Part shown: positions 1 to 64,000 of the stretch, in pieces
Layout of the letters: every line of letters begins with the position of its first letter
Position numbering within the stretch: position 1 is the first letter of the stretch
Assembly (NCBI RefSeq): GCF_006715865.1
Contig: NZ_VFOA01000001.1
Location: 3,286,001 to 3,350,000 of the forward strand
From: Cellulomonas sp. SLBN-39
GTDB lineage: Bacteria > Actinomycetota > Actinomycetes > Actinomycetales > Cellulomonadaceae
Length of the DNA: 64,000 bases
Reading direction: 5' to 3'
Program-made: the position numbers and the translations under genes
Notes under the pieces: model-generated
What the model was told of the DNA's origin: nothing
What the model saw: only the letters and a program-made list of their open reading frames with translations
Database searches by the model: none

Positions 1-887
1 GTGCACTCGGGGTGCACGAGGACGTTCACGCCCGGGACCCGCTCGCGCACCTGCTCGACGTTGCGGGCCGAGAACCGCCCGTGCACGGAGCAGTGCCCGC
101 GCCAGAGGATCATCCGCGCGTCCCGCAGCTGCTGGGTCGTCAGCCCGCCGCCGGGCCGCCGGGGGTCGTACACGACGCAGTCGTCCAGGCTCAGCCCCAG
201 GCCGAGGACGGCGGTGTTGCGGCCCAGGTGCTGGTCGGGCATGAAGAGCACCTTGCCGCGGCCGCCCACGCCCCCGACCCGGTCGAAGGCCCAGCGCAGC
301 GCCACGTGCGCGTTGGAGGAGGTGCACACGGTCCCGCCGTGCCGACCCGTGAAGGCCTTGATCGCCGCGGTCGAGTTCATGTACGTCACCGGCACGGTGT
401 CGTCGGCGACGCCCGCGTCCACCAGCACGTCCCAGGCGTCCTCGACCTGGTCGATCGCCGCCATGTCCGCCATCGAGCAGCCCGCGGCCAGGTCCGGCAG
501 CACGACCTGCTGGGAGTCGGAGGTGAGGATGTCCGCGGACTCCGCCATGAAGTGCACGCCGCAGAACACGACGTGCTCGGCGTCGGGTCGCGCGGCCGCC
601 TCGCGGGCGAGCTTGAAGGAGTCGCCCGTGACGTCGGCGAACGCGATGACCTCGTCGCGCTGGTAGTGGTGCCCGAGCACGAACGCCCGGTCGCCGAGGG
701 CCGCCCGCGCCACGCGTGCCCGTTCGACCAGGTCGGGGTCGGACGCGGCCGGCAGGTCGCCGACGCACTCGACGCCCCGCTCGGAGGCCAGGTCGACGCC
801 CCGCCCGAGCAGCAGCAGCGCCGACGGCGCGGGCTCGGCGAAGCCGGCGGGGGAGACGGGGCCGGGTGCGGACGTGGAGACGCTCAC
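1..887 (-). CDS. nadA: Quinolinate synthase NadA (3' end cut by window)
   Basis: Makes quinolinate from iminoaspartate and dihydroxyacetone phosphate in de novo NAD synthesis, using a [4Fe-4S] cluster in the cytosol. The 295 residues present contain the family signatures GHHYQRDEV, FCGVHFMAESADIL (first cluster cysteine), YMNSTAAIKAF and CTSSNA, and end in the window at HPEC, which carries the second cluster cysteine. The third cysteine and the C-terminus lie beyond position 1. The GTG start at 887 gives an unconserved Pro/Ala-rich leader before the core. No good Shine-Dalgarno precedes it; a GAGGAT element 7 nt upstream hints at a leaderless start. It diverges from the glycerate kinase gene across 73 nt. 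nadB and nadC are not in the window. Confidence 0.95.
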   Translation of the reverse strand, partial: MSVSTSAPGPVSPAGFAEPAPSALLLLGRGVDLASERGVECVGDLPAASDPDLVERARVARAALGDRAFVLGHHYQRDEVIAFADVTGDSFKLAREAAARPDAEHVVFCGVHFMAESADILTSDSQQVVLPDLAAGCSMADMAAIDQVEDAWDVLVDAGVADDTVPVTYMNSTAAIKAFTGRHGGTVCTSSNAHVALRWAFDRVGGVGGRGKVLFMPDQHLGRNTAVLGLGLSLDDCVVYDPRRPGGGLTTQQLRDARMILWRGHCSVHGRFSARNVEQVRERVPGVNVLVHPEC

Positions 888-960
888 GGGGAAGATCCTC
901 GCACAGCGCCGCACGTCGGCCCCGTGACGTCGGCCGCCCGCGCCGTGCCACGATCGGGGC

Positions 961-2169
961 GTGCGCGTCCTCCTCGCCCCCGACTCCTTCGGCGACCGGC
1001 TCACCGCCGCGCGGGCGGCCGACGCCCTGCGCACCGGCTGGCTCGAGGGCGCGCCCCACGACACGGTCACCACCTGCCCCCTCGCCGACGGCGGGCCCGG
1101 CTTCGTCGCCACCCTGCACGCGTCGCTCGGCGGCGACCTGGTCCCCGCGACCGTGACGGACCCGCTCGGCCGGCCCACACCGGCCGTGGTGCTGCGCGCC
1201 GGGACCGGTGCGTGGGTGGAGTCCGCGCAGGCCGCCGGCCTGGCGCTCGTGCCCGCCGACCGCCGCGACCCCACCCGGACCACGACCACGGGCGTCGGCG
1301 AGCTCGTGGCCGCCTCCGTGGCGGCCGGCGCCACCCGGGTCGTCGTCGGGCTCGGCGGGTCCGCGACCAACGACGCCGGCGCCGGCATGCTCCTGACGCT
1401 GGGGCGTGCCCTGGTCCCCGGGCAGGTCCCGGCCGGTGCGGCGGTGCTCGCCCACGGCGGGCTCGCGCTCGCGGACGTCCCGGCGCAGGACCTCGCGTGG
1501 CTGGGCCCGCTGCGCGCCGCCCTGCGCCACCTGGACCTGGTCGCCGCGGTGGACGTCGACGTGCCGCTGCTGGGGCTGCACGGCGCCTCCGCAGGCTTCT
1601 CGGAGCAGAAGGGCGCCTCGCCGCAGCAGGCGCAGGACCTCGAACGGGCGCTGGGCGCGTTCGCGCACGCGGCCGCCGCCGCCGCGGGCGCCGACGTGCG
1701 GCCCGACCTGCTGGGCGGCTCGTCGGACCAGCCGCGGGGACGCTCGGCCGCCGCGCGGCTCGCGGGGCTTCCCGGCGCCGGCGCCGCCGGCGGGCTCGGC
1801 TTCGCGCTCGCGCTCGTGGGCGCGCGCCTGCTGCCCGGCGCCGCCCTGGTGGCCGACGCCGTCGGCCTCGACGGGCAGGTGGCCGACCACGACCTCGTCG
1901 TCACGGGTGAGGGGCGCACCGACTGGCAGTCGCTGCACGGCAAGGTCGTCGCCGAGGTCGCGGCGCGCGCCCTGCCGCAGGCGGTGCCGACGGTGGTCGT
2001 CTCGGGCGAGGTCACCGTCGGCCGGCGCGAGCTGGCCGCCGCCGGGGTCGCGGCCGCGTACGCCGTGGCCGAGGGCCCCGAGGCCGTCGCCGCCGCCCTG
2101 GCGGACCCCGCCGCCACGCTCGCCGCCCGCGCCGCACGCGTCGCCCGGACGTGGTCGCCCGCGCCGTGA
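961..2169 (+). CDS. Glycerate kinase (GK1/GlxK family)
   Basis: Phosphorylates D-glycerate with ATP in the cytosol; the family mostly yields 2-phosphoglycerate. The 402 residues match the family length (about 380). Seen: N-terminal LLAPDSFGDRLTAARAADAL, the CPLADGGPGF loop, the glycine-rich VVGLGGSATNDAGAGML around residue 130, and VVTGEGRTDWQSLHGK near residue 315, typical of the C-terminal catalytic part. The GTG start at 961 is the first codon before the conserved strand; CACGAT lies 6 nt upstream, resembling a weak leaderless promoter. The next gene is erpA on the same strand after 111 nt. In M. tuberculosis a related gene (Rv2205c) also neighbours the HesB gene, so linkage looks ancestral rather than functional. 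Substrate specificity is inferred from family only. Confidence 0.88.
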   Translation: MRVLLAPDSFGDRLTAARAADALRTGWLEGAPHDTVTTCPLADGGPGFVATLHASLGGDLVPATVTDPLGRPTPAVVLRAGTGAWVESAQAAGLALVPADRRDPTRTTTTGVGELVAASVAAGATRVVVGLGGSATNDAGAGMLLTLGRALVPGQVPAGAAVLAHGGLALADVPAQDLAWLGPLRAALRHLDLVAAVDVDVPLLGLHGASAGFSEQKGASPQQAQDLERALGAFAHAAAAAAGADVRPDLLGGSSDQPRGRSAAARLAGLPGAGAAGGLGFALALVGARLLPGAALVADAVGLDGQVADHDLVVTGEGRTDWQSLHGKVVAEVAARALPQAVPTVVVSGEVTVGRRELAAAGVAAAYAVAEGPEAVAAALADPAATLAARAARVARTWSPAP

Positions 2170-2201
2170 CCGCGTCCCGCGGACCACGCCGCCCGCGCGC
2201 G

Positions 2202-2207
2202 TACGCT
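2202..2207 (+). promoter_or_regulatory. Candidate -10 element of erpA
   Basis: TACGCT fits the actinobacterial -10 pattern TANNNT and lies 74 nt before the erpA ATG. No convincing -35 is visible. Confidence 0.4.
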
Positions 2208-2280
2208 GGTGGGGAACAACGGCCCCGCCGGCGGTGTTGCTGGATCGTCGAGGACCGTGACCGGCGAACTCGGGAGTGAC

Positions 2281-2628
2281 ATGAGCGAGACCACCACCAC
2301 GACGCACGGCGTCCAGCTGACCGACGTGGCTGCCGACAAGGTGCGCAGCCTGCTCGAGCAGGAGGGCCGTGACGACCTGCGCCTGCGCGTGGCCGTGCAG
2401 CCCGGCGGGTGCTCCGGCCTGATCTACCAGCTGTACTTCGACGAGCGTCTGCTCGACGGCGACGCGACCCGTGACTACGACGGTGTCGAGGTCGTCGTGG
2501 ACCGCATGAGCGTGCCGTACCTCGAGGGCGCGACGATCGACTTCGCCGACACGATCGAGAAGCAGGGCTTCACGATCGACAACCCGAACGCGGGCTCGGC
2601 CTGCGCGTGCGGCGGCTCCTTCAGCTGA
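2281..2628 (+). CDS. erpA: Iron-sulfur cluster insertion protein ErpA (HesB/IscA type)
   Basis: A-type carrier that passes Fe-S clusters to apo-proteins. At 115 residues it is full length. The three ligand cysteines are present: one in QPGGCSGL (about residue 41) and two in the C-terminal SACACGGSF. The ATG at 2281 follows GGGAGTGAC, an acceptable ribosome-binding site, and the leader SETTTTTHGVQLT fits the family N-terminus. A perfect 16-bp hairpin (2653-2687) ends the transcript. Nearby NadA is an Fe-S enzyme, and the tusA/desulfurase-like pair faces it from the other strand, so this corner is rich in sulfur and Fe-S genes. It corresponds by position to Rv2204c of M. tuberculosis. Confidence 0.93.
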   Translation: MSETTTTTHGVQLTDVAADKVRSLLEQEGRDDLRLRVAVQPGGCSGLIYQLYFDERLLDGDATRDYDGVEVVVDRMSVPYLEGATIDFADTIEKQGFTIDNPNAGSACACGGSFS

Positions 2629-2652
2629 CGCCCCCGCCCGCACGGGCGGTGC

Positions 2653-2687
2653 ACGACGGCCCACGACCCCCGGTCGTGGGCCGTCGT
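2653..2687. terminator. Bidirectional hairpin between erpA and tusA
   Basis: A 16-bp perfect inverted repeat, 2653-2668 pairing with 2672-2687 around a CCC loop, sits between two convergent genes. There is no T-run on either side. Confidence 0.75.
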
Positions 2688-2740
2688 CGTCCCCGGGGCA
2701 CCACGGGGCCGCAGACCGGTGCGGGCGCCCTGCGGGTGCG

Positions 2741-3013
2741 TCAGGGGGAGGCCGGTGCCGCGAGCCGGACGTCGACCTCCCACGCACCGCCCCCGGGGCC
2801 GGGCTCGCGCACGTCCAGCAGCGCGTGACCGCGCATGCGAGCCCAGGCGGGCAGGTCGAGGGCGGCCGCCGGGTCGGTGGCCAGCACGGTGAGGACCGTC
2901 CCGCCCGGCCGGTCGCGGGCTGCGGCGGCAGCGCGCACGACGGGCAGCGGGCAGCGCAGGCCGCGTGCGTCGACGACCACGGGAGGGTCGTCGTCCGCCC
3001 CGCCGGGGGTCAC
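2741..3013 (-). CDS. tusA: TusA-family sulfur carrier protein
   Basis: Small cytosolic sulfur-transfer protein of 90 residues, the usual TusA size. It has the hallmark VVVDARGLRCPLPVVRAA, with the persulfide-carrying cysteine at residue 21 in a CPxP motif, then a beta-alpha-beta-beta pattern with TVLTVLATDPAAALDLPAW. The GTG start at 3013 overlaps the TGA of the upstream desulfurase-like gene (GTGA, 3010-3013), so the two are translationally coupled. In the classical pathway IscS hands sulfur to TusA for tRNA 2-thiolation or molybdopterin; here the coupled partner lacks the PLP lysine, so the sulfur source is uncertain. No tusBCDE genes are nearby. Confidence 0.85.
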   Translation of the reverse strand: MTPGGADDDPPVVVDARGLRCPLPVVRAAAAARDRPGGTVLTVLATDPAAALDLPAWARMRGHALLDVREPGPGGGAWEVDVRLAAPASP

Positions 3014-4167
3014 AGGCCCTGCGCCCCGAGCGTCGACCGCACGTCCGCGACGGCACGGGGCAGGACGTCGAGGAACCGGTCCACGTCGTCGGCGCGCACG
3101 TCGACGGGCAGCGAGAGCCGGACGTTGCCGTGCGTGAGGACGCCCATCGCCGCCAGCACGTGGCTGGGCTCGAGCGCGCTCGACGTGCACGCCGAGCCGG
3201 ACCCCACGCCGAGCCCCTCCTGGTCGAGGCGTGTCACGAGCGCCTCGCCGTCGACGAACAGGCACGAGAACGTCACGACGTGGGGGAGCCGGTCGACGGC
3301 GTCACCGACGACCTCGGCGTCGGGCACGTGTGCCGCGACGTGGTCGCGCACGCGCGCGACCAGGGCCCGGCGGTGCGCGTCGGCGGCGGCCCGCCCCGCC
3401 TCGGCCTCCTGCAGCGCGACGGCCGCGGCCAGCGCGAGCGGGACCCACGTGCCGCCCGGGAACCACCGGTCCTCGTCCTCCGGGCCGTCGGGGGAGCGGC
3501 GCACGCCGGCGCGGGTGACGAGGACGCCGACGCCGGCGGGCCCGCCCCAGTCGCCGGCGTCCGCGGCGACCAGGTCCCCGCAGGGCCCCACGGCGACGTG
3601 CCCGACGCTCGCGCCCGCGTCGACGAGCAGCGGCACGCCCGCGGCGCGGGCCGCGTCGTGCGCGGCCTCGACGGGCTGGAGGGTGCCGACCTCGCCGTTG
3701 GCGTGCTGCAGCGCGGCGAGCGCGACGGGGCCGTGCAGCGCGGCGGCGAAGGCGTCGAGGTCGACCCGCCCGGCGCCGTCGACCCCGACGGTGCGCACGT
3801 GCCCGCCGTGCGTGGAGGTCGCGTGGGCGGCGGCGGCGTGCACGGCCGCGCGCTCGACCGCGCTCACCACGACGTCCGTGCCGACGCGGCGCCGCCCCCG
3901 GGCGACGGTGCGCACGGCGGAGTGCAGCGCGGCCGTGTGCGAGGGGGCCAGGTCGACCTCCGACGTCCGGACGCCCAGCACCCCGGCGACGGCCTCGCGG
4001 GCGCCGTCGAGCAGCATGCGGGCGCGACGCGCCTCGGCGAACAGCCGGCGGGGATCGGCCCAGCCCTGGTCGACGGCCTCGAGCAGCGCCTGCCGGGCAC
4101 CGGGGCGCAGGGGAGCGTGCCCGGCCACGTCGAGGACGGTGCGCGGGGGAGGGGGTGCGTCGCTCAC
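3010..4167 (-). CDS. Cysteine desulfurase-like protein (class V aminotransferase fold) lacking the PLP lysine
   Basis: The 385 residues align along their length with IscS/NifS. The mobile active-site loop is intact (SGSACTSS with Cys327, then LEPSHVL), as are the PLP-ring Asp (VDAG, Asp183) and a substrate Arg (NVRLSL, Arg350). However the segment equal to SAHKFGGPKG reads DAGDWGGPAG, so the Schiff-base lysine is Asp206 and its neighbouring His is Gly205. The PLP-stacking His is Arg106 (ERAAV), the O3'-binding Gln is Ala186, and the N-terminal DNAATTP and GNPSS-H motifs are also altered. Either it works without PLP or it is a sulfur-handling or regulatory pseudoenzyme. The GTG start follows a leaderless-type promoter; the gene is coupled to tusA. 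Family assignment is firm, activity is not. Confidence 0.8.
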   Translation of the reverse strand: MSDAPPPPRTVLDVAGHAPLRPGARQALLEAVDQGWADPRRLFAEARRARMLLDGAREAVAGVLGVRTSEVDLAPSHTAALHSAVRTVARGRRRVGTDVVVSAVERAAVHAAAAHATSTHGGHVRTVGVDGAGRVDLDAFAAALHGPVALAALQHANGEVGTLQPVEAAHDAARAAGVPLLVDAGASVGHVAVGPCGDLVAADAGDWGGPAGVGVLVTRAGVRRSPDGPEDEDRWFPGGTWVPLALAAAVALQEAEAGRAAADAHRRALVARVRDHVAAHVPDAEVVGDAVDRLPHVVTFSCLFVDGEALVTRLDQEGLGVGSGSACTSSALEPSHVLAAMGVLTHGNVRLSLPVDVRADDVDRFLDVLPRAVADVRSTLGAQGL

Positions 4168-4173
4168 CTCGGC

Positions 4174-4179
4174 ACGCTA
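4174..4179 (-). promoter_or_regulatory. Leaderless-type -10 of the desulfurase-like gene
   Basis: On the minus strand TAGCGT is followed by 6 nt and the GTG start at 4167, the spacing expected when transcription begins at the start codon. Confidence 0.55.
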
Positions 4180-4291
4180 GCGCCTCGCGGGCGGGTGCCG
4201 GTCGTCGTCCGGCGCAGGCCCGCAGGTGTGACGGTGCTGACACGGCGTCGTCATCCGGGCGCCGGAGGACGTGATCCGGGGCACGGCGCGC

Positions 4292-4297
4292 TACGCT
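4292..4297 (+). promoter_or_regulatory. Candidate -10 of the ctaCDF operon
   Basis: TACGCT lies 84 nt before the ctaC GTG, within the 213-nt divergent gap. No convincing -35 is seen. Confidence 0.45.
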
Positions 4298-4380
4298 GCA
4301 CGGGTCGAGGACGAAGGTCCCAACGGCCCCGCGCCCGGAGAGGGGCGCCAGGTCAGCGGGACGAGAGTGGAAGGCCCCCC

Positions 4381-5253
4381 GTGCACCCGGATTCCCCCCG
4401 CCGCACACGCCGAGCCGTGGCCGCCGCCGTGCTGGTCACGGTCGCCGCGCTCGTGCTCAGCGGCTGCTCCGACGTGGTCCAGCGTGGCTGGCTCCCCGGC
4501 TACTCCGACCAGGAGGTCACCGACCAGACCGGTCGCGTCGTCTCCCTGTGGGTCGGCTCCTGGATCGCCGCCCTCGCGGTCGGCGCGATCACGTGGGGGC
4601 TGATCCTGTGGTGCGTCGCGGTCTACCGCAAGCGCAAGGACGACGACACGCTCCCCGTCCAGCTGCGCTACCACGTGCCGCTCGAGGTGATGTACGTGAT
4701 CCTGCCGATCGTCATGGTCGGCGTGCTCTTCTACTACACGAACCGCGACACGATGGCGATCACGGACACGTCCGCCGAGCCCGACGTGAACATCCAGGTC
4801 ATCGGCAAGCAGTGGAGCTGGGACTTCAACTACCTCGACGAGGACGTCTACGAGACCGGCCAGCACGCGCAGGACATCGGCTCCGACGAGTCGGTCCTGG
4901 GCGAGCAGGTCACGCTGTACCTGCCCGTCGGCGAGCGGGTGGAGTTCACGGTCGACTCGCGCGACGTCATCCACTCCTTCTGGGTGCCGGCCTTCCTGTT
5001 CAAGATGGACATGATCCCCGGGCACACCAACACCTTCCAGGTCACGCCCACGCGTGAGGGCAGCTACGTCGGCAAGTGCGCCGAGCTCTGCGGCGAGGAG
5101 CACTCGGCGATGCTGTTCAACGTCGAGGTCGTCTCCCGCGAGGAGTACGACGCCCACATGCAGGAGCTGCGGGACCAGGGCCAGACGGGTGCCCTCGGCC
5201 TGGAGTACAGCCGTCAGCAGGACCTGAACGACGTCGCGGAGGTCGAGGACTGA
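4381..5253 (+). CDS. ctaC: Cytochrome c oxidase subunit II (CtaC, aa3 type)
   Basis: Carries the CuA centre that receives electrons from the bcc complex and passes them to subunit I. The 290 residues start with a lipoprotein signal (lipobox LSGC, Cys29) and have two membrane segments (about 53-77 and 92-115). The periplasmic cupredoxin domain contains the [10 protein letters not shown] aromatic patch, DVIHSFWVP, and the CuA cluster [12 protein letters not shown] (Cys233, Cys237, His241, Met244). The GTG at 4381 is chosen because it begins the positively charged n-region; GAGAGTGGAAGG lies upstream. Its TGA shares one base with the ctaD ATG at 5253, so the subunits are co-translated. Confidence 0.95.
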
Positions 5254-7061
5254 TGGCAGCGCACACCGAGGTGATCCCCGGTCTGGCACCCCAGCGCCAG
5301 TCCCTGGGCCGCACGATCGTCAAGTGGATGACGTCGACGGACCACAAGACGATCGGGTACATGTACCTGATCACGTCGTTCGTGTGGTTCGCGATCGGCG
5401 GCATCCTGGCGCTGCTGATCCGCGCCGAGCTCTTCGCTCCCGGGGTGGACATCTTCCAGTCCAAGGAGCAGTACAACCAGGCGTTCACGATGCACGGCAC
5501 GATCATGCTGCTGCTGTTCGCGACGCCGCTGTTCGCCGGCTTCGCCAACATCATCATGCCGCTGCAGATCGGCGCGCCCGACGTCGCCTTCCCGCGGCTC
5601 AACATGTTCGCGTACTGGCTGTACCTGTTCGGCGGCCTGATCGCCGCCGCCGGCTTCCTCACGCCGCAGGGCGCCGCCTCGTTCGGGTGGTTCGCCTACG
5701 CGCCGCTGTCGAGCACGGTGTACTCCCCAGGGGTCGGCGGAGACCTCTGGGTGTTCGGGCTCGCCCTCGGCGGGTTCGGCACCATCCTCGGGGCCGTCAA
5801 CTTCATCACCACGATCGTCACGATGCGTGCGCCCGGAATGACGATGTTCCGGATGCCGATCTTCACCTGGAACACCCTGGTGACGTCGCTGCTCGTGCTC
5901 ATGGCGTTCCCGCCCCTGGCCGCGGCGCTGTTCGCGCTCGGCGCGGACCGGCGGCTCGGCGCCCAGGTGTTCAACCCCGACAACGGCGGCGCGCTGCTCT
6001 GGCAGCACCTGTTCTGGTTCTTCGGGCACCCCGAGGTCTACATCATCGCGCTGCCGTTCTTCGGCATCGTCACCGAGATCCTGCCGGTGTTCAGCCGCAA
6101 GCCCGTCTTCGGCTACAAGGGCCTGGTCTACGCGACGATCGCGATCGCGGCGCTGTCGGTGACCGTGTGGGCCCACCACATGTACGTCACCGGCGCGGTC
6201 CTGCTGCCGTTCTTCTCCTTCATGACGATGCTCATCGCCGTCCCCACGGGGGTGAAGTTCTTCAACTGGATCGGCACGATGTGGCGCGGGAAGATCACGT
6301 TCGAGACGCCGATGCTGTGGACCATCGGCTTCCTCGTGACGTTCCTCTTCGGCGGGCTGACCGGTGTGATCCTGTCGAGCCCGGCGCTCGACTTCCACCT
6401 GTCCGACACGTACTTCGTCGTGGCGCACTTCCACTACGTCGTGTTCGGCACCGTCGTGTTCGCGATGTTCGCCGGCTTCTACTTCTGGTGGCCCAAGTTC
6501 ACGGGGCGCATGCTCGACGAGCGCCTCGGGAAGATCCACTTCTGGGTCCTGTTCTTCGGGTTCCACACCACCTTCCTCGTGCAGCACTGGCTCGGCGTCA
6601 TCGGCATGCCGCGCCGGTACGTCGACTACTCGCCGGCGGACGGCTTCACGTGGATGAACCAGCTGTCGACCATCGGCTCGGTCGTGCTCGCGGCCTCCAC
6701 GCTGCCGTTCCTGTGGAACGTCTACATCACCTGGCGCAAGGCGCCGAAGGTCACCGTGGACGACCCGTGGGGCTACGGAGCGTCGCTCGAGTGGGCGACG
6801 AGCTGCCCGCCCCCGCGGCACAACTTCACGTCGTTGCCGCGCATCCGCTCCGAGCGCCCCGCGTTCGACCTGCACCACCCCGAGGTCGCAGCGATGGACC
6901 ACGTCGAGCCCGACCCGGGACCCTTCGACTGGGAGGCGCAGCGCACCGGTGAGGTGAGCGAGGCCAACCGCCGGGTCGAGAACGGCACCGGCGAGCAGGA
7001 GCAGTCGACGGCCACGATCGTCGAGGACCGCCCCGAGGACCGTCCGGAGGACCAGCGATGA
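5253..7061 (+). CDS. ctaD: Cytochrome c oxidase subunit I (CtaD)
   Basis: Catalytic haem a/a3-CuB subunit that reduces O2 and pumps protons. The 602 residues include [11 protein letters not shown] at the N-terminus, the haem a ligand region [24 protein letters not shown] with the His-Tyr pair characteristic of the CuB site, WAHHMYVTG with two CuB histidines, and [11 protein letters not shown] with the haem a and a3 ligands. About twelve helices are followed by a charged C-terminal tail rich in Glu and Asp, ending [12 protein letters not shown]. Start ATG 5253 overlaps the ctaC stop; its own stop overlaps the ctaF ATG (ATGA, 7058-7061). In mycobacteria ctaD lies elsewhere; here it is in the operon. 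Confidence 0.97.
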
Positions 7062-7456
7062 AGATCGAGGCGAAGCTCTTCCTCTACGGGATCCTGTTCT
7101 TCTTCCCGGTCGGCCTCATCTACGGCCTCTGGTCGGACGGTGAGCCCGTCGGGACCGTGGGCATCCCGCTCGTCGGTGGCCTCGTGGGCATGATCGGCGG
7201 CTACTTCGCACTCCTGGCGCGGCGCATCGACCCCCGCCCCGAGGACGACGAGCTCGGCGACATCGAGCAGGGTGCCGGCAACCAGGGCGTCTTCAGCCCG
7301 TGGAGCTGGTGGCCCCTGGTCATCGCACTGGCCGCCTCCATCGCCTTCGTCGCGCTGGCCGTGGGCTGGTGGCTCATGGTCCCCGCGACGGCGCTCGGGG
7401 CCATCGGACTCGTCGGCTGGGTCTTCGAGTACTCCCGCGGGCAGCACGCGCACTGA
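7058..7456 (+). CDS. ctaF: Actinobacterial cytochrome c oxidase subunit IV (CtaF)
   Basis: Small structural subunit specific to actinobacterial aa3 oxidase. The 132 residues show about four membrane segments: [18 protein letters not shown], a glycine-rich second segment with [20 protein letters not shown] at its end, and two helices after the polar loop ([19 protein letters not shown] and following). The conserved loop [18 protein letters not shown] is typical of the family. It is translationally coupled to ctaD by the ATGA overlap and is the last gene before two tandem hairpins. Confidence 0.93.
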
Positions 7457-7461
7457 CGTCA

Positions 7462-7526
7462 GGTCCTCGTCAGCCCCTGCAGGGCTGGAGGACCCGGGGC
7501 CCGGCACCGATCTGGTGCCGGGCCCC
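7462..7526 (+). terminator. Tandem hairpins after ctaF
   Basis: First hairpin: 7462-7468 with 7488-7494, continuing inside as 7471-7476 with 7482-7487. Second: a perfect 13-bp stem 7496-7508 with 7514-7526 around GATCT. There is no T-tract, as is common in this window. Confidence 0.75.
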
Positions 7527-7703
7527 GCTGCGTCTGGTCGGCATCCTGCAGCCGGCAACACGGTCCCCCTCGGCCCTGCTGCAGGGGCAAGGGTGGGGGG
7601 CACCCCCGGAGGAGCACAGGGGCGCTGGTGCCGGGCGTCGTGCGGGCGCTCCGGGTCTCGTCGACGTCGCCCTCGTCGATCACCCCGCGACGACCCGGAG
7701 AGG

Positions 7704-7740
7704 CCGACAGCCGCCCACCCGAGGGGTGAGCGGCTGTCGG
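7704..7740 (-). terminator. Terminator hairpin of sodA
   Basis: An 11-bp perfect stem, 7704-7714 with 7730-7740, is extended inside by CACCC/GGGTG with a 3-nt loop. It lies about 50 nt past the sodA stop. Confidence 0.7.
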
Positions 7741-7788
7741 TGGACGCGGACCCGCGCCGCGCGGCGGCACGGAGCGCAGCGTGCGTCG

Positions 7789-8415
7789 TCAGGCGGGGAC
7801 GATGAGCCCCGCCGTCTGCGTGCGGGCGCGCGCGAAGCGCTCCGCCGCGTCGGACCAGCTGACGATGTTCCACCAGGCCTTGACGTAGTCGGCCTTCACG
7901 TTGACGTAGTCGAGGTAGAAGGCGTGCTCCCACATGTCGAGCACGACGATCGGCACGAGGCCCAGGGGGTAGTTGCTCTGCTGGTCGTAGAGCTGGAAGA
8001 TCGCGAGCTTCTGCCCGACGGAGTCCCAGCCGAGGATCGACCAGCCCGAGCCCTGGATGCCGAGGGCGTTGGCGGCGAAGTGCTTCTGGAAGCCCTCGAA
8101 CGAGCCGAAGAACTCGTCGATCGCCGCGGCGAGCTCACCCGTGGGGCGGTCGCCGCCCTCGGGGGAGAGGTTCTGCCAGAACACCGAGTGGTTGACGTGC
8201 CCGCCGAGGTTGAACGCGAGGTTCTTCTCCTGCAGGTTCACCGTGGCGAAGTCACCGGACTCGCGTGCCTCCGCGAGCTTCTCCAGCGCGGCGTTGGCCC
8301 CTGCCACGTAGGCGGCGTGGTGCTTGTCGTGGTGCAGCTCCATGATCCGCCCCGAGATGTGCGGCTCGAGCGCCGCATAGTCGTAGGGCAGGTCGGGGAG
8401 CGTGTAGTCAGCCAT
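7789..8415 (-). CDS. sodA: Superoxide dismutase, Fe/Mn family
   Basis: Cytosolic enzyme dismutating superoxide. The 208 residues begin [20 protein letters not shown], typical of the family. Metal ligands are visible: a His in ELHHDKHH (28/29), His76 in GHVNHSVFW, and the Asp and His of [11 protein letters not shown]. No signal peptide. The ATG at 8415 is chosen because AGGAGAGG stands just upstream and the conserved N-terminus starts there; an in-frame longer reading to 8523 runs through the qcr terminator hairpin and is rejected. Whether Mn or Fe is bound cannot be read with certainty. It sits alone between the ctaCDF and ctaE-qcrCAB operons. Confidence 0.95.
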
Positions 8416-8469
8416 CTGGTTGCCTCTCCTGCATCGGGCCGCAGACGAGCGCCGCGGCATCCTGAAACG

Positions 8470-8513
8470 CCTTCGCGGTGCCCACCCACCGTGGTGGGCG
8501 GACACCGCGAAGG
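8470..8513 (-). terminator. Terminator hairpin of the ctaE-qcrCAB operon
   Basis: An 11-bp perfect outer stem, 8470-8480 with 8503-8513, encloses an inner CACC/GGTG pairing. It lies 34 nt past the qcrB stop and before sodA on the same strand. Confidence 0.75.
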
Positions 8514-8546
8514 GGTCCGTCATCCCTGGTCAACTCTCACCCAGGA

Positions 8547-10301
8547 TCAGCTGTTCCGCGCGTCGGGCCCCGTCTCATCGCTCGGACCTGCGACGAGGTG
8601 CGTCCCGCCGCCGACGGGGGCGCCGCCGGCCAGGATCTCGGCCGGGGCCTTCTCCTGGTCGGAGCCGAGGGCGTCGTGGTCGCCGTGCGAGTGGGCCGCC
8701 TCGAGCTCGGCGGGGGTCACCGGCTCGATCCGGTCCTCGTAGAACACCCGGGACAGGCGCTGGCGCAGGGCGTCGGCGCGGTAGCCCTTGCGCCGCACGC
8801 CGCGGGAGTCCTCCGCCGGCTCGATCTCGAGCGGGCGGATCGCCTCGTGCTGCACCCGCAGCCAGCGCTCGTGCGCGTCCAGCGGCTTGTGCACCTCGAT
8901 GTACTCGCCCGAGGCGAAGCGGACGATCTGGCCCGTCTCGTGGCCGTGCAGGACCAGCTCGCGGTCCTTGCGCTGGAGGGCCAGGCAGATGCGCTTGGTG
9001 ACGACGAACGCCGCCCACGGCCCCAGGAAGAGCAGGAACCGGAACACCCACGTGATGTCGTTGATCGACAGGTGGAAGTGGGTCGCGATGAGGTCGTTGG
9101 AGCCGGCCAGCACCAGGATGAAGAACGCCACCAGGACCGAGACGCCGAACGCCGTGCGGTACGGGCGGTTGCGGGGCCGGTCGAGGACGTGGTGCTCGCG
9201 CTTGTCGCCCGTGGCGAAGGCCTCGACGAACGGGTACAGGGCCAGCAGCATGAACAGCACGCCCGGCACGACCATCGCGGGGATGAGCACGTTCAGCGAC
9301 AGCGTGTAGTCACCGATCATGTACTCCAGCTGCCCCGGCATCATGCGCAGGGACCCCTCGAGGAAGAGCATGTACCAGTCGGGCTGGGCGCCCGCGGACA
9401 CCGGTGACGGGTCGTACGGCCCGTAGTTCCAGACCGGGTTGATCGACATCGTGGCACCCATGAGGGCGATGACGCCGAAGACCAGGAAGAAGTAGCCGCC
9501 GGCCTTGGCCACGTACACCGGGAACAGCGGGAAGCCGACGACGTTCGCGTTGGTGCGGCCCGAGCCCGGGTACTGCGTGTGCTTGTGCAGCACCACCAGG
9601 AACAGGTGCAGCGCGATCAGCGCCAGGATCAGGCCGGGCACGAGAAGGATGTGCACCGTGAACAGGCGCGGGATGATGTCGTGGCCCGGGAACTCTCCGC
9701 CGAAGAGGAAGTACGACAGGTAGCTGCCGAGGATCGGGATCGACTTCACGACGCCGTCGGTGATCCGCAGGCCGTTGCCGGACAGGACGTCGTCGGGCAG
9801 CGAGTAGCCGGAGAACCCGGCGGCCAGGCCGAGGATCATCAGCACGAAGCCGACGACCCAGTTGATCTCGCGCGGCTTGCGGAAGGCGCCGGTGAAGAAC
9901 ACGCGCATCATGTGCGTGACGATCGCGGCCATGAAGATGAGTGCGGCCCAGTGGTGGATCTGCCGCATCAGCAGGCCGCCGCGCACCTCGAACGACAGGC
10001 GCAGCGTCGAGGCGAATGCCTCGGACATCGCGACGCCCTGCAGCTCGCGCCACGGGCCGTCGTAGTGCACCTCGGTCATGCTCGGCACGAAGAACATCGT
10101 GAGGAAAACACCGGAGATCAGCAGCGTCACGAAGCTGTAGAGCGCGATCTCCCCGAGCAGGAACGACCAGTGGTCGGGGAAGATCTTGCGCGCGAACTCC
10201 TTGACGGCCTTGCCGACGCCGGTGCGCTGGTCGAGGTAGTCGGCGGTCGCGGCCGCCGCGCGGGCGCCCCCCGAGGGGGCGGTCGTCGTCGTGGTGCTCA
10301 T
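8547..10301 (-). CDS. qcrB: Cytochrome bc1 complex cytochrome b subunit (QcrB)
   Basis: Membrane subunit with haems bL and bH, oxidising menaquinol. At 584 residues it is long because of an actinobacterial C-terminal extension of about 150 residues. Haem ligands are in RQIHHWAALIFMAAIVTHMM and FTVHILLVPGLILALIALHL. The Qo-site motif is PDWY rather than PEWY (AQPDWYMLF), as usual in actinobacteria. The ATG at 10301 overlaps the qcrA TGA (ATGA). The longer in-frame reading into qcrA is rejected because the protein plainly begins at MSTTTTTAPSG, before the amphipathic helix. QcrB is a drug target in mycobacteria; here the operon simply reads ctaE-qcrC-qcrA-qcrB. Confidence 0.96.
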   Translation of the reverse strand: MSTTTTTAPSGGARAAAATADYLDQRTGVGKAVKEFARKIFPDHWSFLLGEIALYSFVTLLISGVFLTMFFVPSMTEVHYDGPWRELQGVAMSEAFASTLRLSFEVRGGLLMRQIHHWAALIFMAAIVTHMMRVFFTGAFRKPREINWVVGFVLMILGLAAGFSGYSLPDDVLSGNGLRITDGVVKSIPILGSYLSYFLFGGEFPGHDIIPRLFTVHILLVPGLILALIALHLFLVVLHKHTQYPGSGRTNANVVGFPLFPVYVAKAGGYFFLVFGVIALMGATMSINPVWNYGPYDPSPVSAGAQPDWYMLFLEGSLRMMPGQLEYMIGDYTLSLNVLIPAMVVPGVLFMLLALYPFVEAFATGDKREHHVLDRPRNRPYRTAFGVSVLVAFFILVLAGSNDLIATHFHLSINDITWVFRFLLFLGPWAAFVVTKRICLALQRKDRELVLHGHETGQIVRFASGEYIEVHKPLDAHERWLRVQHEAIRPLEIEPAEDSRGVRRKGYRADALRQRLSRVFYEDRIEPVTPAELEAAHSHGDHDALGSDQEKAPAEILAGGAPVGGGTHLVAGPSDETGPDARNS

Positions 10302-11347
10302 GCCAGACGCTCCCAGAAGCTCGGTCCCACGGGCTCGGTGAAGTCGCCCTGGGCGACCAGGTAGCCCTCGTCGTCCACGGTGATCGGCAGCTGGGGCAGC
10401 GGCCGCTTGGCGGGACCGAAGACGACCTTGGCGCCGTCGGCCACGTCGAACGTGCTCTGGTGGCACGGGCACAGGAGGTGGTGGGTCTGCTGCTCGTAGA
10501 GGGCCACGGGGCACCCCACGTGCGTGCAGATCTTGGAGAACGCGACGATGCCGTCGTAGGAGAAGCCCTCGTGCTGCTCGGACTTGATGTCCCGGGGGTC
10601 GAGGCGGACGAGCAGGACGACGGCCTTGGCCTTCTCGTCCAGCGGCGCCTCGGTCTCCTCGAGGCCCTCGGGGATGACGTGGACGACGGAGCCGATGGTG
10701 ACGTCGGCGGCCTTGATGGGGCGGCCGGTGGGGTCGATCGTCAGCTTCTTGCCGCGCGTCCACATGGTGCGCTTGAACTTCGAGACGTTCCAGTCCTCGC
10801 CGACCTCGCCCACGAGGGGGAGCACGATCGTCAGGGGGAACAGCGCGAGCGACGACACGAGCGCACCCTTGAGCACGCCCCGCCGGCCGATCGCGGAGTC
10901 CTTGGCGCCGTCCTTCAGGGCGGCCACGGCCTCCTGCCGCTCCTGGGCGTTCGAGGCCTGCGCGTGGCGGTCCTCGGCCTGCTCGTGGTCGTTCATGAGC
11001 GACTTGGCCCAGTGCACGGCGGCGGTGCCGATGCCCAGAAGGGCGAACGCCAGCCCCAGCCCGAGGCTGAGGTTGGACGCGCGGATCGAGCCGACCGTGC
11101 CGTCGAGCGGGATCGCGAAGTACGCGACCACGAAGCCGACCGTGCCGAGGACGGAGATCGCGAACAGGGCGACGACCTGGCGCTCGGCGCGCTTGTTCGC
11201 CTCCGGCTCCACGTCGCTGCGCCGGGGGCGGTGCGGGCCGAACCCGGGGTTCTCGAAGCGGTCCGGGCCGTGCTCGCCCTGCCGCAGGACCAGGTCCTGG
11301 CCGCCGATGTCGCGGGGCTCGTCCGCGTTGCCGTGGGTGGTGCTCAC
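10298..11347 (-). CDS. qcrA: Rieske iron-sulfur subunit of the bc1 complex (QcrA)
   Basis: Shuttles electrons from menaquinol to the haem c domain of QcrC. The 349 residues have a polar N-terminus, three membrane helices (two near residues 60-125, one near 185, the actinobacterial arrangement) with GRRGVLKG before the last, and a Rieske domain with both cluster boxes: ICTHVGCPV and LLCPCHQSTFD. The GTG at 11347 overlaps the qcrC TGA (GTGA, 11344-11347). The end is coupled to qcrB. The region between the second and third helix is rich in Glu, Gln and Ala and probably a cytoplasmic coiled segment. Confidence 0.96.
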   Translation of the reverse strand: MSTTHGNADEPRDIGGQDLVLRQGEHGPDRFENPGFGPHRPRRSDVEPEANKRAERQVVALFAISVLGTVGFVVAYFAIPLDGTVGSIRASNLSLGLGLAFALLGIGTAAVHWAKSLMNDHEQAEDRHAQASNAQERQEAVAALKDGAKDSAIGRRGVLKGALVSSLALFPLTIVLPLVGEVGEDWNVSKFKRTMWTRGKKLTIDPTGRPIKAADVTIGSVVHVIPEGLEETEAPLDEKAKAVVLLVRLDPRDIKSEQHEGFSYDGIVAFSKICTHVGCPVALYEQQTHHLLCPCHQSTFDVADGAKVVFGPAKRPLPQLPITVDDEGYLVAQGDFTEPVGPSFWERLA

Positions 11348-12126
11348 GAGGACCTCGCTCCGATCCAGACTGCCGCGCCGATGAGAAGGCCCATGCCGAC
11401 GACCCAGGCCCACAGGCCCTCGCTGACGGGGCCGAGGCTGCCGAGGTCGATGCCGCCGGGGGTGGCCTCGCCCTGCAGGTCGAGGAACGCGATGATGTCG
11501 CGCTTCTCGTCGGGGGTCAGCGTCGCGTCGTTGAAGACGGGCATGGACTGCGGGCCGGTGGCCATGGCCTCGTACAGGTGCGTGGGCGTGGTCTCCCACA
11601 GGTTCGGGGCCCACTTGCCCTGCGAGAGCGCACCGCCGGCGCCGACGGCGTTGTGGCACATCGCGCAGTTGGTGCGGAACAGGGCCATGCCGCTGGCGGC
11701 GTCGCCGAGGGCCGGGTCGACCTGCTCGGCGGTCGGGACCGCCGGGCCGGGGCCCAGGGACGCGACGTACGCGGCGAGCGCGGCGATCTGCTCCTCGTCG
11801 AACTGCACCGGCTTGGCCTGGGCCTGCGGGCCGTTCATCTGCATGGGCATGCGGCCCGTGCCGACCTGGAAGTCGACGGCGGCTGCGCCCACGCCGACGA
11901 GCGAGGGGACGTCCTGCGTGCCGGTCGCGTCCGGCCCGTGGCAGGTCGCGCAGTTGGCCTGGAACAGCTTCTCACCGGTCTCGACGTCTCCGGACGCGGC
12001 CGCGGGGGCGGCGTCGGCGGAGGTCGGGGCCACGACGGCGTAGAGCGCGCCGGTGAGCAGCAGCGCCAGCAGGAGCAGCACGACCGGCGCGCGCCGGTCG
12101 TGCCTGCGGGCTGCGAGTGCCTTCAC
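11344..12126 (-). CDS. qcrC: Double-haem cytochrome c subunit of the bcc complex (QcrC)
   Basis: Replaces soluble cytochrome c: its two haem c domains carry electrons directly from QcrB/QcrA to CuA of CtaC. The 260 residues show an N-terminal membrane anchor (VVLLLLALLLTGALYAVV), two CxxCH haem sites (ANCATCHGPD and TNCAMCHNAVG), distal methionines in the GRMPMQMNGP and SMPVFN loops, and a C-terminal helix (GLWAWVVGMGLLIGAAVWI). The GTG at 12126 has GAGGA about 9 nt upstream. The operon partner ctaE ends 67 nt upstream. Confidence 0.95.
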   Translation of the reverse strand: MKALAARRHDRRAPVVLLLLALLLTGALYAVVAPTSADAAPAAASGDVETGEKLFQANCATCHGPDATGTQDVPSLVGVGAAAVDFQVGTGRMPMQMNGPQAQAKPVQFDEEQIAALAAYVASLGPGPAVPTAEQVDPALGDAASGMALFRTNCAMCHNAVGAGGALSQGKWAPNLWETTPTHLYEAMATGPQSMPVFNDATLTPDEKRDIIAFLDLQGEATPGGIDLGSLGPVSEGLWAWVVGMGLLIGAAVWIGARSS

Positions 12127-12193
12127 GGATCGGTCCTCGTCTCGCTGGGGGGTCGGGAAGGGGCGGGGGCGGTGCGGGCCGGGGCCCGCGACG

Positions 12194-12841
12194 TCATCGG
12201 ACGAGGTAGATGACCGCGAACAGCGCGATCCACACGACGTCGACGAAGTGCCAGTAGTAGGAGGTGACGATCGCCGTCGTCTCCTCGTGCTGGGTGAAGC
12301 GCTTGGCCGCGAACGAGCGGCCGAGGAGGAAGAGGAACGCGATGAGGCCACCGATCACGTGCAGCCCGTGGAAGCCGGTCGTCAGGTAGAAGACCGAGCC
12401 ATAGGGGCTGGAGGAGATCGTGAGCCCGTGCTCGACGAGCTCGGCGTACTCGTAGACCTGGCCGCCGATGAACACGGCGCCCATGACGTACGTCATGGTC
12501 ATCCACTCGTTCATGCCCCAGCGGCCGACCTGCCACAGCGCGCCGGAGCGCACGGGCTGGAGCCGCTCGGCGGCCCACACGCCCATCTGGCACGTCACCG
12601 ACGACAGCACCAGGATGGTCGTGTTGATGAAGGCGAAGGTCAGGTTGAGCTTCTCCGTCTGGACCGCCCACTCCGCGGGGACGGCCGCCCTTACCGTGAA
12701 GTACATGGCGAACAGGCCGGCGAAGAACATCAGCTCGCTGGCCAGCCAGACGATCGTCCCCACCGAGACCGGGTTGGGGCGGTTCACGGTCACGTGGGGC
12801 GCGGGGCGCGAGGCAGCCGTTGCGGTCGTCACGTCGGCCAT
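12194..12841 (-). CDS. ctaE: Cytochrome c oxidase subunit III (CtaE)
   Basis: Structural aa3 oxidase subunit with no metal. The 215 residues contain the subunit III signatures [54 protein letters not shown] and [16 protein letters not shown] choose ATG 12841 (ADVTTATAA), which overlaps a short upstream frame as TAATG; a GTG seven codons upstream (12862) is the alternative. The gene heads ctaE-qcrC-qcrA-qcrB, the same order as Rv2193-Rv2196 of M. tuberculosis, so oxidase and reductase subunits are co-expressed. Confidence 0.94.
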
Positions 12842-12864
12842 TATTGCCGACGCAGGGCCCACAT
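12841..12864 (-). other. Seven-codon upstream frame overlapping the ctaE start
   Basis: On the minus strand an ATG at 12864 opens a frame encoding MWALRRQ and ends with TAA whose last A is the first base of the ctaE ATG. It could be a leader ORF with reinitiation, or chance; its ribosome-binding site is weak. Confidence 0.3.
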
Positions 12865-12875
12865 GAGTCCAAGGA

Positions 12876-12893
12876 CCCAGGGTGAGCCCTGGG
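12876..12893. repeat. Inverted repeat upstream of ctaE
   Basis: CCCAGGG-TGAG-CCCTGGG, 7-bp arms, lies 35-52 nt upstream of the ctaE ATG. It could be a small 5'-leader hairpin or an operator; no known regulator is matched. Confidence 0.3.
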
Positions 12894-13046
12894 GATATGT
12901 CACATCGTCACCTCCGGCTCAGGTCGTGCTCAGGTTCGACGCAGGTGCGCGTGCTCGCGCGCGCGCGGGGGCGTCACGCGTCCGCGCGGGCCCCGGCACG
13001 TGCCAAGATGCCTCCGGAGCACGTCGACGACGAGTGAGGGACGAGC

Positions 13047-13466
13047 ATGAGCAACCCCGACGCGGACACGTCCCGCGGCCCCCGGATCCTGCTGTACAGC
13101 GACGACGTCGACACCCGTGAGCAGGTGCGGCTCGCGGTCGGCCGCCGCCTCGGGCGCGGCGAGCCCGACATCGAGTGGGTCGAGGTCGCCACCGGCGCCG
13201 CGGTCGTCGCCGCCGCCGACGCGGGCGGCCTGGACGTGCTCGTGCTCGACGGCGAGGCGGACAAGGTCGGCGGCATGGGCCTGGCGCGCCAGCTCAAGGA
13301 CGAGGTGTACCGCTGCCCGCCCGTGCTCGTCCTGACGGGCCGCCCGCAGGACGCGTGGCTGGCGTCCTGGTCGAACGCCGACGCCGTGGTCAGCCGCCCC
13401 CTCGACCCCGTGCTGCTGCACACGGCCGTGGCCGACCTGGTCCGCTCGGGCGCCGGCGCCCGATGA
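13047..13466 (+). CDS. Response-regulator receiver-like protein
   Basis: A 139-residue single-domain protein with a CheY-like pattern: acidic pair SDD (19-20), a possible phospho-acceptor Asp68 in VLVLDGEAD, Thr97 in VLVLTGRP. The usual switch lysine before Pro is replaced by Arg117 (VVSRPLDP). There is no output domain and no histidine kinase nearby. It overlaps trpD by ATGA (13463-13466), so it is made together with anthranilate phosphoribosyltransferase. Phosphorylation is not assured given the Arg and the weak DxxxxG surroundings; it may be a degenerate receiver that binds a partner. Confidence 0.6.
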
Positions 13467-14509
13467 GCGAGGTCACCACCTGGTCCGACCTCCTCACGAC
13501 CCTGGTCCGGGGGCAGGACGTCGACGCCGCGCGCACGCGCTGGGCGATGGACCGCATCATGAGCGGCGAGGCGGCGCCGGCCCACGTCGCGGGGTTCCTC
13601 GTCGCGCTGCGCGCCAAGGGCGAGACCACCGAGGAGGTCCTCGGGCTCGCGGACGAGATGCTCGCCCACGCCCGACGCTTCACGGTGCCCGGCCGGTGCG
13701 TCGACATCGTCGGCACCGGTGGCGACCGCCTGCACACGGTGAACGTCTCGACGATGGCCGCGCTCGTCGTGGCCGGCACCGGCCTGCGGGTGGTCAAGCA
13801 CGGGAACCGGGCCGCGTCGTCGTCCTCGGGCTCGGCCGACGTGCTCGAGGCCCTGGGCGTCCGGCTCGACCTGCCCGTCGAGCGCGTCGCCGCCCTCGCG
13901 GAGGAGGTCGGCATCACGTTCTGCTTCGCGCTGGTCTTCCACCCCGCGATGCGGCACGTCGCACCCGTCCGTCGTGACCTGGGGATCGCGACGGTCTTCA
14001 ACTTCCTCGGTCCGCTGACCAACCCGGCTCAGCCGTCCGCGGCCGCCATCGGCGTGGCCGACGCCCGCATGGCGCCGATCCTCGCGGGCGTGCTGGCGCG
14101 GCGCGGGACCGACGCGCTGGTCTTCCGCGGCGAGCGCGACGGTCTCGACGAGCTCGCGGCCACCGGTCCGTCGCGGATCTGGGAGGTGCGGGACGGGCAC
14201 GTGCGCGACGAGGTCGTCGACTGGGCCGCCGAGGGGTTCGCCCCCGTGACCGTCGACGAGCTGCGCGGCGCGGACGCGGCGTACAACGCGGGCGTCGTGG
14301 AGCGCCTGCTCGCGGGCGAGCCCGGGCCGGTGCGCGAGACCGTGCTGCTCAACGCGGCGGCGGCGATCGTGGCCGACGGGACGCTGCCCGGCACGGGGCA
14401 GGGCAGCCTCGTCGAGCGGCTGCGGGCCGGGGTGGCGCTGGCCGCCGCTGCGGTCGACGGCGGGGCGGCGGCCGAGGTCCTCGCCCGCTGGCGCGCGGCG
14501 TCGGCCTGA
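13463..14509 (+). CDS. trpD: Anthranilate phosphoribosyltransferase TrpD
   Basis: Second step of tryptophan synthesis: joins anthranilate to PRPP. The 348 residues carry [17 protein letters not shown] (PRPP-binding GTGGD loop), [20 protein letters not shown] and [15 protein letters not shown], all diagnostic. The ATG at 13463 overlaps the stop of the receiver-like gene, giving translational coupling. Other trp genes are not in the window, so trpD stands apart as it does in mycobacteria (Rv2192c), again beside ctaE. No attenuator or leader peptide is visible. Confidence 0.96.
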
Positions 14510-14585
14510 CCGCCGGTCCGTCTGCGGCCCGGCCCGGCCGCGCTCCGTCGGCGCTCCCGCTCGGCCAGTCCGGCGCCGGCGGGTG

Positions 14586-14879
14586 CTAGTCCTCGATCCC
14601 CAGGGCGAACGCCGACTCCAGGTCCAGCCGGGAGTAGGCGCGGAACGCGATGTACGTCTGCGTGCGCAGCACTCCCTCGACCTTGCTGACCTGGTCCGCG
14701 ATGACGTCGGCGAGCCGGTCGTGCTCGCGCACCCGCACGAGGGCGACGAGGTCGACCTCCCCGGTGACCGAGTAGACCTCGCTGACGCCCTCGATCTCGG
14801 CGATCTGCGCGGCGACCTCGGGGATCCGTGCGGCGTCGCAGTCGATGTGCACGATGGCGGTGAGCATGGCCGCCATCAT
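14586..14879 (-). CDS. Lrp/AsnC-type effector-binding (RAM) domain protein
   Basis: A 97-residue protein made only of the ligand-binding/oligomerisation domain of Lrp/AsnC regulators (TAIVHIDCDAARIPEVAAQI, GVSEVYSVTGEVDLVALVRV, VLRTQTYIAFRAYSR); there is no helix-turn-helix. Stand-alone RAM domains of this size bind small molecules, often amino acids. I take the ATG at 14879 because it overlaps the TGA of the upstream exonuclease gene (ATGA); an internal ATG at 14867 fits the domain equally well. It lies next to trpD but on the opposite strand. Confidence 0.8.
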   Translation of the reverse strand: MMAAMLTAIVHIDCDAARIPEVAAQIAEIEGVSEVYSVTGEVDLVALVRVREHDRLADVIADQVSKVEGVLRTQTYIAFRAYSRLDLESAFALGIED

Positions 14880-16729
14880 GCCGTGCTGCGCGCCGTCACG
14901 TCCCGCAGCGCGTCGTCCGGCGTGCCCGGTGCACCCGGTGCGGTGAGCTCCGGGGCCGCCAGGTCCAGGGCGACGGCTGTCGCGGCGTCCTGGACGGCGT
15001 GCGCCGACCGGACGGGCAGCGACCAGCCCGCGGACGCGTGCACGAGCCGGGTCCCGGGCTGCTCCAGCCAGGTGAGCAGCAGGTCGGTCTCCTCGGGGTG
15101 CGCCGATGTGGCAGGCGCGGTGGGGACGGGCACGTGCTCGCCGGTGGCGCGCAGCGTCCGCACCGCCGGCAGCGGGTCGGTGCCGCGCGCGACGACGGCG
15201 GTCCCGGCCAGGCGCCCGTGCCGCACGAGCACGAGCTCCCACCCGCCCTCGTCGGAGCGGCGGGCGGCGACCATCTCCTCGAGGCCGGCCAGCGACCCGT
15301 GCCGCTGGGCGCGAGCCGCACCCCGGACGAAGGCCTGGAGGCGGTCGCGCACGCCCGCGGCCTCCTCGTACCGCTCCTGCGCGGCCAGCGTCCGGATGCG
15401 CGTGGCATGGGCGTGCACCACCGCGGACGGGTCGCCCGTGAGCGCGGCGCGCACCTGGGCCACGACCGCGCCGTACCCGTCCGGCGCCTGGGCGCCCGTG
15501 CACGGACCGCCGCAGCGCCCGAGGCCGAGCAGCGCGCACCCGTGGGCGTCGGCCCGGGGGACGAGCGGCAGGCGCCCTGCGCACCGGCGCAGCGCGAACG
15601 TCTCGTGCAGCGCCTCGACGGCGAGCCGTGCGGCCCCGGTCGAGGTGAACGGGCCGACGTGGGCGAGGCCGAGGTCGTCGCGCACCTCGCGCACCAGCGT
15701 GAGCCGTGGGTACGGCTCGACGGTCAGCCGCACCCACGGCATCCGCTCGGGCGCGCGCGAGCGACGGTTGTACGCCGGGGCGTGCTGGGCGATCAGGCGC
15801 AGCTCGCGGACCCGGGCCTCGAGGGGCGTCGCGCACACGACCGGGTCCACGCGCGTGGCCAGCCGCACCATCTCGGTCATCCGCGGCCGTCGCTCGGCCG
15901 ACGTGAAGTAGCTCCTCACGCGCGTGCGCAGCGAGGTCGTGGAGGTGCCCACGTAGAGCACCTCCTCGCGCGGGCCGCGGAACAGGTAGACGCCGGGGGC
16001 GTCGGGCAGCCCGTCCGCGAGGGTCCGGCGGCGGCGCACGTCCGGCGGGACGGGGTCGGCCGCGGTCGCCAGGTCCTCCAGGTGTGTGACGCCGAGCGGA
16101 GCGAGCCGCCCGAGGAGCGCGTGGAGCACGTCCACCGTGGCGCGCGCGTCGGCGAGCGCACGGTGGTTCGGCGTCTCGGTCGCGCCGAACAGCGCGGCCA
16201 GCGTGCCGAGCTTGTGGTTCGGCGCCTCGTCGCGCGTCACGACCCGCCGGGCCAGCCGGACCGTGTCGACCACCTGGTGCCCGGGCCACGCCCGCTCGCA
16301 CCGCGCCGCGGCGGCGCGGAGGAAGCCGATGTCGAACGGGGCGTTGTGCGCGACCAGCACGCTGCCGCGCGCGAACTCGAGGAAGCTCGGCAGCACCTCC
16401 TCGATGCGCGGTGCACCGACGAGCATGGACGTGGTGATGCCGGTGAGCACCTGGATGAAGGGCGGCACCGGGCCGCCGGGGTCGACGAGGGTCTGGAACT
16501 CGCCCAGCACCTGGCCGCCGCGGACCTTGACGGCCCCGATCTCGGTGATCGCGTCCTCGGTGGCACGGCCGCCCGTCGTCTCGAGGTCGACGACCACGAA
16601 CGTGACGTCGGACAGCGGTGTGCCCAGCTCGTCGAGGGCGACCTGCACGCCCGTGCCGGGGGGAGCGGCGGGGGCGCCCGTGCCCGACCCCGGTGCGGGG
16701 GCGGGGCGCAGGCGTCGGGTGCTCGGCAT
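14876..16729 (-). CDS. DEDDh exonuclease fused to UvrC-type GIY-YIG domain
   Basis: A two-part DNA-processing protein of 617 residues. The first half is a DnaQ-like 3'-5' exonuclease with VVVDLETTG (Asp, Glu), HNAPFDIGFL (Asp) and NHRALADARAT (His, Asp). After a linker comes a UvrC N-terminal GIY-YIG-like module: LPDAPGVYLFRGPREEVLYV and RTRVRSYFTSAE, then a UvrC cysteine region (RCGGPC) and a UVR-like segment (AAQERYEEAAGVRDRLQAF). The UvrC RNase-H-like and HhH parts are absent. The same architecture exists next to trpD and ctaE in mycobacteria (Rv2191). Start ATG 16729 sits 7 nt after TAGCGT, a leaderless pattern. A role in repair or exonuclease editing is inferred. Confidence 0.85.
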   Translation of the reverse strand: MPSTRRLRPAPAPGSGTGAPAAPPGTGVQVALDELGTPLSDVTFVVVDLETTGGRATEDAITEIGAVKVRGGQVLGEFQTLVDPGGPVPPFIQVLTGITTSMLVGAPRIEEVLPSFLEFARGSVLVAHNAPFDIGFLRAAAARCERAWPGHQVVDTVRLARRVVTRDEAPNHKLGTLAALFGATETPNHRALADARATVDVLHALLGRLAPLGVTHLEDLATAADPVPPDVRRRRTLADGLPDAPGVYLFRGPREEVLYVGTSTTSLRTRVRSYFTSAERRPRMTEMVRLATRVDPVVCATPLEARVRELRLIAQHAPAYNRRSRAPERMPWVRLTVEPYPRLTLVREVRDDLGLAHVGPFTSTGAARLAVEALHETFALRRCAGRLPLVPRADAHGCALLGLGRCGGPCTGAQAPDGYGAVVAQVRAALTGDPSAVVHAHATRIRTLAAQERYEEAAGVRDRLQAFVRGAARAQRHGSLAGLEEMVAARRSDEGGWELVLVRHGRLAGTAVVARGTDPLPAVRTLRATGEHVPVPTAPATSAHPEETDLLLTWLEQPGTRLVHASAGWSLPVRSAHAVQDAATAVALDLAAPELTAPGAPGTPDDALRDVTARSTA

Positions 16730-16736
16730 GGCGCGC

Positions 16737-16742
16737 ACGCTA
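16737..16742 (-). promoter_or_regulatory. Leaderless-type -10 of the exonuclease fusion gene
   Basis: Minus-strand TAGCGT followed by 7 nt and ATG at 16729. It lies back to back with the NYN promoter within 54 nt. Confidence 0.6.
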
Positions 16743-16770
16743 CCCACCGTGTCCGACACCGGCGGGCACC

Positions 16771-16776
16771 TACGGT
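16771..16776 (+). promoter_or_regulatory. Leaderless-type -10 of the NYN-domain gene
   Basis: TACGGT is followed by six G residues and the ATG at 16783. The G-run could also act as a short ribosome-binding site. Confidence 0.55.
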
Positions 16777-16782
16777 GGGGGG

Positions 16783-18039
16783 ATGAGCGAGCAGGACGAC
16801 CGACCGGTGCCCGCGCCCCTGCGTGCGGCGGTGCTGCGGCTCGCGGCGGACGTGCTCGGCGAGGTCGAGGAGGTCCAGGTGCCGGCCTCCCTGCGGGCGG
16901 TGCGCCGCTTCGCGCCACGGCGCCGCGCCGCGGCCGGCGCCGGGCCGCTGTGGGCGGCGCTGCACGAGGACGACGGATTCCGCGCCCGGGTCACGCGGGT
17001 GTGGGCGCTGGGCGACCCCGCCACGGCGCAGCAGCTGGCGGGCGACGAGCGCCCGTCGCCGTCGTGGGCCGCGGCCGCGGGCGCGTGGCTGCTGGGGCAG
17101 GACTGGAGCGCCCTGGTGCCCGCCGCCGAGCCGGTCGAGCCCGACGACGACCGCGCCCTGGAGTCGTCGAGGCGTCAGGTCGAGGACCTGCGCGCCGCCC
17201 TCGGCGTCGCGCGCGAGGGGGAGCGGCTGGCACGCGAGGAGCTGGCTGCCCTGCAGCGCGAGCTGCGCCGGCTGCGCTCGGACGCCGACCGGGCGCGCAG
17301 CGAGGCCCGCCGCACCGGGGAGCGGGCCGCCGCGGACCTCGAGGCCGCCCGGGCCGCTCGGGCCGAGGCCGAGGCCCTGCTCGGCCGCGTGCAGGACGAG
17401 CGCCGGGCGTCGCGGGCCGAGCAGGGCGCGGCCCGCGACGCGGAGCGGGCCGGCCGGCGTCTCGCGGACGCCCGCGTCCGGCTGCTGCTGGACACGCTCG
17501 TCGACGTCACGTCCGGCCTGCGGCACGAGCTCGCCCTGCCGCCCGCGGCCGCGACGCCGGCGGAGCTCGTCGCGCAGGCGCAGGCCGGCGACGCGACCTC
17601 GGCCCGCCCCACGTCCCGGGGGCGGCAGGTCGACGACCCCGCCCTGCTGGACGACCTCCTGCGGCTGCCCCGCGCGCACCTGGTCGTCGACGGCTACAAC
17701 GTCTCCAAGACCGGCTGGCCGGGCCTGTCGCTGGCCGACCAGCGCCGGGTGCTCGTCGACGCCCTCGCCCGGGTGGCCGCGCTCACGGGCGCCGAGGTGA
17801 CGTGCTGCTTCGACGGGCAGGAGGGGCACCGCCCGCCCGCGGCCCACCGGGGCGTGCGCGTGCTGTTCTCGACGGGCGAGATCGCGGACGACCTCCTGCG
17901 CCGCCTCGTCGCCGCGGAACCCCCCGGCCGGGTGCTGGTCGTGGTGACCAGCGACCAGGAGGTCGTCCGCGACGTCGAGGCGGCGGGGGCGTGGGCCGTG
18001 CCGTCCGCGACGCTCGTCGCCCGCGCGCAGCGCTCGTGA
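16783..18039 (+). CDS. NYN-domain (YacP/Rae1-like) putative RNase with coiled coil
   Basis: 418 residues. The N-terminal part (about 1-115) is alpha-helical and of unknown function; residues about 125-230 are a strongly charged coiled coil rich in Arg, Glu and Ala; the C-terminal 150 residues form an NYN nuclease domain with HLVVDGYNVSKTGWPGLSL (metal-binding Asp and Asn), EVTCCFDGQEG and VVTSDQEVVRDVEAAGAW. Bacterial YacP/Rae1 relatives cut mRNA on the ribosome; the acidic residues for a nuclease centre are present. The gene diverges from the exonuclease fusion and converges on the acyl-CoA synthetase. RNA cleavage is inferred from fold. Confidence 0.82.
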   Translation: MSEQDDRPVPAPLRAAVLRLAADVLGEVEEVQVPASLRAVRRFAPRRRAAAGAGPLWAALHEDDGFRARVTRVWALGDPATAQQLAGDERPSPSWAAAAGAWLLGQDWSALVPAAEPVEPDDDRALESSRRQVEDLRAALGVAREGERLAREELAALQRELRRLRSDADRARSEARRTGERAAADLEAARAARAEAEALLGRVQDERRASRAEQGAARDAERAGRRLADARVRLLLDTLVDVTSGLRHELALPPAAATPAELVAQAQAGDATSARPTSRGRQVDDPALLDDLLRLPRAHLVVDGYNVSKTGWPGLSLADQRRVLVDALARVAALTGAEVTCCFDGQEGHRPPAAHRGVRVLFSTGEIADDLLRRLVAAEPPGRVLVVVTSDQEVVRDVEAAGAWAVPSATLVARAQRS

Positions 18040-18088
18040 CACCGCCGCACGCGGACGGGTCGGCCCGCCCGCGTGCGTGCGGGTGTCA
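18037..18088. terminator. Convergent hairpin overlapping both stop codons
   Basis: TGACACC (18037-18043) pairs with GGTGTCA (18082-18088) and an inner 9-bp stem forms between 18046-18054 and 18069-18077. It includes the NYN stop and the acyl-CoA synthetase stop. Confidence 0.5.
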
Positions 18089-19897
18089 GTGCACGGGCGC
18101 GTCCGCGTAGAGCGCGTCGACGTCCGCCGCGAAGTCCTTGAGCACCTCGGCGCGCCGCACGCTGAGCTTGGGCGTGAGGTACCCGTCGGCGATCGTCAGG
18201 TCGCGGTCGAGGATCCGGTACTTGCGGATGGACTCGGCGCGCGAGACGGCCTTGTTGGTGCGCTCGACGGCCTTGTCGAGCGACGCGAGGACGTCCGGGT
18301 CCTTGGCGGCCTCCTCGACGCTCATGGCCGGCTTGCCGTGGGCGGCGAGCCAGCCGGGCACGCCCTCGGGGTCGAGCGTGATGAGCGCGCCGATGAACGG
18401 GCGCTGGTCGCCGACCACGACGACCTGGCTGACCAGGGGGTGCCCGCGCAGGCGGTCCTCGAGCACGGCCGGGGCGACGTTCTTGCCCGCGGCGGTGACG
18501 ATGATCTCCTTCTTGCGGCCCGTGATCCGCAGGAAGCCGTCCTCGTCCAGGGAGCCCAGGTCGCCGGTGCGGAACCACGGGCCGTCCATCGCCTCGGCGG
18601 TCGCGGCCGGGTTGGCGTGGTACCCGCGGAACACCTGGATGCCCTGGATCTCGACCTCGCCGTCGGCGGCGATCCGGATGGCGGTGCCGGGCAGCGGCGG
18701 GCCGACGGTGCCGATCTTGGTGCGGTCGGGCAGGTTGACGGTGGCCGGTGCGGTGGTCTCGGTCAGGCCGTACCCCTCGAGCACCTTCAGCCCGACACCG
18801 CGGTAGAAGTGGCCCAGCCGCTCGCCGAGGGGCGCGCCGCCGGAGATCGCCCACTCGACCTGCCCGCCGAGCACGGCCCGGATCTTCGACAGGACGAGCA
18901 CGTCGGCGACCTTGTGCTGCAGCCGCAGCCACGGGCTGGGACCGCTCGGGGTGTCCAGCGCCCGCGAGTACACGATCGCCGTCTTCGCGGCGCGCTGGAA
19001 GATCGCGCCCTTGCCGCCCGCGGCGGCCTTCTGCTCGGCCGAGTTGTAGACCTTCTCGAACACGCGCGGCACCGACAGGATGAACGTCGGCCGGAACGTG
19101 CCGATGCCCTGGACGAGGGTCTTCGTGTCGGGCCAGTGCCCCAGGACCGCCCCGGCGGGGATCGTCAGCACGTGCACGAAGCGCGCGAAGACGTGCGCCA
19201 GCGGCATGAAGAGCATCGTCCGGGCGTTCGGTGAGCTCACCACCACGCCGAGCTTCTCGACGGCGTTCGTCGTCAGCTCGGCGAAGTTGCCGTGCGTCAG
19301 CTCGACGCCCTTGGGCCGGCCGGTCGTCCCCGAGGTGTAGATGATCGTGGCGACGTCGTCGCGCCGGGCGGCGTGGCGGCGCCGGGCGATCTCGGCGTCG
19401 TCGACCCCTGCCCCGTCCCGCACGAGGGCGTCGACGGCGCCGTCGTCGATGACGAGGACCTCGCGCAGGGTGGGAGCCTGGGCCCGGACCTCGTCGACGA
19501 CGGCGGCGTGCGCCGCGGTCTCGACGACGAGCAGGCTGACGTCCGCGTCGGTGAGGATCCACTCGACCTGCTCGGCCGACGACGTCTCGTACAGCGGCAC
19601 CGGCACGGCACCGGCGGCCCACGTGGCCCAGTCGAGCAGCGACCACTCGTACCGCGTGCGCGACATGATGCCGACGCGGTCCCCGACGGCGACGCCGCGG
19701 GCGACCAGCCCCTTCGCGACGGCCACGATCTGCGCGTCGTACTCGCGCGCGGTCAGGGGCTCCCACGGGGCGTCGTCGGACGCCTTGCGCTCCACGACCG
19801 CCTTGTCGGGGGTGGCGCGCACGCGTGCGGCGAGCAGGTCGTTGAGGTTGTCCGCAGGGTCGGTCTCGACCAGCTGCGGCGTGCGGAACTCCTCCAT
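18086..19897 (-). CDS. Long-chain acyl-CoA synthetase (AMP-binding, FadD15-like)
   Basis: Activates fatty acids to acyl-CoA through an acyl-AMP. The 603 residues contain the AMP-binding P-loop TIIYTSGTTGRPKGVELTH, the A5 motif EGYGLTETTAPA, GPPLPGTAIRI, WFRTGDLGSLDEDGFL and the C-terminal GRKKEIIVTAAGKNVAP (hinge and lysine region). The ATG at 19897 starts the conserved EEFRTPQLVE segment; upstream readings are long GC shadows. Position between the exonuclease fusion and downstream core genes matches fadD15 (Rv2187) in mycobacteria. It faces the NYN gene across a hairpin. Exact chain length cannot be told. Confidence 0.92.
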   Translation of the reverse strand: MEEFRTPQLVETDPADNLNDLLAARVRATPDKAVVERKASDDAPWEPLTAREYDAQIVAVAKGLVARGVAVGDRVGIMSRTRYEWSLLDWATWAAGAVPVPLYETSSAEQVEWILTDADVSLLVVETAAHAAVVDEVRAQAPTLREVLVIDDGAVDALVRDGAGVDDAEIARRRHAARRDDVATIIYTSGTTGRPKGVELTHGNFAELTTNAVEKLGVVVSSPNARTMLFMPLAHVFARFVHVLTIPAGAVLGHWPDTKTLVQGIGTFRPTFILSVPRVFEKVYNSAEQKAAAGGKGAIFQRAAKTAIVYSRALDTPSGPSPWLRLQHKVADVLVLSKIRAVLGGQVEWAISGGAPLGERLGHFYRGVGLKVLEGYGLTETTAPATVNLPDRTKIGTVGPPLPGTAIRIAADGEVEIQGIQVFRGYHANPAATAEAMDGPWFRTGDLGSLDEDGFLRITGRKKEIIVTAAGKNVAPAVLEDRLRGHPLVSQVVVVGDQRPFIGALITLDPEGVPGWLAAHGKPAMSVEEAAKDPDVLASLDKAVERTNKAVSRAESIRKYRILDRDLTIADGYLTPKLSVRRAEVLKDFAADVDALYADAPVH

Positions 19898-20063
19898 CGT
19901 CTGACTCCATCGGCAGGGGGTGGGGTAGGTCACAGGATACGGGACGCAGGGCCCTTGACCAGGGCGCCCGTCCGGGTGGCGGTGCGTCCGTGCCACCCCG
20001 CCGACGCGGTGCGGCACGGGCCACCCGGGACGGTCGGGTGCGCGCGCTCCCACGGCGTGCCGC

Positions 20064-20069
20064 TAGCGT
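20064..20069 (+). promoter_or_regulatory. Candidate -10 of glucokinase
   Basis: TAGCGT lies 51 nt before the glk ATG, leaving a leader with an AGGAGCGAGG ribosome-binding site. Confidence 0.45.
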
Positions 20070-20120
20070 GGGCGCGCGTGCGAGCGACGCACGCCCCCCA
20101 CGTCAGGAGCGAGGAACCTC

Positions 20121-21074
20121 ATGCACGCCATCGGTGTCGACATCGGCGGGACGAAGATCGCGGCCGGGGTCGTCGACGACGAGGGGCGCATCCTCGCCAA
20201 GACGCGCCGTGACACCGACCCCGACGACGTGGCCAGCATCGACGCGGCCATCGCCGACGTCTACCGCGAGCTGACCGTCGACTTCGAGGTGCGCGAGGTG
20301 GGCCTGGCGGCCGCCGGGTTCGTCGCCGCCGACCGCTCGGGCGTGCTCTTCGCGCCGAACATCGCCTGGCGCGACTACCCGCTGCGCGACAGGGTCGCCG
20401 CGCTGATCGACGCGCCCGACGTGCGGATCGTCGTGGAGAACGACGCCAACGCCGCCGGCTGGGCGGAGTTCCGGTACGGCGTCGGCCGCGACGCGCAGGA
20501 CATGGTCCTGCTCACGCTCGGCACCGGTCTGGGCGGTGCCGTCGTCACGAACGGCCGGCTCGTGCGCGGCGCGTGGGGCGTCGCGGCGGAGATCGGCCAC
20601 ATGCGGGTCGTGCCGGGCGGGCACTACTGCGGCTGCGGGCACCAGGGGTGCTGGGAGCAGTACGTGTCGGGGTCGGCGCTCGTGCGCGACGCCCAGGCCG
20701 CCGCGATCTCGCAGCCGGCGCGCGCCCAGCACCTGCTCGACCTCGCCGGCGGCACGTCGGCCGGGATCACGGGGCCCATGGTGACGGCCGCGGCCCAGGC
20801 GGGCGACCCCCTCGCGGTCGACCTCCTCACCGGCCTGGCCACGTGGGTGGGCGAGGGTGCCGCGACCGTCGCCGCGCTGCTCGACCCCGAGCTCTTCGTC
20901 CTCGGCGGCGGCGTCAGCGCCGCGGGCGACCTGCTGCTCGGGCCGGCGCGCGCGGCGTTCGCCGAGCAGCTCTCCGGCCGCGGTCACCGCCCCGAGGCGT
21001 CGATCGTCGTCGCCGCGATGGGCAACGACGCGGGCATGGTGGGCGCTGCGGACCTGGCCCGCGTCCGGGACTGA
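20121..21074 (+). CDS. glk: ROK-family glucokinase
   Basis: Phosphorylates glucose with ATP in the cytosol and, in actinobacteria, takes part in carbon catabolite control. The 317 residues show the ATP-binding VDIGGTKIAAGVVD, sugar-binding VENDANAAGWAEF, LTLGTGLGGAVVTNG, the ROK zinc motif HYCGCGHQGCWEQY and VLGGGVSAAGDLL. There is no N-terminal helix-turn-helix, so it is an enzyme, not a ROK repressor. A strong ribosome-binding site (AGGAGCGAGG) precedes ATG 20121. It corresponds in type to GlkA of Streptomyces. The stop lies 6 nt from the end of the convergent membrane-protein gene, with no visible terminator. Confidence 0.93.
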   Translation: MHAIGVDIGGTKIAAGVVDDEGRILAKTRRDTDPDDVASIDAAIADVYRELTVDFEVREVGLAAAGFVAADRSGVLFAPNIAWRDYPLRDRVAALIDAPDVRIVVENDANAAGWAEFRYGVGRDAQDMVLLTLGTGLGGAVVTNGRLVRGAWGVAAEIGHMRVVPGGHYCGCGHQGCWEQYVSGSALVRDAQAAAISQPARAQHLLDLAGGTSAGITGPMVTAAAQAGDPLAVDLLTGLATWVGEGAATVAALLDPELFVLGGGVSAAGDLLLGPARAAFAEQLSGRGHRPEASIVVAAMGNDAGMVGAADLARVRD

Positions 21075-21080
21075 GGGCGG

Positions 21081-21659
21081 TCAGACGACCGCGCCGGTGT
21101 CGTCGTCGGACGGGTCGCGCCGGTGCGGCATCCGCCACACCAGCAGACCCACCGCGGCGACGAAGACGACCAGGGCGCCGCGCACGAGCAGCGTGGGTGC
21201 GTCGCGCCATCCCAGCGCCACGACGAGCAGGAGCAGGGGCGCGGCCGCGACGGCGACCCACGCCATCGTGAGCAGCGGGTCCCCGCCGAGCACGGGGCCG
21301 GGGTCCGGCGGCACGAAGTGCTCGTGGTCGTCGACGGCGTCCTCGGCCTCGTCGTACTGGGCGGTGCCGTCCCAGTCGCGTCCGGACAGGACCACGGGCC
21401 CGGCCGCGCCGGCCGCGTGGACGGGTTCGTCGCCGGGCGCGTCGTCGCCCGCCCCGCGCCGCGTCCCGGCGTCGCCGTCGTCGCCCAGCCCGAGGTCGAG
21501 GTCACGCAGGTCGTCCAGCCGGGCGACGATCGACGCCCACGCGGCGTCGTGCTCCCCGCCCGGCGCGTGGGGCGGGGGAGAGGCCTCGCCGGGGCCGTCG
21601 GGCCCCTCGGCGGGCGAGCGGTCGTCGGCGCCGGGGGCGTCGTCGGGGCGAGCAGCCAT
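21081..21659 (-). CDS. Small membrane protein of unknown function
   Basis: 192 residues, not recognised. The N-terminal 125 residues are disordered, rich in Asp, Gly, Pro and Ala (acidic), with an AAWASIVARLDDLRDLDL helix near residue 45. Two membrane helices follow (LTMAWVAVAAAPLLLLVVAL and LVVFVAAVGLLVWRM), and the tail ends RRDPSDDDTGAVV. Predicted topology puts both ends in the cytosol. The ATG at 21659 sits 6 nt after TAGAGT on its strand, a leaderless pattern. It converges on glk and diverges from plsC. Confidence 0.65.
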   Translation of the reverse strand: MAARPDDAPGADDRSPAEGPDGPGEASPPPHAPGGEHDAAWASIVARLDDLRDLDLGLGDDGDAGTRRGAGDDAPGDEPVHAAGAAGPVVLSGRDWDGTAQYDEAEDAVDDHEHFVPPDPGPVLGGDPLLTMAWVAVAAAPLLLLVVALGWRDAPTLLVRGALVVFVAAVGLLVWRMPHRRDPSDDDTGAVV

Positions 21660-21665
21660 GTGAGC

Positions 21666-21671
21666 ACTCTA
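21666..21671 (-). promoter_or_regulatory. Leaderless-type -10 of the small membrane protein gene
   Basis: Minus-strand TAGAGT, 6 nt, then ATG at 21659. Confidence 0.55.
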
Positions 21672-21773
21672 GAGTCGGACCGGACGTGCCGACCCGGTGC
21701 ACCCGCACCGTCGGTGCGACGGACGGCACGCTGGCACGCGGACGGGCGCCCCCCGGGCCGTCGGTGAGGAGAG

Positions 21774-22568
21774 ATGTTGTTCTACTGGTTGATGAAGCGG
21801 GTCTTCGTCGGGCCGCTGCTGCGGCTGGTCTACCGGCCGTGGGTGCGCGGTGCGCAGCACGTCCCGGGCGACGGGCCGGCGATCATGGCCAGCAACCATC
21901 TCGCCGTCATCGACTCGTTCTTCCTGCCCCTCGTGCTCGACCGCGAGATCGTCTTCATCGGCAAGCAGGAGTACTTCACCGGTCGCGGTCTCAAGGGCCG
22001 GATGACCGCGGGGTTCATGCGCGGCGTCGGCACGATCCCCGTCGACCGCGGCGGCGGCAAGGCCAGCGAGGCCGCGTTGCGCACGGGCCTGCGCCGCCTG
22101 CAGGAGGGCGGGCTCTTCGGCATCTACCCCGAGGGCACGCGCAGCCCCGACGGGCGCCTGTACCGCGGCAAGACGGGCATCGCGCGGCTCGCGCTGGAGT
22201 CCGGCGCCCCCGTGGTCCCGGTGGCCATGGTCGGCACCGGCGTCGCCCAGCCGATGGGCCGTCGCATCCCCAAGATCATGCGGATCGGCATCGTCATCGG
22301 CGAGCCCATGGACTTCAGCCGCTACCGCGGCATGGAGAACGACCGGTTCATCCTGCGCTCGGTCACCGACGAGATCATGTACGCGATCATGAGCCTGTCG
22401 GGCCAGGAGTACGCGGACGTCTACGCCGCGACGCAGAAGGCCCGGATCGCCACGGGGCACCCCGCGGCCGCCACCCCCGGGGAGCGCCTGCCGGCCGCCC
22501 CGGGCGGGCGCCCGGTGCCCGATGTCCAGGTTCCGGTCCCGCCGGAGGACGGCCCCGCGCCTGCGTAG
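21774..22568 (+). CDS. plsC: 1-acyl-sn-glycerol-3-phosphate acyltransferase (PlsC family)
   Basis: Acylates lysophosphatidate to phosphatidate at the inner membrane face. The 264 residues carry the acyltransferase box NHLAVIDSFF (catalytic His and Asp, HX4D), the Phe-Ile-Gly-Lys block, FGIYPEGTRSPDG and VVPVAMVGT. A basic, hydrophobic N-terminal stretch (LFYWLMKRVFVGPLLRLVY) probably tethers it. The C-terminal 40 residues are Pro-rich and unconserved. ATG 21774 is preceded by GTGAGGAGAG. M. tuberculosis has a related gene (Rv2182c) close to aroG, so this neighbourhood is conserved. Confidence 0.92.
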   Translation: MLFYWLMKRVFVGPLLRLVYRPWVRGAQHVPGDGPAIMASNHLAVIDSFFLPLVLDREIVFIGKQEYFTGRGLKGRMTAGFMRGVGTIPVDRGGGKASEAALRTGLRRLQEGGLFGIYPEGTRSPDGRLYRGKTGIARLALESGAPVVPVAMVGTGVAQPMGRRIPKIMRIGIVIGEPMDFSRYRGMENDRFILRSVTDEIMYAIMSLSGQEYADVYAATQKARIATGHPAAATPGERLPAAPGGRPVPDVQVPVPPEDGPAPA

Positions 22569-22763
22569 GATGACCGAGGCCCCGGACGCGTTCCGGGCCC
22601 GTGCCGTGCCCCGTCGGGCGCGTGCCCGACGTGACCGCCGCCCGACCTCGTCGCGGACCCGGACCTCGGTCCCGGCCCCGGCCCCGGACCGCGCGGCACG
22701 CTGGGCCCGCCGCGCCGCGGGCGTGGCTGTTCCTTGTGCTCGTCCAACGAGAGGTGTGTCCCC

Positions 22764-23984
22764 ATGTCGGTCCGTCGCGTCGCCCTCCTGACCGCCGGCG
22801 GTTTCGCTCCGTGCCTGTCGTCCGCCGTCGGCGGGCTCATCGAGCGCTACACCGAGATCGCACCCGAGGTCGAGATCATCGCCTACCAGCACGGCTACCA
22901 CGGCCTGCTGCGGGGCGACAAGATCGTCATCACCCCCGAGGTCCGTGCCCAGGCCGGTGTGCTGCACCGCTTCGGCGGCTCGCCGATCGGCAACTCGCGC
23001 GTCAAGCTCACCAACGCCAAGGACTGCGTCAAGCGCGGTCTGGTGGCCGAGGGCCAGGACCCGCTGCAGGTGGCGGCCGAGCAGCTGAAGGCCGACGGCG
23101 TCGACGTGCTGCACACCATCGGCGGTGACGACACCAACACCACCGCGGCCGACCTCGCCGCGTACCTCGCGGACAACGGCTACGGCCTGACGGTCGTCGG
23201 CCTGCCCAAGACGATCGACAACGACGTCGTCCCGATCAAGCAGTCGCTCGGCGCGTGGACCGCCGCCGAGGAGGCCGCCGGGTTCGCGGCGAACATCATC
23301 GGCGAGCACCGCTCGGGCCCGCGCATGCTCATCGTCCACGAGGTCATGGGTCGGCACTGCGGGTGGCTCACGGCCGCCGCGGCGGCCGAGTACCGTCGCT
23401 GGCTCGACCAGCAGGAGTGGGTCCCGGGCATCGGCCTGTCGCGCGAGCGCTGGGACGTGCACGCCGTCTTCCTGCCCGAGCTCGCGCTCGACATCGACGC
23501 CGAGGCCGAGCGCCTCAAGGCGATCATGGACAGCCAGGGCAACGTGAACATCTTCCTGTCCGAGGGCGCGGGCATGCACGAGATCGTCGAGCAGCTCGAG
23601 GCCGCCGGCGAGACCGTCGAGCGCGACCCGTTCGGGCACGTCAAGCTCGACACGATCAACCCCGGCCAGTGGTTCGCGAAGCAGTTCGCGGCCAAGCTCG
23701 GCGCGGAGAAGACCATGGTCCAGAAGTCGGGGTACTACTCCCGTGCCGCCGCGGCGAACGCCGAGGACCTGCGCCTCATCAAGTCGATGACCGACCTGGC
23801 CGTCGAGTGCGCGCTGCGGGGCGAGGCCGGCGTCATCGGCCACGACGAGGAGCAGGGCGACCGCCTGCGCGCCATCGAGTTCCCCCGCATCGCCGGCGGC
23901 AAGGCGTTCGACGTCTCCCAGCCGTGGTTCGGTGCGCTCCTGCAGGACATCGGCCAGCAGCTCGTCCCGGCGAGCCACGCATGA
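22764..23984 (+). CDS. pfkA: 6-phosphofructokinase, PPi-type residues
   Basis: Phosphorylates fructose 6-phosphate. The 406 residues contain HTIGGDDTNTTA and LPKTIDNDVVP: the Asp of GGDD and the Lys of PKTIDND replace the Gly residues of ATP-dependent enzymes and are the known determinants for pyrophosphate use. Other family features: GGSPIGNSR, MGRHCGWLTAAAAAEYRR, FLSEGAGMHEIV, KSGYYSRAAAA. The ATG at 22764 has GAGAGGTG upstream. A 195-nt gap separates it from plsC and may hold a leader. Its TGA overlaps the DAHP synthase ATG (ATGA, 23981-23984), coupling glycolysis to the shikimate entry. PPi specificity is predicted, not shown. Confidence 0.92.
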   Translation: MSVRRVALLTAGGFAPCLSSAVGGLIERYTEIAPEVEIIAYQHGYHGLLRGDKIVITPEVRAQAGVLHRFGGSPIGNSRVKLTNAKDCVKRGLVAEGQDPLQVAAEQLKADGVDVLHTIGGDDTNTTAADLAAYLADNGYGLTVVGLPKTIDNDVVPIKQSLGAWTAAEEAAGFAANIIGEHRSGPRMLIVHEVMGRHCGWLTAAAAAEYRRWLDQQEWVPGIGLSRERWDVHAVFLPELALDIDAEAERLKAIMDSQGNVNIFLSEGAGMHEIVEQLEAAGETVERDPFGHVKLDTINPGQWFAKQFAAKLGAEKTMVQKSGYYSRAAAANAEDLRLIKSMTDLAVECALRGEAGVIGHDEEQGDRLRAIEFPRIAGGKAFDVSQPWFGALLQDIGQQLVPASHA

Positions 23985-25333
23985 GCGTCGAGCCGGACCC
24001 GCGGGTGGTCGCGGGCCTCGACGCGTGGGAGCAGCTGCAGGCGGCCCAGCAGCCGAGCTGGCCCGACGCCGTCGAGGTCCGACGGGTGCGGGACCGGCTC
24101 GCGACCCTGCCCCCGCTCGTCTTCGCCGGCGAGGCGGACGCCCTGCGCGCGCAGCTGGCGGCCGCCTCGCGCGGCGAGGCGTTCCTGCTGCAGGGCGGTG
24201 ACTGCGCCGAGACGTTCGCCGAGGCCACCGCGGACAACATCCGCAACAAGGTCAAGACCATCCTGCAGATGGCGGTCGTGCTCACGTACGGCGCCAGCCT
24301 GCCGGTGATCAAGATGGGGCGGATGGCGGGGCAGTACGCGAAGCCGCGCTCGTCGGACGCCGAGACGCGTGACGGCGTGACGCTGCCGGCGTTCCGTGGC
24401 GACATCATCAACGACCACGCGTTCACCGAGCAGGCCCGCACGCCGGACCCGCAGCGGCTGCTCGAGGCGTACCACACGTCCGCGTCGACGCTGAACCTCA
24501 TCCGGGCGTTCACGACCGGCGGGTTCGCGTCCCTGCTGCGCGTGCACGAGTGGAACCGCGGCTTCACGGCCAACCCCGCGTACGCGCGGTACGAGGAGAT
24601 CGCCGCGGAGATCGACCGGGCCATCCGCTTCATGGCCGCGTGCGGCGCGGACGTGGACGCGCTGCGCACCGTCGACTTCTTCGCCAGCCACGAGGGCCTG
24701 CTGCTGGACTACGAGCGGCCCCTGACGCGCATCGACTCGCGCACGGGCCTGCCCTACGACTGCTCGGGCCACTTCCTGTGGGTCGGGGAGCGCACGCGCC
24801 AGCTCGACGGGGCGCACGTCGACTACTTCTCGCGCGTGCAGAACCCGATCGGCGTCAAGCTCGGACCCACCACGTCCGGCGACGACGCGATCGCGCTGAT
24901 GGACCGGCTCAACCCGACCGGCACCCCCGGGCGCCTGACGTTCATCACGCGCATGGGGGCCGGCAAGGTCCGCGACCTGCTGCCCGCGCTCGTCGAGAAG
25001 GTCACCGCCGACGGTCGACCCGTGACCTGGGTGTGCGACCCGATGCACGGCAACGGCATCACGACCCCGAGCGGCTACAAGACGCGCCGGTTCAGCGACG
25101 TGATGGACGAGGTCGCCGGCTTCTTCGAGGTGCACCGCAGCCTCGGCACCGTGCCCGGCGGCCTGCACATCGAGCTCACCGGCGACGACGTCACCGAGGT
25201 GCTCGGCGGCGGCGAGGAGATCGACGAGGCGGGCCTGGCCCGTCGCTACGAGACCCTCGTCGACCCGCGCCTGAACCACCAGCAGTCGCTGGAGCTCGCG
25301 TTCCAGGTGGTGGAGCTCCTCCGCCGCGCCTGA
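23981..25333 (+). CDS. aroG: Class II 3-deoxy-7-phosphoheptulonate (DAHP) synthase
   Basis: Condenses phosphoenolpyruvate and erythrose 4-phosphate, the first shikimate step. The 450 residues are of the plant-like class II type: FLLQGGDCAETFAE (metal Cys), MGRMAGQYAKPRS, FRGDIINDHAF, FFASHEGLLLDYE, GPTTSGDD, WVCDPMHGNGITTPSGYKTR and GGLHIELTGDDVTEVLGG. It is translationally coupled to pfkA (ATGA). In mycobacteria aroG (Rv2178c) neighbours pknL, as it does the PASTA kinase here. A 20-bp perfect hairpin ends the transcript. Feedback by aromatic amino acids is known for the family; no leader peptide is seen. Confidence 0.95.
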   Translation: MSVEPDPRVVAGLDAWEQLQAAQQPSWPDAVEVRRVRDRLATLPPLVFAGEADALRAQLAAASRGEAFLLQGGDCAETFAEATADNIRNKVKTILQMAVVLTYGASLPVIKMGRMAGQYAKPRSSDAETRDGVTLPAFRGDIINDHAFTEQARTPDPQRLLEAYHTSASTLNLIRAFTTGGFASLLRVHEWNRGFTANPAYARYEEIAAEIDRAIRFMAACGADVDALRTVDFFASHEGLLLDYERPLTRIDSRTGLPYDCSGHFLWVGERTRQLDGAHVDYFSRVQNPIGVKLGPTTSGDDAIALMDRLNPTGTPGRLTFITRMGAGKVRDLLPALVEKVTADGRPVTWVCDPMHGNGITTPSGYKTRRFSDVMDEVAGFFEVHRSLGTVPGGLHIELTGDDVTEVLGGGEEIDEAGLARRYETLVDPRLNHQQSLELAFQVVELLRRA

Positions 25334-25341
25334 CCGGCACC

Positions 25342-25385
25342 GACGACGCAGGCCCCGGACCGCACGGTCCGGGGCCTGCGTCGTC
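25342..25385. terminator. Bidirectional 20-bp hairpin between aroG and the PASTA kinase
   Basis: 25342-25361 is the exact reverse complement of 25366-25385, with a GCAC loop. It is the longest perfect stem I found in the window and lacks a T-tract. Confidence 0.8.
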
Positions 25386-25418
25386 CTCGGGGCCCTGCGT
25401 GCGGCGCGCCGAGGTCGG

Positions 25419-27386
25419 TCAGACGACGGTGAGGACGACCTCGGTGCCCTTGCGCACCTGCTCCCCGGCCGGGACGCTCTGCTGCCGCACGGTGCCGAAC
25501 AGACCGCCGAGCACGTTCTCCCGCTTCGCCGACAGCCCGAGGTCCTCGAGCTCCTTCTTGGCGACGGCGAACTGCTTGCCGGTCAGGTCGGGCATCTCGA
25601 CGGTCTCCGGACCGAGCGACACGACGACCTTCACCGTGTCGCCGCGGCGGGCCTCGGCGCTGGCGGCCGGCTCCTGGGAGATGATCAGGCCGGCGGCGAC
25701 GTCGTCGCTGTACTGCTCCGTCGCCTCGATCTTGAGGGCGTCGGGCTCGAGCTGGGCGGTCGCGTCCTCGACGCTGATCCCGATCACCGAGGTGACGGTC
25801 ACCGGCGCCGGTCCGGAGGAGACGACGAGCCGCACCGTCGAGCCGCGGCGGACCTCGGCCCCGGCCTCGGCGTCGGCACCGTCCTCGAGCGTCGCCGACA
25901 GCACCTGCCCCGACGGTGCGGTGTCGTGGTGCTCCGGCGTGCCGTAGTCCGCGACGAGGTCGGCGGACTCGAGTGCCCGCTTCGCGTCCGCCTGCATGGC
26001 GCCGACCAGCCCGTCGGGGACGGTCACCAGGTCGGGGCCCTTCGAGACGACGTACGCCACGGTGCCGTCCTTGCGGACGTCCTCCCCGGGGCCGGGGTCG
26101 GTCGAGACCACCGTGCCTGCGGGCACGACGTCGTCGAACGCCTCGGTCGGCGACGCGTCGAGGTTCGCGCGTGCGAGCGTCTGCGCCGCCTCGTCGGCGC
26201 TCGCGCCGACCACGGGCGGGACGGTGGTGTAAGCGCCCGGCCCGGCCAGGGCGTACCAGGCGCCGCCCCCGCCGAGCAGCGCCAGCACCAGCGCCACGAC
26301 GAGCACGGCACGCCAGGGGCGCCGGGCGCGCGCGGGAGCGGTGGCTGCCGGGCGCGCGGTGACGGCGCCGATCGGCAGGGCGACGGTGCTGCCGCGGGCG
26401 TCCAGCGCCAGGACCGTGGTCCGGCCGCTGTCGTCCGTCCCGGCGGGGGCGTCGTCGTCGGCGCCGGGGTCGGTGGCCGACGGCAGGACGATCGACGGCA
26501 CCACGTCCGCGCCCCGCGCCAGCGTCGCGTCGTCGAGGCTGGCCCGGGTGCGGCGGACCAGGTGGAGCGCGGCGGTCGCGTCGACCGGACGGTCCGCGGG
26601 CTCGCGGGCGGCCAGGGCGCCGACGAGCTCGTCGACCTCCGACGGCAGCCACTCCTGCAGCGACGACGGCGCCGGGACCTGCGAGTTGACGTGCTGGAAC
26701 GCGACCTGGATCGGCGTCTCGCCGACGAAGGGCTGACGCCCGGTGAGCATCTCGAACAGCATGACGCCGCACGCGTAGACGTCGGTGCGCACGTCGCTCG
26801 CGCCCTGCGCGACCAGCTCGGGTGCCAGGTAGGCGACGGTGCCCAGCACGGTGCCCGTCGTCGTCGACGTGACCTCCGTGACGGCCCGCGCCAGGCCGAA
26901 GTCCCCGACCCGGACGCGCCCGTCCGTGCCGATCAGCACGTTCTCCGGCTTGACGTCGCGGTGCACGAGGCCGACGCGGTGCGCCGTGGCGACGGCGTCG
27001 AGCACCTGCTCCAGCACGCGCAGCGCCTCGCCCACGGGCAGCGCGCCGCGCTCGCCGAGCGTGCGGCGCAGGGTCTGCCCGTCGACGTACTCCATCGTCA
27101 GGTACGACGTCTCGCCGTCGACGCCCTGGTCGAACACGGCGACGAGGCCCGGGTGGGTCAGGCGGGCCGCCGTGCGCGCCTCGCGGCGGAAGCGCGCCAC
27201 GAACGCCTCGCCCGACGTGCCCTCCGCGAGGTGCGGGTGCATGACCTTCAGCGCGACCTCGCGGTCCAGCCGGCGGTCGACCGCGAGGTACACCGTGGCC
27301 ATGCCGCCGCGCGCGATGCGTGAGACGACCTCGTACCGGCCGTCGACGAGACGGCCGACGAGCGGATCGGTGACGGTGGCTCCCAC
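25419..27386 (-). CDS. pknL: PASTA-domain Ser/Thr protein kinase (PknL-type locus)
   Basis: Membrane kinase sensing peptidoglycan. The 655 residues comprise a cytosolic kinase domain (about 13-280) with GGMATVYLA, Lys48 in VALKVM, HRDVKPEN (Asp144), DFG (Asp162) and a Thr-rich activation loop (TSTTTGT); a juxtamembrane linker rich in Asp, Ala and Pro; one transmembrane helix (about 359-381); and four PASTA repeats to the C-terminus. The GTG at 27386 is 7 nt past TAGACT, leaderless. Its neighbours aroG and an Rv2175c-like protein match the pknL region of M. tuberculosis, where Rv2175c is a PknL substrate. M. tuberculosis PknL has no PASTA domains; C. glutamicum PknL does. Confidence 0.9.
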   Translation of the reverse strand: MGATVTDPLVGRLVDGRYEVVSRIARGGMATVYLAVDRRLDREVALKVMHPHLAEGTSGEAFVARFRREARTAARLTHPGLVAVFDQGVDGETSYLTMEYVDGQTLRRTLGERGALPVGEALRVLEQVLDAVATAHRVGLVHRDVKPENVLIGTDGRVRVGDFGLARAVTEVTSTTTGTVLGTVAYLAPELVAQGASDVRTDVYACGVMLFEMLTGRQPFVGETPIQVAFQHVNSQVPAPSSLQEWLPSEVDELVGALAAREPADRPVDATAALHLVRRTRASLDDATLARGADVVPSIVLPSATDPGADDDAPAGTDDSGRTTVLALDARGSTVALPIGAVTARPAATAPARARRPWRAVLVVALVLALLGGGGAWYALAGPGAYTTVPPVVGASADEAAQTLARANLDASPTEAFDDVVPAGTVVSTDPGPGEDVRKDGTVAYVVSKGPDLVTVPDGLVGAMQADAKRALESADLVADYGTPEHHDTAPSGQVLSATLEDGADAEAGAEVRRGSTVRLVVSSGPAPVTVTSVIGISVEDATAQLEPDALKIEATEQYSDDVAAGLIISQEPAASAEARRGDTVKVVVSLGPETVEMPDLTGKQFAVAKKELEDLGLSAKRENVLGGLFGTVRQQSVPAGEQVRKGTEVVLTVV

Positions 27387-27393
27387 GCGCGGG

Positions 27394-27399
27394 AGTCTA
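27394..27399 (-). promoter_or_regulatory. Leaderless-type -10 of the PASTA kinase gene
   Basis: Minus-strand TAGACT, 7 nt, then GTG at 27386. Confidence 0.6.
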
Positions 27400-27448
27400 C
27401 GGTCCGCGATGGGCCGGACGGGTGAGGCTCGGCGCCGTCGTGCGCGTC

Positions 27449-28633
27449 TCAGCCGAACCGTGACATGAGCGTCTGGACGTTCGCCACGTACCGACGGGTG
27501 TCGGCGTACATGCCGTGGCGCTGCACGGACCCCGCACCCTGGTAGTACGACGCGATCGCGGTGGGCAGGTCGGGCGACGTGCGCACCAGGGTGCGCAGGA
27601 TCGCCACGCCCGCCACGACGTTGTCGTCGGGGTCGAGCAGGTCCAGGTCGCGGCCGACCATCTGCGACGCCCACTCGCCGGAGGTCGGGATGACCTGCAT
27701 CGTGCCGATCGCGTTGGCGGGGGAGACGGCCGTGTGGTTGAAGCCGGACTCCTGGTACGCGACCGCGAGGGCGAGGGCAGGGTCGACGCCCATCTGCGAC
27801 GCCGTGGCGCGCACCTTCTCCTGCATCTGCGCGCGGGTGGGGGTGGACTGCCCGACGAGCGTCGACTTGTTGGCGTTCGCGGCGGCCACGACGTCGTCGG
27901 CGTAGGTGCGGCCGGCGAAGGTGCTGCCCACCCGGTCCGTCGACGCGGTCGACGTCGTGCTCGTGGTGCCCGCGGACGCGCCGGGCACGGTGAGGCGCTG
28001 GCCGGCGCGGATGAACGCGCGGGCGTCGAGGCCGTTCGCGGCCACGACGGCCTGCACGGTCGTGCCGTGGCGGGCGGCGATCGCCGAGACGGTGTCGCCC
28101 GCGCGCACGGTGTAGCCGCCGGAGGTCGCCGTGGGGGTGGTCGCCGCCGGGGCCGTCGGCGTGCCCGCCCCACGGCCCGGGATCGTCAGCTGCTGGCCGA
28201 CGCGGATGAACGCGCGCCGGTCGAGCCCGTTGGCATGCACGATCCCCGCCACGGTGCTGCCGTACGCCCGGGCGATGGCCGAGACGGTGTCGCCGCCGCG
28301 CACGGTGTGGCTGCGCGCGGCGGGCGCGGACGGCGTGGGCGAGGTCGGCGTGCCCGCCGAGGACGACCCGGACGGGATCCGGAGCACCTGCCCGGCGTAG
28401 ATGCGCCCCGGGTCGGCCAGCCGGTTCGCCGACGTGATCGACGTGACCGTCGCGCCGGTGCGCTGCGCGATCCCCGAGACGGTGTCACCGTCGCGGACGC
28501 GGTAGTCGGAGTCGGCGTGCGCGCCGGTGGCGCTCGCGGCGATCGCGGCGCCCGCGAGGACGAGCGTGGCGCCCGTCCCGGTGGCGACGCGGCGGACAGG
28601 ACGCGCACGCAGCGCGTGTGCTCGAGACGACAT
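27449..28633 (-). CDS. LysM-repeat secreted lytic transglycosylase
   Basis: 394-residue secreted protein that should bind and cleave peptidoglycan. An N-terminal signal peptide (RRVATGTGATLVLAGAAIAA, ending near ATGAHA) is followed by three LysM domains (DYRVRDGDTVSGIAQRTG, SHTVRGGDTVSAIARAYG, YTVRAGDTVSAIAARHG) separated by Ser/Thr/Pro linkers, and a C-terminal SLT domain with the catalytic Glu in AVAYQESGFNHTAVSPANA, then GTMQVIPTSG and AIASYYQGAGSV. ATG 28633 follows a run of seven G residues. It sits between the kinase and the Rv2175c-like gene. Upstream are four GTCAC repeats. Confidence 0.92.
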   Translation of the reverse strand: MSSRAHALRARPVRRVATGTGATLVLAGAAIAASATGAHADSDYRVRDGDTVSGIAQRTGATVTSITSANRLADPGRIYAGQVLRIPSGSSSAGTPTSPTPSAPAARSHTVRGGDTVSAIARAYGSTVAGIVHANGLDRRAFIRVGQQLTIPGRGAGTPTAPAATTPTATSGGYTVRAGDTVSAIAARHGTTVQAVVAANGLDARAFIRAGQRLTVPGASAGTTSTTSTASTDRVGSTFAGRTYADDVVAAANANKSTLVGQSTPTRAQMQEKVRATASQMGVDPALALAVAYQESGFNHTAVSPANAIGTMQVIPTSGEWASQMVGRDLDLLDPDDNVVAGVAILRTLVRTSPDLPTAIASYYQGAGSVQRHGMYADTRRYVANVQTLMSRFG

Positions 28634-28678
28634 GGCCCCCCCAGGCTGTGGACGTCGTGCACCGCAGACGGGGTGCAA

Positions 28679-28711
28679 GTGACTGGTGTGACAGGTGTGA
28701 CAAAAAGTGAC
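28679..28711 (-). promoter_or_regulatory. Four GTCAC direct repeats upstream of the transglycosylase (MtrA-box-like)
   Basis: On the coding strand of the LysM gene GTCAC occurs four times, at plus positions 28679, 28688, 28697 and 28707, that is every 9-10 nt, 46-78 nt before the ATG. Tandem GTCAC boxes are known targets of the actinobacterial regulator MtrA, which controls cell-wall hydrolases. The regulator is inferred. Confidence 0.5.
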
Positions 28712-28777
28712 GCTAGACGAGGTCCAGACGCTTGGGAAGCCGAGCGTCCGATTCGCGGGGAGACGTGCCCGGGGCCG

Positions 28778-28783
28778 TAGGCT
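28778..28783 (+). promoter_or_regulatory. Leaderless-type -10 of the Rv2175c-like gene
   Basis: TAGGCT, 6 nt, then GTG at 28790. Confidence 0.6.
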
Positions 28784-28789
28784 GACCGG

Positions 28790-29212
28790 GTGAGTGGACG
28801 AGCTTCTGACCTGCCCGGCGACCTCGACGACATCGTCGGCGACTGGTTGACCGTGCCCGACGTGGCCGAGCGCCTCGGCATCGACGCCGGGCGCGTGCGC
28901 CGCCTGCTGCAGGAGGGTCGCCTGCTCGGGGTGCGTCGCGGCACCCCGCCCGTCGTCTCGGTCCCGGCCGCGTTCCTCGTGCCCGGGCACCTGGCCAACC
29001 CCGCGGCACCGGACCCGACGGCGACCGCGGGTTCCGCGGTCCTGGCCGCGCTGCAGGGGACCCTGACGGTCCTGCGCGACACCGGGTTCGACGACGCCGA
29101 GGCCGTCCGGTGGTTCTTCACCGACGAGGAGTCGCTCGGCACCACGCCCATCGCGGCGCTGCGCGCCGGCCGCAAGACCGAGGTGCGACGGGTCGCCCAG
29201 GCGCTGCTCTGA
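28790..29212 (+). CDS. Rv2175c-family DNA-binding protein
   Basis: A 140-residue protein with a winged helix-turn-helix of MerR/excisionase type (WLTVPDVAERLGIDAGRV, RRLLQEGRLLGVRRG) and a C-terminal helical domain (GTLTVLRDTGFDDAEAVRWF, TTPIAALRAGRKTEVRR). In M. tuberculosis Rv2175c is phosphorylated by the neighbouring kinase PknL at an N-terminal Thr, which abolishes DNA binding. Here the kinase gene is two genes away on the other strand, separated by the LysM transglycosylase; Ser residues exist near the N-terminus but the mycobacterial Thr site is not obvious. GTG 28790 is set by the leaderless promoter. DNA targets are unknown. Confidence 0.85.
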   Translation: MSGRASDLPGDLDDIVGDWLTVPDVAERLGIDAGRVRRLLQEGRLLGVRRGTPPVVSVPAAFLVPGHLANPAAPDPTATAGSAVLAALQGTLTVLRDTGFDDAEAVRWFFTDEESLGTTPIAALRAGRKTEVRRVAQALL

Positions 29213-29221
29213 GCACCTGTG

Positions 29222-29246
29222 CCGGCCGGGGTGACACCCGGGCCGG
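29222..29246. terminator. Possible hairpin between convergent genes
   Basis: CCGGCC-GGGGTG and CACCCG-GGCCGG can pair with one mismatch around a single A, just past the Rv2175c-like stop. The loop is very short, so the real structure would open further. Confidence 0.35.
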
Positions 29247-29296
29247 GTGACCGCTCGCGCGGCCCTGCCCCGGTGCACCGCGGGAGCGGCGGGCGG

Positions 29297-30418
29297 TCAA
29301 GCGCGGCGGTCGACCGCCGCGTGCGCGAGCGCGACCAGGTGGCCCCGCGCGGGCTCGGTCCACGGCCGGGCCTCCATGAGCGCGAACGCGGGGCCTGCGA
29401 GCTCGGTGATGAGCGCCTCGACCTGGTCGGGTGCGCCGGTGCGCCGCACGAGCGCCGCCAGCTGCGCGACCTCCTCGTCGTCGAGGTCCGGGGCGCCGAG
29501 CCGGTCGGTCAGGGTGACGACCGCCTCGTCGTCGCCGGCGGCGGCGGCCAGCGCCGCGGCCCGGGCGACGAGCACGGTCCGCTTGCCCTCCCGCAGGTCG
29601 TCCCCGGCGGGCTTGCCCGTCGTGGCCGGGTCGCCGAAGACGCCCAGGAGGTCGTCCCGGAGCTGGAACGCCTCGCCGAGCGGCAGCCCGATCTCGCGGC
29701 ACGCCGCGACGTCGGCCTCGTCCGCCCCCGCCAGCAGCGCCCCGAGCACCAGCGGGTGCTCGACGCTGTACCGGGCGGCCTTCGCCCGGATCACCCGGCG
29801 GGCCCGGGCCTCGTCCTCGGCCGGGTCCTCGCCCCACGGCAGGGCCTGGGCCAGCACGTCGAGGTACTGCCCGACCGTGACCTCGGTGCGCATGAGGTCG
29901 AACACGGCGCGCGCCGCCGTCGCCTCGGGCTCGTCGAACGCCCGGAGCGCGGCGGCCAGCTCCTGCTCGCTCGCGACCAGGGACAGGTCGCCGAGCAGGA
30001 TCGCCACGGACTCGCCGAACCGGTCGGCGTCACCGGCCCATGCGTGCTCGTGGTGCCGTGCGGCGAACGCGCGGTGCGCGGCGGGCAGCCCGCGCCGCGT
30101 GTCCGACCCGTCCATCACGTCGTCGTGGAAGAGCGCGGCGGCCTGGAACAGCTCCAGCGCGGCGCCGACGCGCAGCAGCGCCTGGGCCTGCGGGGTTCCC
30201 GGGCGGCCGCCGTGCGCGCGCCAGGACCACCAGCAGAACGCCGCCCGCAGGCGCTTGCCGCCCGCGACCATGCGGGCCACGGCGTCGAGCAGGGGGTCGG
30301 CGTCTGTGCCGAAGGGGGCGACCGTGTCACCGAGGTCGGCGACGTGCCGGGCGAGGGCCGCGTCCACCCCCTCACGCACGTTCTCGGCGTCGACGAGGGA
30401 GGGGGTGTGGGGGAGCAC
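29297..30418 (-). CDS. Polyprenyl diphosphate synthase (GGPP synthase type, IdsA-like)
   Basis: Chain-elongating trans-prenyltransferase making C15-C20 or longer diphosphates for quinones, carotenoids or lipid carriers. The 373 residues contain GGKRLRAAFCWW, the first Asp-rich motif ALFHDDVMDGSDTRRG, and the second QLRDDLLGVFGDP with GKPAGDDLREGKRT. Residues before the first motif are Ala/Leu (ALELFQAA), so chain length is not clear. GTG 30418 is 6 nt after TAGGGT, leaderless. The location beside the Rv2175c-like gene matches idsA2 (Rv2173) of M. tuberculosis. Confidence 0.92.
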   Translation of the reverse strand: MLPHTPSLVDAENVREGVDAALARHVADLGDTVAPFGTDADPLLDAVARMVAGGKRLRAAFCWWSWRAHGGRPGTPQAQALLRVGAALELFQAAALFHDDVMDGSDTRRGLPAAHRAFAARHHEHAWAGDADRFGESVAILLGDLSLVASEQELAAALRAFDEPEATAARAVFDLMRTEVTVGQYLDVLAQALPWGEDPAEDEARARRVIRAKAARYSVEHPLVLGALLAGADEADVAACREIGLPLGEAFQLRDDLLGVFGDPATTGKPAGDDLREGKRTVLVARAAALAAAAGDDEAVVTLTDRLGAPDLDDEEVAQLAALVRRTGAPDQVEALITELAGPAFALMEARPWTEPARGHLVALAHAAVDRRA

Positions 30419-30424
30419 GGTGAC

Positions 30425-30430
30425 ACCCTA
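30425..30430 (-). promoter_or_regulatory. Leaderless-type -10 of the prenyl synthase gene
   Basis: Minus-strand TAGGGT, 6 nt, then GTG at 30418. Confidence 0.6.
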
Positions 30431-30498
30431 GGCGAGACCCGGCCGGGTCCGCCGGTCCGTGCGCGACCTCGTGGCCCGGGGCCGTCCGGCGGCGGACC

Positions 30499-31029
30499 TC
30501 AGGGGACGACCGTGCCGCCCAGGGTGAGCGTGCGCACGCCGTCACGGTCGAGCACGCCCACGACGAGCAGCTCGCCGGCGTCGCCGCGCGCGAACGTCGA
30601 GCGCGCGGCCAGCCCGTCCTCGGGGGTGTCGGCCTGCTCGGTGAAGCCCGCCGCCACGAGGGGGTCGCGGACCGCCGCCACGAGCCCGGCCACGTCCTGG
30701 TCGGTGCGCAGGTTCAGGCTGATCCGCCACCGCCCGTCCTCGAGCTGCTCGGCGGACGAGACGAGGACCTCCGCGCCGTCGGGCACGGGCACCAGCCCGG
30801 TCGGGAAGCCCTCGACGAGCTCGCCGACGGCCGTGTGCTCGCCGACCGCGTCGGTGATCAACGACTCCGTCGGCTCGGGCGACGCGGCCGGCGCCGTCAC
30901 GGGCGACGTGGCGGTGGCGGCGGACGGGTCCGGGGCCGACGGGCCGGTGCACGCGCCCAGCAGCAGGCAGGTCGCGACCACGGCCCGCCAGGCGGCGGCG
31001 CGGCGGGCGCGGTCGGTCGGACGGGGCAC
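30499..31029 (-). CDS. Putative lipoprotein, unknown function
   Basis: A 176-residue exported protein. Signal: RARRAAAWRAVVATCLLLGA followed by Cys (lipobox LLGAC), then a Ser/Thr/Pro/Ala spacer. The mature domain (about 60-176) has alternating strands and helices (TGLVPVPDGAEVLVSSAEQL, GRWRISLNLRTDQDVAGLV, DPLVAAGFTEQADT) and ends LTLGGTVVP, suggesting a small alpha/beta domain. I do not recognise a family. GTG 31029 best fits the signal; an upstream ATG at 31071 would add 14 residues before it. It diverges from the DUF4192 gene. Confidence 0.7.
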   Translation of the reverse strand: MPRPTDRARRAAAWRAVVATCLLLGACTGPSAPDPSAATATSPVTAPAASPEPTESLITDAVGEHTAVGELVEGFPTGLVPVPDGAEVLVSSAEQLEDGRWRISLNLRTDQDVAGLVAAVRDPLVAAGFTEQADTPEDGLAARSTFARGDAGELLVVGVLDRDGVRTLTLGGTVVP

Positions 31030-31151
31030 CGCAGCAGGGTAGCGGGGCGGCGCCGGGCACGAGCCGTCCACAGCCCGTTCCGGACCGCGCCCGCCGTGGG
31101 CGTCGGTGCGGGGCGCCTCCGCGCCCGGCGCCCGTGCGGTGGGCTCCTCGC

Positions 31152-32291
31152 ATGGAACCCGCCACCACGCTGCGCATCGCCGAGCCGCGCGAGCTGCTCG
31201 CCTACGTGCCCTACCGGCTCGGCTTCGTCCCCGCCCGCAGCGCCGTCCTCGTCAGCCTCCGCGGACCGCGCCACGAGGTCGGCCTCGTCGTGCGCGTCGA
31301 CCTCGCCGACCTGCTCGACCCCGCCGACGGTGCCCGGGTCGCCCGGACCCTCGTCAGCCACCTGGACCGCGACGGGGCCCGCCGGGCCGTGCTCGTGCTG
31401 TACCTCCCGCAGGGGCCCGGCGTGCCGTCGGGCGCGCCCGCGCACCGGGCGGTCGCGCACGTGCGGCAGGCCGCCGACGTCCCGCTGGGCCCCGTCGACG
31501 TGCTCGTCGTCGGGGACGAGGGGTACGGGTGCCTGGCCTGCGACCACGGCTGCTGCCCGCCGGGCGGGCGCCCGCTGCGCGACCTGCAGTCGACGGCGGT
31601 CGGCGCCCGGATGGTGCTCGAGGGCGTGGCGGTCGCCGCCAGCCGCGCCGACGTCGCACGGATCGCGCTCGCGCCCGCCGAGGCGCGACGGTCGGTCGCC
31701 CGCGTCCGTGCCCGATGGGCCGCGGCCGCCCGCGACGCGCACGCGGCGGGCGGCGAGGGCCTCGCGGCGTGGCGTGCCGGCGTGCTCGCGGCGTGGCGGG
31801 TCGAGGTCGCACGGGCGGGCGACCCGACGGCGGTGCCGGCGCGGCCGACCGGCCTCGCGTGCCTCGGTCGCATCGAGGCCGGGCTCGCCGACCGGCGCGT
31901 CCGGGACGCCGTCCTCGTGACCTTCGTGCCGGGGACGGGGCGGCTCGCCGAGAGGTCGCTCGCCGGCGCAGGACCGGAGCCTGCTGACGACGCGGCGATC
32001 GGGCAGGCGGTCGCTGCCGTCGTCGACCCCGCGCGGGCCGTGCCGCCGCCGTCGACCACCGGGCTGCACGAGGCCGTGCTCGAGCGCGTCGTCGCGCACG
32101 GCGCGCGGGGTGCGCAGGCCCCCGCCCTGACGCTGCTCGGGCTGCTGGCCTGGTGGCGTGGCGACGGCGCGCGGGCGGGCGTCCTCGTCGGCATGGCGCT
32201 CGAGGACGAGCCGGGCCACCGGCTCGCGCTGCTGCTCGAGGGAACGCTCGACGCCGGCCTCGCACCCGGATGGGTGCGCCGCGACGCCTGA
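31152..32291 (+). CDS. DUF4192 protein
   Basis: A 379-residue cytosolic protein of the actinobacterial DUF4192 family, function unknown. The start [20 protein letters not shown] is the family signature, followed by a Rossmann-like alternation ([45 protein letters not shown]). A cysteine cluster [14 protein letters not shown] near residue 135 is striking. The C-terminal half repeats helical hairpins ([20 protein letters not shown]) like a TPR-like tail. ATG 31152 starts right at the signature. It lies upstream of usp and rpoD but separated by promoters. No function is inferred. Confidence 0.85.
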
Positions 32292-32352
32292 ACGCGCCCG
32301 CCGCGCGCGACGGCCAGGACCGGTCCCGGTCGTCGGGGCGCCCGCACTCCGG

Positions 32353-32358
32353 TACGGT
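32353..32358 (+). promoter_or_regulatory. Candidate -10 of the usp gene
   Basis: TACGGT 49 nt before the ATG. The leader can form GCCGGG/CCCGGC and contains a GAGGAGG ribosome-binding site. Confidence 0.45.
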
Positions 32359-32407
32359 CGCGTCAGGCGGGCCGGGACTGCGGCCCGGCACGAGGAGGTC
32401 AACGTCG

Positions 32408-32800
32408 ATGGGCATCGTTGTCGGGTACCTGGCGACCCCGGAGGGTCGGGCTGCGCTCGGCGCAGCGGTCGGGGAGGCCCGGCTCCGCGGCACCCGCGTG
32501 GTCGTGGTGCTCAGCGCCCGGCCCGACGAGAGCGCCGAGCGTCGCGCGGAGACGGATGCGGCCCTGGCCGCGGCGTCGGCCGAGCTCACCGCCGAGGGCG
32601 TCGAGCACGAGGTGCGACGCCTGGAGGGCGGCGACGCGGCGGACGACCTCATCACGACCGCCGAGCAGATCGACGCGTGCCTCATCGTCCTGGGTCTGCG
32701 CCGACGCAGCCCGGTCGGCAAGCTGATCCTCGGCGCGAACGCGCAGCGGGTGCTCTTCGACGCGCCCTGCCCGGTGCTGACGGTCAAGCCCACTGCCTGA
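32408..32800 (+). CDS. Universal stress protein (single UspA domain)
   Basis: A 130-residue stress protein. N-terminal strand [20 protein letters not shown], then [33 protein letters not shown] and the ATP-binding C-terminal motif [16 protein letters not shown] ending CPVLTVKP. The G-2X-G-9X-G(S/T) motif is altered ([20 protein letters not shown]), so ATP binding is not certain. Preceded by GAGGAGG with 6-7 nt spacing to ATG 32408. The gene is followed by a hairpin and then the rpoD promoter region. Confidence 0.88.
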
Positions 32801-32835
32801 GCGAGCGCGGCGCCGGTCCGGCGGCGCGCAGCTCG

Positions 32836-32867
32836 GGACGACGGGGAATCCCGGGGGCCCGTCGTCC
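32836..32867 (+). terminator. Hairpin after usp
   Basis: A 10-bp perfect stem, 32836-32845 with 32858-32867, 35 nt past the usp stop. It overlaps a possible sigma-R-type promoter described separately. Confidence 0.5.
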
Positions 32868-32870
32868 GTT
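32845..32870 (+). promoter_or_regulatory. Possible SigR/SigH-type promoter of rpoD
   Basis: GGAAT (32845-32849), 18 nt, GTT (32868-32870) matches the oxidative-stress sigma consensus GGAAT-N18-GTT. S. coelicolor hrdB is known to have such a promoter. The match overlaps the usp hairpin, so chance cannot be excluded. Confidence 0.4.
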
Positions 32871-32978
32871 GGACGCACAGAGCCCCGCACCCCGCGCCTG
32901 CCGTGGTGGCGTCGTGCTGCCGTCGCCCTGTGCTGCCGTCACCCGCCCGGTCCTCCGGCCGGGTGCCCGTGGGGTCGG

Positions 32979-32984
32979 TACAAT
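32979..32984 (+). promoter_or_regulatory. Vegetative -10 of rpoD
   Basis: TACAAT, close to the TATAAT consensus and unusually AT-rich here (GTACAATATCC), 67 nt before the rpoD GTG. No clear -35 at 16-18 nt. Confidence 0.5.
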
Positions 32985-33051
32985 ATCCGTCAGTCTCCCG
33001 GTCCTTCGGATCCTCCGCAGATCCGGCTGCCGCGCTGCCGAAAGGTCCTTC

Positions 33052-34620
<1,569 letters not shown>

Positions 34621-34652
34621 GCACGACGCGCGGCCGACGGGTCGCGAACCGC

Positions 34653-34695
34653 GCAGAGGACCCCCGTGACCGTCGAGGTCGCGGGGGTCCTCTGC
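34653..34695 (+). terminator. Terminator hairpin of rpoD
   Basis: 34653-34671 pairs with 34677-34695 (18 Watson-Crick pairs and one G-T) around GTCGA, 32 nt past the stop. Confidence 0.8.
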
Positions 34696-34791
34696 TGCGT
34701 CGTCCGTGGCGCCGCCCCGGCCCGTGGCGCCTCCCCAGCCCGTGCGGCGAGCCGGCACGTGTGCCGGCGCGGCCGTCCCGGTGGGGACGCG

Positions 34792-34822
34792 ACGAGGCCC
34801 GGACCTGCGGTCCGGGCCTCGT
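34792..34822 (-). terminator. Terminator hairpin of the DUF7455 gene
   Basis: A 14-bp perfect stem, 34792-34805 with 34809-34822, around TGC, about 40 nt past the stop of the minus-strand gene. Confidence 0.7.
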
Positions 34823-34860
34823 GGTCGGTGCGCGTCGGGACGCGCGTTCCGGGTCTGGCG

Positions 34861-35085
34861 TCAGACGGTCGCTCCCGCACCGTGCTCGGCGTGCAGACGA
34901 TCGGTCTCGTCCTGCACGTGCGTCGCGACGGAGGAGAACTTCGGGGCGTGCTCCCGCGCGTGGTGAGCGCAGAACAGCAGCTCTCCCACCGGCAGCACGA
35001 CACGGACGTAGGCCTGTGCGTTGCAGCGGTCGCAGCGGTCGGCGGTCGTCAGCGGGGCCATCGAGTCGGTCGTCGTCCCAGTCAC
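34861..35085 (-). CDS. DUF7455 small zinc-ribbon-like protein
   Basis: A 74-residue protein of a family found beside the principal sigma gene in actinobacteria. Core: LTTADRCDRCNAQAYVRVVL followed by GELLFCAHHAREHAPKF; the CxxC and CxHH sets could bind a zinc ion. The remainder is helical (VATHVQDETDRLHAEHGA). Start is uncertain: GTG 35085 directly after GGAGGC (short spacing) or ATG 35061, eight codons in. Function unknown; synteny with rpoD and parE also holds in Streptomyces. It diverges from parE. Confidence 0.75.
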   Translation of the reverse strand: MTGTTTDSMAPLTTADRCDRCNAQAYVRVVLPVGELLFCAHHAREHAPKFSSVATHVQDETDRLHAEHGAGATV

Positions 35086-35315
35086 GCCTCCATACAACCA
35101 TCCGTTCGCGCGATCGTTCCCCTCGGGGACGGGTGGTTCGCTCTCTGCGTACAAGATCGTTGCGTCCCGACAACATGTTCGTGACACCGGGGCGCGCGTC
35201 CCGGGCACCGGCGTCACACGTCCGACACGTGGACGCCGACGTGCTGGACGTCGGACACCCGGCGCGGACCTGCGCCGGCGCCGGGCGTCGCCACGGGTGC
35301 GTGGGCGGGCGCGAC

Positions 35316-35321
35316 TACCAT
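35316..35321 (+). promoter_or_regulatory. Leaderless-type -10 of parE
   Basis: TACCAT, 7 nt, then GTG at 35329. Confidence 0.55.
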
Positions 35322-35328
35322 CGGGGCC

Positions 35329-37455
35329 GTGACGACCACCTCGGACCCGACCGGCTACACCGCCCGGCACCTGTCGGTGCTCGAGGGCCTCGAGGCCGTG
35401 CGCAAGCGCCCCGGCATGTACATCGGCACGACCGACAGCCGCGGGCTCATGCACTGCCTCTGGGAGATCATCGACAACTCGGTCGACGAGGCGCTCGGCG
35501 GTCACGGCGACCGCATCGCGGTGATCCTGCACGCGGACTCCTCGGTCGAGGTGCACGACAACGGCCGTGGCATCCCCGTGGACGTGGAGCCGAAGACGGG
35601 TCTGACCGGCGTCGAGGTCGTGCTCACCAAGCTCCACGCGGGGGGCAAGTTCGGCGGCGGCTCGTACGCCGCGTCCGGCGGCCTGCACGGCGTCGGTGCC
35701 TCGGTCGTCAACGCGCTGTCCGCGCGGCTCGACGTCGAGGTCGACCGCGGGGGTCGCACGCACCGCATGACGTTCCACCGCGGCGAGCCCGGTGTGTTCG
35801 ACGACAGCGCCGGCGTCGGGCCCGACGCCCCGTTCGAGCCGTTCGTCTCCGGCTCCGAGCTCGCCGTCGTCGGCAAGGTGCCGCGCGCGCGCACGGGGAC
35901 CCGGGTGCGGTACTGGGCGGACCGGCAGATCTTCTCCCCGTCGGCGACGTTCTCCTACGACGAGCTCGTGACCCGTGCCCGGCAGACGAGCTTCCTCGTG
36001 CCGGGCCTGGCGATCACGGTGCGCGACGAGCGCGGCCTGGCCGGGACCCCCGGCGAGCACGGCCCGCACGAGGAGACCTTCCTGCACACCGGCGGCGTCG
36101 TGGACTTCGTCGACCACCTCGCACCGGACGCCCAGGTCACCGACGTGTGGCACCTGACGGGCGAGGGCTCGTTCACCGAGACGGTGCCGGTGCTGGACGA
36201 GCGCGGCCACATGGCGCCGCGCGAGGTCGAGCGCCGGTGCGAGGTCGACGTCGCGGTCCGCTGGGGCACGGGCTACGCCACCGAGGTGCGCAGCTTCGTC
36301 AACATCATCGCCACCCCCAAGGGCGGCACGCACCTGGCCGGCTTCGAGGCCGGCCTGCTCAAGACGATCCGCACGCAGGTGACCGCGAACTCCCGCCGCC
36401 TGAAGGTGTCGACCAAGGACACCGCCGAGCGGATCGAGAAGGACGACGCCCTCGCCGGCCTCACCGCGGTGGTGACGGTGCGGCTCGCCGAGCCCCAGTT
36501 CGAGGGCCAGACCAAGGAGGTCCTCGGCACCGGGCCCGTGCGCGGCATCGTCGCCCGCGTCGTGGAGAAGGAGCTCACGGCGCTGCTGACGTCCACGCGC
36601 CGCGAGCACAAGGCCCAGTCCGCGCTGCTGCTCGACAAGGTCGTGGGGGAGATGCGGGCGCGGATCTCGGCCCGCAAGCAGAAGGAGATCTCGCGGCGCA
36701 AGAACGCGCTGGAGTCGTCGTCGCTGCCCGCCAAGCTCGCGGACTGCCGCATCGACGACGTCGCGCGCAGCGAGCTGTTCATCGTCGAGGGAGACAGCGC
36801 CCTCGGCACGGCCAAGCTCGCGCGCAGCTCGGACTACCAGGCGCTGCTGCCGATCCGCGGCAAGATCCTCAACGTCCAGAAGGCGTCCATCAGCGACATG
36901 CTGAAGAACGCGGAGTGCGCCTCGATCATCCAGGTCGTCGGCGCCGGGTCGGGTCGCACGTTCGACCTCGAGGCCGCGCGGTACGGGAAGATCGTGCTGA
37001 TGACCGACGCGGACGTCGACGGTGCGCACATCCGCACGCTGCTGCTCACGCTGTTCTTCCGGTACATGCGCCCGCTCGTCGAGGACGGTCGGGTCTACGC
37101 CGCCGTCCCGCCGCTGCACCGGATCGAGGTGCTCGGCTCCGGGTCGCGCAAGGGCGAGTACCTCTACACCTACTCGGAGGCCGAGCTCGCCACGACGCTG
37201 AAGAAGCTGGACCGTGCCGGTCGCCGCTACAAGGACGACATCCAGCGGTACAAGGGTCTGGGCGAGATGGACGCCGACCAGCTCGCCGAGACGACGATGG
37301 ACCCCCGCTTCCGCACGCTGCGGCGCGTGACCGTCGACGCCGCCGCCCGCGCCGAGCAGGTGTTCGAGCTGCTGATGGGCTCGGACGTCGCGCCCCGCAA
37401 GGACTTCATCGTCGCCGGCGCGCAGGACCTCGACCGCTCCCGCATCGACGCCTGA
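35329..37455 (+). CDS. parE: Type IIA topoisomerase B subunit (ParE-type)
   Basis: ATPase subunit of topoisomerase IV, which separates daughter chromosomes. The 708 residues begin with the GHKL ATPase (RKRPGMYIGTTDSRGLMHCL, EIIDNSVDEALGG, VHDNGRGIPVDVEPKTG, GLHGVGASVVNALS), then the transducer (QTKEVLGTGP) and the TOPRIM domain (LFIVEGDSALGTAKLARSS, MTDADVDGAHIRTLLLTLFF) ending RYKGLGEMDADQL. It is parE rather than gyrB by its place next to rpoD (as SCO5822 in Streptomyces), and the variant EGDSALGTAK where gyrase has EGDSAGGSAK. parC is not adjacent. GTG 35329 is leaderless. Confidence 0.88.
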   Translation: MTTTSDPTGYTARHLSVLEGLEAVRKRPGMYIGTTDSRGLMHCLWEIIDNSVDEALGGHGDRIAVILHADSSVEVHDNGRGIPVDVEPKTGLTGVEVVLTKLHAGGKFGGGSYAASGGLHGVGASVVNALSARLDVEVDRGGRTHRMTFHRGEPGVFDDSAGVGPDAPFEPFVSGSELAVVGKVPRARTGTRVRYWADRQIFSPSATFSYDELVTRARQTSFLVPGLAITVRDERGLAGTPGEHGPHEETFLHTGGVVDFVDHLAPDAQVTDVWHLTGEGSFTETVPVLDERGHMAPREVERRCEVDVAVRWGTGYATEVRSFVNIIATPKGGTHLAGFEAGLLKTIRTQVTANSRRLKVSTKDTAERIEKDDALAGLTAVVTVRLAEPQFEGQTKEVLGTGPVRGIVARVVEKELTALLTSTRREHKAQSALLLDKVVGEMRARISARKQKEISRRKNALESSSLPAKLADCRIDDVARSELFIVEGDSALGTAKLARSSDYQALLPIRGKILNVQKASISDMLKNAECASIIQVVGAGSGRTFDLEAARYGKIVLMTDADVDGAHIRTLLLTLFFRYMRPLVEDGRVYAAVPPLHRIEVLGSGSRKGEYLYTYSEAELATTLKKLDRAGRRYKDDIQRYKGLGEMDADQLAETTMDPRFRTLRRVTVDAAARAEQVFELLMGSDVAPRKDFIVAGAQDLDRSRIDA

Positions 37456-37477
37456 CGCGCGTCCGCCCGCAATGTGC

Positions 37478-37503
37478 TGGCCCGGGGCGCCCGCCCCGGG
37501 CCA
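37478..37503 (+). terminator. Hairpin after parE
   Basis: A 12-bp perfect arm pair, 37478-37489 with 37492-37503; the tight centre must open to a 4-nt loop. It ends 11 nt before the next start codon. Confidence 0.6.
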
Positions 37504-37513
37504 CGCTGGTGCC

Positions 37514-38545
37514 ATGACCGGGACCACCGAGACCGCACCCCTGGCCGTCCGCGCCGCCGCACCGACCGTCCTCGACGAGCCGTCGTCCGCGTCCGGCCTG
37601 ACGTGGCGTCCCCTCGCGGCGACCGACGCGGCCGAGCTCGGCGCGCTCACCGCCGTCGTGGAGGACGCCGACGGGGTGCCGTACCGGACGGCGGTCGAGG
37701 AGGTCGTCGACGAGCTCGAGGCCCCGTGGCGCGACCTGGCGCTCGACACCCGGGTCGGCGTCGACGCCGACGGGCGGATGCGGGCCTGGATGGGCGTCGA
37801 CGCCCCGCCCGGCGACGAGTCGGTCGTCCGTGTCTTCCTCGGGGGCGGGGTCGACCCCGCGTGGCGGGGTCGCGGTGTCGGCCGCGAGCTCGTGCGGTGG
37901 GGGACGGGGCGGGCGCGGCAGGTGCTGGCGACGTGCGGCAAGGACGCGCCCGCGCGGATCGCGGCCCATGCGGAGGACGTCGCCACGGGCACGGTCCGCC
38001 TCTACCGTGCTGCGGGACTGACCCCGATCCGGTACTACACCGAGATGGGCCGCCCGCTGTCCGGGCCGCTGCCGCCGGTCCCCGCGCTCGACGGTCTCCG
38101 GGTCGTGCCGTGGAGCCCCGAGCTCGACGACGCCGTCCGCCTGGCCCACAACGAGGCGTTCGCCGACCACTGGGGCAGCGAGCCGCGCACCGCCGAGCAG
38201 TGGAGCCAGGGGCGGTCGATGTTCGCCCCGACGTGGAGCTTCGTCGCGGTCGACGACTCCGGCGAGGTCGTCGGCTACGCGCTGTCCGGCCGGTTCGAGC
38301 AGGACTGGGAGGTCGCCGGCTACCGCTCGGGGTACACCGAGCTGCTCGGGGTGCGCCGCGCGTGGCGGGGTCGGAAGGTCGCCGTGGCGCTGCTCGCCAC
38401 GGTGATGCGCGCGTACGCCGCCGACGGCATGGCGTATGCCGAGCTCGGTGTCGACACCGCCAACCCGTCGGGTGCGCACGGGCTGTACGCCTCGCTCGGG
38501 TACGAGGTCGCGCACTCCTCGACGATGCTCAGCATCGAGGTGTGA
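37514..38545 (+). CDS. Tandem GNAT acetyltransferase (MshD-like layout)
   Basis: 343 residues with two GNAT folds. Domain 1 (about 30-180): VDPAWRGRGVGRELVRWGTG carries the acetyl-CoA pyrophosphate loop (RGRGVG). Domain 2 (about 195-340): GVRRAWRGRKVAVALLATVM has a looser loop (RGRKVA), followed by ELGVDTANPSGAHGLYASLG. The double layout and the C-terminal VDTANP-GLYxSLGY motif recall mycothiol synthase MshD, but the similarity is general; other acetyltransferases share it. No mycothiol genes are near. ATG 37514 lies 11 nt after the parE hairpin; CACGCT 6 nt upstream hints at a weak leaderless promoter. Confidence 0.8.
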   Translation: MTGTTETAPLAVRAAAPTVLDEPSSASGLTWRPLAATDAAELGALTAVVEDADGVPYRTAVEEVVDELEAPWRDLALDTRVGVDADGRMRAWMGVDAPPGDESVVRVFLGGGVDPAWRGRGVGRELVRWGTGRARQVLATCGKDAPARIAAHAEDVATGTVRLYRAAGLTPIRYYTEMGRPLSGPLPPVPALDGLRVVPWSPELDDAVRLAHNEAFADHWGSEPRTAEQWSQGRSMFAPTWSFVAVDDSGEVVGYALSGRFEQDWEVAGYRSGYTELLGVRRAWRGRKVAVALLATVMRAYAADGMAYAELGVDTANPSGAHGLYASLGYEVAHSSTMLSIEV

Positions 38546-38636
38546 GCATCCGCCTGCCGACCCGCCCGGGGCGCCCCGTGCCGCCCCCGTCCGGGACAGA
38601 CCTCGTCGGGCGGCGCGGCGCGCGGCCTGCGCCGGT

Positions 38637-38642
38637 TAGGGT
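38637..38642 (+). promoter_or_regulatory. Leaderless-type -10 of the ABC ATPase gene
   Basis: TAGGGT, 8 nt, then ATG at 38651. A GTG at 38645 in the same frame is too close to the -10 to be transcribed. Confidence 0.55.
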
Positions 38643-38650
38643 CTGTGCCC

Positions 38651-39460
38651 ATGACCGACGTGCTCGACCTGCAGGCCGTGACGATCCGCCGAGGGACGAC
38701 GACGATCCTCGACGACCTCTCCTGGACGGTCCGTGAGGGGGAGCGCTGGGTGGTCCTCGGCCGCAACGGCGCCGGCAAGACCACGCTGCTGCAGGTGGCG
38801 TCGGGCCGCATGCACCCGACGAGCGGTGCCGCCGAGCTGCTGGGCTCGCGCCTCGGCGCGACCGACGTGTTCGAGTTGCGCCCGCGCATCGGGCTGTCGA
38901 GCGCCGCGCTCGCTGACCGGATCCCGTCAGGGGAGACCGTCCGTGACGTCGTGCTCACCGCGGCGTACGGGGTCACCGGGCGGTGGCGCGAGGCGTACGA
39001 GGAGGTCGACGAGTCCCGCGCGGGCGACCTGCTCGCGGCGTTCGGCGTGGACCACCTCGCGGACCGGTTCTTCGGCACCCTCTCCGAGGGGGAGCGCAAG
39101 CGCGTGCAGATCGCCCGGGCGCTCATGAGCGACCCCGAGCTGCTGCTGCTCGACGAGCCCGCCGCGGGCCTGGACCTGGGCGGCCGCGAGGAGCTCGTGG
39201 GGGCGCTGGCCGAGCTGGCGCGCGACCCGCGCTCGCCCGCGCTCGTGCTGGTGACGCACCACGTCGAGGAGATCCCCCCGGGGTTCACGCACCTGCTGCT
39301 GCTGCGGCAGGGGCGTGTGCACGCCGCCGGGCCGATCGTCGACGTCCTCACGGCCGAGAACCTCTCGGGGGCGTTCGACGTGAGCCTGCGCCTCGACCAC
39401 GCCGACGGCCGCTGGTCGGCCCACGCGGTGACGAGCACGGCGGTCCGCGGCGCGCACTGA
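38651..39460 (+). CDS. ABC transporter ATP-binding protein (stand-alone)
   Basis: 269-residue ATPase with Walker A GRNGAGKTTLLQ, signature LSEGERKRVQIARAL (LSEGE in place of LSGGQ), Walker B LLLLDEPAAGLD and switch His (VLVTHHVEEIPPGFTHLLLL). The closest type is the ModF/YlmA family of soluble ABC ATPases (EGERKRVQIARALM is typical), which have no membrane partner; none is found here. Start ATG 38651 is fixed by the leaderless signal. The C-terminal 30 residues are specific. Role unknown: a non-transport ATPase or a subunit with an unlinked permease. Confidence 0.85.
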   Translation: MTDVLDLQAVTIRRGTTTILDDLSWTVREGERWVVLGRNGAGKTTLLQVASGRMHPTSGAAELLGSRLGATDVFELRPRIGLSSAALADRIPSGETVRDVVLTAAYGVTGRWREAYEEVDESRAGDLLAAFGVDHLADRFFGTLSEGERKRVQIARALMSDPELLLLDEPAAGLDLGGREELVGALAELARDPRSPALVLVTHHVEEIPPGFTHLLLLRQGRVHAAGPIVDVLTAENLSGAFDVSLRLDHADGRWSAHAVTSTAVRGAH

Positions 39461-39545
39461 CGGTCCCGGGATCGTGGGCCGGCACGGACGCCGACGGACC
39501 GGGCGGCGGACGCCCGTCCGACCACGCGCGGGCAAAGACGTCGTC

Positions 39546-39551
39546 TAGGAT
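39546..39551 (+). promoter_or_regulatory. Candidate -10 of the nfeD gene
   Basis: TAGGAT, 48 nt before the ATG, which has its own GGAGG site. Confidence 0.45.
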
Positions 39552-39599
39552 CGTCACAGGATCCGTGCGGTGGTCCGTCGACCGGTGGAGGTGGGCACG

Positions 39600-40070
39600 A
39601 TGGGGTGGCTCTGGTGGGTCGGCGGAGCGCTCGCGCTGGGCGTCCTCGAGATGATCTCGCTGGACCTGGTCCTCATCATGCTCGCCGGCGGGGCGCTCGC
39701 CGGTGCCGTGGCGGCGGGTCTGGGCGCACCCGTGATCGTCCAGGTGGTCGTCGCGGCGGTGACCGCCGCGGTGCTGCTGTTCACGCTGCGCCCGTGGCTG
39801 CTGGGCCACCTGCGCCGGCGCGTGCCGCTGCAGGAGACGAACGTGCACGCCCTGGTCGGCCGGGACGCGGTCACCGTGGCGAGCGTCGACGGCGTCACCG
39901 GTCGGGTCAAGCTGGCCGGCGAGGTGTGGAGCGCGCGCACCGCGGACGGCACCACGCTCCCGCCCGGCACGCCGGTGGTGGTGGCGCGGATCGACGGCGC
40001 GACGGCCGTGGTCGGTCCCGCGCCCGCGTCCGCCGGTGACGCCGCCGTGCGAGGTCCGCTGACCGCCTGA
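39600..40070 (+). CDS. NfeD-like membrane protein
   Basis: A 156-residue partner of SPFH proteins. Two to three membrane helices (GWLWWVGGALALGVLEMISL, VLIMLAGGALAGAVAAGLGA, IVQVVVAAVTAAVLLFTLRP) are followed by a C-terminal OB-fold: LVGRDAVTVASVDGVTGRVK, LAGEVWSARTADGTTLPPGT and VARIDGATAVV. No N-terminal serine protease domain, so it is the short NfeD1b form. GGAGG precedes the ATG at 39600. The next gene encodes the SPFH partner 133 nt downstream; the pair forms membrane microdomain scaffolds. Confidence 0.88.
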   Translation: MGWLWWVGGALALGVLEMISLDLVLIMLAGGALAGAVAAGLGAPVIVQVVVAAVTAAVLLFTLRPWLLGHLRRRVPLQETNVHALVGRDAVTVASVDGVTGRVKLAGEVWSARTADGTTLPPGTPVVVARIDGATAVVGPAPASAGDAAVRGPLTA

Positions 40071-40203
40071 CCGTGAGGGCCCGCGGTGCCCCGCAGGGCC
40101 GCACGGTGCCGGTGCACGACAGCACGTCCGTCCGACCGACTTCGGCCCGGGGGCTCCGGGTCGCCGTACCGTGCCGCCGCCGGCGGCCCCACCTGGAGGT
40201 GTC

Positions 40204-41382
40204 ATGACCGGATCCGAGCCGGGTCAGATCGCTGCGTTCGTCGTCCTCGCGCTCGTCGTCGTCTTCGTCGTCGTCGCCCTCGTCCGTGCGGTTCGTGTCG
40301 TCCCGCAGGCCGAGGCGATGCTGGTCGAGCGGCTGGGGCGCTACTCGCGGACCATGGACGCCGGACTGCACCTGCTGATCCCCTTCATCGACCGCGTGCG
40401 CGCGCGCGTGGACCTGCGCGAGCAGGTCGTCTCGTTCCCGCCGCAGCCGGTGATCACGTCGGACAACCTCGTGGTCAGCATCGACACCGTCATCTACTTC
40501 CAGGTGACGTCCCCGAAGGACGCGGTCTACGAGATCGCGAACTACATCCAGGGCATCGAGCAGCTCACCGTCACCACGCTCCGCAACGTCATCGGGTCGA
40601 TGGACCTCGAGCAGACGCTGACCAGCCGTGACCAGATCAACGGCCAGCTGCGCGGCGTGCTCGACGAGGCGACCGGGCGCTGGGGCATCCGCGTGAACCG
40701 GGTCGAGCTCAAGGCGATCGACCCGCCGGCGTCGGTGCAGGGCTCGATGGAGCAGCAGATGCGCGCCGAGCGGGACCGCCGTGCGGCGATCCTCACGGCC
40801 GAGGGCGTCAAGCAGTCGCAGATCCTCACGGCCGAGGGCGAGAAGCAGGCCGCGATCCTGCGCGCCGAGGGCGAGGCGCAGTCCGCGATCCTGCGGGCCG
40901 AGGGTGAGTCCCGCGCGATCCTGCAGGTCTTCGACGCCGTGCACCGCGGCGACGCGGACCCCAAGCTGCTGGCCTACCAGTACCTGCAGACGCTGCCGAA
41001 GATCGCCTCGAGCCCGTCGAACAAGATGTGGTTCCTGCCGGCCGAGCTCAGCGGCGCGCTGGGCTGGCTGTCGAAGGGCTTCTCGGGCGGCGAGGGCGAC
41101 GGGCCCGACTACACGCCGCGCCCGGCGGGCAGCTCTCCGCTGGCCGAGGGCGACCTGCCGCCGGTCTCGCTGACCGACCCGAGCGAGGCGCTCGCGGAGG
41201 CGCGGCGCGAGTCGGCCGCCGCCACGGCGGACGCGACCAGCGCCGGCAACCTCAGCGGTGTGCCGTTCGACCCGTCGGCCGAGCGCGGGCAGCGCCCGGG
41301 CGTCGGCCCGGTGCCCCGCACGGCCCCGCCGGCCGCCGCGGCGCCGGTCGAGGACGCACCGCCCGCCGGGCCTGCCGTCTGA
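40204..41382 (+). CDS. SPFH-domain (stomatin/prohibitin-like) membrane protein
   Basis: 392-residue scaffold protein. An N-terminal membrane helix (IAAFVVLALVVVFVVVALVR) leads into the SPFH domain: VRVVPQAEAMLVERLGRYSR, GLHLLIPFIDRVRARVDLRE, PVITSDNLVVSIDTVIYFQV and GIRVNRVELKAIDPPASVQ. A coiled stretch follows with an eleven-residue motif (ILTAEGVKQSQ, then ILTAEGEKQAA, ILRAEGEAQSA, ILRAEGESRAI). The last 100 residues are Pro/Ala-rich and disordered. It belongs to the QmcA-like type paired with NfeD upstream. TGGAGGTGTC is the ribosome-binding site. Substrate or client is unknown. Confidence 0.9.
   Translation: MTGSEPGQIAAFVVLALVVVFVVVALVRAVRVVPQAEAMLVERLGRYSRTMDAGLHLLIPFIDRVRARVDLREQVVSFPPQPVITSDNLVVSIDTVIYFQVTSPKDAVYEIANYIQGIEQLTVTTLRNVIGSMDLEQTLTSRDQINGQLRGVLDEATGRWGIRVNRVELKAIDPPASVQGSMEQQMRAERDRRAAILTAEGVKQSQILTAEGEKQAAILRAEGEAQSAILRAEGESRAILQVFDAVHRGDADPKLLAYQYLQTLPKIASSPSNKMWFLPAELSGALGWLSKGFSGGEGDGPDYTPRPAGSSPLAEGDLPPVSLTDPSEALAEARRESAAATADATSAGNLSGVPFDPSAERGQRPGVGPVPRTAPPAAAAPVEDAPPAGPAV
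40790..40921 (+). repeat. Four 33-bp in-frame repeats in the SPFH gene
   Basis: The sequence encoding ILxAEGxxQxx recurs four times in tandem (period 33 bp, 11 residues), the expected hendecad pattern of a straight coiled coil. End points are approximate. Confidence 0.7.
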
Positions 41383-41399
41383 CCCGGCTCTCCACCTGA

Positions 41400-41432
41400 C
41401 GGCGCCGGCACCCCCCACGGGTGCCGGCGCCG
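41400..41432 (+). terminator. Terminator hairpin after the SPFH gene
   Basis: A 13-bp perfect stem, 41400-41412 with 41420-41432, 7-nt loop, 18 nt past the stop. Confidence 0.75.
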
Positions 41433-41491
41433 CGTCGTCCGTCCGGGCGTGGGCACCGGGCGGCACGCTCCCGCCGCGCCAGCCTGGGCAG

Positions 41492-41521
41492 TTGCTGAGT
41501 GAGCGCTCACTCACTTACTGT
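41492..41521 (+). promoter_or_regulatory. Promoter of the TetR/ABC operon
   Basis: -35 TTGCTG (41492-41497), 18 nt, -10 TACTGT (41516-41521), then 6 nt to the GTG at 41528: a leaderless promoter with both hexamers visible. Confidence 0.65.
41496..41513. promoter_or_regulatory. 18-bp palindromic operator (TetR autoregulation)
   Basis: TGAGTGAGCGCTCACTCA is a perfect palindrome filling the space between -35 and -10, 15 nt before the TetR start codon. Binding there would block polymerase; the adjacent TetR is the obvious ligand. Confidence 0.75.
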
Positions 41522-41527
41522 CGGCGG

Positions 41528-42229
41528 GTGCCCACCGACCAGCGCACCGGGCGCGCCGCGCCCCTGCCCCCCGCCGAACGACGCCGCGCGATCCTGCGCG
41601 CCGTCCGCCCCGTGGTGGCCGAGCGTGGCCTGGAGGTCACGACCCGCGAGCTCGCCGAGGCGGCCGGCGTCGCCGAGGGGACCCTCTTCCGGGTGTTCGC
41701 CGACAAGCGGGCGCTGCTGCGCGAGGCCGCGCTGGACGCCGCCGACGCGTCCGAGGCGGTCGCCGACCTGGCCGCGATCGACGCGAGCGCGCCCCTGGAG
41801 CGCCGGCTGTGCCAGGTCGTCGAGGTCACGGTCGCCCGCGTCGAGCGGGTCATGGTGTGGATGTCGCTGGTCCACCGCCTCGGCCCCGACGATTCCGCCC
41901 ACGAGGACGCCGCGCAGGCCCACCGTGCGTGGGCCGCGCGGCAGCGTGACGCGCGCGCCGCCGTCCACGACGAGCTGGCGCGTCTGCTCGCCCCGGACGC
42001 CGCGCGGCTGCGCATGCCGGTGGCCGACGCGGTCGAGCTGCTGGACGCGCTGCTGCTGGGTGTCGTCGTGCGCGGGGAGCAGGACCGTCGCCGCGGCGTC
42101 GACGCCCAGCCCCTGGCACCCGCCCGCCTGGTCGACCTGCTCCTGCACGGTGTCCTCGCCGACACCGCTCCCGCCGTGACCGACACACCCCCCGCCCCCG
42201 ACCGGAAGGACGGCGCCGACCCATGCTGA
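41528..42229 (+). CDS. TetR-family repressor of the ABC exporter operon
   Basis: 233-residue regulator. The N-terminal helix-turn-helix reads VTTRELAEAAGVAEGTLFRV with FADKRALLREA after it, the standard TetR form; the C-terminal domain (about 70-215) is helical and unique, as expected for a ligand pocket. GTG 41528 is set by the leaderless promoter; upstream in-frame codons lie inside the SPFH gene. Its stop overlaps the first exporter gene (ATG 42223, stop 42227-42229). This overlap and the palindrome in its own promoter indicate that it represses itself and the exporter until a substrate binds. Confidence 0.88.
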   Translation: MPTDQRTGRAAPLPPAERRRAILRAVRPVVAERGLEVTTRELAEAAGVAEGTLFRVFADKRALLREAALDAADASEAVADLAAIDASAPLERRLCQVVEVTVARVERVMVWMSLVHRLGPDDSAHEDAAQAHRAWAARQRDARAAVHDELARLLAPDAARLRMPVADAVELLDALLLGVVVRGEQDRRRGVDAQPLAPARLVDLLLHGVLADTAPAVTDTPPAPDRKDGADPC

Positions 42230-43965
42230 TGCGCCTGCTCCGCGAGCACCTGCGCCCCTACCGGGCCGCCGTCGTCGCGGTCCTCGTCCTGCAGCTCGTG
42301 CAGACCCTCGCGACGCTGTGGCTGCCCAGCCTCAACGCCGACATCATCGACGACGGGGTCGCCCAGGGCGACACCGCCACCATCTGGCGGATCGGCGGCG
42401 TGATGCTCGCCGTGAGCCTCGTCCAGGTCGTCGCCGCGATCGCCGCCGTCGGCATCGGCGCCCGCACCGCCATGGCGTTCGGCCGTGACGTGCGGGGCCG
42501 GCTGTTCGACCGCGTGCAGGCGTTCTCGCAGCAGGAGATGGGCGGGTTCGGCGCGCCGACGCTCATCACCCGCACCACGAACGACGTGCAGCAGGTGCAG
42601 ATGGTCGTGCTCATGACCTTCGTGTTCCTCGTCATGGCGCCGCTCATGCTGATCGGCGGCGTGATCATGTCGCTGCACGAGGACGTGCCGTTGTCCGGGC
42701 TGCTGCTCGTCGTGGTGCCGGTGCTCGTGGTCGCGATCGGGCTGATCGTGTCGCGGATGGTGCCGTGGTTCCGCCGCATGCAGCAGCGGATCGACGCCGT
42801 GAACCGGGTGATGCGCGAGCAGCTCACGGGCGTGCGGGTGGTGCGGGCGTTCGTGCGCGAGCGCGCCGAGGCCGCGCGCTTCGACGTCGCCAACCGTGAC
42901 CTGTACACGGCATCGCTGGCCACGGGCCTGCTCATGGCCCTGATGTTCCCGCTGGTCATGCTCGTGATGAACGTGTCCAGCGTCGGCGTGGTCTGGTTCG
43001 GCGCCCGTCGGGTCGACGCCGGCGAGATGCAGATCGGTGCGCTCATCGCGTTCCTCAGCTACATCATGTTCGTGCTCATGGCGGTGATGATGAGCTCGAT
43101 GATGGTCGTCATGGTCCCGCGGGCCATGGTGTCCGCCGAGCGCATCGGCGAGGTCCTCGACGCCGAGCCCACCGTGCTGCCGCCGCAGCAGCCCGTCGCG
43201 TTCCCCACCGACCCGACCGCCGGGGGGCGGCTGGAGCTGCGGGACGTCGAGTTCCGGTACCCGGGCGCGGAGGAGCCGGTGCTCCAGGGCGTGTCGTTCG
43301 TCGCCGAGCCGGGCCGTACCACGGCCATCATCGGCTCCACGGGGGCGGGCAAGAGCACCCTGCTCAACCTCGTGCCGCGGCTGTACGACGTGACGGGCGG
43401 CCGGGTCCTCGTCGACGGCGTCGACGTGCGCGACGCCGAGCCGGACGCCCTGTGGTCGCGGGTCGGGCTGGTCCCGCAGCGGCCCTACCTGTTCTCGGGC
43501 ACCGTGGCCAGCAACCTGCGCTTCGGACGGCCCGACGCGACGGACGACGAGCTGTGGGCCGCGCTCGAGGTCGCACAGGCGCGCGACTTCGTCGAGGCGC
43601 TCGCCGAGCAGCTCGAGGCCCCCGTCGCGCAGGGTGGCACGAACCTCTCGGGCGGGCAGCGCCAGCGGTTGGCGATCGCCCGGGCCCTGGTCCGCCGACC
43701 GCGCGTGTACCTGTTCGACGACTCGTTCTCCGCCCTGGACTACGCGACCGACGCGGCCCTGCGCGCGGCGCTCGTGCCGTGGACCCGCGACGCGACCGTG
43801 CTGGTGGTGGCGCAGCGGGTGGCGACGATCCGCGACGCCGACCGCATCCTCGTCCTCGACGACGGCCGCGTCGTCGGCGACGGCACCCACGACGAGCTCC
43901 TGGCGGGCAACGCCACGTACCAGGAGATCGTGTACTCGCAGCTGAGCGCGCAGGAGGCGGCATGA
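42223..43965 (+). CDS. ABC exporter half-transporter with degenerate ATP site (subunit 1)
   Basis: 580 residues: six membrane helices (about 15-310) and a nucleotide-binding domain (about 330-575). Walker A GSTGAGKSTLL and signature LSGGQRQRLAIARAL are intact. Walker B reads VYLFDDSFSALD, with Asp where the catalytic Glu should be, and the switch His is Gln (VVAQRVATI). This is the pattern of the non-hydrolytic subunit of heterodimeric exporters such as TM287/288 and BmrCD. Start ATG 42223 overlaps the TetR end; ATG 42229 is possible. Its stop overlaps subunit 2 (ATGA). Probable role: drug or lipid export. Confidence 0.9.
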   Translation: MLMRLLREHLRPYRAAVVAVLVLQLVQTLATLWLPSLNADIIDDGVAQGDTATIWRIGGVMLAVSLVQVVAAIAAVGIGARTAMAFGRDVRGRLFDRVQAFSQQEMGGFGAPTLITRTTNDVQQVQMVVLMTFVFLVMAPLMLIGGVIMSLHEDVPLSGLLLVVVPVLVVAIGLIVSRMVPWFRRMQQRIDAVNRVMREQLTGVRVVRAFVRERAEAARFDVANRDLYTASLATGLLMALMFPLVMLVMNVSSVGVVWFGARRVDAGEMQIGALIAFLSYIMFVLMAVMMSSMMVVMVPRAMVSAERIGEVLDAEPTVLPPQQPVAFPTDPTAGGRLELRDVEFRYPGAEEPVLQGVSFVAEPGRTTAIIGSTGAGKSTLLNLVPRLYDVTGGRVLVDGVDVRDAEPDALWSRVGLVPQRPYLFSGTVASNLRFGRPDATDDELWAALEVAQARDFVEALAEQLEAPVAQGGTNLSGGQRQRLAIARALVRRPRVYLFDDSFSALDYATDAALRAALVPWTRDATVLVVAQRVATIRDADRILVLDDGRVVGDGTHDELLAGNATYQEIVYSQLSAQEAA

Positions 43966-45950
43966 GCACCACGACCGACCGGCGGCCCGCGGGCCCGCCC
44001 CCGGGCGGCCCCCGCCACGGGCCGATGGCCATGGGCGCGGGCATGCCCGTCCAGCGCTCGATGGACTTCCGCGGGTCGCTGCGGCGCCTGCTCGGCGTGC
44101 TGCGCCCGGAGCGGCCCCGGCTCGTCGCGGTGCTCGTGCTCGGCGTCCTGTCCGTGGCCGCGGCCGTCACCGGCCCGAAGCTGCTGGGGCAGGCCACCGA
44201 CGTGCTGTTCAGCGGTGTCGTGTCCCGCGCGCTGGGCGACGTGCTCCCCGCGGGCGGGACCCAGCAGCAGGCCGTCGAGGCGCTGCGCGCGGCCGGGCAG
44301 GACACGTTCGCCGACATGGTCGGCGGGATGTCCGGCGTGGTGCCGGGCGCCGGCGTGGACTTCACGCGGCTCGGGCAGATCCTGCTCGTCGTGCTCGCCG
44401 TCTACGTGGCGGCCTTCCTCTTCGGCTGGCTGCAGGGACGCATCACCGCGCACGCGGTGCAGCGGACCGTGCTGCGGATGCGCACCGAGGTCGAGTCCAA
44501 GCTGTCGCGGCTGCCGCTGGCGTACTACGACCGCCAGCCGCGCGGGGAGCTGCTCAGCCGGGTCACCAACGACATCGACAACGTCGCCCAGACCATGCAG
44601 CAGACCCTGTCCCAGCTCGTGACGTCGCTGCTCACCGTGGTGGGCGTGCTCGCGATGATGTTCTGGATCTCGCCCCTGCTGGCGGTGGTCGCGCTCGTCA
44701 CCGTCCCGCTGTCGGTGGTCGTCGCCGCGACGATCGCGAAGCGCTCGCAGCCGCAGTTCGTGCAGCAGTGGGCCGCGACCGGGCGGCTCAACGCGCACAT
44801 CGAGGAGATGTTCACCGGGCACGCGCTCGTGACGGTGTTCGGGCGGCAGCGCGAGTCCGCGGCCACGTTCGCCGAGCAGAACGAGCAGCTCTACGCGGCC
44901 AGCTTCAAGGCGCAGTTCATCTCCGGCACCATCCAGCCCGCGCTCGGGTTCATCTCCAACCTCAACTACCTCGTCATCGCGGTCGTCGGCGGTCTGCGGG
45001 TCGCCTCGGGCGCGATGACGCTCGGCGACGTGCAGGCGTTCATCCAGTACTCGCGGCAGTTCACGCAGCCGCTCACGCAGATCGCGTCCATGGCCAACCT
45101 GCTGCAGTCCGGCGTCGCGTCGGCCGAGCGGGTGTTCGAGCTGCTCGACGCCGACGAGCAGGAGCCCGACCCCGCGCAGCCCGCGACGCTGCCGCAGCCC
45201 GTGCAGGGCAGGGTCGCCTTCGAGGGCGTGCACTTCCGCTACGAGACCGACGTGCCGCTCATCGAGGACCTGTCGGTCGTCGCCGAGCCCGGCCAGACCG
45301 TCGCGATCGTCGGACCCACCGGCGCCGGCAAGACGACCCTGGTCAACCTCCTCATGCGGTTCTACGAGGTCGACGCCGGGCGCATCACCCTCGACGGCGT
45401 CGACACCCGCCGCCTGACCCGCGACGACCTGCGCGGCCAGATGGGCATGGTCCTGCAGGACACGTGGATGTACGAGGGGTCCATCGCCGACAACATCGCG
45501 TACGGCGTCGACGGCGCCACGCGCGAGCAGGTCGTCGAGGCCGCCGTCGCCACCCACGTCGACCGCTTCGTCCGGACTCTGCCCGACGGGTACGACACGG
45601 TCGTCGACGACGAGGGCGGATCCCTGTCGGCCGGCGAGAAGCAGCTCATCACCATCGCCCGCGCGTTCCTCGCCGACCCCGCCATCCTCATCCTCGACGA
45701 GGCGACGTCCTCGGTGGACACCCGCACCGAGGTGCTCGTGCAGCACGCGATGAACCGGCTGCGCGCCGGGCGCACCGCGTTCGTCATCGCGCACCGCCTC
45801 TCCACGATCCGCGACGCCGACGTCATCCTCGTCATGGAGCACGGCTCCATCGTCGAGAAGGGCGCGCACGACGACCTGCTGGCCGCCGACGGGCCGTACG
45901 CCCGGCTCTACCGCAGCCAGTTCGCCGCCGCCACCACGCCGGTCGACTGA
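43962..45950 (+). CDS. ABC exporter half-transporter with catalytic site (subunit 2)
   Basis: 662 residues. A Pro/Gly-rich cytosolic leader (about 1-45) precedes six helices with a long extracytoplasmic loop (about 85-135) and a nucleotide-binding domain (about 405-655). Walker A GPTGAGKTTLV, Walker B ILILDEATSSVD (catalytic Glu) and switch His (VIAHRLSTI) are canonical, but the signature is LSAGEKQLITIAR rather than LSGGQ. Paired with subunit 1 the composite site with subunit 1's LSGGQ would be active and the other degenerate. ATGA overlap (43962-43965) gives a 1:1 ratio. The last genes of the operon end at hairpins 46007-46038. Confidence 0.92.
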   Translation: MSTTTDRRPAGPPPGGPRHGPMAMGAGMPVQRSMDFRGSLRRLLGVLRPERPRLVAVLVLGVLSVAAAVTGPKLLGQATDVLFSGVVSRALGDVLPAGGTQQQAVEALRAAGQDTFADMVGGMSGVVPGAGVDFTRLGQILLVVLAVYVAAFLFGWLQGRITAHAVQRTVLRMRTEVESKLSRLPLAYYDRQPRGELLSRVTNDIDNVAQTMQQTLSQLVTSLLTVVGVLAMMFWISPLLAVVALVTVPLSVVVAATIAKRSQPQFVQQWAATGRLNAHIEEMFTGHALVTVFGRQRESAATFAEQNEQLYAASFKAQFISGTIQPALGFISNLNYLVIAVVGGLRVASGAMTLGDVQAFIQYSRQFTQPLTQIASMANLLQSGVASAERVFELLDADEQEPDPAQPATLPQPVQGRVAFEGVHFRYETDVPLIEDLSVVAEPGQTVAIVGPTGAGKTTLVNLLMRFYEVDAGRITLDGVDTRRLTRDDLRGQMGMVLQDTWMYEGSIADNIAYGVDGATREQVVEAAVATHVDRFVRTLPDGYDTVVDDEGGSLSAGEKQLITIARAFLADPAILILDEATSSVDTRTEVLVQHAMNRLRAGRTAFVIAHRLSTIRDADVILVMEHGSIVEKGAHDDLLAADGPYARLYRSQFAAATTPVD

Positions 45951-46006
45951 CCGGCGCACCGCCCGTCCGTCCCGCGGCGGGCCGGACGGGCGGGCGCCCA
46001 CCCCCG

Positions 46007-46038
46007 GGCCGGACGTCCCACCCGCGGGACGTCCGGCC
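46007..46038 (+). terminator. Terminator hairpin of the ABC exporter operon
   Basis: A 13-bp perfect stem, 46007-46019 with 46026-46038, after a weaker CCCGTCCG/CGGACGGG pairing at about 45962-45990. Confidence 0.75.
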
Positions 46039-46129
46039 ACCGGTGTGGAGCACGTCACCCCCCTGACCCGGGCCAGCAGGTCCGGGCAGCGTCGAGGCAC
46101 CGTCATGCTGGAGGGGTGCGAGGACGACG

Positions 46130-47497
46130 TTGACCGCCCCTGACCCTGCACCGGCCCGGCTCGTCCGCGACCGGACCACGCTGACCCTGTACGGCCCGTT
46201 CGTCGTGTGGGGGTGGCTGCTCTACAGCTTCAACCCCAGCGTGCCGCTGCTCGCCGACGAGCTCGGCATCACCAGCGCGCAGGCCGGGCTGCACGGCACC
46301 GCGATGGCTGCCGGCGGACTGACCGCCGCCGTCCTCACACCGCGCACCGTGCGCGCGCTCGGGCGCCGCGCCACGATCGTGGTGTCAGCGCTCGTCGTCG
46401 CCCTCGGCATCGGCGCCCTGGTCACGGGCCCCGCCCTGCCGTGGACCCTGGCGGGCATGCTCCTGACGTCCGTCGGCGGCAACGTGCTCATCTCGGCCGC
46501 GCAGGTCGGGCTCGCCCTGCAGCACGGTCGCGCCGCGTCCGCCGCCGTCACCGAGGCCAACGGCGTCGGCGCCGCGGTCGGGCTGCTCGGCCCGCTGGCC
46601 GTCGGTGCGGCCGTCACCGCCGGCATCGGCTGGCGTGCGGGCGTCGTCGTGACCGCCGTCCTCGCGGTGGTCTCCGCGCTGCTCGTCGCGCGCCTGCCCA
46701 CCGGCCCCGCGCTGACCGGCCGACCGGCCCGACGCATCCCCCAGGCCGTGGTCGCCGGGGCCGCGTCGGCCGTCGCGCCCGCCGTCGCGGACCCGACCCC
46801 CACGGACGCGCCCGTCGCCGCCACCGTGGCCGTCGCCCCCGCCGGGCGCGTCCGCCGGGCCACGCCGTGGCTCCTGCTCGCGCTGCTCGCCGCCCTCGCC
46901 CTGGAGAACGCCACCACCTACTGGGCGACGGGTCTGGTCGTCGAGCGGACCGGCGCCGACCCCGGCATCGGCGCCGCCACCACCGCCGGCCTCGTCGCCG
47001 GCATGGCCGCGATGCGGTTCGTCGTCGGACCCCTCTCGCTGCGCGTGCCGCCCGCCCGGCTGCTCGCCGGATCGTTCATCCTGGCCGTCGTCGGCTGGGC
47101 CGTGCTGTGGACCGCGACCACGCCGGGTGTCGCGCTCGCCGGCCTCGTCGTGGCCGGCCTCGGCTACGGCGCCCAGTACCCCCTGGCCGTGGTCCTGCTG
47201 CTCGCCGCGTCGCCCGGCCGCAGCGACCGTGCCCAGGCCCAGGCCACCCTGACCGGGGCGCTGGCCATCGGTGTCGCCCCGTTCGTCCTCGGGGCGCTGG
47301 CCGACGCCGTCGGCACGCACACCGCGTTCCTCGTCGTCCCCGCCCTGGCCGCCCTGGGCCTGGTCGGGGCCGTCGTCGGGGGCAGCGCGGTGCGGGCGAC
47401 GGCCCGGCGCCTGGAAGGATCGGACCCGTGGCCCGACCCGACCTCCGACCCGTCACCGGGTCCGACGACCCCCGCCTCGCCGACTACGTCAGCCTGA
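46130..47497 (+). CDS. MFS transporter
   Basis: 455 residues with about twelve membrane helices in two halves joined by a central Ala/Pro-rich cytoplasmic loop (about 205-245). N-terminal half: YGPFVVWGWLLYSFNPSVPL, GLHGTAMAAGGLTAAVLTPR (motif A region with RTVRALGRRAT), and GVGAAVGLLGPLAVGAAV. The start is a TTG at 46130 after GAGGACGACG; no better in-frame codon precedes the first helix. Its 3' end overlaps the next gene by 70 nt and encodes a Pro/Asp/Thr-rich tail. Substrate unknown; drug or metabolite efflux is likely by family. Confidence 0.82.
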   Translation: MTAPDPAPARLVRDRTTLTLYGPFVVWGWLLYSFNPSVPLLADELGITSAQAGLHGTAMAAGGLTAAVLTPRTVRALGRRATIVVSALVVALGIGALVTGPALPWTLAGMLLTSVGGNVLISAAQVGLALQHGRAASAAVTEANGVGAAVGLLGPLAVGAAVTAGIGWRAGVVVTAVLAVVSALLVARLPTGPALTGRPARRIPQAVVAGAASAVAPAVADPTPTDAPVAATVAVAPAGRVRRATPWLLLALLAALALENATTYWATGLVVERTGADPGIGAATTAGLVAGMAAMRFVVGPLSLRVPPARLLAGSFILAVVGWAVLWTATTPGVALAGLVVAGLGYGAQYPLAVVLLLAASPGRSDRAQAQATLTGALAIGVAPFVLGALADAVGTHTAFLVVPALAALGLVGAVVGGSAVRATARRLEGSDPWPDPTSDPSPGPTTPASPTTSA

Positions 47498-48273
47498 CCG
47501 ACGTCGCCCTGCGCACCCGCCTCGAGCCCGCGCAGGGCCTGTACGTCGCGGAGAGCTCCACCGTGCTCGGCCGCGCCCTGCGCGCCGGCCACCGGCCCCG
47601 CTCGGTGCTCCTGGCGCCGCGGTGGCTGCCCGACGTCGAGGCCATGCTCGCCGACGTGCCCGGCGACGACGCGGTGCCCGTGTACGTGGCCGACGAGCCC
47701 GTCCTGGAGTCCATCACCGGCTTCCACGTGCACCGCGGTGCGCTCGCGGCCATGCACCGGCCCGTGCTGCCGTCGGTCGCCGACGTCCTGGCCGGCGCGC
47801 GCGGCGGAGCCGGCGCCCGGCGGGTCGCCGTGCTGGAGGACCTCGTCGACCACACGAACGTCGGTGCGGCGTTCCGCTCGGCCGCCGCGCTCGGCGTCGA
47901 CGCCGTGCTGGTCACGCCGCGGTGCGCCGACCCGCTGTACCGGCGCAGCGTGCGGGTCTCGATGGGGACGGTCTTCCAGGTGCCGTGGACGCGCGTCGAC
48001 CCGTGGCCGGGCGGCATGGACGCGCTGCGGGCGGCCGGGTTCGTGGTGGCGTCGCTCGCGCTGTCCGACGACGCGGTGGACCTCGACGCGCTGGTCGCGG
48101 ACGTCCCCGAGCGGCTCGCCCTCGTGCTGGGTGCGGAGGGCGACGGGCTCAAGCCCGCGACCGTCGCCGCGGGCGACCTGACCGTCCGGATCCCCATGGC
48201 CGGCGGGGTCGACTCGCTCAACGTCGCGGCTGCTGCGGCCGTCGCGTTCTGGGCCACGCGCGTGCCCGCGTGA
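47428..48273 (+). CDS. SpoU/TrmH-family RNA 2'-O-methyltransferase
   Basis: 281 residues. An N-terminal substrate-binding part (LEPAQGLYVAESSTVLGRAL, RPRSVLLAP) precedes a SPOUT domain with HTNVGAAFRSAAALG (motif 1, Asn and Arg), LALVLGAEGDGL (motif 2) and RIPMAGGVDSLNVAAAAAV (motif 3, AdoMet knot). The target (rRNA or tRNA nucleotide) cannot be told. GTG 47428 has GGAAGGA upstream and lies inside the 3' end of the MFS gene, a 70-nt overlap in another frame. Its stop overlaps the next start as GTGA. Confidence 0.87.
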   Translation: MARPDLRPVTGSDDPRLADYVSLTDVALRTRLEPAQGLYVAESSTVLGRALRAGHRPRSVLLAPRWLPDVEAMLADVPGDDAVPVYVADEPVLESITGFHVHRGALAAMHRPVLPSVADVLAGARGGAGARRVAVLEDLVDHTNVGAAFRSAAALGVDAVLVTPRCADPLYRRSVRVSMGTVFQVPWTRVDPWPGGMDALRAAGFVVASLALSDDAVDLDALVADVPERLALVLGAEGDGLKPATVAAGDLTVRIPMAGGVDSLNVAAAAAVAFWATRVPA

Positions 48274-49148
48274 CGGTGCCGTCCGCGGGCCCGGGGCCGG
48301 GCGACGACCCGCTGGACCGGCTCGACGCCCGGCAGCGCACCCTGCTGGACGTGTGGCTGCCCGGGGCGGTCGTGCTCGCCGACCACTCGTGGGGGCTGGT
48401 CCCGACCCGGGTGCTGGAGGTCGACCACGCGGGGGAGCGGTACGCCGTCAAGGCCGCCGGCCCGGACGACACGCACCTGCCCCGCGAGCTCGAGGCGCAC
48501 CGCCGGTGGACCGGTCCGTGGGTCCGTGCCGGCCGAGGGCCTGAGCTCGTGCACGCCGACCCGGGCGCCCGGCTGCTGGTCACGCGGTGGGTGCCCGGCG
48601 TCCTCGCGGTGGGGACGCCCGCGCAGCACGACCCGGGCGTCCACCGTCAGGCCGGCGCGCTGCTCGCCGCCCTGCACGCCCAGGAGCGGGTGGTCGACGC
48701 CGACCTCGAGGCGCGCGAGAACGCCCGGGCGCTCGCGTGGCTGGACCGCCCGCACGGGCTGGAGCCCGACGCCGTGCGTCGCGTGCGCGACGTGCTGGCG
48801 GCGTGGTCACCCGGGCCGGTGACGACCGTGCCCGCGCACGGGGACTTCCAGCCCCGCAACTGGGTCGTCGACGCGGGCGTCGTGCGCGTCATCGACCTGG
48901 GCCGTGCCGCGCTGCGCCCCGCGGCGAGCGACCTCGTCCGCATGTCCGCCCAGGAGTGGCGGGACGACCCGTCCCTGGCGGACGCGTTCGTCGAGGGGTA
49001 CGGCAGCGACCCGCGCGACGCGGCGACGTGGTGGGTCACGTCCCTGCGCGAGGGGGTCTGCACGGCGGGGTGGGCGCGGATGGTCGGGGACGCCCCGTTC
49101 GAGGCGCAGGGTCTGCGGATGGTCGACGAGGCGCTCGCGCGGCTGTGA
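48270..49148 (+). CDS. Aminoglycoside-phosphotransferase-like kinase
   Basis: 292 residues with a protein-kinase-like fold of the APH/choline kinase superfamily: N-lobe (VVLADHSWGLVPTRVLEV, AGERYAVKAAGP with the ATP-binding Lys), catalytic loop VPAHGDFQPRNW (Brenner motif with Asp), and metal-binding VIDLGRAAL. The substrate is not known; such genes act on sugars, antibiotics or other small molecules. The GTG at 48270 overlaps the methyltransferase stop by GTGA, so the three genes MFS, SpoU and this kinase form one operon. No resistance-gene context is seen, and nothing suggests a clinical aminoglycoside enzyme. Confidence 0.82.
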   Translation: MTVPSAGPGPGDDPLDRLDARQRTLLDVWLPGAVVLADHSWGLVPTRVLEVDHAGERYAVKAAGPDDTHLPRELEAHRRWTGPWVRAGRGPELVHADPGARLLVTRWVPGVLAVGTPAQHDPGVHRQAGALLAALHAQERVVDADLEARENARALAWLDRPHGLEPDAVRRVRDVLAAWSPGPVTTVPAHGDFQPRNWVVDAGVVRVIDLGRAALRPAASDLVRMSAQEWRDDPSLADAFVEGYGSDPRDAATWWVTSLREGVCTAGWARMVGDAPFEAQGLRMVDEALARL

Positions 49149-49161
49149 CGTTCACCCGGGC

Positions 49162-49206
49162 GAAAGCGGGCGAAACGGTGGAAAGCGCCCTGTGACCCAA
49201 GTCACT
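49162..49206 (+). promoter_or_regulatory. GAAA repeats and Crp/GlxR-like site
   Basis: GAAA at 49162, 49172 and 49181 is spaced 9-10 nt. Next, TGTGACCCAAGTCACT (49191-49206) matches TGTGA-N6-TCACW, the Crp/GlxR consensus, with GTGAC/GTCAC arms. It lies 44-59 nt before the start of the beta-helix protein. Confidence 0.45.
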
Positions 49207-49249
49207 CTGGTTCGTGCCCGGGGTCCCGGGCGCGACACCAGGGGGAACC

Positions 49250-50335
49250 ATGTCTCGTCGTCCTGCTCTTCTCGCCGTGGCCACGTGCGTCGCGGTGCTG
49301 GCCGTGCCGTCCGTCGCCGCCGCGGCCCCGCCGCCGCCCGCGTGCGGGGCGACGCTCACGGTCGACACCGTGCTGCGTCGCGACCTGACCTGCGCCGGTG
49401 ACGGGCTCGTCCTCGGGCCCGGCGTCACGCTCGACCTGCGCGGGCACACCCTGCGCGGCTCCGGGGCCGGCGTGGGGCTGCTGGTCAGCTCCGCGGGGGA
49501 GGTCGAGATCCGCAACGGCACGCTCACGGGCTGGGGCGCGGCCGTCGACACGCTGGGCGTCGAGGACGCCGACGTGGGCCCGCTGACCGTCGACCGTCTG
49601 CGCCTGCGCGCCAACGCCACCGGGGTCGACGCGTCGGGGGAGGACGGCACCGGCCGCTTCCGCAAGCCCACCACGATCACGCGGTCGACCGTCGTCGGGA
49701 GCACCGCGATCGGCGTCGACGGCGGCTGGTTCGCCGAGGTCGCCGTGGACCGCACGATTTTCGCCGACAACGCGGTCGGGCTGTGGAGCGAGGGGGACGC
49801 GACGATCACCCGGTCCCGGTTCGACCGCAACGGCCGCGCGGTCATCGGCACCGAGGCCTCCGTCCGTGTGGACAGGTCGACGTTCGCGGCCAACCCGCAG
49901 GCGGTGGTCACCTACGGCACCGGCGCGACGGTCGTGCACGGCAGCCGGTTCGTCGGGTCCGACGTGGCGGTGCACGGCGGCGGCGCCGTGGTCGACGTCG
50001 GCGCCTCGACGTTCGTCGCCAACCGGCGGGCCGTGGTGCTCGGCACGTGGGGCGGCACCGTCACGGGCAACGTGCTGCGGTCCAACGGTGAGGCGATCAC
50101 CCTCGACGGGGAGTGGCTCGACGGCGCGACCGTGCAGGACAACGTGCTGCGGCGCAACGGCGAGGGGATCGTCCTCGACCCGGTCGACGCGGCGACCCGC
50201 GTGGGCGGCAACGACGTGCGGGGCAGCGCGGGGCGGGGGATCTACGTGCCGGGGGCCACGGACCTCGGCGGCAACACGGCGCGCGGCAACGGTGAGACGC
50301 CCCAGTGCGTCGGGGTCGTCTGCGCGGCGTCCTGA
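49250..50335 (+). CDS. Secreted right-handed beta-helix protein
   Basis: 361 residues exported by a Sec signal peptide (RRPALLAVATCVAVLAVPSV, cleavage near VAAAA). The mature chain is built of about fourteen short strand repeats in the NosD/pectate-lyase style: LDLRGHTLRGSGAGVGLLV, IRNGTLTGWGAAVDTLGV, then recurrent units with N-G-x-A or N-x-x-A turns (ADNAVGLWSEG, ANRRAVVLGTWGGTVTGNVL, RRNGEGIVLDPV). Two Cys at each end (ACGATL...LTCAG; PQCVGVVCA) may form caps. No acidic pectate-lyase site is evident, so polysaccharide or surface binding is possible but unproven. ATG 49250 follows GGGGGAACC. Confidence 0.82.
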   Translation: MSRRPALLAVATCVAVLAVPSVAAAAPPPPACGATLTVDTVLRRDLTCAGDGLVLGPGVTLDLRGHTLRGSGAGVGLLVSSAGEVEIRNGTLTGWGAAVDTLGVEDADVGPLTVDRLRLRANATGVDASGEDGTGRFRKPTTITRSTVVGSTAIGVDGGWFAEVAVDRTIFADNAVGLWSEGDATITRSRFDRNGRAVIGTEASVRVDRSTFAANPQAVVTYGTGATVVHGSRFVGSDVAVHGGGAVVDVGASTFVANRRAVVLGTWGGTVTGNVLRSNGEAITLDGEWLDGATVQDNVLRRNGEGIVLDPVDAATRVGGNDVRGSAGRGIYVPGATDLGGNTARGNGETPQCVGVVCAAS

Positions 50336-50342
50336 CGCGCCT

Positions 50343-50381
50343 CGGGTGCCGCGGCGACGGGTGCGTCGTCGCGGTCACCCG
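50343..50381 (+). terminator. Possible terminator after the beta-helix gene
   Basis: CGGGTG (50343-50348) pairs with CACCCG (50376-50381), with interrupted GC-rich pairing (CGCG, GACG/CGTC) between. Imperfect. Confidence 0.35.
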
Positions 50382-50390
50382 GCGACCTCC

Positions 50391-50419
50391 TTGACACGTC
50401 TACTGAGTGCACTCAAAAT
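50391..50419 (+). promoter_or_regulatory. Promoter of the hydrolase operon
   Basis: -35 TTGACA (50391-50396), 17 nt, -10 CAAAAT (50414-50419). The consensus -35 is rare in this GC-rich window. The operator covers the -10. Confidence 0.65.
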
Positions 50420-50425
50420 TGAGCG
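50404..50425. promoter_or_regulatory. Operator site A (TetR at 54.2 kb)
   Basis: TGAGTGCACTCA (50404-50415) and CACTCAAAATTGAGCG (50410-50425) form overlapping inverted repeats. The 16-mer matches the one in the TetR promoter at 54130-54145 (CACTCGAAACTGAGTG) in 13 of 16 bases, and GTGCTC matches after it. Confidence 0.65.
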
Positions 50426-50455
50426 TGCTCGGTCAGGTCGTCGGAGGAGGTCCCC

Positions 50456-51301
50456 GTGCAGCAGGCTCACCGCTCGTGGCGCGACGCGCCGACGCGGACG
50501 GTCGACGTCGACGGCGCCCGCGTCTCCTACCGCGAGCTCGGGGACGGGCCGGGTCGCCCGCTGGTGGCCCTCAACCACCTCGGCGCCACGCTCGACGGCT
50601 GGGACCCCCGGCTGGTCGACGGGCTGGCCCGCGGGCGGCGGGTCGTCGCGCTCGGGTACCGCGGCGTCGGGCGCTCGACCGGACGCACCCGCGACAACAT
50701 CGAGGGCATGGCCGCCGACGCCGTGGCCGCGGTCCGTGCCCTGGGGCTGGGGCCCGTGGACCTGTTCGGGCTGTCGATGGGCGGCATGGTGGCCCAGGCC
50801 GCCGTCGACCTCGCGCCCGGCCTCGTCCACGGGCTCGTGCTCGCCGGGTCGGGGCCGGCCGGCGGCCCCGGCCTCACCGCGATGACGCGCACCATGCTCG
50901 CCACCGCGGTGCGGGCCGGTGCGCAGCTGCGCGACCCGCGCGAGCTGCTGTTCTTCACGCGCACCCCCACCGGCCGGCGGTCGGCGCGCGAGTACCTGCG
51001 CCGCCTGCGCGAGCGCACGGACGACCGCGAGCCCGCGGCCGGGCCGACCGTCCTGCGCGCCCAGCTCGCCGCCGTGCACCGCTGGGGTGCTGCCGAGCCG
51101 CGCGCCACGGCCCAGCCGGCCGGGCCCGTGCTCGTCGTGCACGGGGACGGCGACCTCCTGGTCCCGCCCGCGAACGCGACCGCGCTCACCGCGCGCCTGC
51201 CGACCGCCACGCTCGTCGTCCACCCGGACTCCGGGCACGGCGTCGCGTTCCAGAACCACGCCGCGGTCGTCGCCGCGGTCACCGACCTCCTGCGCCCCTG
51301 A
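50456..51301 (+). CDS. Alpha/beta hydrolase 1
   Basis: 281-residue serine hydrolase fold: nucleophile elbow LFGLSMGGMVAQ (Ser), Asp in VVHGDGDLLVPP, His in PDSGHGVAFQ. The oxyanion region is NHLGATLDGWDPRLVD instead of the usual HGxP. It is homologous to the second hydrolase two genes downstream (shared YRELG, ATLD-WDPR, GFSMG/GLSMG, SGHG). GTG 50456 follows GGAGGAGG. It is first of three genes under a strong promoter with a TetR operator. Substrate unknown; ester, epoxide or lactone hydrolysis are options. Confidence 0.85.
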   Translation: MQQAHRSWRDAPTRTVDVDGARVSYRELGDGPGRPLVALNHLGATLDGWDPRLVDGLARGRRVVALGYRGVGRSTGRTRDNIEGMAADAVAAVRALGLGPVDLFGLSMGGMVAQAAVDLAPGLVHGLVLAGSGPAGGPGLTAMTRTMLATAVRAGAQLRDPRELLFFTRTPTGRRSAREYLRRLRERTDDREPAAGPTVLRAQLAAVHRWGAAEPRATAQPAGPVLVVHGDGDLLVPPANATALTARLPTATLVVHPDSGHGVAFQNHAAVVAAVTDLLRP

Positions 51302-51335
51302 CGGGCGCAGCACGCCACCCTGAAGGAGCACTCCC

Positions 51336-52325
51336 GTGCAGGCCTACGGCATCACCCGGTACAAGCAGCCCTTGACCCTCCTCGACGTCCCCGAACCCGT
51401 CGTCGGGCCCGGCGACGTCCTCGTCGACGTCGGGGCCGCGGGGCTCAACCACCTCGACGAGAAGATCCGCGCCGGTGAGTTCAAGGCGATCCTCCCGGCC
51501 ACGATGCCGCTGGTCCTCGGCCACGACGTCGCCGGGACCGTGCTGCGGGTGGGCGCCCAGGTCACGGGCTTCGCGCCCGGGGACCGCGTCTACGCCCGCG
51601 CGGCGACGGCCGGGACGCTCGCCGAGCGGATCGCCGTCGCGGCGTCCGACCTCGCGCACGTGCCCGCCTCCCTCACCACCGCGCAGGCCGCGGGTCTCCC
51701 GCTCGTGGCCCTCACCGCGTGGCAGGCGCTCGTCGAGCGCGGGGGCGTCGGGCCGGGCAGCACGGTCCTCGTCCACGCCGGCGCCGGCGCCGTCGGGTCC
51801 CTCGCCGTCCAGCTCGCGAAGCACCTCGGAGCCCACGTCGCGGCCACCGCGAGCGGCGCAGGTGTCGCGCACGTGCGCGACCTCGGCGCCGACGTCGTCG
51901 TGGACTACCGGAGCCAGGACTTCGCGGCTGAGCTGTCCGGCTACGACCTCGTCCTGGACACCGTCGGCGGCGACACCCTCGCGCGCTCGTTCGGCGTCCT
52001 GCGCCCCGGGGGCAAGGTCGTCGGGATCGTGGGACCGCCCGATCCCGCCTTCGCCCGCGCCGCGGGGCTGAACCCGGTGCTGCGGCTCGTCATCACCGCC
52101 CTGAGCGGCGGCGTGCGTCGGAAGGCCGCCCGGCTCGGCGTCGGCTACGAGTTCCTGTACATGCGCGCGTCGGGCGAGCAGCTCGCCGCGATCTCCGCGC
52201 TCGTCGAGAGCGGCACGCTGCGCCCCCTGCGCGTCCAGGAGCACGCGTTCGACCGTGCCCCCGAGGCGCTCGCCGCGCTGGCCGCCGGCCAGGTGCGCGG
52301 CAAGGCCGTCGTCTCCCGCGTCTGA
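51336..52325 (+). CDS. Quinone-oxidoreductase-like NADP-dependent MDR dehydrogenase
   Basis: 329 residues, zinc-free medium-chain dehydrogenase: GroES-like part (VLVDVGAAGLNHLDEKIRAG, VLGHDVAGTVLRVGAQVTGF, PGDRVYARA) and Rossmann part with VLVHAGAGAVGSLAVQLAKH, then LVLDTVGGDTLARSFGVLRP. No Cys residues, so no zinc sites. The family reduces quinones, enones or aldehydes with NADPH. GTG 51336 has AAGGAG. It lies between two related hydrolases in one operon, which suggests a shared small-molecule pathway such as detoxification of an electrophile. The substrate is inferred only broadly. Confidence 0.88.
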   Translation: MQAYGITRYKQPLTLLDVPEPVVGPGDVLVDVGAAGLNHLDEKIRAGEFKAILPATMPLVLGHDVAGTVLRVGAQVTGFAPGDRVYARAATAGTLAERIAVAASDLAHVPASLTTAQAAGLPLVALTAWQALVERGGVGPGSTVLVHAGAGAVGSLAVQLAKHLGAHVAATASGAGVAHVRDLGADVVVDYRSQDFAAELSGYDLVLDTVGGDTLARSFGVLRPGGKVVGIVGPPDPAFARAAGLNPVLRLVITALSGGVRRKAARLGVGYEFLYMRASGEQLAAISALVESGTLRPLRVQEHAFDRAPEALAALAAGQVRGKAVVSRV

Positions 52326-52365
52326 CCCCCACCTCCCGCCCCTCCCACCCCGTCCAGGAGACCTC

Positions 52366-53226
52366 ATGAGCCCCACCGCCGACGAGCCCGTCGTCACGTC
52401 CTACGCCCACGCGCCCGCGCGCACCGTCACGGTCGGTCGTGACACGTTCGCGTACCGCGAGCTGGGCCCGAAGGGCGGTGTCCCCGTGGTCCTCTTCGTC
52501 CACCTCGCCGCCACGCTGGACAACTGGGACCCCCGGATCGTGGACCCGCTCGCGGCGCACCGGCACGTCATCGCGTTCGACCAGCTCGGCGTCGGGGCGT
52601 CGAGCGGGCGCGTGCGGCCGACGCTCGAGCAGGCCGCTGACGACGCGTACCGGTTCATCCGCGCGCTCGGCCACCGTACGATCGACGTCGTCGGGTTCTC
52701 GATGGGCGCGATGATCGCCCAGGACCTCGTCGTCAAGCACCCGGGACTGGTCCGTCGGCTGGTCCTGACCGGTACGGGCCCGCGCGGGGGTGAGGGGATC
52801 GACAAGGTCGTGGGCACCACGTACCTCGACACGCTGCGCGCCACGCTCGCGCGGTCGGACCCCAAGGAGTTCCTGTTCTTCCCCCGCGACGCCGAGGGCA
52901 GGGCGGCCGGCAAGGCGTTCGTCCGGCGGCTGGAGGAGCGCACGGTCGACCGGGACGACCCGATCACCATCTCGGCGTTCCGCGCCCAGCTCAAGGCCAT
53001 CGTCCGCTACGGCCGCTCCGCGCCGTCCGACCTGTCCGTGATCACCCAGCCGACGCTCATCGCCAACGGCGACCACGACCGGATGGTCCCCTCGGTGCTG
53101 TCGGAGGACCTGCACCGCCGGATCGCCGGGTCGCGCCTGGTGATCTACCCCCGGTCCGGCCACGGCGCGATCTTCCAGCACCACGGGGAGTTCGCCCCCC
53201 TCCTCGTCGAGTTCCTCGGTCGCTGA
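52366..53226 (+). CDS. Alpha/beta hydrolase 2
   Basis: 286 residues, paralogue of the hydrolase at 50456. Catalytic elbow VVGFSMGAMIAQDL (Ser), Asp in IANGDHDRMVPS, His in PRSGHGAIFQHHGE. Oxyanion segment VHLAATLDNWDPRIVD again lacks HGxP. The ATG at 52366 follows AGGAGACCTC. The two hydrolases flank the MDR gene, consistent with a duplication that kept distinct substrate pockets (lid sequences differ between residues 150 and 210). It ends 9 nt before a 14-bp hairpin shared with the convergent SDR gene. Confidence 0.87.
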   Translation: MSPTADEPVVTSYAHAPARTVTVGRDTFAYRELGPKGGVPVVLFVHLAATLDNWDPRIVDPLAAHRHVIAFDQLGVGASSGRVRPTLEQAADDAYRFIRALGHRTIDVVGFSMGAMIAQDLVVKHPGLVRRLVLTGTGPRGGEGIDKVVGTTYLDTLRATLARSDPKEFLFFPRDAEGRAAGKAFVRRLEERTVDRDDPITISAFRAQLKAIVRYGRSAPSDLSVITQPTLIANGDHDRMVPSVLSEDLHRRIAGSRLVIYPRSGHGAIFQHHGEFAPLLVEFLGR

Positions 53227-53235
53227 GCCCGATGA

Positions 53236-53283
53236 CGACGACGCCGCGGCGGCCCGGTGCTCCCGGGCTCCGCGGCGTCGTCG
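53236..53283. terminator. Bidirectional hairpin between hydrolase 2 and the SDR gene
   Basis: A 14-bp perfect outer stem, 53236-53249 with 53270-53283, encloses an inner GCCCGG/CCGGGC stem. Confidence 0.75.
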
Positions 53284-53291
53284 GACGGGCG

Positions 53292-54005
53292 TCAGGGACG
53301 CGTGCGGGCCAGCTCGGGGTAGACGACCTCGAGCGGTGCGCTGAGCCCGGCCTTGGCCTGGACCGACGTCTCGTCGGCGAGCACCTCGAACTCGTCGGCC
53401 TCCACGGCGTCCAGCGTGGCGGCCACGACCTGCACCGGGTCGGCCTTCGGCACCTCGAGACCCGCCGTCATCGGGGTGTCGACGTAGCCGACGTGCACGC
53501 CCACGACGTGCACGCCCTGCGGGGCGAGCTCGAGGCGCAGCGAGTTCGTCACCGACCACAGCGCCGCCTTCGCGGCGCTGTAGATCCCGCCGGCGGCGTA
53601 CCAGCTGAGGGCCGAGTGCACGTCGACGATCGCCGCGCCCTGCGCCCGGACGAGCTGCGGAGCGAAGGCCCGCGCCAGGAGCAGCGGTCCGACGAAGTTC
53701 GTCTCGACGTTGCTGCGGATCTCCTCGTCCGTGTGGCCGAGGATCTCCCCGGCGGAGACCGTGACGCCCGCGTTGTTGACCAGCACGGTCACGTCGGGCG
53801 CGGCCTGCACGGCCGCAAGGATCGACTCCGGGTCGGTGATGTCCAGGGCCAGGGGGACGACGCGCGCGTCGTCCCAGGCCCGGGGGGTGCGGGCGGTGGC
53901 ATAGACCTTCGCCGCGCCGCGGGCGAGGGCCTGGTGCACGAACTGCGTGCCGAGGCCGCCGTTCGCGCCGGTGACCAGGACGACTGCTCCGTCAAGAGTG
54001 GGCAT
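53292..54005 (-). CDS. Short-chain dehydrogenase/reductase
   Basis: 237 residues, classical SDR: cofactor motif VTGANGGLGTQF, NNAGVTVSAGE, Ser in VHSALSWY, catalytic YSAAKAA (Tyr and Lys). YATARTPRAWD after strand 2 has Arg, suggesting NADP. ATG 54005 has AAGGAG upstream. It lies on the opposite strand between the hydrolase operon and tetR; its promoter shares the gap with the operator at 54130. Substrate unknown; co-regulation with the operon is inferred. Confidence 0.87.
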   Translation of the reverse strand: MPTLDGAVVLVTGANGGLGTQFVHQALARGAAKVYATARTPRAWDDARVVPLALDITDPESILAAVQAAPDVTVLVNNAGVTVSAGEILGHTDEEIRSNVETNFVGPLLLARAFAPQLVRAQGAAIVDVHSALSWYAAGGIYSAAKAALWSVTNSLRLELAPQGVHVVGVHVGYVDTPMTAGLEVPKADPVQVVAATLDAVEADEFEVLADETSVQAKAGLSAPLEVVYPELARTRP

Positions 54006-54129
54006 GAGGGGGTGCTCCTTCTGCTCGGACGCGCGGTGCGCGCGCCGTCCGGGTGGGTCCCGGGCGGGTGCCAGACCCCCGCGTGGGAGAATCGCCAGGC
54101 GCACGCCTGAGTCCACACGGTTCTGACGC

Positions 54130-54157
54130 CACTCGAAACTGAGTGTGCTCACACTCT
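54130..54157. promoter_or_regulatory. Operator site B in the tetR/SDR divergent region
   Basis: CACTCGAAACTGAGTG (54130-54145) has perfect 5-bp CACTC/GAGTG arms; GAGTGTG-CT-CACACTC (54141-54156) is a second overlapping inverted repeat. It lies 20-46 nt before the TetR ATG and 125 nt upstream of the SDR gene, and mirrors site A at 50404-50425. Confidence 0.65.
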
Positions 54158-54175
54158 ATTCCCGGAGGATCCCGC

Positions 54176-54781
54176 ATGTCCGTCACCTCACGCCCGCCGG
54201 GCCGTCGCGAGCGCAACAAGCAGGACAAGCTCGACCGGATCGTGGCCGCCGCGCGCGACCTCTTCGCCGAGCGCGGGGTCGACGACGTCACGACGCAGGA
54301 GATCGCCGAGCGGGCCGACATCGGCGCCGGCACGCTGTTCCTCTACGCCCGCAACAAGGGCGAGCTCCTGCTCCTCGTGCAGAACGCCGCCTACGCACAG
54401 TCCCTCGAGCGCGGCGCACGGGACGCCGCGCGCACGGACGACGCGCTCGACGCGGTGCTCGCCGTGGTGCGGCCGGTCGTCGAGTGCAACCGCGCCCAGG
54501 TCGAGAACGGGCGCACCTACCTGCGCGAGATGGTCTTCGGCGACCCCGAGGAGCCGCACCACCGCGAGGCCCTCACCATCGCGGGGCGGACCGAGGAGGC
54601 CATCGCCGACGTCCTGCGCCGGCCCGGCGTGGGGCGTTCCGACGACGCGGAGGTCCTCGCCCGGGTCGTGTCGTCCGTGATGTTCCTGGCGATGGCCGCG
54701 AGCGCCGACGGCAGCGTCGACGACGTCGTCGACGAGGTCCGGCGCCAGCTCACCGCCGTGCTGCGCCCCGGCGGGCGCTGA
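54176..54781 (+). CDS. TetR-family regulator of the hydrolase/SDR island
   Basis: 201 residues. The N-terminal domain has KLDRIVAAARDLFAERGVDD and the helix-turn-helix VTTQEIAERADIGAGTLFLY, followed by ARNKGELLLL. The C-terminal part is a helical ligand domain (ALDAVLAVVRPVVECNRAQV, VSSVMFLAMAAS). GGAGGATCCCGC precedes ATG 54176. The operator in its promoter is repeated 3.7 kb upstream at the hydrolase operon, so this protein is the probable regulator of hydrolase 1, MDR and hydrolase 2, itself and perhaps the SDR. Confidence 0.88.
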   Translation: MSVTSRPPGRRERNKQDKLDRIVAAARDLFAERGVDDVTTQEIAERADIGAGTLFLYARNKGELLLLVQNAAYAQSLERGARDAARTDDALDAVLAVVRPVVECNRAQVENGRTYLREMVFGDPEEPHHREALTIAGRTEEAIADVLRRPGVGRSDDAEVLARVVSSVMFLAMAASADGSVDDVVDEVRRQLTAVLRPGGR

Positions 54782-54787
54782 GCCGCA

Positions 54788-55363
54788 CTACGCCAGCGCC
54801 AGCCCGTCGACGACCTCGACGCCCGGGGCTCGCAGGAGCAGCGCTCCGGGCAGGCTGATCTTGGAGCGGCGCACGCCCGAGCCGATGATCACCGTGCCGC
54901 CCGCGTCGGGGACGTCGGCCGCGACGCGTGCGTCGGCCAGCACCCGGTAGCCGTCGGGGAGCCCGAGCGGGGTGATCCCGCCGTACTCCATCGCCGACTC
55001 CTCGGTGGCGCGCTCCATCGGCAGGAACGAGGCCTTGCGCACGTCGAGCAGCCGCTTGACGGCGTTGTTGACGTCCGCGCGCGTGGTGGCGCGCACCAGG
55101 CAGGCCGCGACCCGCTCGACGCCCTCGCGCCGCCCGGCCACGAGCACGCAGTTCACCGACGCCGCGAGCGGCAGGTCGTACGCCTCGGTCATGGCCGCCG
55201 TGTCGGCCAGGTCCGGGTCGATCGCCGCGACGAGGACGGCGTCGGCGACCTCCGGCTCGACCACGGCCCACCCGCTGATCATCGCGTGCGTGCGCTCCGC
55301 GAGCAGGTCCGGGCGGTCGACGGCGCGCTCCCACGTCAGGGAGCCCAGGGGAGAGGTGGTCAC
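54788..55363 (-). CDS. YbaK/ProX-type aminoacyl-tRNA deacylase domain protein
   Basis: 191 residues. The YbaK/EbsC fold is recognised by CVLVAGRREGVERVAACLV, NNAVKRLLDVRKASFLPMER and YGGITPLGLPDGYRVLADA, with GTVIIGSGVRRSKISLPG at the C-terminus. These proteins hydrolyse mischarged tRNA (for example Cys-tRNA-Pro). The first 50 residues (GSLTWERAVDRPDLL) are an extension seen in the actinobacterial type. GTG 55363 is 8 nt after TAGCCT, leaderless. Deacylase activity is inferred. Confidence 0.85.
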   Translation of the reverse strand: MTTSPLGSLTWERAVDRPDLLAERTHAMISGWAVVEPEVADAVLVAAIDPDLADTAAMTEAYDLPLAASVNCVLVAGRREGVERVAACLVRATTRADVNNAVKRLLDVRKASFLPMERATEESAMEYGGITPLGLPDGYRVLADARVAADVPDAGGTVIIGSGVRRSKISLPGALLLRAPGVEVVDGLALA

Positions 55364-55371
55364 GGCTCGCA

Positions 55372-55377
55372 AGGCTA
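55372..55377 (-). promoter_or_regulatory. Leaderless-type -10 of the YbaK gene
   Basis: Minus-strand TAGCCT, 8 nt, then GTG at 55363. Confidence 0.55.
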
Positions 55378-55484
55378 GGCCACGGCGGCCGGGCTGCAGG
55401 AGCAAGATCGCCGGTCGTCGGCACACTGCTCGGGCAAGGGCGCCACGACGTGACGCCCGGGGGAGCGGCGGGAGGTGATGACCT

Positions 55485-56165
55485 GTGGGGCGACGTCGAC
55501 GTCCGACCGCGGCCGGGGTGTGCGTCCCGGCCGTGCTCGTCGCGCTCGTGCTGGCCTCGTGCGCTGCGGCGAGCACGACGACCGCAGCCGATCCCGACGC
55601 GTTCGTCGGGATGCTCGCCGGCTCCACGGCCGACCACGACCCCGTGGGCTCGCCCGAGGCGCTGGCCGAGATGTCCGACCTCGTCGTGGCAGGGACCATC
55701 AGCGCCGTGACCGGCGGTCGCCTGTGGGGGCGGGGCGAGGACGACCCCGCCGCGAACCGTTCGATCGTCCTGAACGTCACGGTCACCGACGTGCACGTCG
55801 GGACACTTCCTGACGGTGCGGACGGGGTCGTCTACGTGGAGCTGCCGTCCCCGGGCGGGGTCGAGGCCCAGGTGTACGAGGAGCACCTCCCCGCCGACCT
55901 GGCCGGGGTGTTCTTCCTCGTCCCGGCGGGCGAGCCGGGCGAGACCACCCCGATCCAGGACAGCACCGCCGGCCGCCCCGAGGGGCAGCCGCTGTTCCGG
56001 ACGACTAACCCCCAGGGGATCGTCCTGGGCGTCGGCGACCAGGCCCGCCGGCTGCTGGAGGGGACGCAGCTCGGCGAGGCCGACCTGACCCAGTTCCTGC
56101 CTGACGCCGAGCGCTTCCCCGTGGCCCCCGGCAGCACCTCCGAGCCCGACGTCCCACCGGGCTGA
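55485..56165 (+). CDS. Putative lipoprotein, unknown function
   Basis: 226 residues. Signal RRRRPTAAGVCVPAVLVALV ends with lipobox LASC. The mature part has a beta-rich core: SDLVVAGTISAVTGGRLWG, RSIVLNVTVTDVHVGTLPDG, GVVYVELPSPGGVE, LAGVFFLVPAGEP, GIVLGVGDQARRLLEG. The pattern 'escape from a signal, then transported cost' resembles small secreted beta proteins of actinobacteria but I recognise no family. GTG 55485 follows GGAGGTGATGACCT, the best ribosome-binding site in the window. Confidence 0.7.
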   Translation: MGRRRRPTAAGVCVPAVLVALVLASCAAASTTTAADPDAFVGMLAGSTADHDPVGSPEALAEMSDLVVAGTISAVTGGRLWGRGEDDPAANRSIVLNVTVTDVHVGTLPDGADGVVYVELPSPGGVEAQVYEEHLPADLAGVFFLVPAGEPGETTPIQDSTAGRPEGQPLFRTTNPQGIVLGVGDQARRLLEGTQLGEADLTQFLPDAERFPVAPGSTSEPDVPPG

Positions 56166-56220
56166 CCGGACGTCACCCGGGCAGGTGGCACGCCTCGTGA
56201 TGCTCAGCCCCTCGTGCTGC

Positions 56221-56763
56221 TCACTGCTGGTACGTGCCGACGAGGACCGCGCGGGCCAGGGTGTGGAAGGTCAGGACGCAGGCCGCCGCACCCGGCGAGG
56301 TGGCGGCGTCCAGGCCGAGGTCGTCGGTGTCGAGGGCGTGCACGACGGCGAAGTACCGGTGCACCTGGTCGCCGGGCGGCGGGGCGCAGCCGACGTACCC
56401 GGCGATGCCGTCGTCGCCGCGCAGCTGGAAGGCTCCGGCGGGCAGGTCGGGGCCGTCGGGGGTGCCGGCGCCGCGGTCCAGCGAGGTGACCGTCGCGGGC
56501 AGCCCGAGGACGGTCCAGTGCCACCAGCCGGCGACGCCGGGAGCGTCGGGGTCGAACACGCTGACCGCGAAGCCGCGGGTCGCGTCGGGGAAGCCCGACC
56601 ACGCGAGCTGGGGCGAGACGCCGGGCCCGGCGTCGGTGCGGGTGTGCACGTCCGGGACCGCCTCACCGTGCACCCAGTCGGTACTCGTGAGCGTGAAGGC
56701 GGGCACCGCGGGCAGCAGCGCGTACGGGTCGCGTGCGACGGGGCGGGTCAGGGACGCGGCCAC
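56221..56763 (-). CDS. YbhB/YbcL-type PEBP (Raf-kinase-inhibitor-like) protein
   Basis: 180 residues with the phosphatidylethanolamine-binding protein fold: FTLTSTDWVHGEAVPDVH, GPGVSPQLAWSGFPDATRGF, VSVFDPDAPGVAGWWHWTVL (the DPDAP and HW motifs of the ligand pocket) and GYVGCAPPPGDQVHRYFAVV. Ligand unknown; bacterial homologues are usually cytosolic. GTG 56763 follows GGAGGTCCCC. It is 40 nt downstream of the SulP gene on the same strand and may be co-transcribed with it. Confidence 0.9.
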   Translation of the reverse strand: MAASLTRPVARDPYALLPAVPAFTLTSTDWVHGEAVPDVHTRTDAGPGVSPQLAWSGFPDATRGFAVSVFDPDAPGVAGWWHWTVLGLPATVTSLDRGAGTPDGPDLPAGAFQLRGDDGIAGYVGCAPPPGDQVHRYFAVVHALDTDDLGLDAATSPGAAACVLTFHTLARAVLVGTYQQ

Positions 56764-56803
56764 GGGGACCTCCGGGTCGGCCCGGCGCCGGTCGCCGGGC
56801 GGC

Positions 56804-58525
56804 TCACCCCATCCTGGTGCTGGGCAGCGTGCCCCGCACGTGCGCGCGGGCGTGCTCCAGCGCGGCGCCGAGGTCGTCGAACAGGTGGTCCGGGTCCTGC
56901 AGCGCGTCGATCACGCCGACGCCCTCGGCGAGGCGGCGGTGCTCGGGGCGCAGGCCCTTGAGCAGCACGTGGATGCCGCGCCGGCGCAGGTCGGTGACGA
57001 CGTCGGCCAGGGCGCGGGCGCCGCTCGCGTCGAGCACCCGCACCGCGCCCAGGCGCAGGACGACGACGCGGACGTCGCTGACGAGCGCGAGCTCGTCGAG
57101 GAAGCGGCGCACGTCGGCGAAGAACAGGGCCCCGTCGACCCGGTAGACGGCGATGTGCTCGTGCAGCAGGGCGTGCTCGGCGTCGGCGCCGAGGGTGTCG
57201 CCGTCCGCGCCGGGCAGGGGCTCGCGGTGCAGGCCGCTGCTGCGGGCCACGGCGCGCAGCGCGAGCACCGCGGCCACGGCGACGCCGACCTCGACGGCCA
57301 TGACGAGGTCGAACGCGACGGTCACGGCCAGCGTCGCGAGCAGCACGAGCGCCCCGGCGCGCCCGGAGCGGCACACCTGCACGGCCGTGCGGACGTCGAT
57401 CATGCGGGCCGCGGTGACCAGCAGCACGGCCGCGAGCGCGCTCAGCGGGATCCGCGCGACCAGCGGTGCGGCGACCAGCACGACGGCGGTCAGGACGACG
57501 GCGTGGGTGAGGGCGGCGACGCGGGTGCGGGCACCCGTGCGCACGTTGACGGCGGTCCGGGCGATGGCACCGGTCGCGGGCAGCCCGCCGACCAGCCCGG
57601 ACGCGATGTTGGCCAGGCCCTGGCCGAACAGCTCGCGGTTGGGGGAGGTGCGGCCGATGTCGTCGGCCATGCCGTCGGCGACGCGCGCGGACAGCAGGGA
57701 CTCCAGGGCGGCGAGGGCGGCCACGGCCAGCGCGGACGAGAACAGGGCGCTGGTGGTGGCGAGGTCGACGACGGGCAGCGACGGGGCGGCCAGCAGGTCC
57801 GGGAGGGGGCCGATGCGGGCGACGTCGAGGTGCGCGGCCTCGGCGAGGAGCGTCGCGGCGACGACGGCGAGCAGGGACGCGGGCAGACCGCGGTGGAGGC
57901 GGGGCAGGACGAGCATCACGGCGACGGCGAGCGCGACGACGACCAGCGGGGCGACGGCGGCGGACGGGTCGACGGTACGCAGGGTGCCCCAGGCGACGAG
58001 CGCGGCGTTCTCGCCCGGTCCGGGCGGGGTGTCCAGGGCCAGGGGGACCTGCTGGAGGGCGATGACCACGCCGATGCCGAGGGTGAAGCCCTCGACGACC
58101 GGCCACGGCACGTACGCGACGAGCCGGCCGAGGCCCAGGACGCCGGCGAGCGCGACGATCCCGCCGGCCATGATCGCCACCACCGGGACGGCCTCGGTGC
58201 CGTGCCGGGCGACGACGGGCAGCAGGACGACGGCCATGGCACCGGTCGGGCCGCTGACCTGCAGGTGGGAGCCGCCGAGCACGGCGGCCACGGCGCCGGC
58301 GACGATCGCGGTGACGAGCCCGGCGCCCGCGCCGAGGCCGGAGGCCACCCCGAACCCGAGGGCGAGGGGCAGGGCGACGACCGCGACGGTCAGTCCGGCG
58401 ACGAGGTCGTGGCGCCACGAGCGGGGCAGGTCGGCGTAGTCGCTGCGGCGCGGTGCGAGGGCGAGGGCGCGCCGGCGGGCGGAGGCGAGCAGCTCGCGGG
58501 CGGGGGGTGCGGCGGGAGTGGTCAC
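56804..58525 (-). CDS. SulP-family anion transporter with STAS domain
   Basis: 573 residues. The membrane part (about 30-420, 10-14 segments) opens with the SulP motif DLVAGLTVAVVALPLALGFG and contains GLGAGAGLVTAIVAGAVAAV, SGPTGAMAVVLLPVV and GLVGGLPATGAIARTAVNVR. The C-terminal STAS domain (about 465-560) holds VYRVDGALFFADVRRFLDEL and VLDASGARALADVV. Substrate may be sulfate, bicarbonate or another anion. The GTG at 58525 overlaps the arsR TGA (GTGA), so repressor and transporter are co-translated. Confidence 0.92.
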   Translation of the reverse strand: MTTPAAPPARELLASARRRALALAPRRSDYADLPRSWRHDLVAGLTVAVVALPLALGFGVASGLGAGAGLVTAIVAGAVAAVLGGSHLQVSGPTGAMAVVLLPVVARHGTEAVPVVAIMAGGIVALAGVLGLGRLVAYVPWPVVEGFTLGIGVVIALQQVPLALDTPPGPGENAALVAWGTLRTVDPSAAVAPLVVVALAVAVMLVLPRLHRGLPASLLAVVAATLLAEAAHLDVARIGPLPDLLAAPSLPVVDLATTSALFSSALAVAALAALESLLSARVADGMADDIGRTSPNRELFGQGLANIASGLVGGLPATGAIARTAVNVRTGARTRVAALTHAVVLTAVVLVAAPLVARIPLSALAAVLLVTAARMIDVRTAVQVCRSGRAGALVLLATLAVTVAFDLVMAVEVGVAVAAVLALRAVARSSGLHREPLPGADGDTLGADAEHALLHEHIAVYRVDGALFFADVRRFLDELALVSDVRVVVLRLGAVRVLDASGARALADVVTDLRRRGIHVLLKGLRPEHRRLAEGVGVIDALQDPDHLFDDLGAALEHARAHVRGTLPSTRMG

Positions 58526-58896
58526 CGGTCGGCCGGGGCGGTGTCGGCCGGTGTGGTGCTGGTCTCGTCGAGCAGGCCGGCGTGCCGGGTCGCGGCGTCG
58601 ACCAGCACGGCCCGGGCGGCGGCGAGCATGTCTGCGACCGCGGGCAGCGCGAGCGTGTAGTGCACGGCGTTGCCGGTGCGGCGGGCGGTCACGACGCCGG
58701 CGCGGCGCAGCACGGCCAGGTGCTGCGACAGGTGGGAGGCCTCGAGGCCGAGGGCGTCGAGCAGCTCGCTGACCTGCCGGTCCTGCTCGGCGAGGAGCTC
58801 CAGGGTGCGCACGCGCACGGGGTGCGCGAGCGCCTTGAACAGGTCGGCCTTGACCTCGGCCAGGGGGCGGTCGACGCCCAGGGCGTGCAGGGGCAC
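58522..58896 (-). CDS. ArsR-family repressor of the SulP operon
   Basis: 124 residues, winged helix-turn-helix: VKADLFKALAHPVRVRTLEL, VSELLDALGLEASHLSQHLA, VLRRAGVVTARRTGNAVHYT. It lacks the CxC metal site (ELLAEQDRQ instead of ELCVCDL), so the signal is not arsenic; other ArsR members sense redox state, sulfur species or transition metals. No Cys residues are present at all, which argues against thiol sensing. GTG 58896 follows GAGGAGCC. Promoter and palindromes lie upstream. Operon: arsR, sulP, perhaps PEBP. Confidence 0.9.
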   Translation of the reverse strand: MPLHALGVDRPLAEVKADLFKALAHPVRVRTLELLAEQDRQVSELLDALGLEASHLSQHLAVLRRAGVVTARRTGNAVHYTLALPAVADMLAAARAVLVDAATRHAGLLDETSTTPADTAPADR

Positions 58897-58914
58897 GGCT
58901 CCTCGCAGATCTGG

Positions 58915-58945
58915 TGTGATGGCATGATGGATTCATCACATCGTA
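58915..58945 (-). promoter_or_regulatory. Promoter and operator of the arsR-sulP operon
   Basis: On the minus strand -10 TACGAT (58945-58940) is followed at once by inverted repeats: TGTGATG (58915-58921) with CATCACA (58934-58940), and TGATG-GATT-CATCA (58925-58938) nested within. Repressor bound there would sit over the transcription start. Confidence 0.6.
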
Positions 58946-58988
58946 CTCCCGGGACGGTGCCCCGAGCGGGTGAACCGTCCCGCGCGGA

Positions 58989-59035
58989 TTGACACGTCGG
59001 ACCTCTGGACGTGTACTGATCGAACAGGTGTTCGA
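58989..59035 (+). promoter_or_regulatory. SOS promoter with LexA box of the mutasome operon
   Basis: -35 TTGACA (58989-58994), 17 nt, -10 TGTACT (59012-59017). TCGAACAGGTGTTCGA (59020-59035) matches the actinobacterial LexA consensus TCGAAC-N4-GTTCGA exactly and overlaps the expected start point. Confidence 0.85.
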
Positions 59036-59068
59036 TCGGTCTGTCGGCCGTGAGCAAGGAGGTCGACG

Positions 59069-59980
59069 GTGGGCGTGACGGGCACGGCCGAGCGGGCCGC
59101 GCGGGCGCGGGCGGCTCTGGCTGCGGCCGAGGCGCGCACCGGGGCGCGGCCCGTGCTCGTCCCCGGTCGGGCGGGCGGCGCACGTGCCGCCGGCACCGTC
59201 CGCGCCGCCGAGGCCGTCCGCGCTGATGCCGTCCGGGGCGACGACCCGTCCGGCCGGGGTGCCGGCCAGGCACCGGACGCCGGGCGTGCACCGGTCACCG
59301 GCCGGACCGCCGAACGACGCCCGCCGCGCACCTCGCTGCTCACCAGCGAGCGCCCGCCGCTGCCCGTGCCGCCCGGCACCGAGCGGCTGCTGCCCGACGG
59401 GCTGCGCCGCGGCGCCACCACCAGCGTGCTCGGCTCCACCGCCCTGACGCTCACGCTCCTCGCGCACGCCTGCGCCGGCGGGGACTGGGCCGTGGCCGTC
59501 GGTCTGCCCGACCTGGGGCTGCTCGCGGCCGCACGGTGCGGCGTCGTCCTCGACCGGTTCGCGCTCGTGCCCCAGCCCGGCCCCGACGCGCTCACCGTCC
59601 TCGGTGCGCTCCTCGACGGCGTCGGCGTCGTCCTCGTCGGCCCTGGTGCCGTGCTCGCCGACGCCGACCGACGGCGCCTGACCGCCCGCGCCCGCGAGCG
59701 CGGCGCCGTGCTGCTGACGACCGTCCCGTGGCCCGGTGCGGCGACGGTCCTCACCGTGCAGGAGGCCCGGTGGACGGGCCTGGGCGCCGGCGACGGGCGG
59801 CTGCGCACGCGCGAGCTGCGGGTGCGGCGCACGGGCCGCGGGTCGTCCGCGACCCCGCTCGTCGCAGACGTCGTGCTGCCCCTGGCCGCACCCGGCGACG
59901 GCGCCCCGTCCGGCCCCGGCCGCGGCACGGCTCCGACGCGTCGCACAGGTCGGACCGACACGTTGCGGCTGGTCGGATGA
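59069..59980 (+). CDS. imuA': ImuA'-like protein of the SOS mutasome
   Basis: 303 residues, low general similarity but placed directly before imuB under a LexA box. The first 90 residues are Ala/Arg-rich and unstructured; a RecA-like core follows (GTERLLPDGLRRGATTSVLG, LTLTLLAHACAGGDWAVAVG, DLGLLAAARCGVVLDRFALV, GVVLVGPGAVLADADRRRLT) in which the Walker A is not recognisable. ImuA'/ImuB/DnaE2 together bypass DNA lesions. AAGGAGG stands before GTG 59069. The stop overlaps imuB by ATGA. The name rests on context and fold. Confidence 0.78.
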   Translation: MGVTGTAERAARARAALAAAEARTGARPVLVPGRAGGARAAGTVRAAEAVRADAVRGDDPSGRGAGQAPDAGRAPVTGRTAERRPPRTSLLTSERPPLPVPPGTERLLPDGLRRGATTSVLGSTALTLTLLAHACAGGDWAVAVGLPDLGLLAAARCGVVLDRFALVPQPGPDALTVLGALLDGVGVVLVGPGAVLADADRRRLTARARERGAVLLTTVPWPGAATVLTVQEARWTGLGAGDGRLRTRELRVRRTGRGSSATPLVADVVLPLAAPGDGAPSGPGRGTAPTRRTGRTDTLRLVG

Positions 59981-61674
59981 GCACCCGGACCACGGTGGTG
60001 TGGGTGCCGGACTGGCCGGTGGTCGCGGCGGCCGCGGCCGCGGGGGTGCCGGGGATGGCGCCGGCTGCGGTGCACGACGGGCGGCAGGTGACCGCGGCGT
60101 CGGCGCTGGCCCGTGCCGAGGGCGTGCGCCGGGGCATGCGCCGGCGGCAGGCGCAGGCGTGCTGCCCCGAGCTGGTGCTGCTGCCCGCGGACGACGCGCG
60201 CGACGTGCGGCTGTTCGAGCCCGTCGCGGCCGCGGTCGAGCAGGTCGTCGCCGGGGTGGAGGTGGTGCGGGCCGGGCTGCTCCTGCTGCCCGCGGGCGGT
60301 GCGGCCCGCTACCACGGGGGCGAGGAGGCGCTCGCGGAGCGCATCGTCGACCAGGTCGCGCGCGCCACCGGGCACGAGTGCGGTGTCGGGACGGCCGACG
60401 GGCTGCTCGCGGCGGTGCTCGCCGCGCGCACGGGTGCGGTCGTCGATCCCGGGGCGTCGGCGGTGCTGCTGGCCCCGCACGGGGTCGGGGAGCTGGTGCA
60501 CGCGACGGTCACGCCGGAGCAGGCCGCGGACGTGGCCGGCCTGGTCGACCTGCTGAACCGGCTGGGGCTGCGGACCCTCGGGGCGCTCGCGGGGCTGCCG
60601 GCGCCCGACGTGCACGCCCGGTTCGGGCGGCTGGGCGCGTGGGCGCGCACGCTGGCCCGCGGCCTCGACGAGCGACCGCCCGCGCTGCGTCGCCCCGAGG
60701 CGGACCTCGAGGTGGCCGCCGAGCTGGACCCGCCGGTGGACCGGGTCGACACCGCGGCGTTCGCGGGGCGGCGCCTGGCGGAGGACCTGCACGACCTGCT
60801 CCTGGCCCACGCCGTCACGTGCGGGCGTCTGCAGGTGGCGGCGCGCACCGACGACGGGCAGGACCTGGTGCGCACGTGGCGCACGGACCTCGGCGGCTGG
60901 GGCGGGCTGACGCCGGCGCGCATCACCGACCGCATCCGCTGGCAGCTCGAGGGGTGGCTGACCGCGGGGGTGGTGGCCACGGCCCGTGACCGGCGGGCGG
61001 AGCAGGTGCGCACCGGCCGGGTGCCCGCGGGTGGTCGACGGGTGCCCGGGGACACGGTCGACGACGGGACCGACCCCGGCCCGGACGACGACGCGCGGGC
61101 GGTCGCGCTGGTGCGGCTGACGCTCACGGCGCTGGACGTGGCGCCGGCGGGTGCGGAGCAGGGGCGCCTGTGGGGCGGCGCGTCGGGCGGGGACCTGCGC
61201 GCGCACCGGGCGCTGGAGCGGGCGCAGAGCATCGTCGGCGGCGCCGGGGTGCTCACGGTGAGCCTGCAGGGCGGGCGGGACGTGCGCGACCAGCTCCACG
61301 TGCGCCCGTGGGGCGAGCAGGGGGCGGCGCCGCGGGACCTCGACCGGCCCTGGCCGGGGCGGCTGCCCGACCCGCCGCCGGCGACCGTCCCGTCCGCCCC
61401 GCGGCCCGTCGACGTGCGGGCCGGCGACGGGCGACCGGTCGAGCTCGACGCGCGCGGGCGGCTGAGCGGGGCACCGGCCACCGTCGTCGTCGACGGCCGG
61501 ACCCGGACCGTCGCGGGGTGGGCGGGCCCGTGGCTGCTGACGGACCGGTGGTGGTCGCGCCCGGGGCGGGTGCTGCAGGTGCGCGCGCACCTGCAGGTCG
61601 CGTTCGACGACGGCGGCGCCGTGCTGCTCACCTGCACCGGACGCACCTGGACGTACGAGGGCGGCTATGACTGA
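59977..61674 (+). CDS. imuB: ImuB, Y-family polymerase-like mutasome protein
   Basis: 565 residues of the DinB/UmuC family. The N-terminal catalytic motifs are lost: WVPDWPV stands where active enzymes have D-x-D-x-F/Y, and LLLLPAGGAARYHGG replaces the SxDE motif. It should therefore not polymerise but act as a scaffold joining DnaE2 to the sliding clamp. Helix-hairpin-helix and little-finger parts follow (GVGELVHATVTPEQAADVAG, DLLNRLGLRTLGALAGLPAP, GLDERPPALRRPEA). The C-terminal region is long (about 200 residues past the little finger) and Pro/Arg-rich. ATGA overlap with imuA', 8-nt overlap with dnaE2. Confidence 0.9.
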   Translation: MSTRTTVVWVPDWPVVAAAAAAGVPGMAPAAVHDGRQVTAASALARAEGVRRGMRRRQAQACCPELVLLPADDARDVRLFEPVAAAVEQVVAGVEVVRAGLLLLPAGGAARYHGGEEALAERIVDQVARATGHECGVGTADGLLAAVLAARTGAVVDPGASAVLLAPHGVGELVHATVTPEQAADVAGLVDLLNRLGLRTLGALAGLPAPDVHARFGRLGAWARTLARGLDERPPALRRPEADLEVAAELDPPVDRVDTAAFAGRRLAEDLHDLLLAHAVTCGRLQVAARTDDGQDLVRTWRTDLGGWGGLTPARITDRIRWQLEGWLTAGVVATARDRRAEQVRTGRVPAGGRRVPGDTVDDGTDPGPDDDARAVALVRLTLTALDVAPAGAEQGRLWGGASGGDLRAHRALERAQSIVGGAGVLTVSLQGGRDVRDQLHVRPWGEQGAAPRDLDRPWPGRLPDPPPATVPSAPRPVDVRAGDGRPVELDARGRLSGAPATVVVDGRTRTVAGWAGPWLLTDRWWSRPGRVLQVRAHLQVAFDDGGAVLLTCTGRTWTYEGGYD

Positions 61675-64000
61675 CCGGCCCCGGTACGCCGAGCTGCACG
61701 CGCACTCGGCGTTCAGCTTCCTCGACGGGGCGAGCCAGCCCGAGGAGCTCGCCGCCGAGGCGGCCCGGCTCGGCCTGGAGGCGCTCGCGCTGACCGACCA
61801 CGACGGGCTGTACGGGGTCGTGCGGTTCGCGCAGGCGGCCCGCGCGGTCGGCCTGCCGACGGTGTTCGGCGCCGAGCTGCACCTGCCCGCCCCGGACGCC
61901 CGCCGGCACGGCCGCGAGCGCGCCCCCGCGCCGGGACCGCCGGTCCTCGACCCGCCGACGGGGGTGCCCGACCCGCGCGCGGAGCACCTGCTGGTGCTGG
62001 CCCGCGGGCCCGACGGGTACCGCGCGCTGTCGCGGGCCATCGGCGAGGCGCACCTGCGCACGGGCCGCAAGGGGGCGGCCGACCACCGCCTGGAGGTCCT
62101 CGCCGAGGCCGCGGCGGGGCAGTGGCTGGTGCTGACCGGGTGCCGCAAGGGGGCCGTGCGCCGTGCGCTGGCCGGCGGCGACCCGTCCGGCCAGCACGGG
62201 GTGGCGCCCGGCGGGTTCGAGGCCGCCCGCACCGAGCTCGACCGGCTGGTCGCGCTGTTCGGGCGGGACAACGTGGCGGTCGAGACGACGGTCGTCGGCG
62301 ACGCGTACGACACCGACCGGGGTGACGCGCTCGCGGCCCTCGCGGCGTCGGCCGGGCTGCCGCTGGTCGCCACGGGCGGGGTGCACCAGGCCACGCCGCG
62401 CGACGCGGACCTCGCGCAGGCGCTCGCCGCGGTGCGTGCGCGCTCGTCGGTGGAGGACCTGGACGGGTGGCTGCCCCCGCCGACGGCGCACCTGCGCTCC
62501 GCGGCGGAGATGCTCGCGCTGCACCGCCGCCACCCGGACGCCGTCGCCGCGGCCGCGGACCTGGGGGCGCAGTGCGCGTTCGACCTGGCGCTGGTGGCCC
62601 CGAGCCTGCCGCCGTACCCGGTGCCGGCCGGGCACACGGAGGCGACGTGGCTGCGCGAGCTGGTGCGCCGCGGCGCGCTGGACCTGTACGGCCCGCCGGA
62701 GGTCGAGCGGGTGCCCGGGGCGTGGGCGCAGCTCGAGCACGAGCTGCGCGTCATCGAGGACCTCGGGTTCTGCGGGTACTTCCTCGTCGTGTACGACCTG
62801 GTGGACTTCTGCCGCCGGAACCAGATCCTCGCCCAGGGCCGGGGCTCGGCCGCGAACTCCGCGGTCTGCTACGTGCTGCGCGTCACCGCCGTCGACCCGG
62901 TGCGGCACGGGCTGCTGTTCGAGCGGTTCCTCGCCCCGGAGCGCGACGGCCCGCCGGACATCGACGTCGACATCGAGTCCGCGCGCCGCGAGGAGGTCAT
63001 CCAGCACGTCTACGCCACGCACGGGCGCACGCACGCCGCGCAGGTCGCGAACGTCATCACCTACCGGCCGCGCTCGGCGGTGCGCGACGCGGCCCGCGCC
63101 CTGGGGTACGACACGGGGCAGCAGGACGCGTGGAGCCGCACGATCGAACGGTGGGGGTCGCTGCGGGGGGAGGAGGCGCCGAGCCCGTGGTGGACGCTGA
63201 CGCGCAGCGGCCCCCTGGGCCCGACGCCGGAGCGCGCGGGGGAGCCGTCGGCGGACCGGCACGACGTCGTCCCGCGGGTGCGGCCGCCGTCGGCGAGCGA
63301 GGCGCAGGACGTCCCCGAGCACGTCGTCGACCTGGCCGAACGGTTCCTGCGGCTGCCGCGGCACCTGGGCATCCACTCCGGCGGCATGGTCATGTGCGAC
63401 CGGCCCGTCATCGAGGTCTGCCCCGTGGAGTGGGCGCGGATGGAGGGGCGCACGGTCCTGCAGTGGGACAAGGAGGACTGCGCGGACGCCGGGCTGGTGA
63501 AGTTCGACCTGCTGGGCCTGGGCATGCTCACGGCGCTGCGGCTGGCGTTCACGCAGGTCGAGCAGCACGAGGGCGTCACGCTCGACCTGCACGGGCTGCC
63601 GCACGAGGACCCGGGCGTGTACGCGCTGCTGCAGGCCGCCGACACGGTTGGGGTGTTCCAGGTGGAGTCCCGCGCGCAGATGGGCACCCTGCCGCGGCTG
63701 CGCCCGGAGAAGTTCTACGACATCGTCGTCGAGGTCGCCCTGATCCGCCCCGGGCCCATCCAGGGGCAGTCGGTGCACCCGTACATCGAGCGCTCCCGCA
63801 AGCGCGAGAAGGTCACGTACCTGCACCCGCTGCTCGAGCCGTCGCTGGGCAAGACCCTCGGGGTGCCGCTGTTCCAGGAGCAGCTCATGCAGATGGCCAT
63901 CGACGTCGCGGACTTCACGCCCGCCGAGGCCGACCAGCTGCGCCGTGCCATGGGCTCCAAGCGCTCGATGGAACGCATGGAGGCGATGCGCGCCCGCCTC
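61667..64000 (+). CDS. dnaE2: Error-prone DNA polymerase DnaE2 (3' end cut by window)
   Basis: Alpha-subunit-type polymerase of SOS mutagenesis. The 778 residues present begin with a PHP domain (AELHAHSAFSFLDGASQPEE, ALTDHDGLYG), then the polymerase palm and fingers: GFCGYFLVVYDLVDFCRR, QGRGSAANSAVCYVLRVTAV, PPDIDVDIESARREEV (two of the catalytic Asp), HLGIHSGGMVMCDRP, LGLGMLTALRLAF and EVALIRPGPIQGQSVHPYI. The frame runs off position 64000, just after RRAMGSKRSMERM, so the third Asp region may be complete but the OB and tail parts are missing. ATG 61667 overlaps the imuB stop. LexA control is shared. Confidence 0.94.
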   Translation, partial: MTDRPRYAELHAHSAFSFLDGASQPEELAAEAARLGLEALALTDHDGLYGVVRFAQAARAVGLPTVFGAELHLPAPDARRHGRERAPAPGPPVLDPPTGVPDPRAEHLLVLARGPDGYRALSRAIGEAHLRTGRKGAADHRLEVLAEAAAGQWLVLTGCRKGAVRRALAGGDPSGQHGVAPGGFEAARTELDRLVALFGRDNVAVETTVVGDAYDTDRGDALAALAASAGLPLVATGGVHQATPRDADLAQALAAVRARSSVEDLDGWLPPPTAHLRSAAEMLALHRRHPDAVAAAADLGAQCAFDLALVAPSLPPYPVPAGHTEATWLRELVRRGALDLYGPPEVERVPGAWAQLEHELRVIEDLGFCGYFLVVYDLVDFCRRNQILAQGRGSAANSAVCYVLRVTAVDPVRHGLLFERFLAPERDGPPDIDVDIESARREEVIQHVYATHGRTHAAQVANVITYRPRSAVRDAARALGYDTGQQDAWSRTIERWGSLRGEEAPSPWWTLTRSGPLGPTPERAGEPSADRHDVVPRVRPPSASEAQDVPEHVVDLAERFLRLPRHLGIHSGGMVMCDRPVIEVCPVEWARMEGRTVLQWDKEDCADAGLVKFDLLGLGMLTALRLAFTQVEQHEGVTLDLHGLPHEDPGVYALLQAADTVGVFQVESRAQMGTLPRLRPEKFYDIVVEVALIRPGPIQGQSVHPYIERSRKREKVTYLHPLLEPSLGKTLGVPLFQEQLMQMAIDVADFTPAEADQLRRAMGSKRSMERMEAMRARL

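Follow-up and report, generated by a model that had tools for sequence, protein, structure and literature searches.

The window, i.e. the whole analysed stretch of 64,000 nucleotides of Cellulomonas sp. SLBN-39 (contig NZ_VFOA01000001.1), contains a gene for a NifS-like protein without the PLP lysine, and a tusA gene that overlaps it. Below, this protein is called NifSx, and family members without the Schiff-base lysine are called K-less. The genes and the codons discussed are the following.

1..888, minus strand: NadA (quinolinate synthase; Pfam, NCBIfam), cut by the window edge
961..2169, plus strand: presumably a glycerate-kinase-like gene
2281..2628, plus strand: ErpA-type iron-sulfur insertion protein, the convergent neighbour (NCBIfam NF010147, over the cut-off)
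2741..3013, minus strand: TusA, 90 aa, RCPLP motif (PF01206, E 5.9e-18), overlapping the NifSx stop by 4 nt
2951..2953, minus strand: codon of the TusA acceptor Cys (Cys21, aligned with E. coli Cys19)
4167..3010, minus strand: NifSx (385 aa, GTG start), the NifS-like protein
3118..3120, minus strand: codon 350 (Arg), constant in 166/166 de-replicated family members
3187..3189, minus strand: codon 327, TGC, for the Cys of SGSACTSS that carries the sulfur, constant in 166/166 de-replicated family members
3550..3552, minus strand: codon 206, GAC (Asp), aligned with the Schiff-base Lys of E. coli IscS
3553..3561, minus strand: codons 203-205 (Asp-Ala-Gly), at the place of Ser-x-His, E. coli IscS 203-205 (alignment)
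3610..3612, minus strand: codon 186 (Ala), at the place of E. coli IscS Gln183 (alignment)
3850..3852, minus strand: codon 106 (Arg), at the place of E. coli IscS His104 (alignment)
4381..5253, plus strand: cytochrome oxidase subunit II, the divergent neighbour, which we take, from its sequence, to be ctaC-like

NifSx belongs to the aminotransferase class V sequence family (Aminotran_5, PF00266, E 4.1e-32 in Pfam), and its best NCBIfam model is NifS (TIGR03402), with 206.5 bits, far below the cut-off of 530.75. The preliminary description of the locus had named seven residues, and all of them (Arg106, Asp183, Ala186, Gly205, Asp206, Cys327 and Arg350) are correct in the translation. In the alignment with the product of the E. 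coli K-12 iscS gene, taken as the reference, Lys206, His205, His104 and Gln183 of IscS correspond to Asp206, Gly205, Arg106 and Ala186 of NifSx. The changes claimed for the cofactor pocket hold, and their extent is larger than claimed, as Ser203 is replaced by Asp203, Asn155 by Gly158 and, less surely because the stretch is gappy, Thr243 by Gly239. The equivalents of IscS Thr76 (Thr78), Asn154, Asp180 (Asp183), Cys328 (Cys327) and Arg354 (Arg350) are retained. Of what is expected in a NifS/IscS enzyme, NifSx lacks the Schiff-base lysine and the pocket His, Gln, Asn, Ser and His (Arg106, Ala186, Gly158, Asp203 and Gly205, respectively), and has the Cys of the active-site loop.

Ser203, His205, Thr243 and Thr76 of IscS hold the PLP phosphate, and Asn155 is a pocket residue; the equivalent of Arg350 holds the substrate carboxylate, Asp183 and Arg350 being PLP/substrate residues in active enzymes. 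The functions of IscS His104, Asp180, Gln183 and Lys206 are given in PMC9978102, in the passages drawn upon here. The whole NifSx protein contains no lysine, hence no other lysine is able to take over the PLP role. One could still suppose that NifSx is a desulfurase holding PLP non-covalently, given that the K206A variant of IscS retains PLP-related absorption (PMC9978102, same passages) and that the legend of a figure with 4EB5 in PMC9769115 mentions PLP. However, the equivalents of Ser203, His205, Asn155, His104 and Gln183 are also replaced in NifSx, with both Ser203 and the lysine becoming Asp, and mutations of Asp180 or Lys206 of IscS, according to those passages of PMC9978102, inhibit the reaction with cysteine, making this reading very improbable.

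Relatives were collected in a genome-contig scan (at least 68 relatives) and by searching 295 genomes of the class with a profile, where the family scored well above canonical IscS; 79 further places were chosen by hand among the matches listed in the latter search. Some NifSx match was found in 36 of 39 close genomes, with canonical IscS among the matches. The family rows (n = 211, more than 300 bits) include repeats, as some genomes are represented more than once: the window gene occurs four times (L004, L081, L139, L142), and two contig-end fragments (L067, L104) sit among the rows and are scored as lacking TusA. The matched length exceeded 330 in 208 rows, and 166 remained once rows that shared with another both over 90% identity and the site-206 letter had been dropped; these de-replicated rows comprise 26 family codes plus named families.

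At the lysine site, the 211 rows (repeats included) have K in 92 cases, D in 90, S in 18, A and T in 4 each, G in 2 and M in 1, and the 166 de-replicated rows have K in 83, D in 55, S in 17, A and T in 4 each, G in 2 and M in 1. A sequencing error is excluded, since the lysine is absent from 83 of the 166 de-replicated members and from the closest relative found (L082, 96% identical).

Cys327 and Arg350 are invariant in both the Lys-bearing (83/83) and the K-less (83/83) sets, as well as in 209/209 of those among the 211 rows that reach them; the SGSACT loop is mostly unchanged in both sets, and Asp183 is present in 81/83 K-less members. The five sites that best separate the two sets are 206, 185, 205, 158 and 203, of which four belong to the PLP pocket and one (185) adjoins a pocket site; sites 239, 106 and 77 are within the top 22, and there are strongly divergent sites outside the pocket too (16, 233, 266 and others). 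As the strongest differences fall on pocket sites and the loop is constant, the PLP site, judging from the sequences, is mostly dismantled across the K-less members, with the sulfur-carrying loop retained. Arg106 co-occurs with Asp206 in 49 of the 55 Asp rows; the two residues possibly form a salt bridge in the place of the cofactor, or the co-occurrence may merely reflect shared descent. The matched region is lysine-free in 68/83 K-less rows; in the Lys-bearing rows it contains one to five lysines, exactly one in 27/83.

Some loci are mixed. In L056, L188 and L216 the lysine is present and His205 is already replaced, and in the f36 loci (L201-L213) and L216 the lysine is present and Gln186 is already replaced. 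Such Lys-bearing forms may be enzymes en route to the loss of PLP.

The K-less genes are under purifying selection: the Nei-Gojobori dN/dS ratio is 0.074-0.310 in 17 K-less pairs, and 0.116-0.172 in three Lys-bearing pairs. The catalytic residue is gone from one in two sampled rows and its replacements vary, which does resemble relaxed constraint at site 206, but the dN/dS ratios are low, the frames are intact, and the Cys and the Arg are constant across 83 de-replicated K-less rows, so that a decaying gene or an assembly error is hardly credible as an explanation of NifSx. We reject decay given the low dN/dS and the constancy of Cys327 and Arg350, in agreement with the initial assessment that the gene is not decaying.

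In all 65 genome-contig loci, a ctaC homologue adjoins the family gene on the opposite strand. On the TusA side, the neighbours are erpA (61/65), the kinase gene (50/65) and nadA (46/65), some contigs ending early. The block with ctaC is common to Lys-bearing (Phytoactinopolyspora, Motilibacter) and K-less genomes; in the Streptomyces locus ctaC is present, and no erpA is seen within the 4 kb examined. As the same block lies beside ctaC in 65/65 loci, K-less and Lys-bearing members are positional orthologues, and the lysine was most likely, as far as gene order and alignment can tell, lost in place within the family gene. The actinobacterial NifS-TusA unit is of common descent, the family branch being supported at 100/100, apart from canonical IscS. 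Its Lys-bearing representatives (Streptomyces and others) have the same place beside ctaC, the same TusA partner and the same Cys loop as NifSx, but differ from it in having Lys and His106 (83/83 each), His205 (79/83) and Gln186 (54/83). Other actinobacteria commonly have this unit with its lysine intact; hence the pair was inherited, and the lysine was lost out of an already existing unit.

The TusA of the window has the features of its family, i.e. the PF01206 domain and the equivalents of Cys, Pro, Pro, Asp45 and Asp51. Coupling of the two genes had been claimed from the GTGA at 3010-3013, where the NifSx stop overlaps the TusA start, and it extends well beyond the window: TusA is adjacent (same strand, at most 304 nt) or fused in 178/211 rows, repeats included. 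By the letter at the lysine site, these are 90/92 rows with Lys, 61/90 with Asp, 16/18 with Ser and 11/11 with A, T, G or M; there are 19 fusions with Lys and four with Ser. The equivalents of TusA Cys19, Asp45 and Asp51 are constant in the aligned K-less partners (62/62), and among the Lys-bearing partners (n = 81) they are present in 80 (one gap), 81 and 81 cases, respectively.

The rows without an adjacent TusA are mostly of the Cellulomonas type. In the same-genus set (25 genomes, own included), 22 genomes have the full NifSx gene, and TusA is adjacent in 11 of these. In the other 11, and only in those, a diverged TusA-like protein is encoded elsewhere (L129-L138 in G009, G018, G008, G014, G016, G024, G020, G015, G003 and G006, and G001:C109:5247-5516; E 8.1e-31 or better), with the motif GGDLGCARLL replacing CPxP, so that the Cys is kept and the following Pro is lost. 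The best match of this relocated protein in the 11 genomes with an adjacent TusA has E 1.5e-11 and falls on their own TusA domains. This all-or-none swap between adjacent and relocated forms, which further strengthens the case for coupling, is the best evidence for joint function after the loss of the lysine. As for genomes of the set lacking the full gene, no NifSx match, that of the IscS-like paralogue included, and no TusA match were found in G004; the family gene is absent from G011, which has TusA domains only within long frames; and G012 has a NifSx fragment with no TusA found.

No convincing TusA was seen within approximately 840 nt downstream of nine profile-negative loci, two of them Lys-bearing; the K-less loci without one are L032, L105, L214, L215, L217, L220 and L225. 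Five f41 loci and Flavimobilis rhizosphaerae are among those with none nearby, at the level of the locus. Short CPxP-like strings occur near L105, L215 and L225, and in G032, the genome of the K-less L105, the PF01206 search yielded only a TusA domain inside a long frame. TusA domains (CTGLACPGPIM or similar) inside frames of ~800-1400 aa were also observed at G000:C1:2851801-2852007 (L119), L120-L123, L125 and L126; these frames are possibly CoA-disulfide-reductase-like.

The trees omit the trait columns and take canonical IscS as the outgroup. Some of them use rows selected by hand, 65, 49 and 29 in number, and the largest of these selections lacks three rows that were meant to be in it. Lys is ancestral, and the best tree needs five changes; bootstrap trees need four to five, and none (0%) of 200 has a single change. 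The strongly supported branches alone force only one change, and, for the 65 rows, the AU test does not reject the single-loss topology (p-AU 0.074). With long branches dropped, a joint clade of the Micrococcales group and f41 is rejected (p 0.0235, two changes), the rows having been chosen after inspection of the tree. The name Micrococcales group is used here for the large K-less group formed by Cellulomonadaceae, Promicromonosporaceae, Sanguibacteraceae, Jonesiaceae, Intrasporangiaceae and codes f1, f5, f9 and f16 (67 rows, SH-aLRT 95; 17 sampled rows, 96/95), inside which S, T, D and A interchange at the lysine site. The remaining K-less rows have codes f41, f40, f44 and f47, several of them on long branches. 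One loss for all K-less members is disfavoured by the best trees, and two losses seem likely, five being the count of the best tree.

At the site of the second cysteine of TusA, Cys56 in E. coli, a Cys is present in 81/81 Lys-bearing partners versus 23/62 K-less ones; in 39/62 K-less partners the site is Ala or Thr, and the family-assigned ones among these all belong to the Micrococcales group. A link between the loss of the lysine and the loss of this cysteine was rejected, as two independent pairs on strongly supported branches showed no difference.

The PLP lysine is also missing from known relatives. Among solved structures, A. fulgidus IscS2 comes closest in sequence (4eb5, E 3.2e-37), and A. 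fulgidus IscS is described in the cited part of PMC7585200 as having no desulfurase activity through a Lys-to-Asp change, with its Cys serving as a ligand to the cluster in IscU. NifSx could by analogy be inactive, its loop Cys ligating a nascent cluster on a scaffold, perhaps together with ErpA, rather than relaying sulfur to TusA. Like NifSx, IscS2 (4eb5, 4hvk) is of the IscS/NifS family and has Asp in place of the Lys, Ala in place of the Gln and the loop Cys, and an ErpA homologue adjoins the family gene in the great majority of the loci counted above. In contrast to NifSx, however, IscS2 retains the equivalents of His104 and Asn155, has Leu and not Arg in the Arg350 column (an alignment-dependent assignment), and has IscU as the partner in the source's account, whereas the usual partner of the NifSx family is TusA, a sulfur carrier, also found fused. 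In the 29-row tree, IscS2 groups with E. coli IscS (100/99), outside the NifSx family; this excludes a common origin of the lysine loss, and hence the Lys-to-Asp replacement in A. fulgidus is a parallel or convergent change. Ligation of the scaffold [2Fe-2S] cluster by Cys is a feature of the A. fulgidus system, and we consider such a role rather improbable for NifSx.

Two further proteins are compared by description. M. acetivorans IscS1 resembles NifSx in that it, too, is without the PLP Lys (PMC7585200, in the part cited). M. tuberculosis Rv3778c, an actinobacterial desulfurase relative, lacks the PLP Lys and is judged likely non-catalytic, but it is termed distantly related to desulfurases, and TusA pairing is not mentioned in the portion of PMC12910592 that we cite. 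The preliminary description had held that a pseudo-desulfurase paired with TusA is not a described unit. This stands insofar as no report of a K-less desulfurase paired with TusA was found in the open-licence literature searched, mainly at the level of listings; it needs qualification insofar as the parts are known, from A. fulgidus IscS and from Rv3778c as cited. In a plasmid collection, the search by named product gave one Nonomuraea match with no annotated feature beneath. Thus, a desulfurase homologue without the PLP lysine is a known kind; what is new is its form coupled to TusA, which is widespread and perhaps arose repeatedly.

The genome of the window has 15 class-V matches, and three proteins besides NifSx were classified, all with the HK motif at the Lys site: a SufS that exceeds its cut-off and two proteins that stay below theirs, one SufS-like and the other NifS/IscS-like. 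The second SufS-like protein, G000:C1:2265556-2266674 (L002), has 280.8 bits with TIGR01979. Because the IscS-like gene directly adjoins mnmA, tRNA thiolation probably does not need NifSx.

In E. coli, where the pair likewise consists of a desulfurase-family protein and TusA, the latter binds to one subunit of IscS, which brings its Cys19 to ~4 A from the loop Cys328 of the other subunit (PMC2854127, in the cited passages). The TusA Cys19, Asp45 and Asp51 equivalents are kept in the window pair; E. coli IscS, unlike NifSx, carries PLP on Lys206 and, according to the same passages, serves several partners. Such docking of TusA requires no PLP in itself. The fact that the TusA-facing loop belongs to the other subunit, together with the presence of Lys-bearing desulfurase-like proteins in the genome, would suit a mixed dimer, in which NifSx borrows the active site of a Lys-bearing partner. 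But NifSx is only ~37-38% identical to the IscS-like paralogue, whose position next to mnmA suggests a client of its own, and we regard a mixed dimer as improbable.

Pseudoenzymes often retain the fold and the partner surface. NifSx might, accordingly with this general tendency, be a non-catalytic subunit that binds either TusA or a dimeric Lys-bearing desulfurase, of which the genome has several candidates, and controls loading while carrying no sulfur. Among the columns that contact TusA in E. coli IscS, Arg57 and mostly Asp54 are kept in both sets, consistent with docking. However, a pure dock needs no Cys327, which every K-less row has, and the docking role alone leaves the retention of Asp183 (81/83) and Arg350 (83/83) in the K-less members unexplained. 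We therefore deem such a subunit unlikely, if less so than the A. fulgidus-like role.

The explanation that we tentatively prefer is that NifSx is a PLP-free descendant of a TusA-loading desulfurase, now acting as a persulfide relay to TusA. The Lys-bearing ancestors would have been active enzymes; NifSx would bind no PLP and most likely retain the desulfurase fold, the dimer, the mobile cysteine loop and the docking of TusA. Cys327 would take sulfane sulfur from outside NifSx, becoming a persulfide, and then pass it to the TusA cysteine as the acceptor. Candidate donors are a persulfide on one of the genome's own Lys-bearing desulfurases and a small persulfide whose carboxylate Arg350 would hold; the retention of this residue suggests that the pocket still admits a small carboxylate-bearing molecule, e.g. 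cysteine persulfide. Some observations count against the relay: of the residues through which E. coli IscS contacts TusA only some are retained, Glu49 and Arg237 being mostly absent from both sets; some K-less members have no TusA nearby; and not all divergent sites are in the pocket. The broader claim, that a desulfurase was several times converted into a dedicated cofactor-free relay, so that TusA is loaded with sulfane sulfur made elsewhere, is possible but more doubtful than the relay in NifSx itself.

Cysteine desulfurases are valued as PLP-based makers of persulfide. A conserved family that dropped the PLP site, perhaps repeatedly, and kept the Cys and, mostly, TusA suggests that the carrier or docking half is useful by itself. 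If the relay is true, a step of sulfur trafficking would be built on a dead enzyme, and the stages in between (lysine present, pocket half gone, lysine gone; partner fused, adjacent or relocated) would persist in living genomes. Orthologues with and without the lysine, which occupy one and the same position among their neighbours, are natural pairs for a direct comparison, and the name cysteine desulfurase would probably mislead if attached to the gene as found in Cellulomonas, Promicromonospora, Isoptericola, Knoellia, Janibacter, Phycicoccus and their kin.
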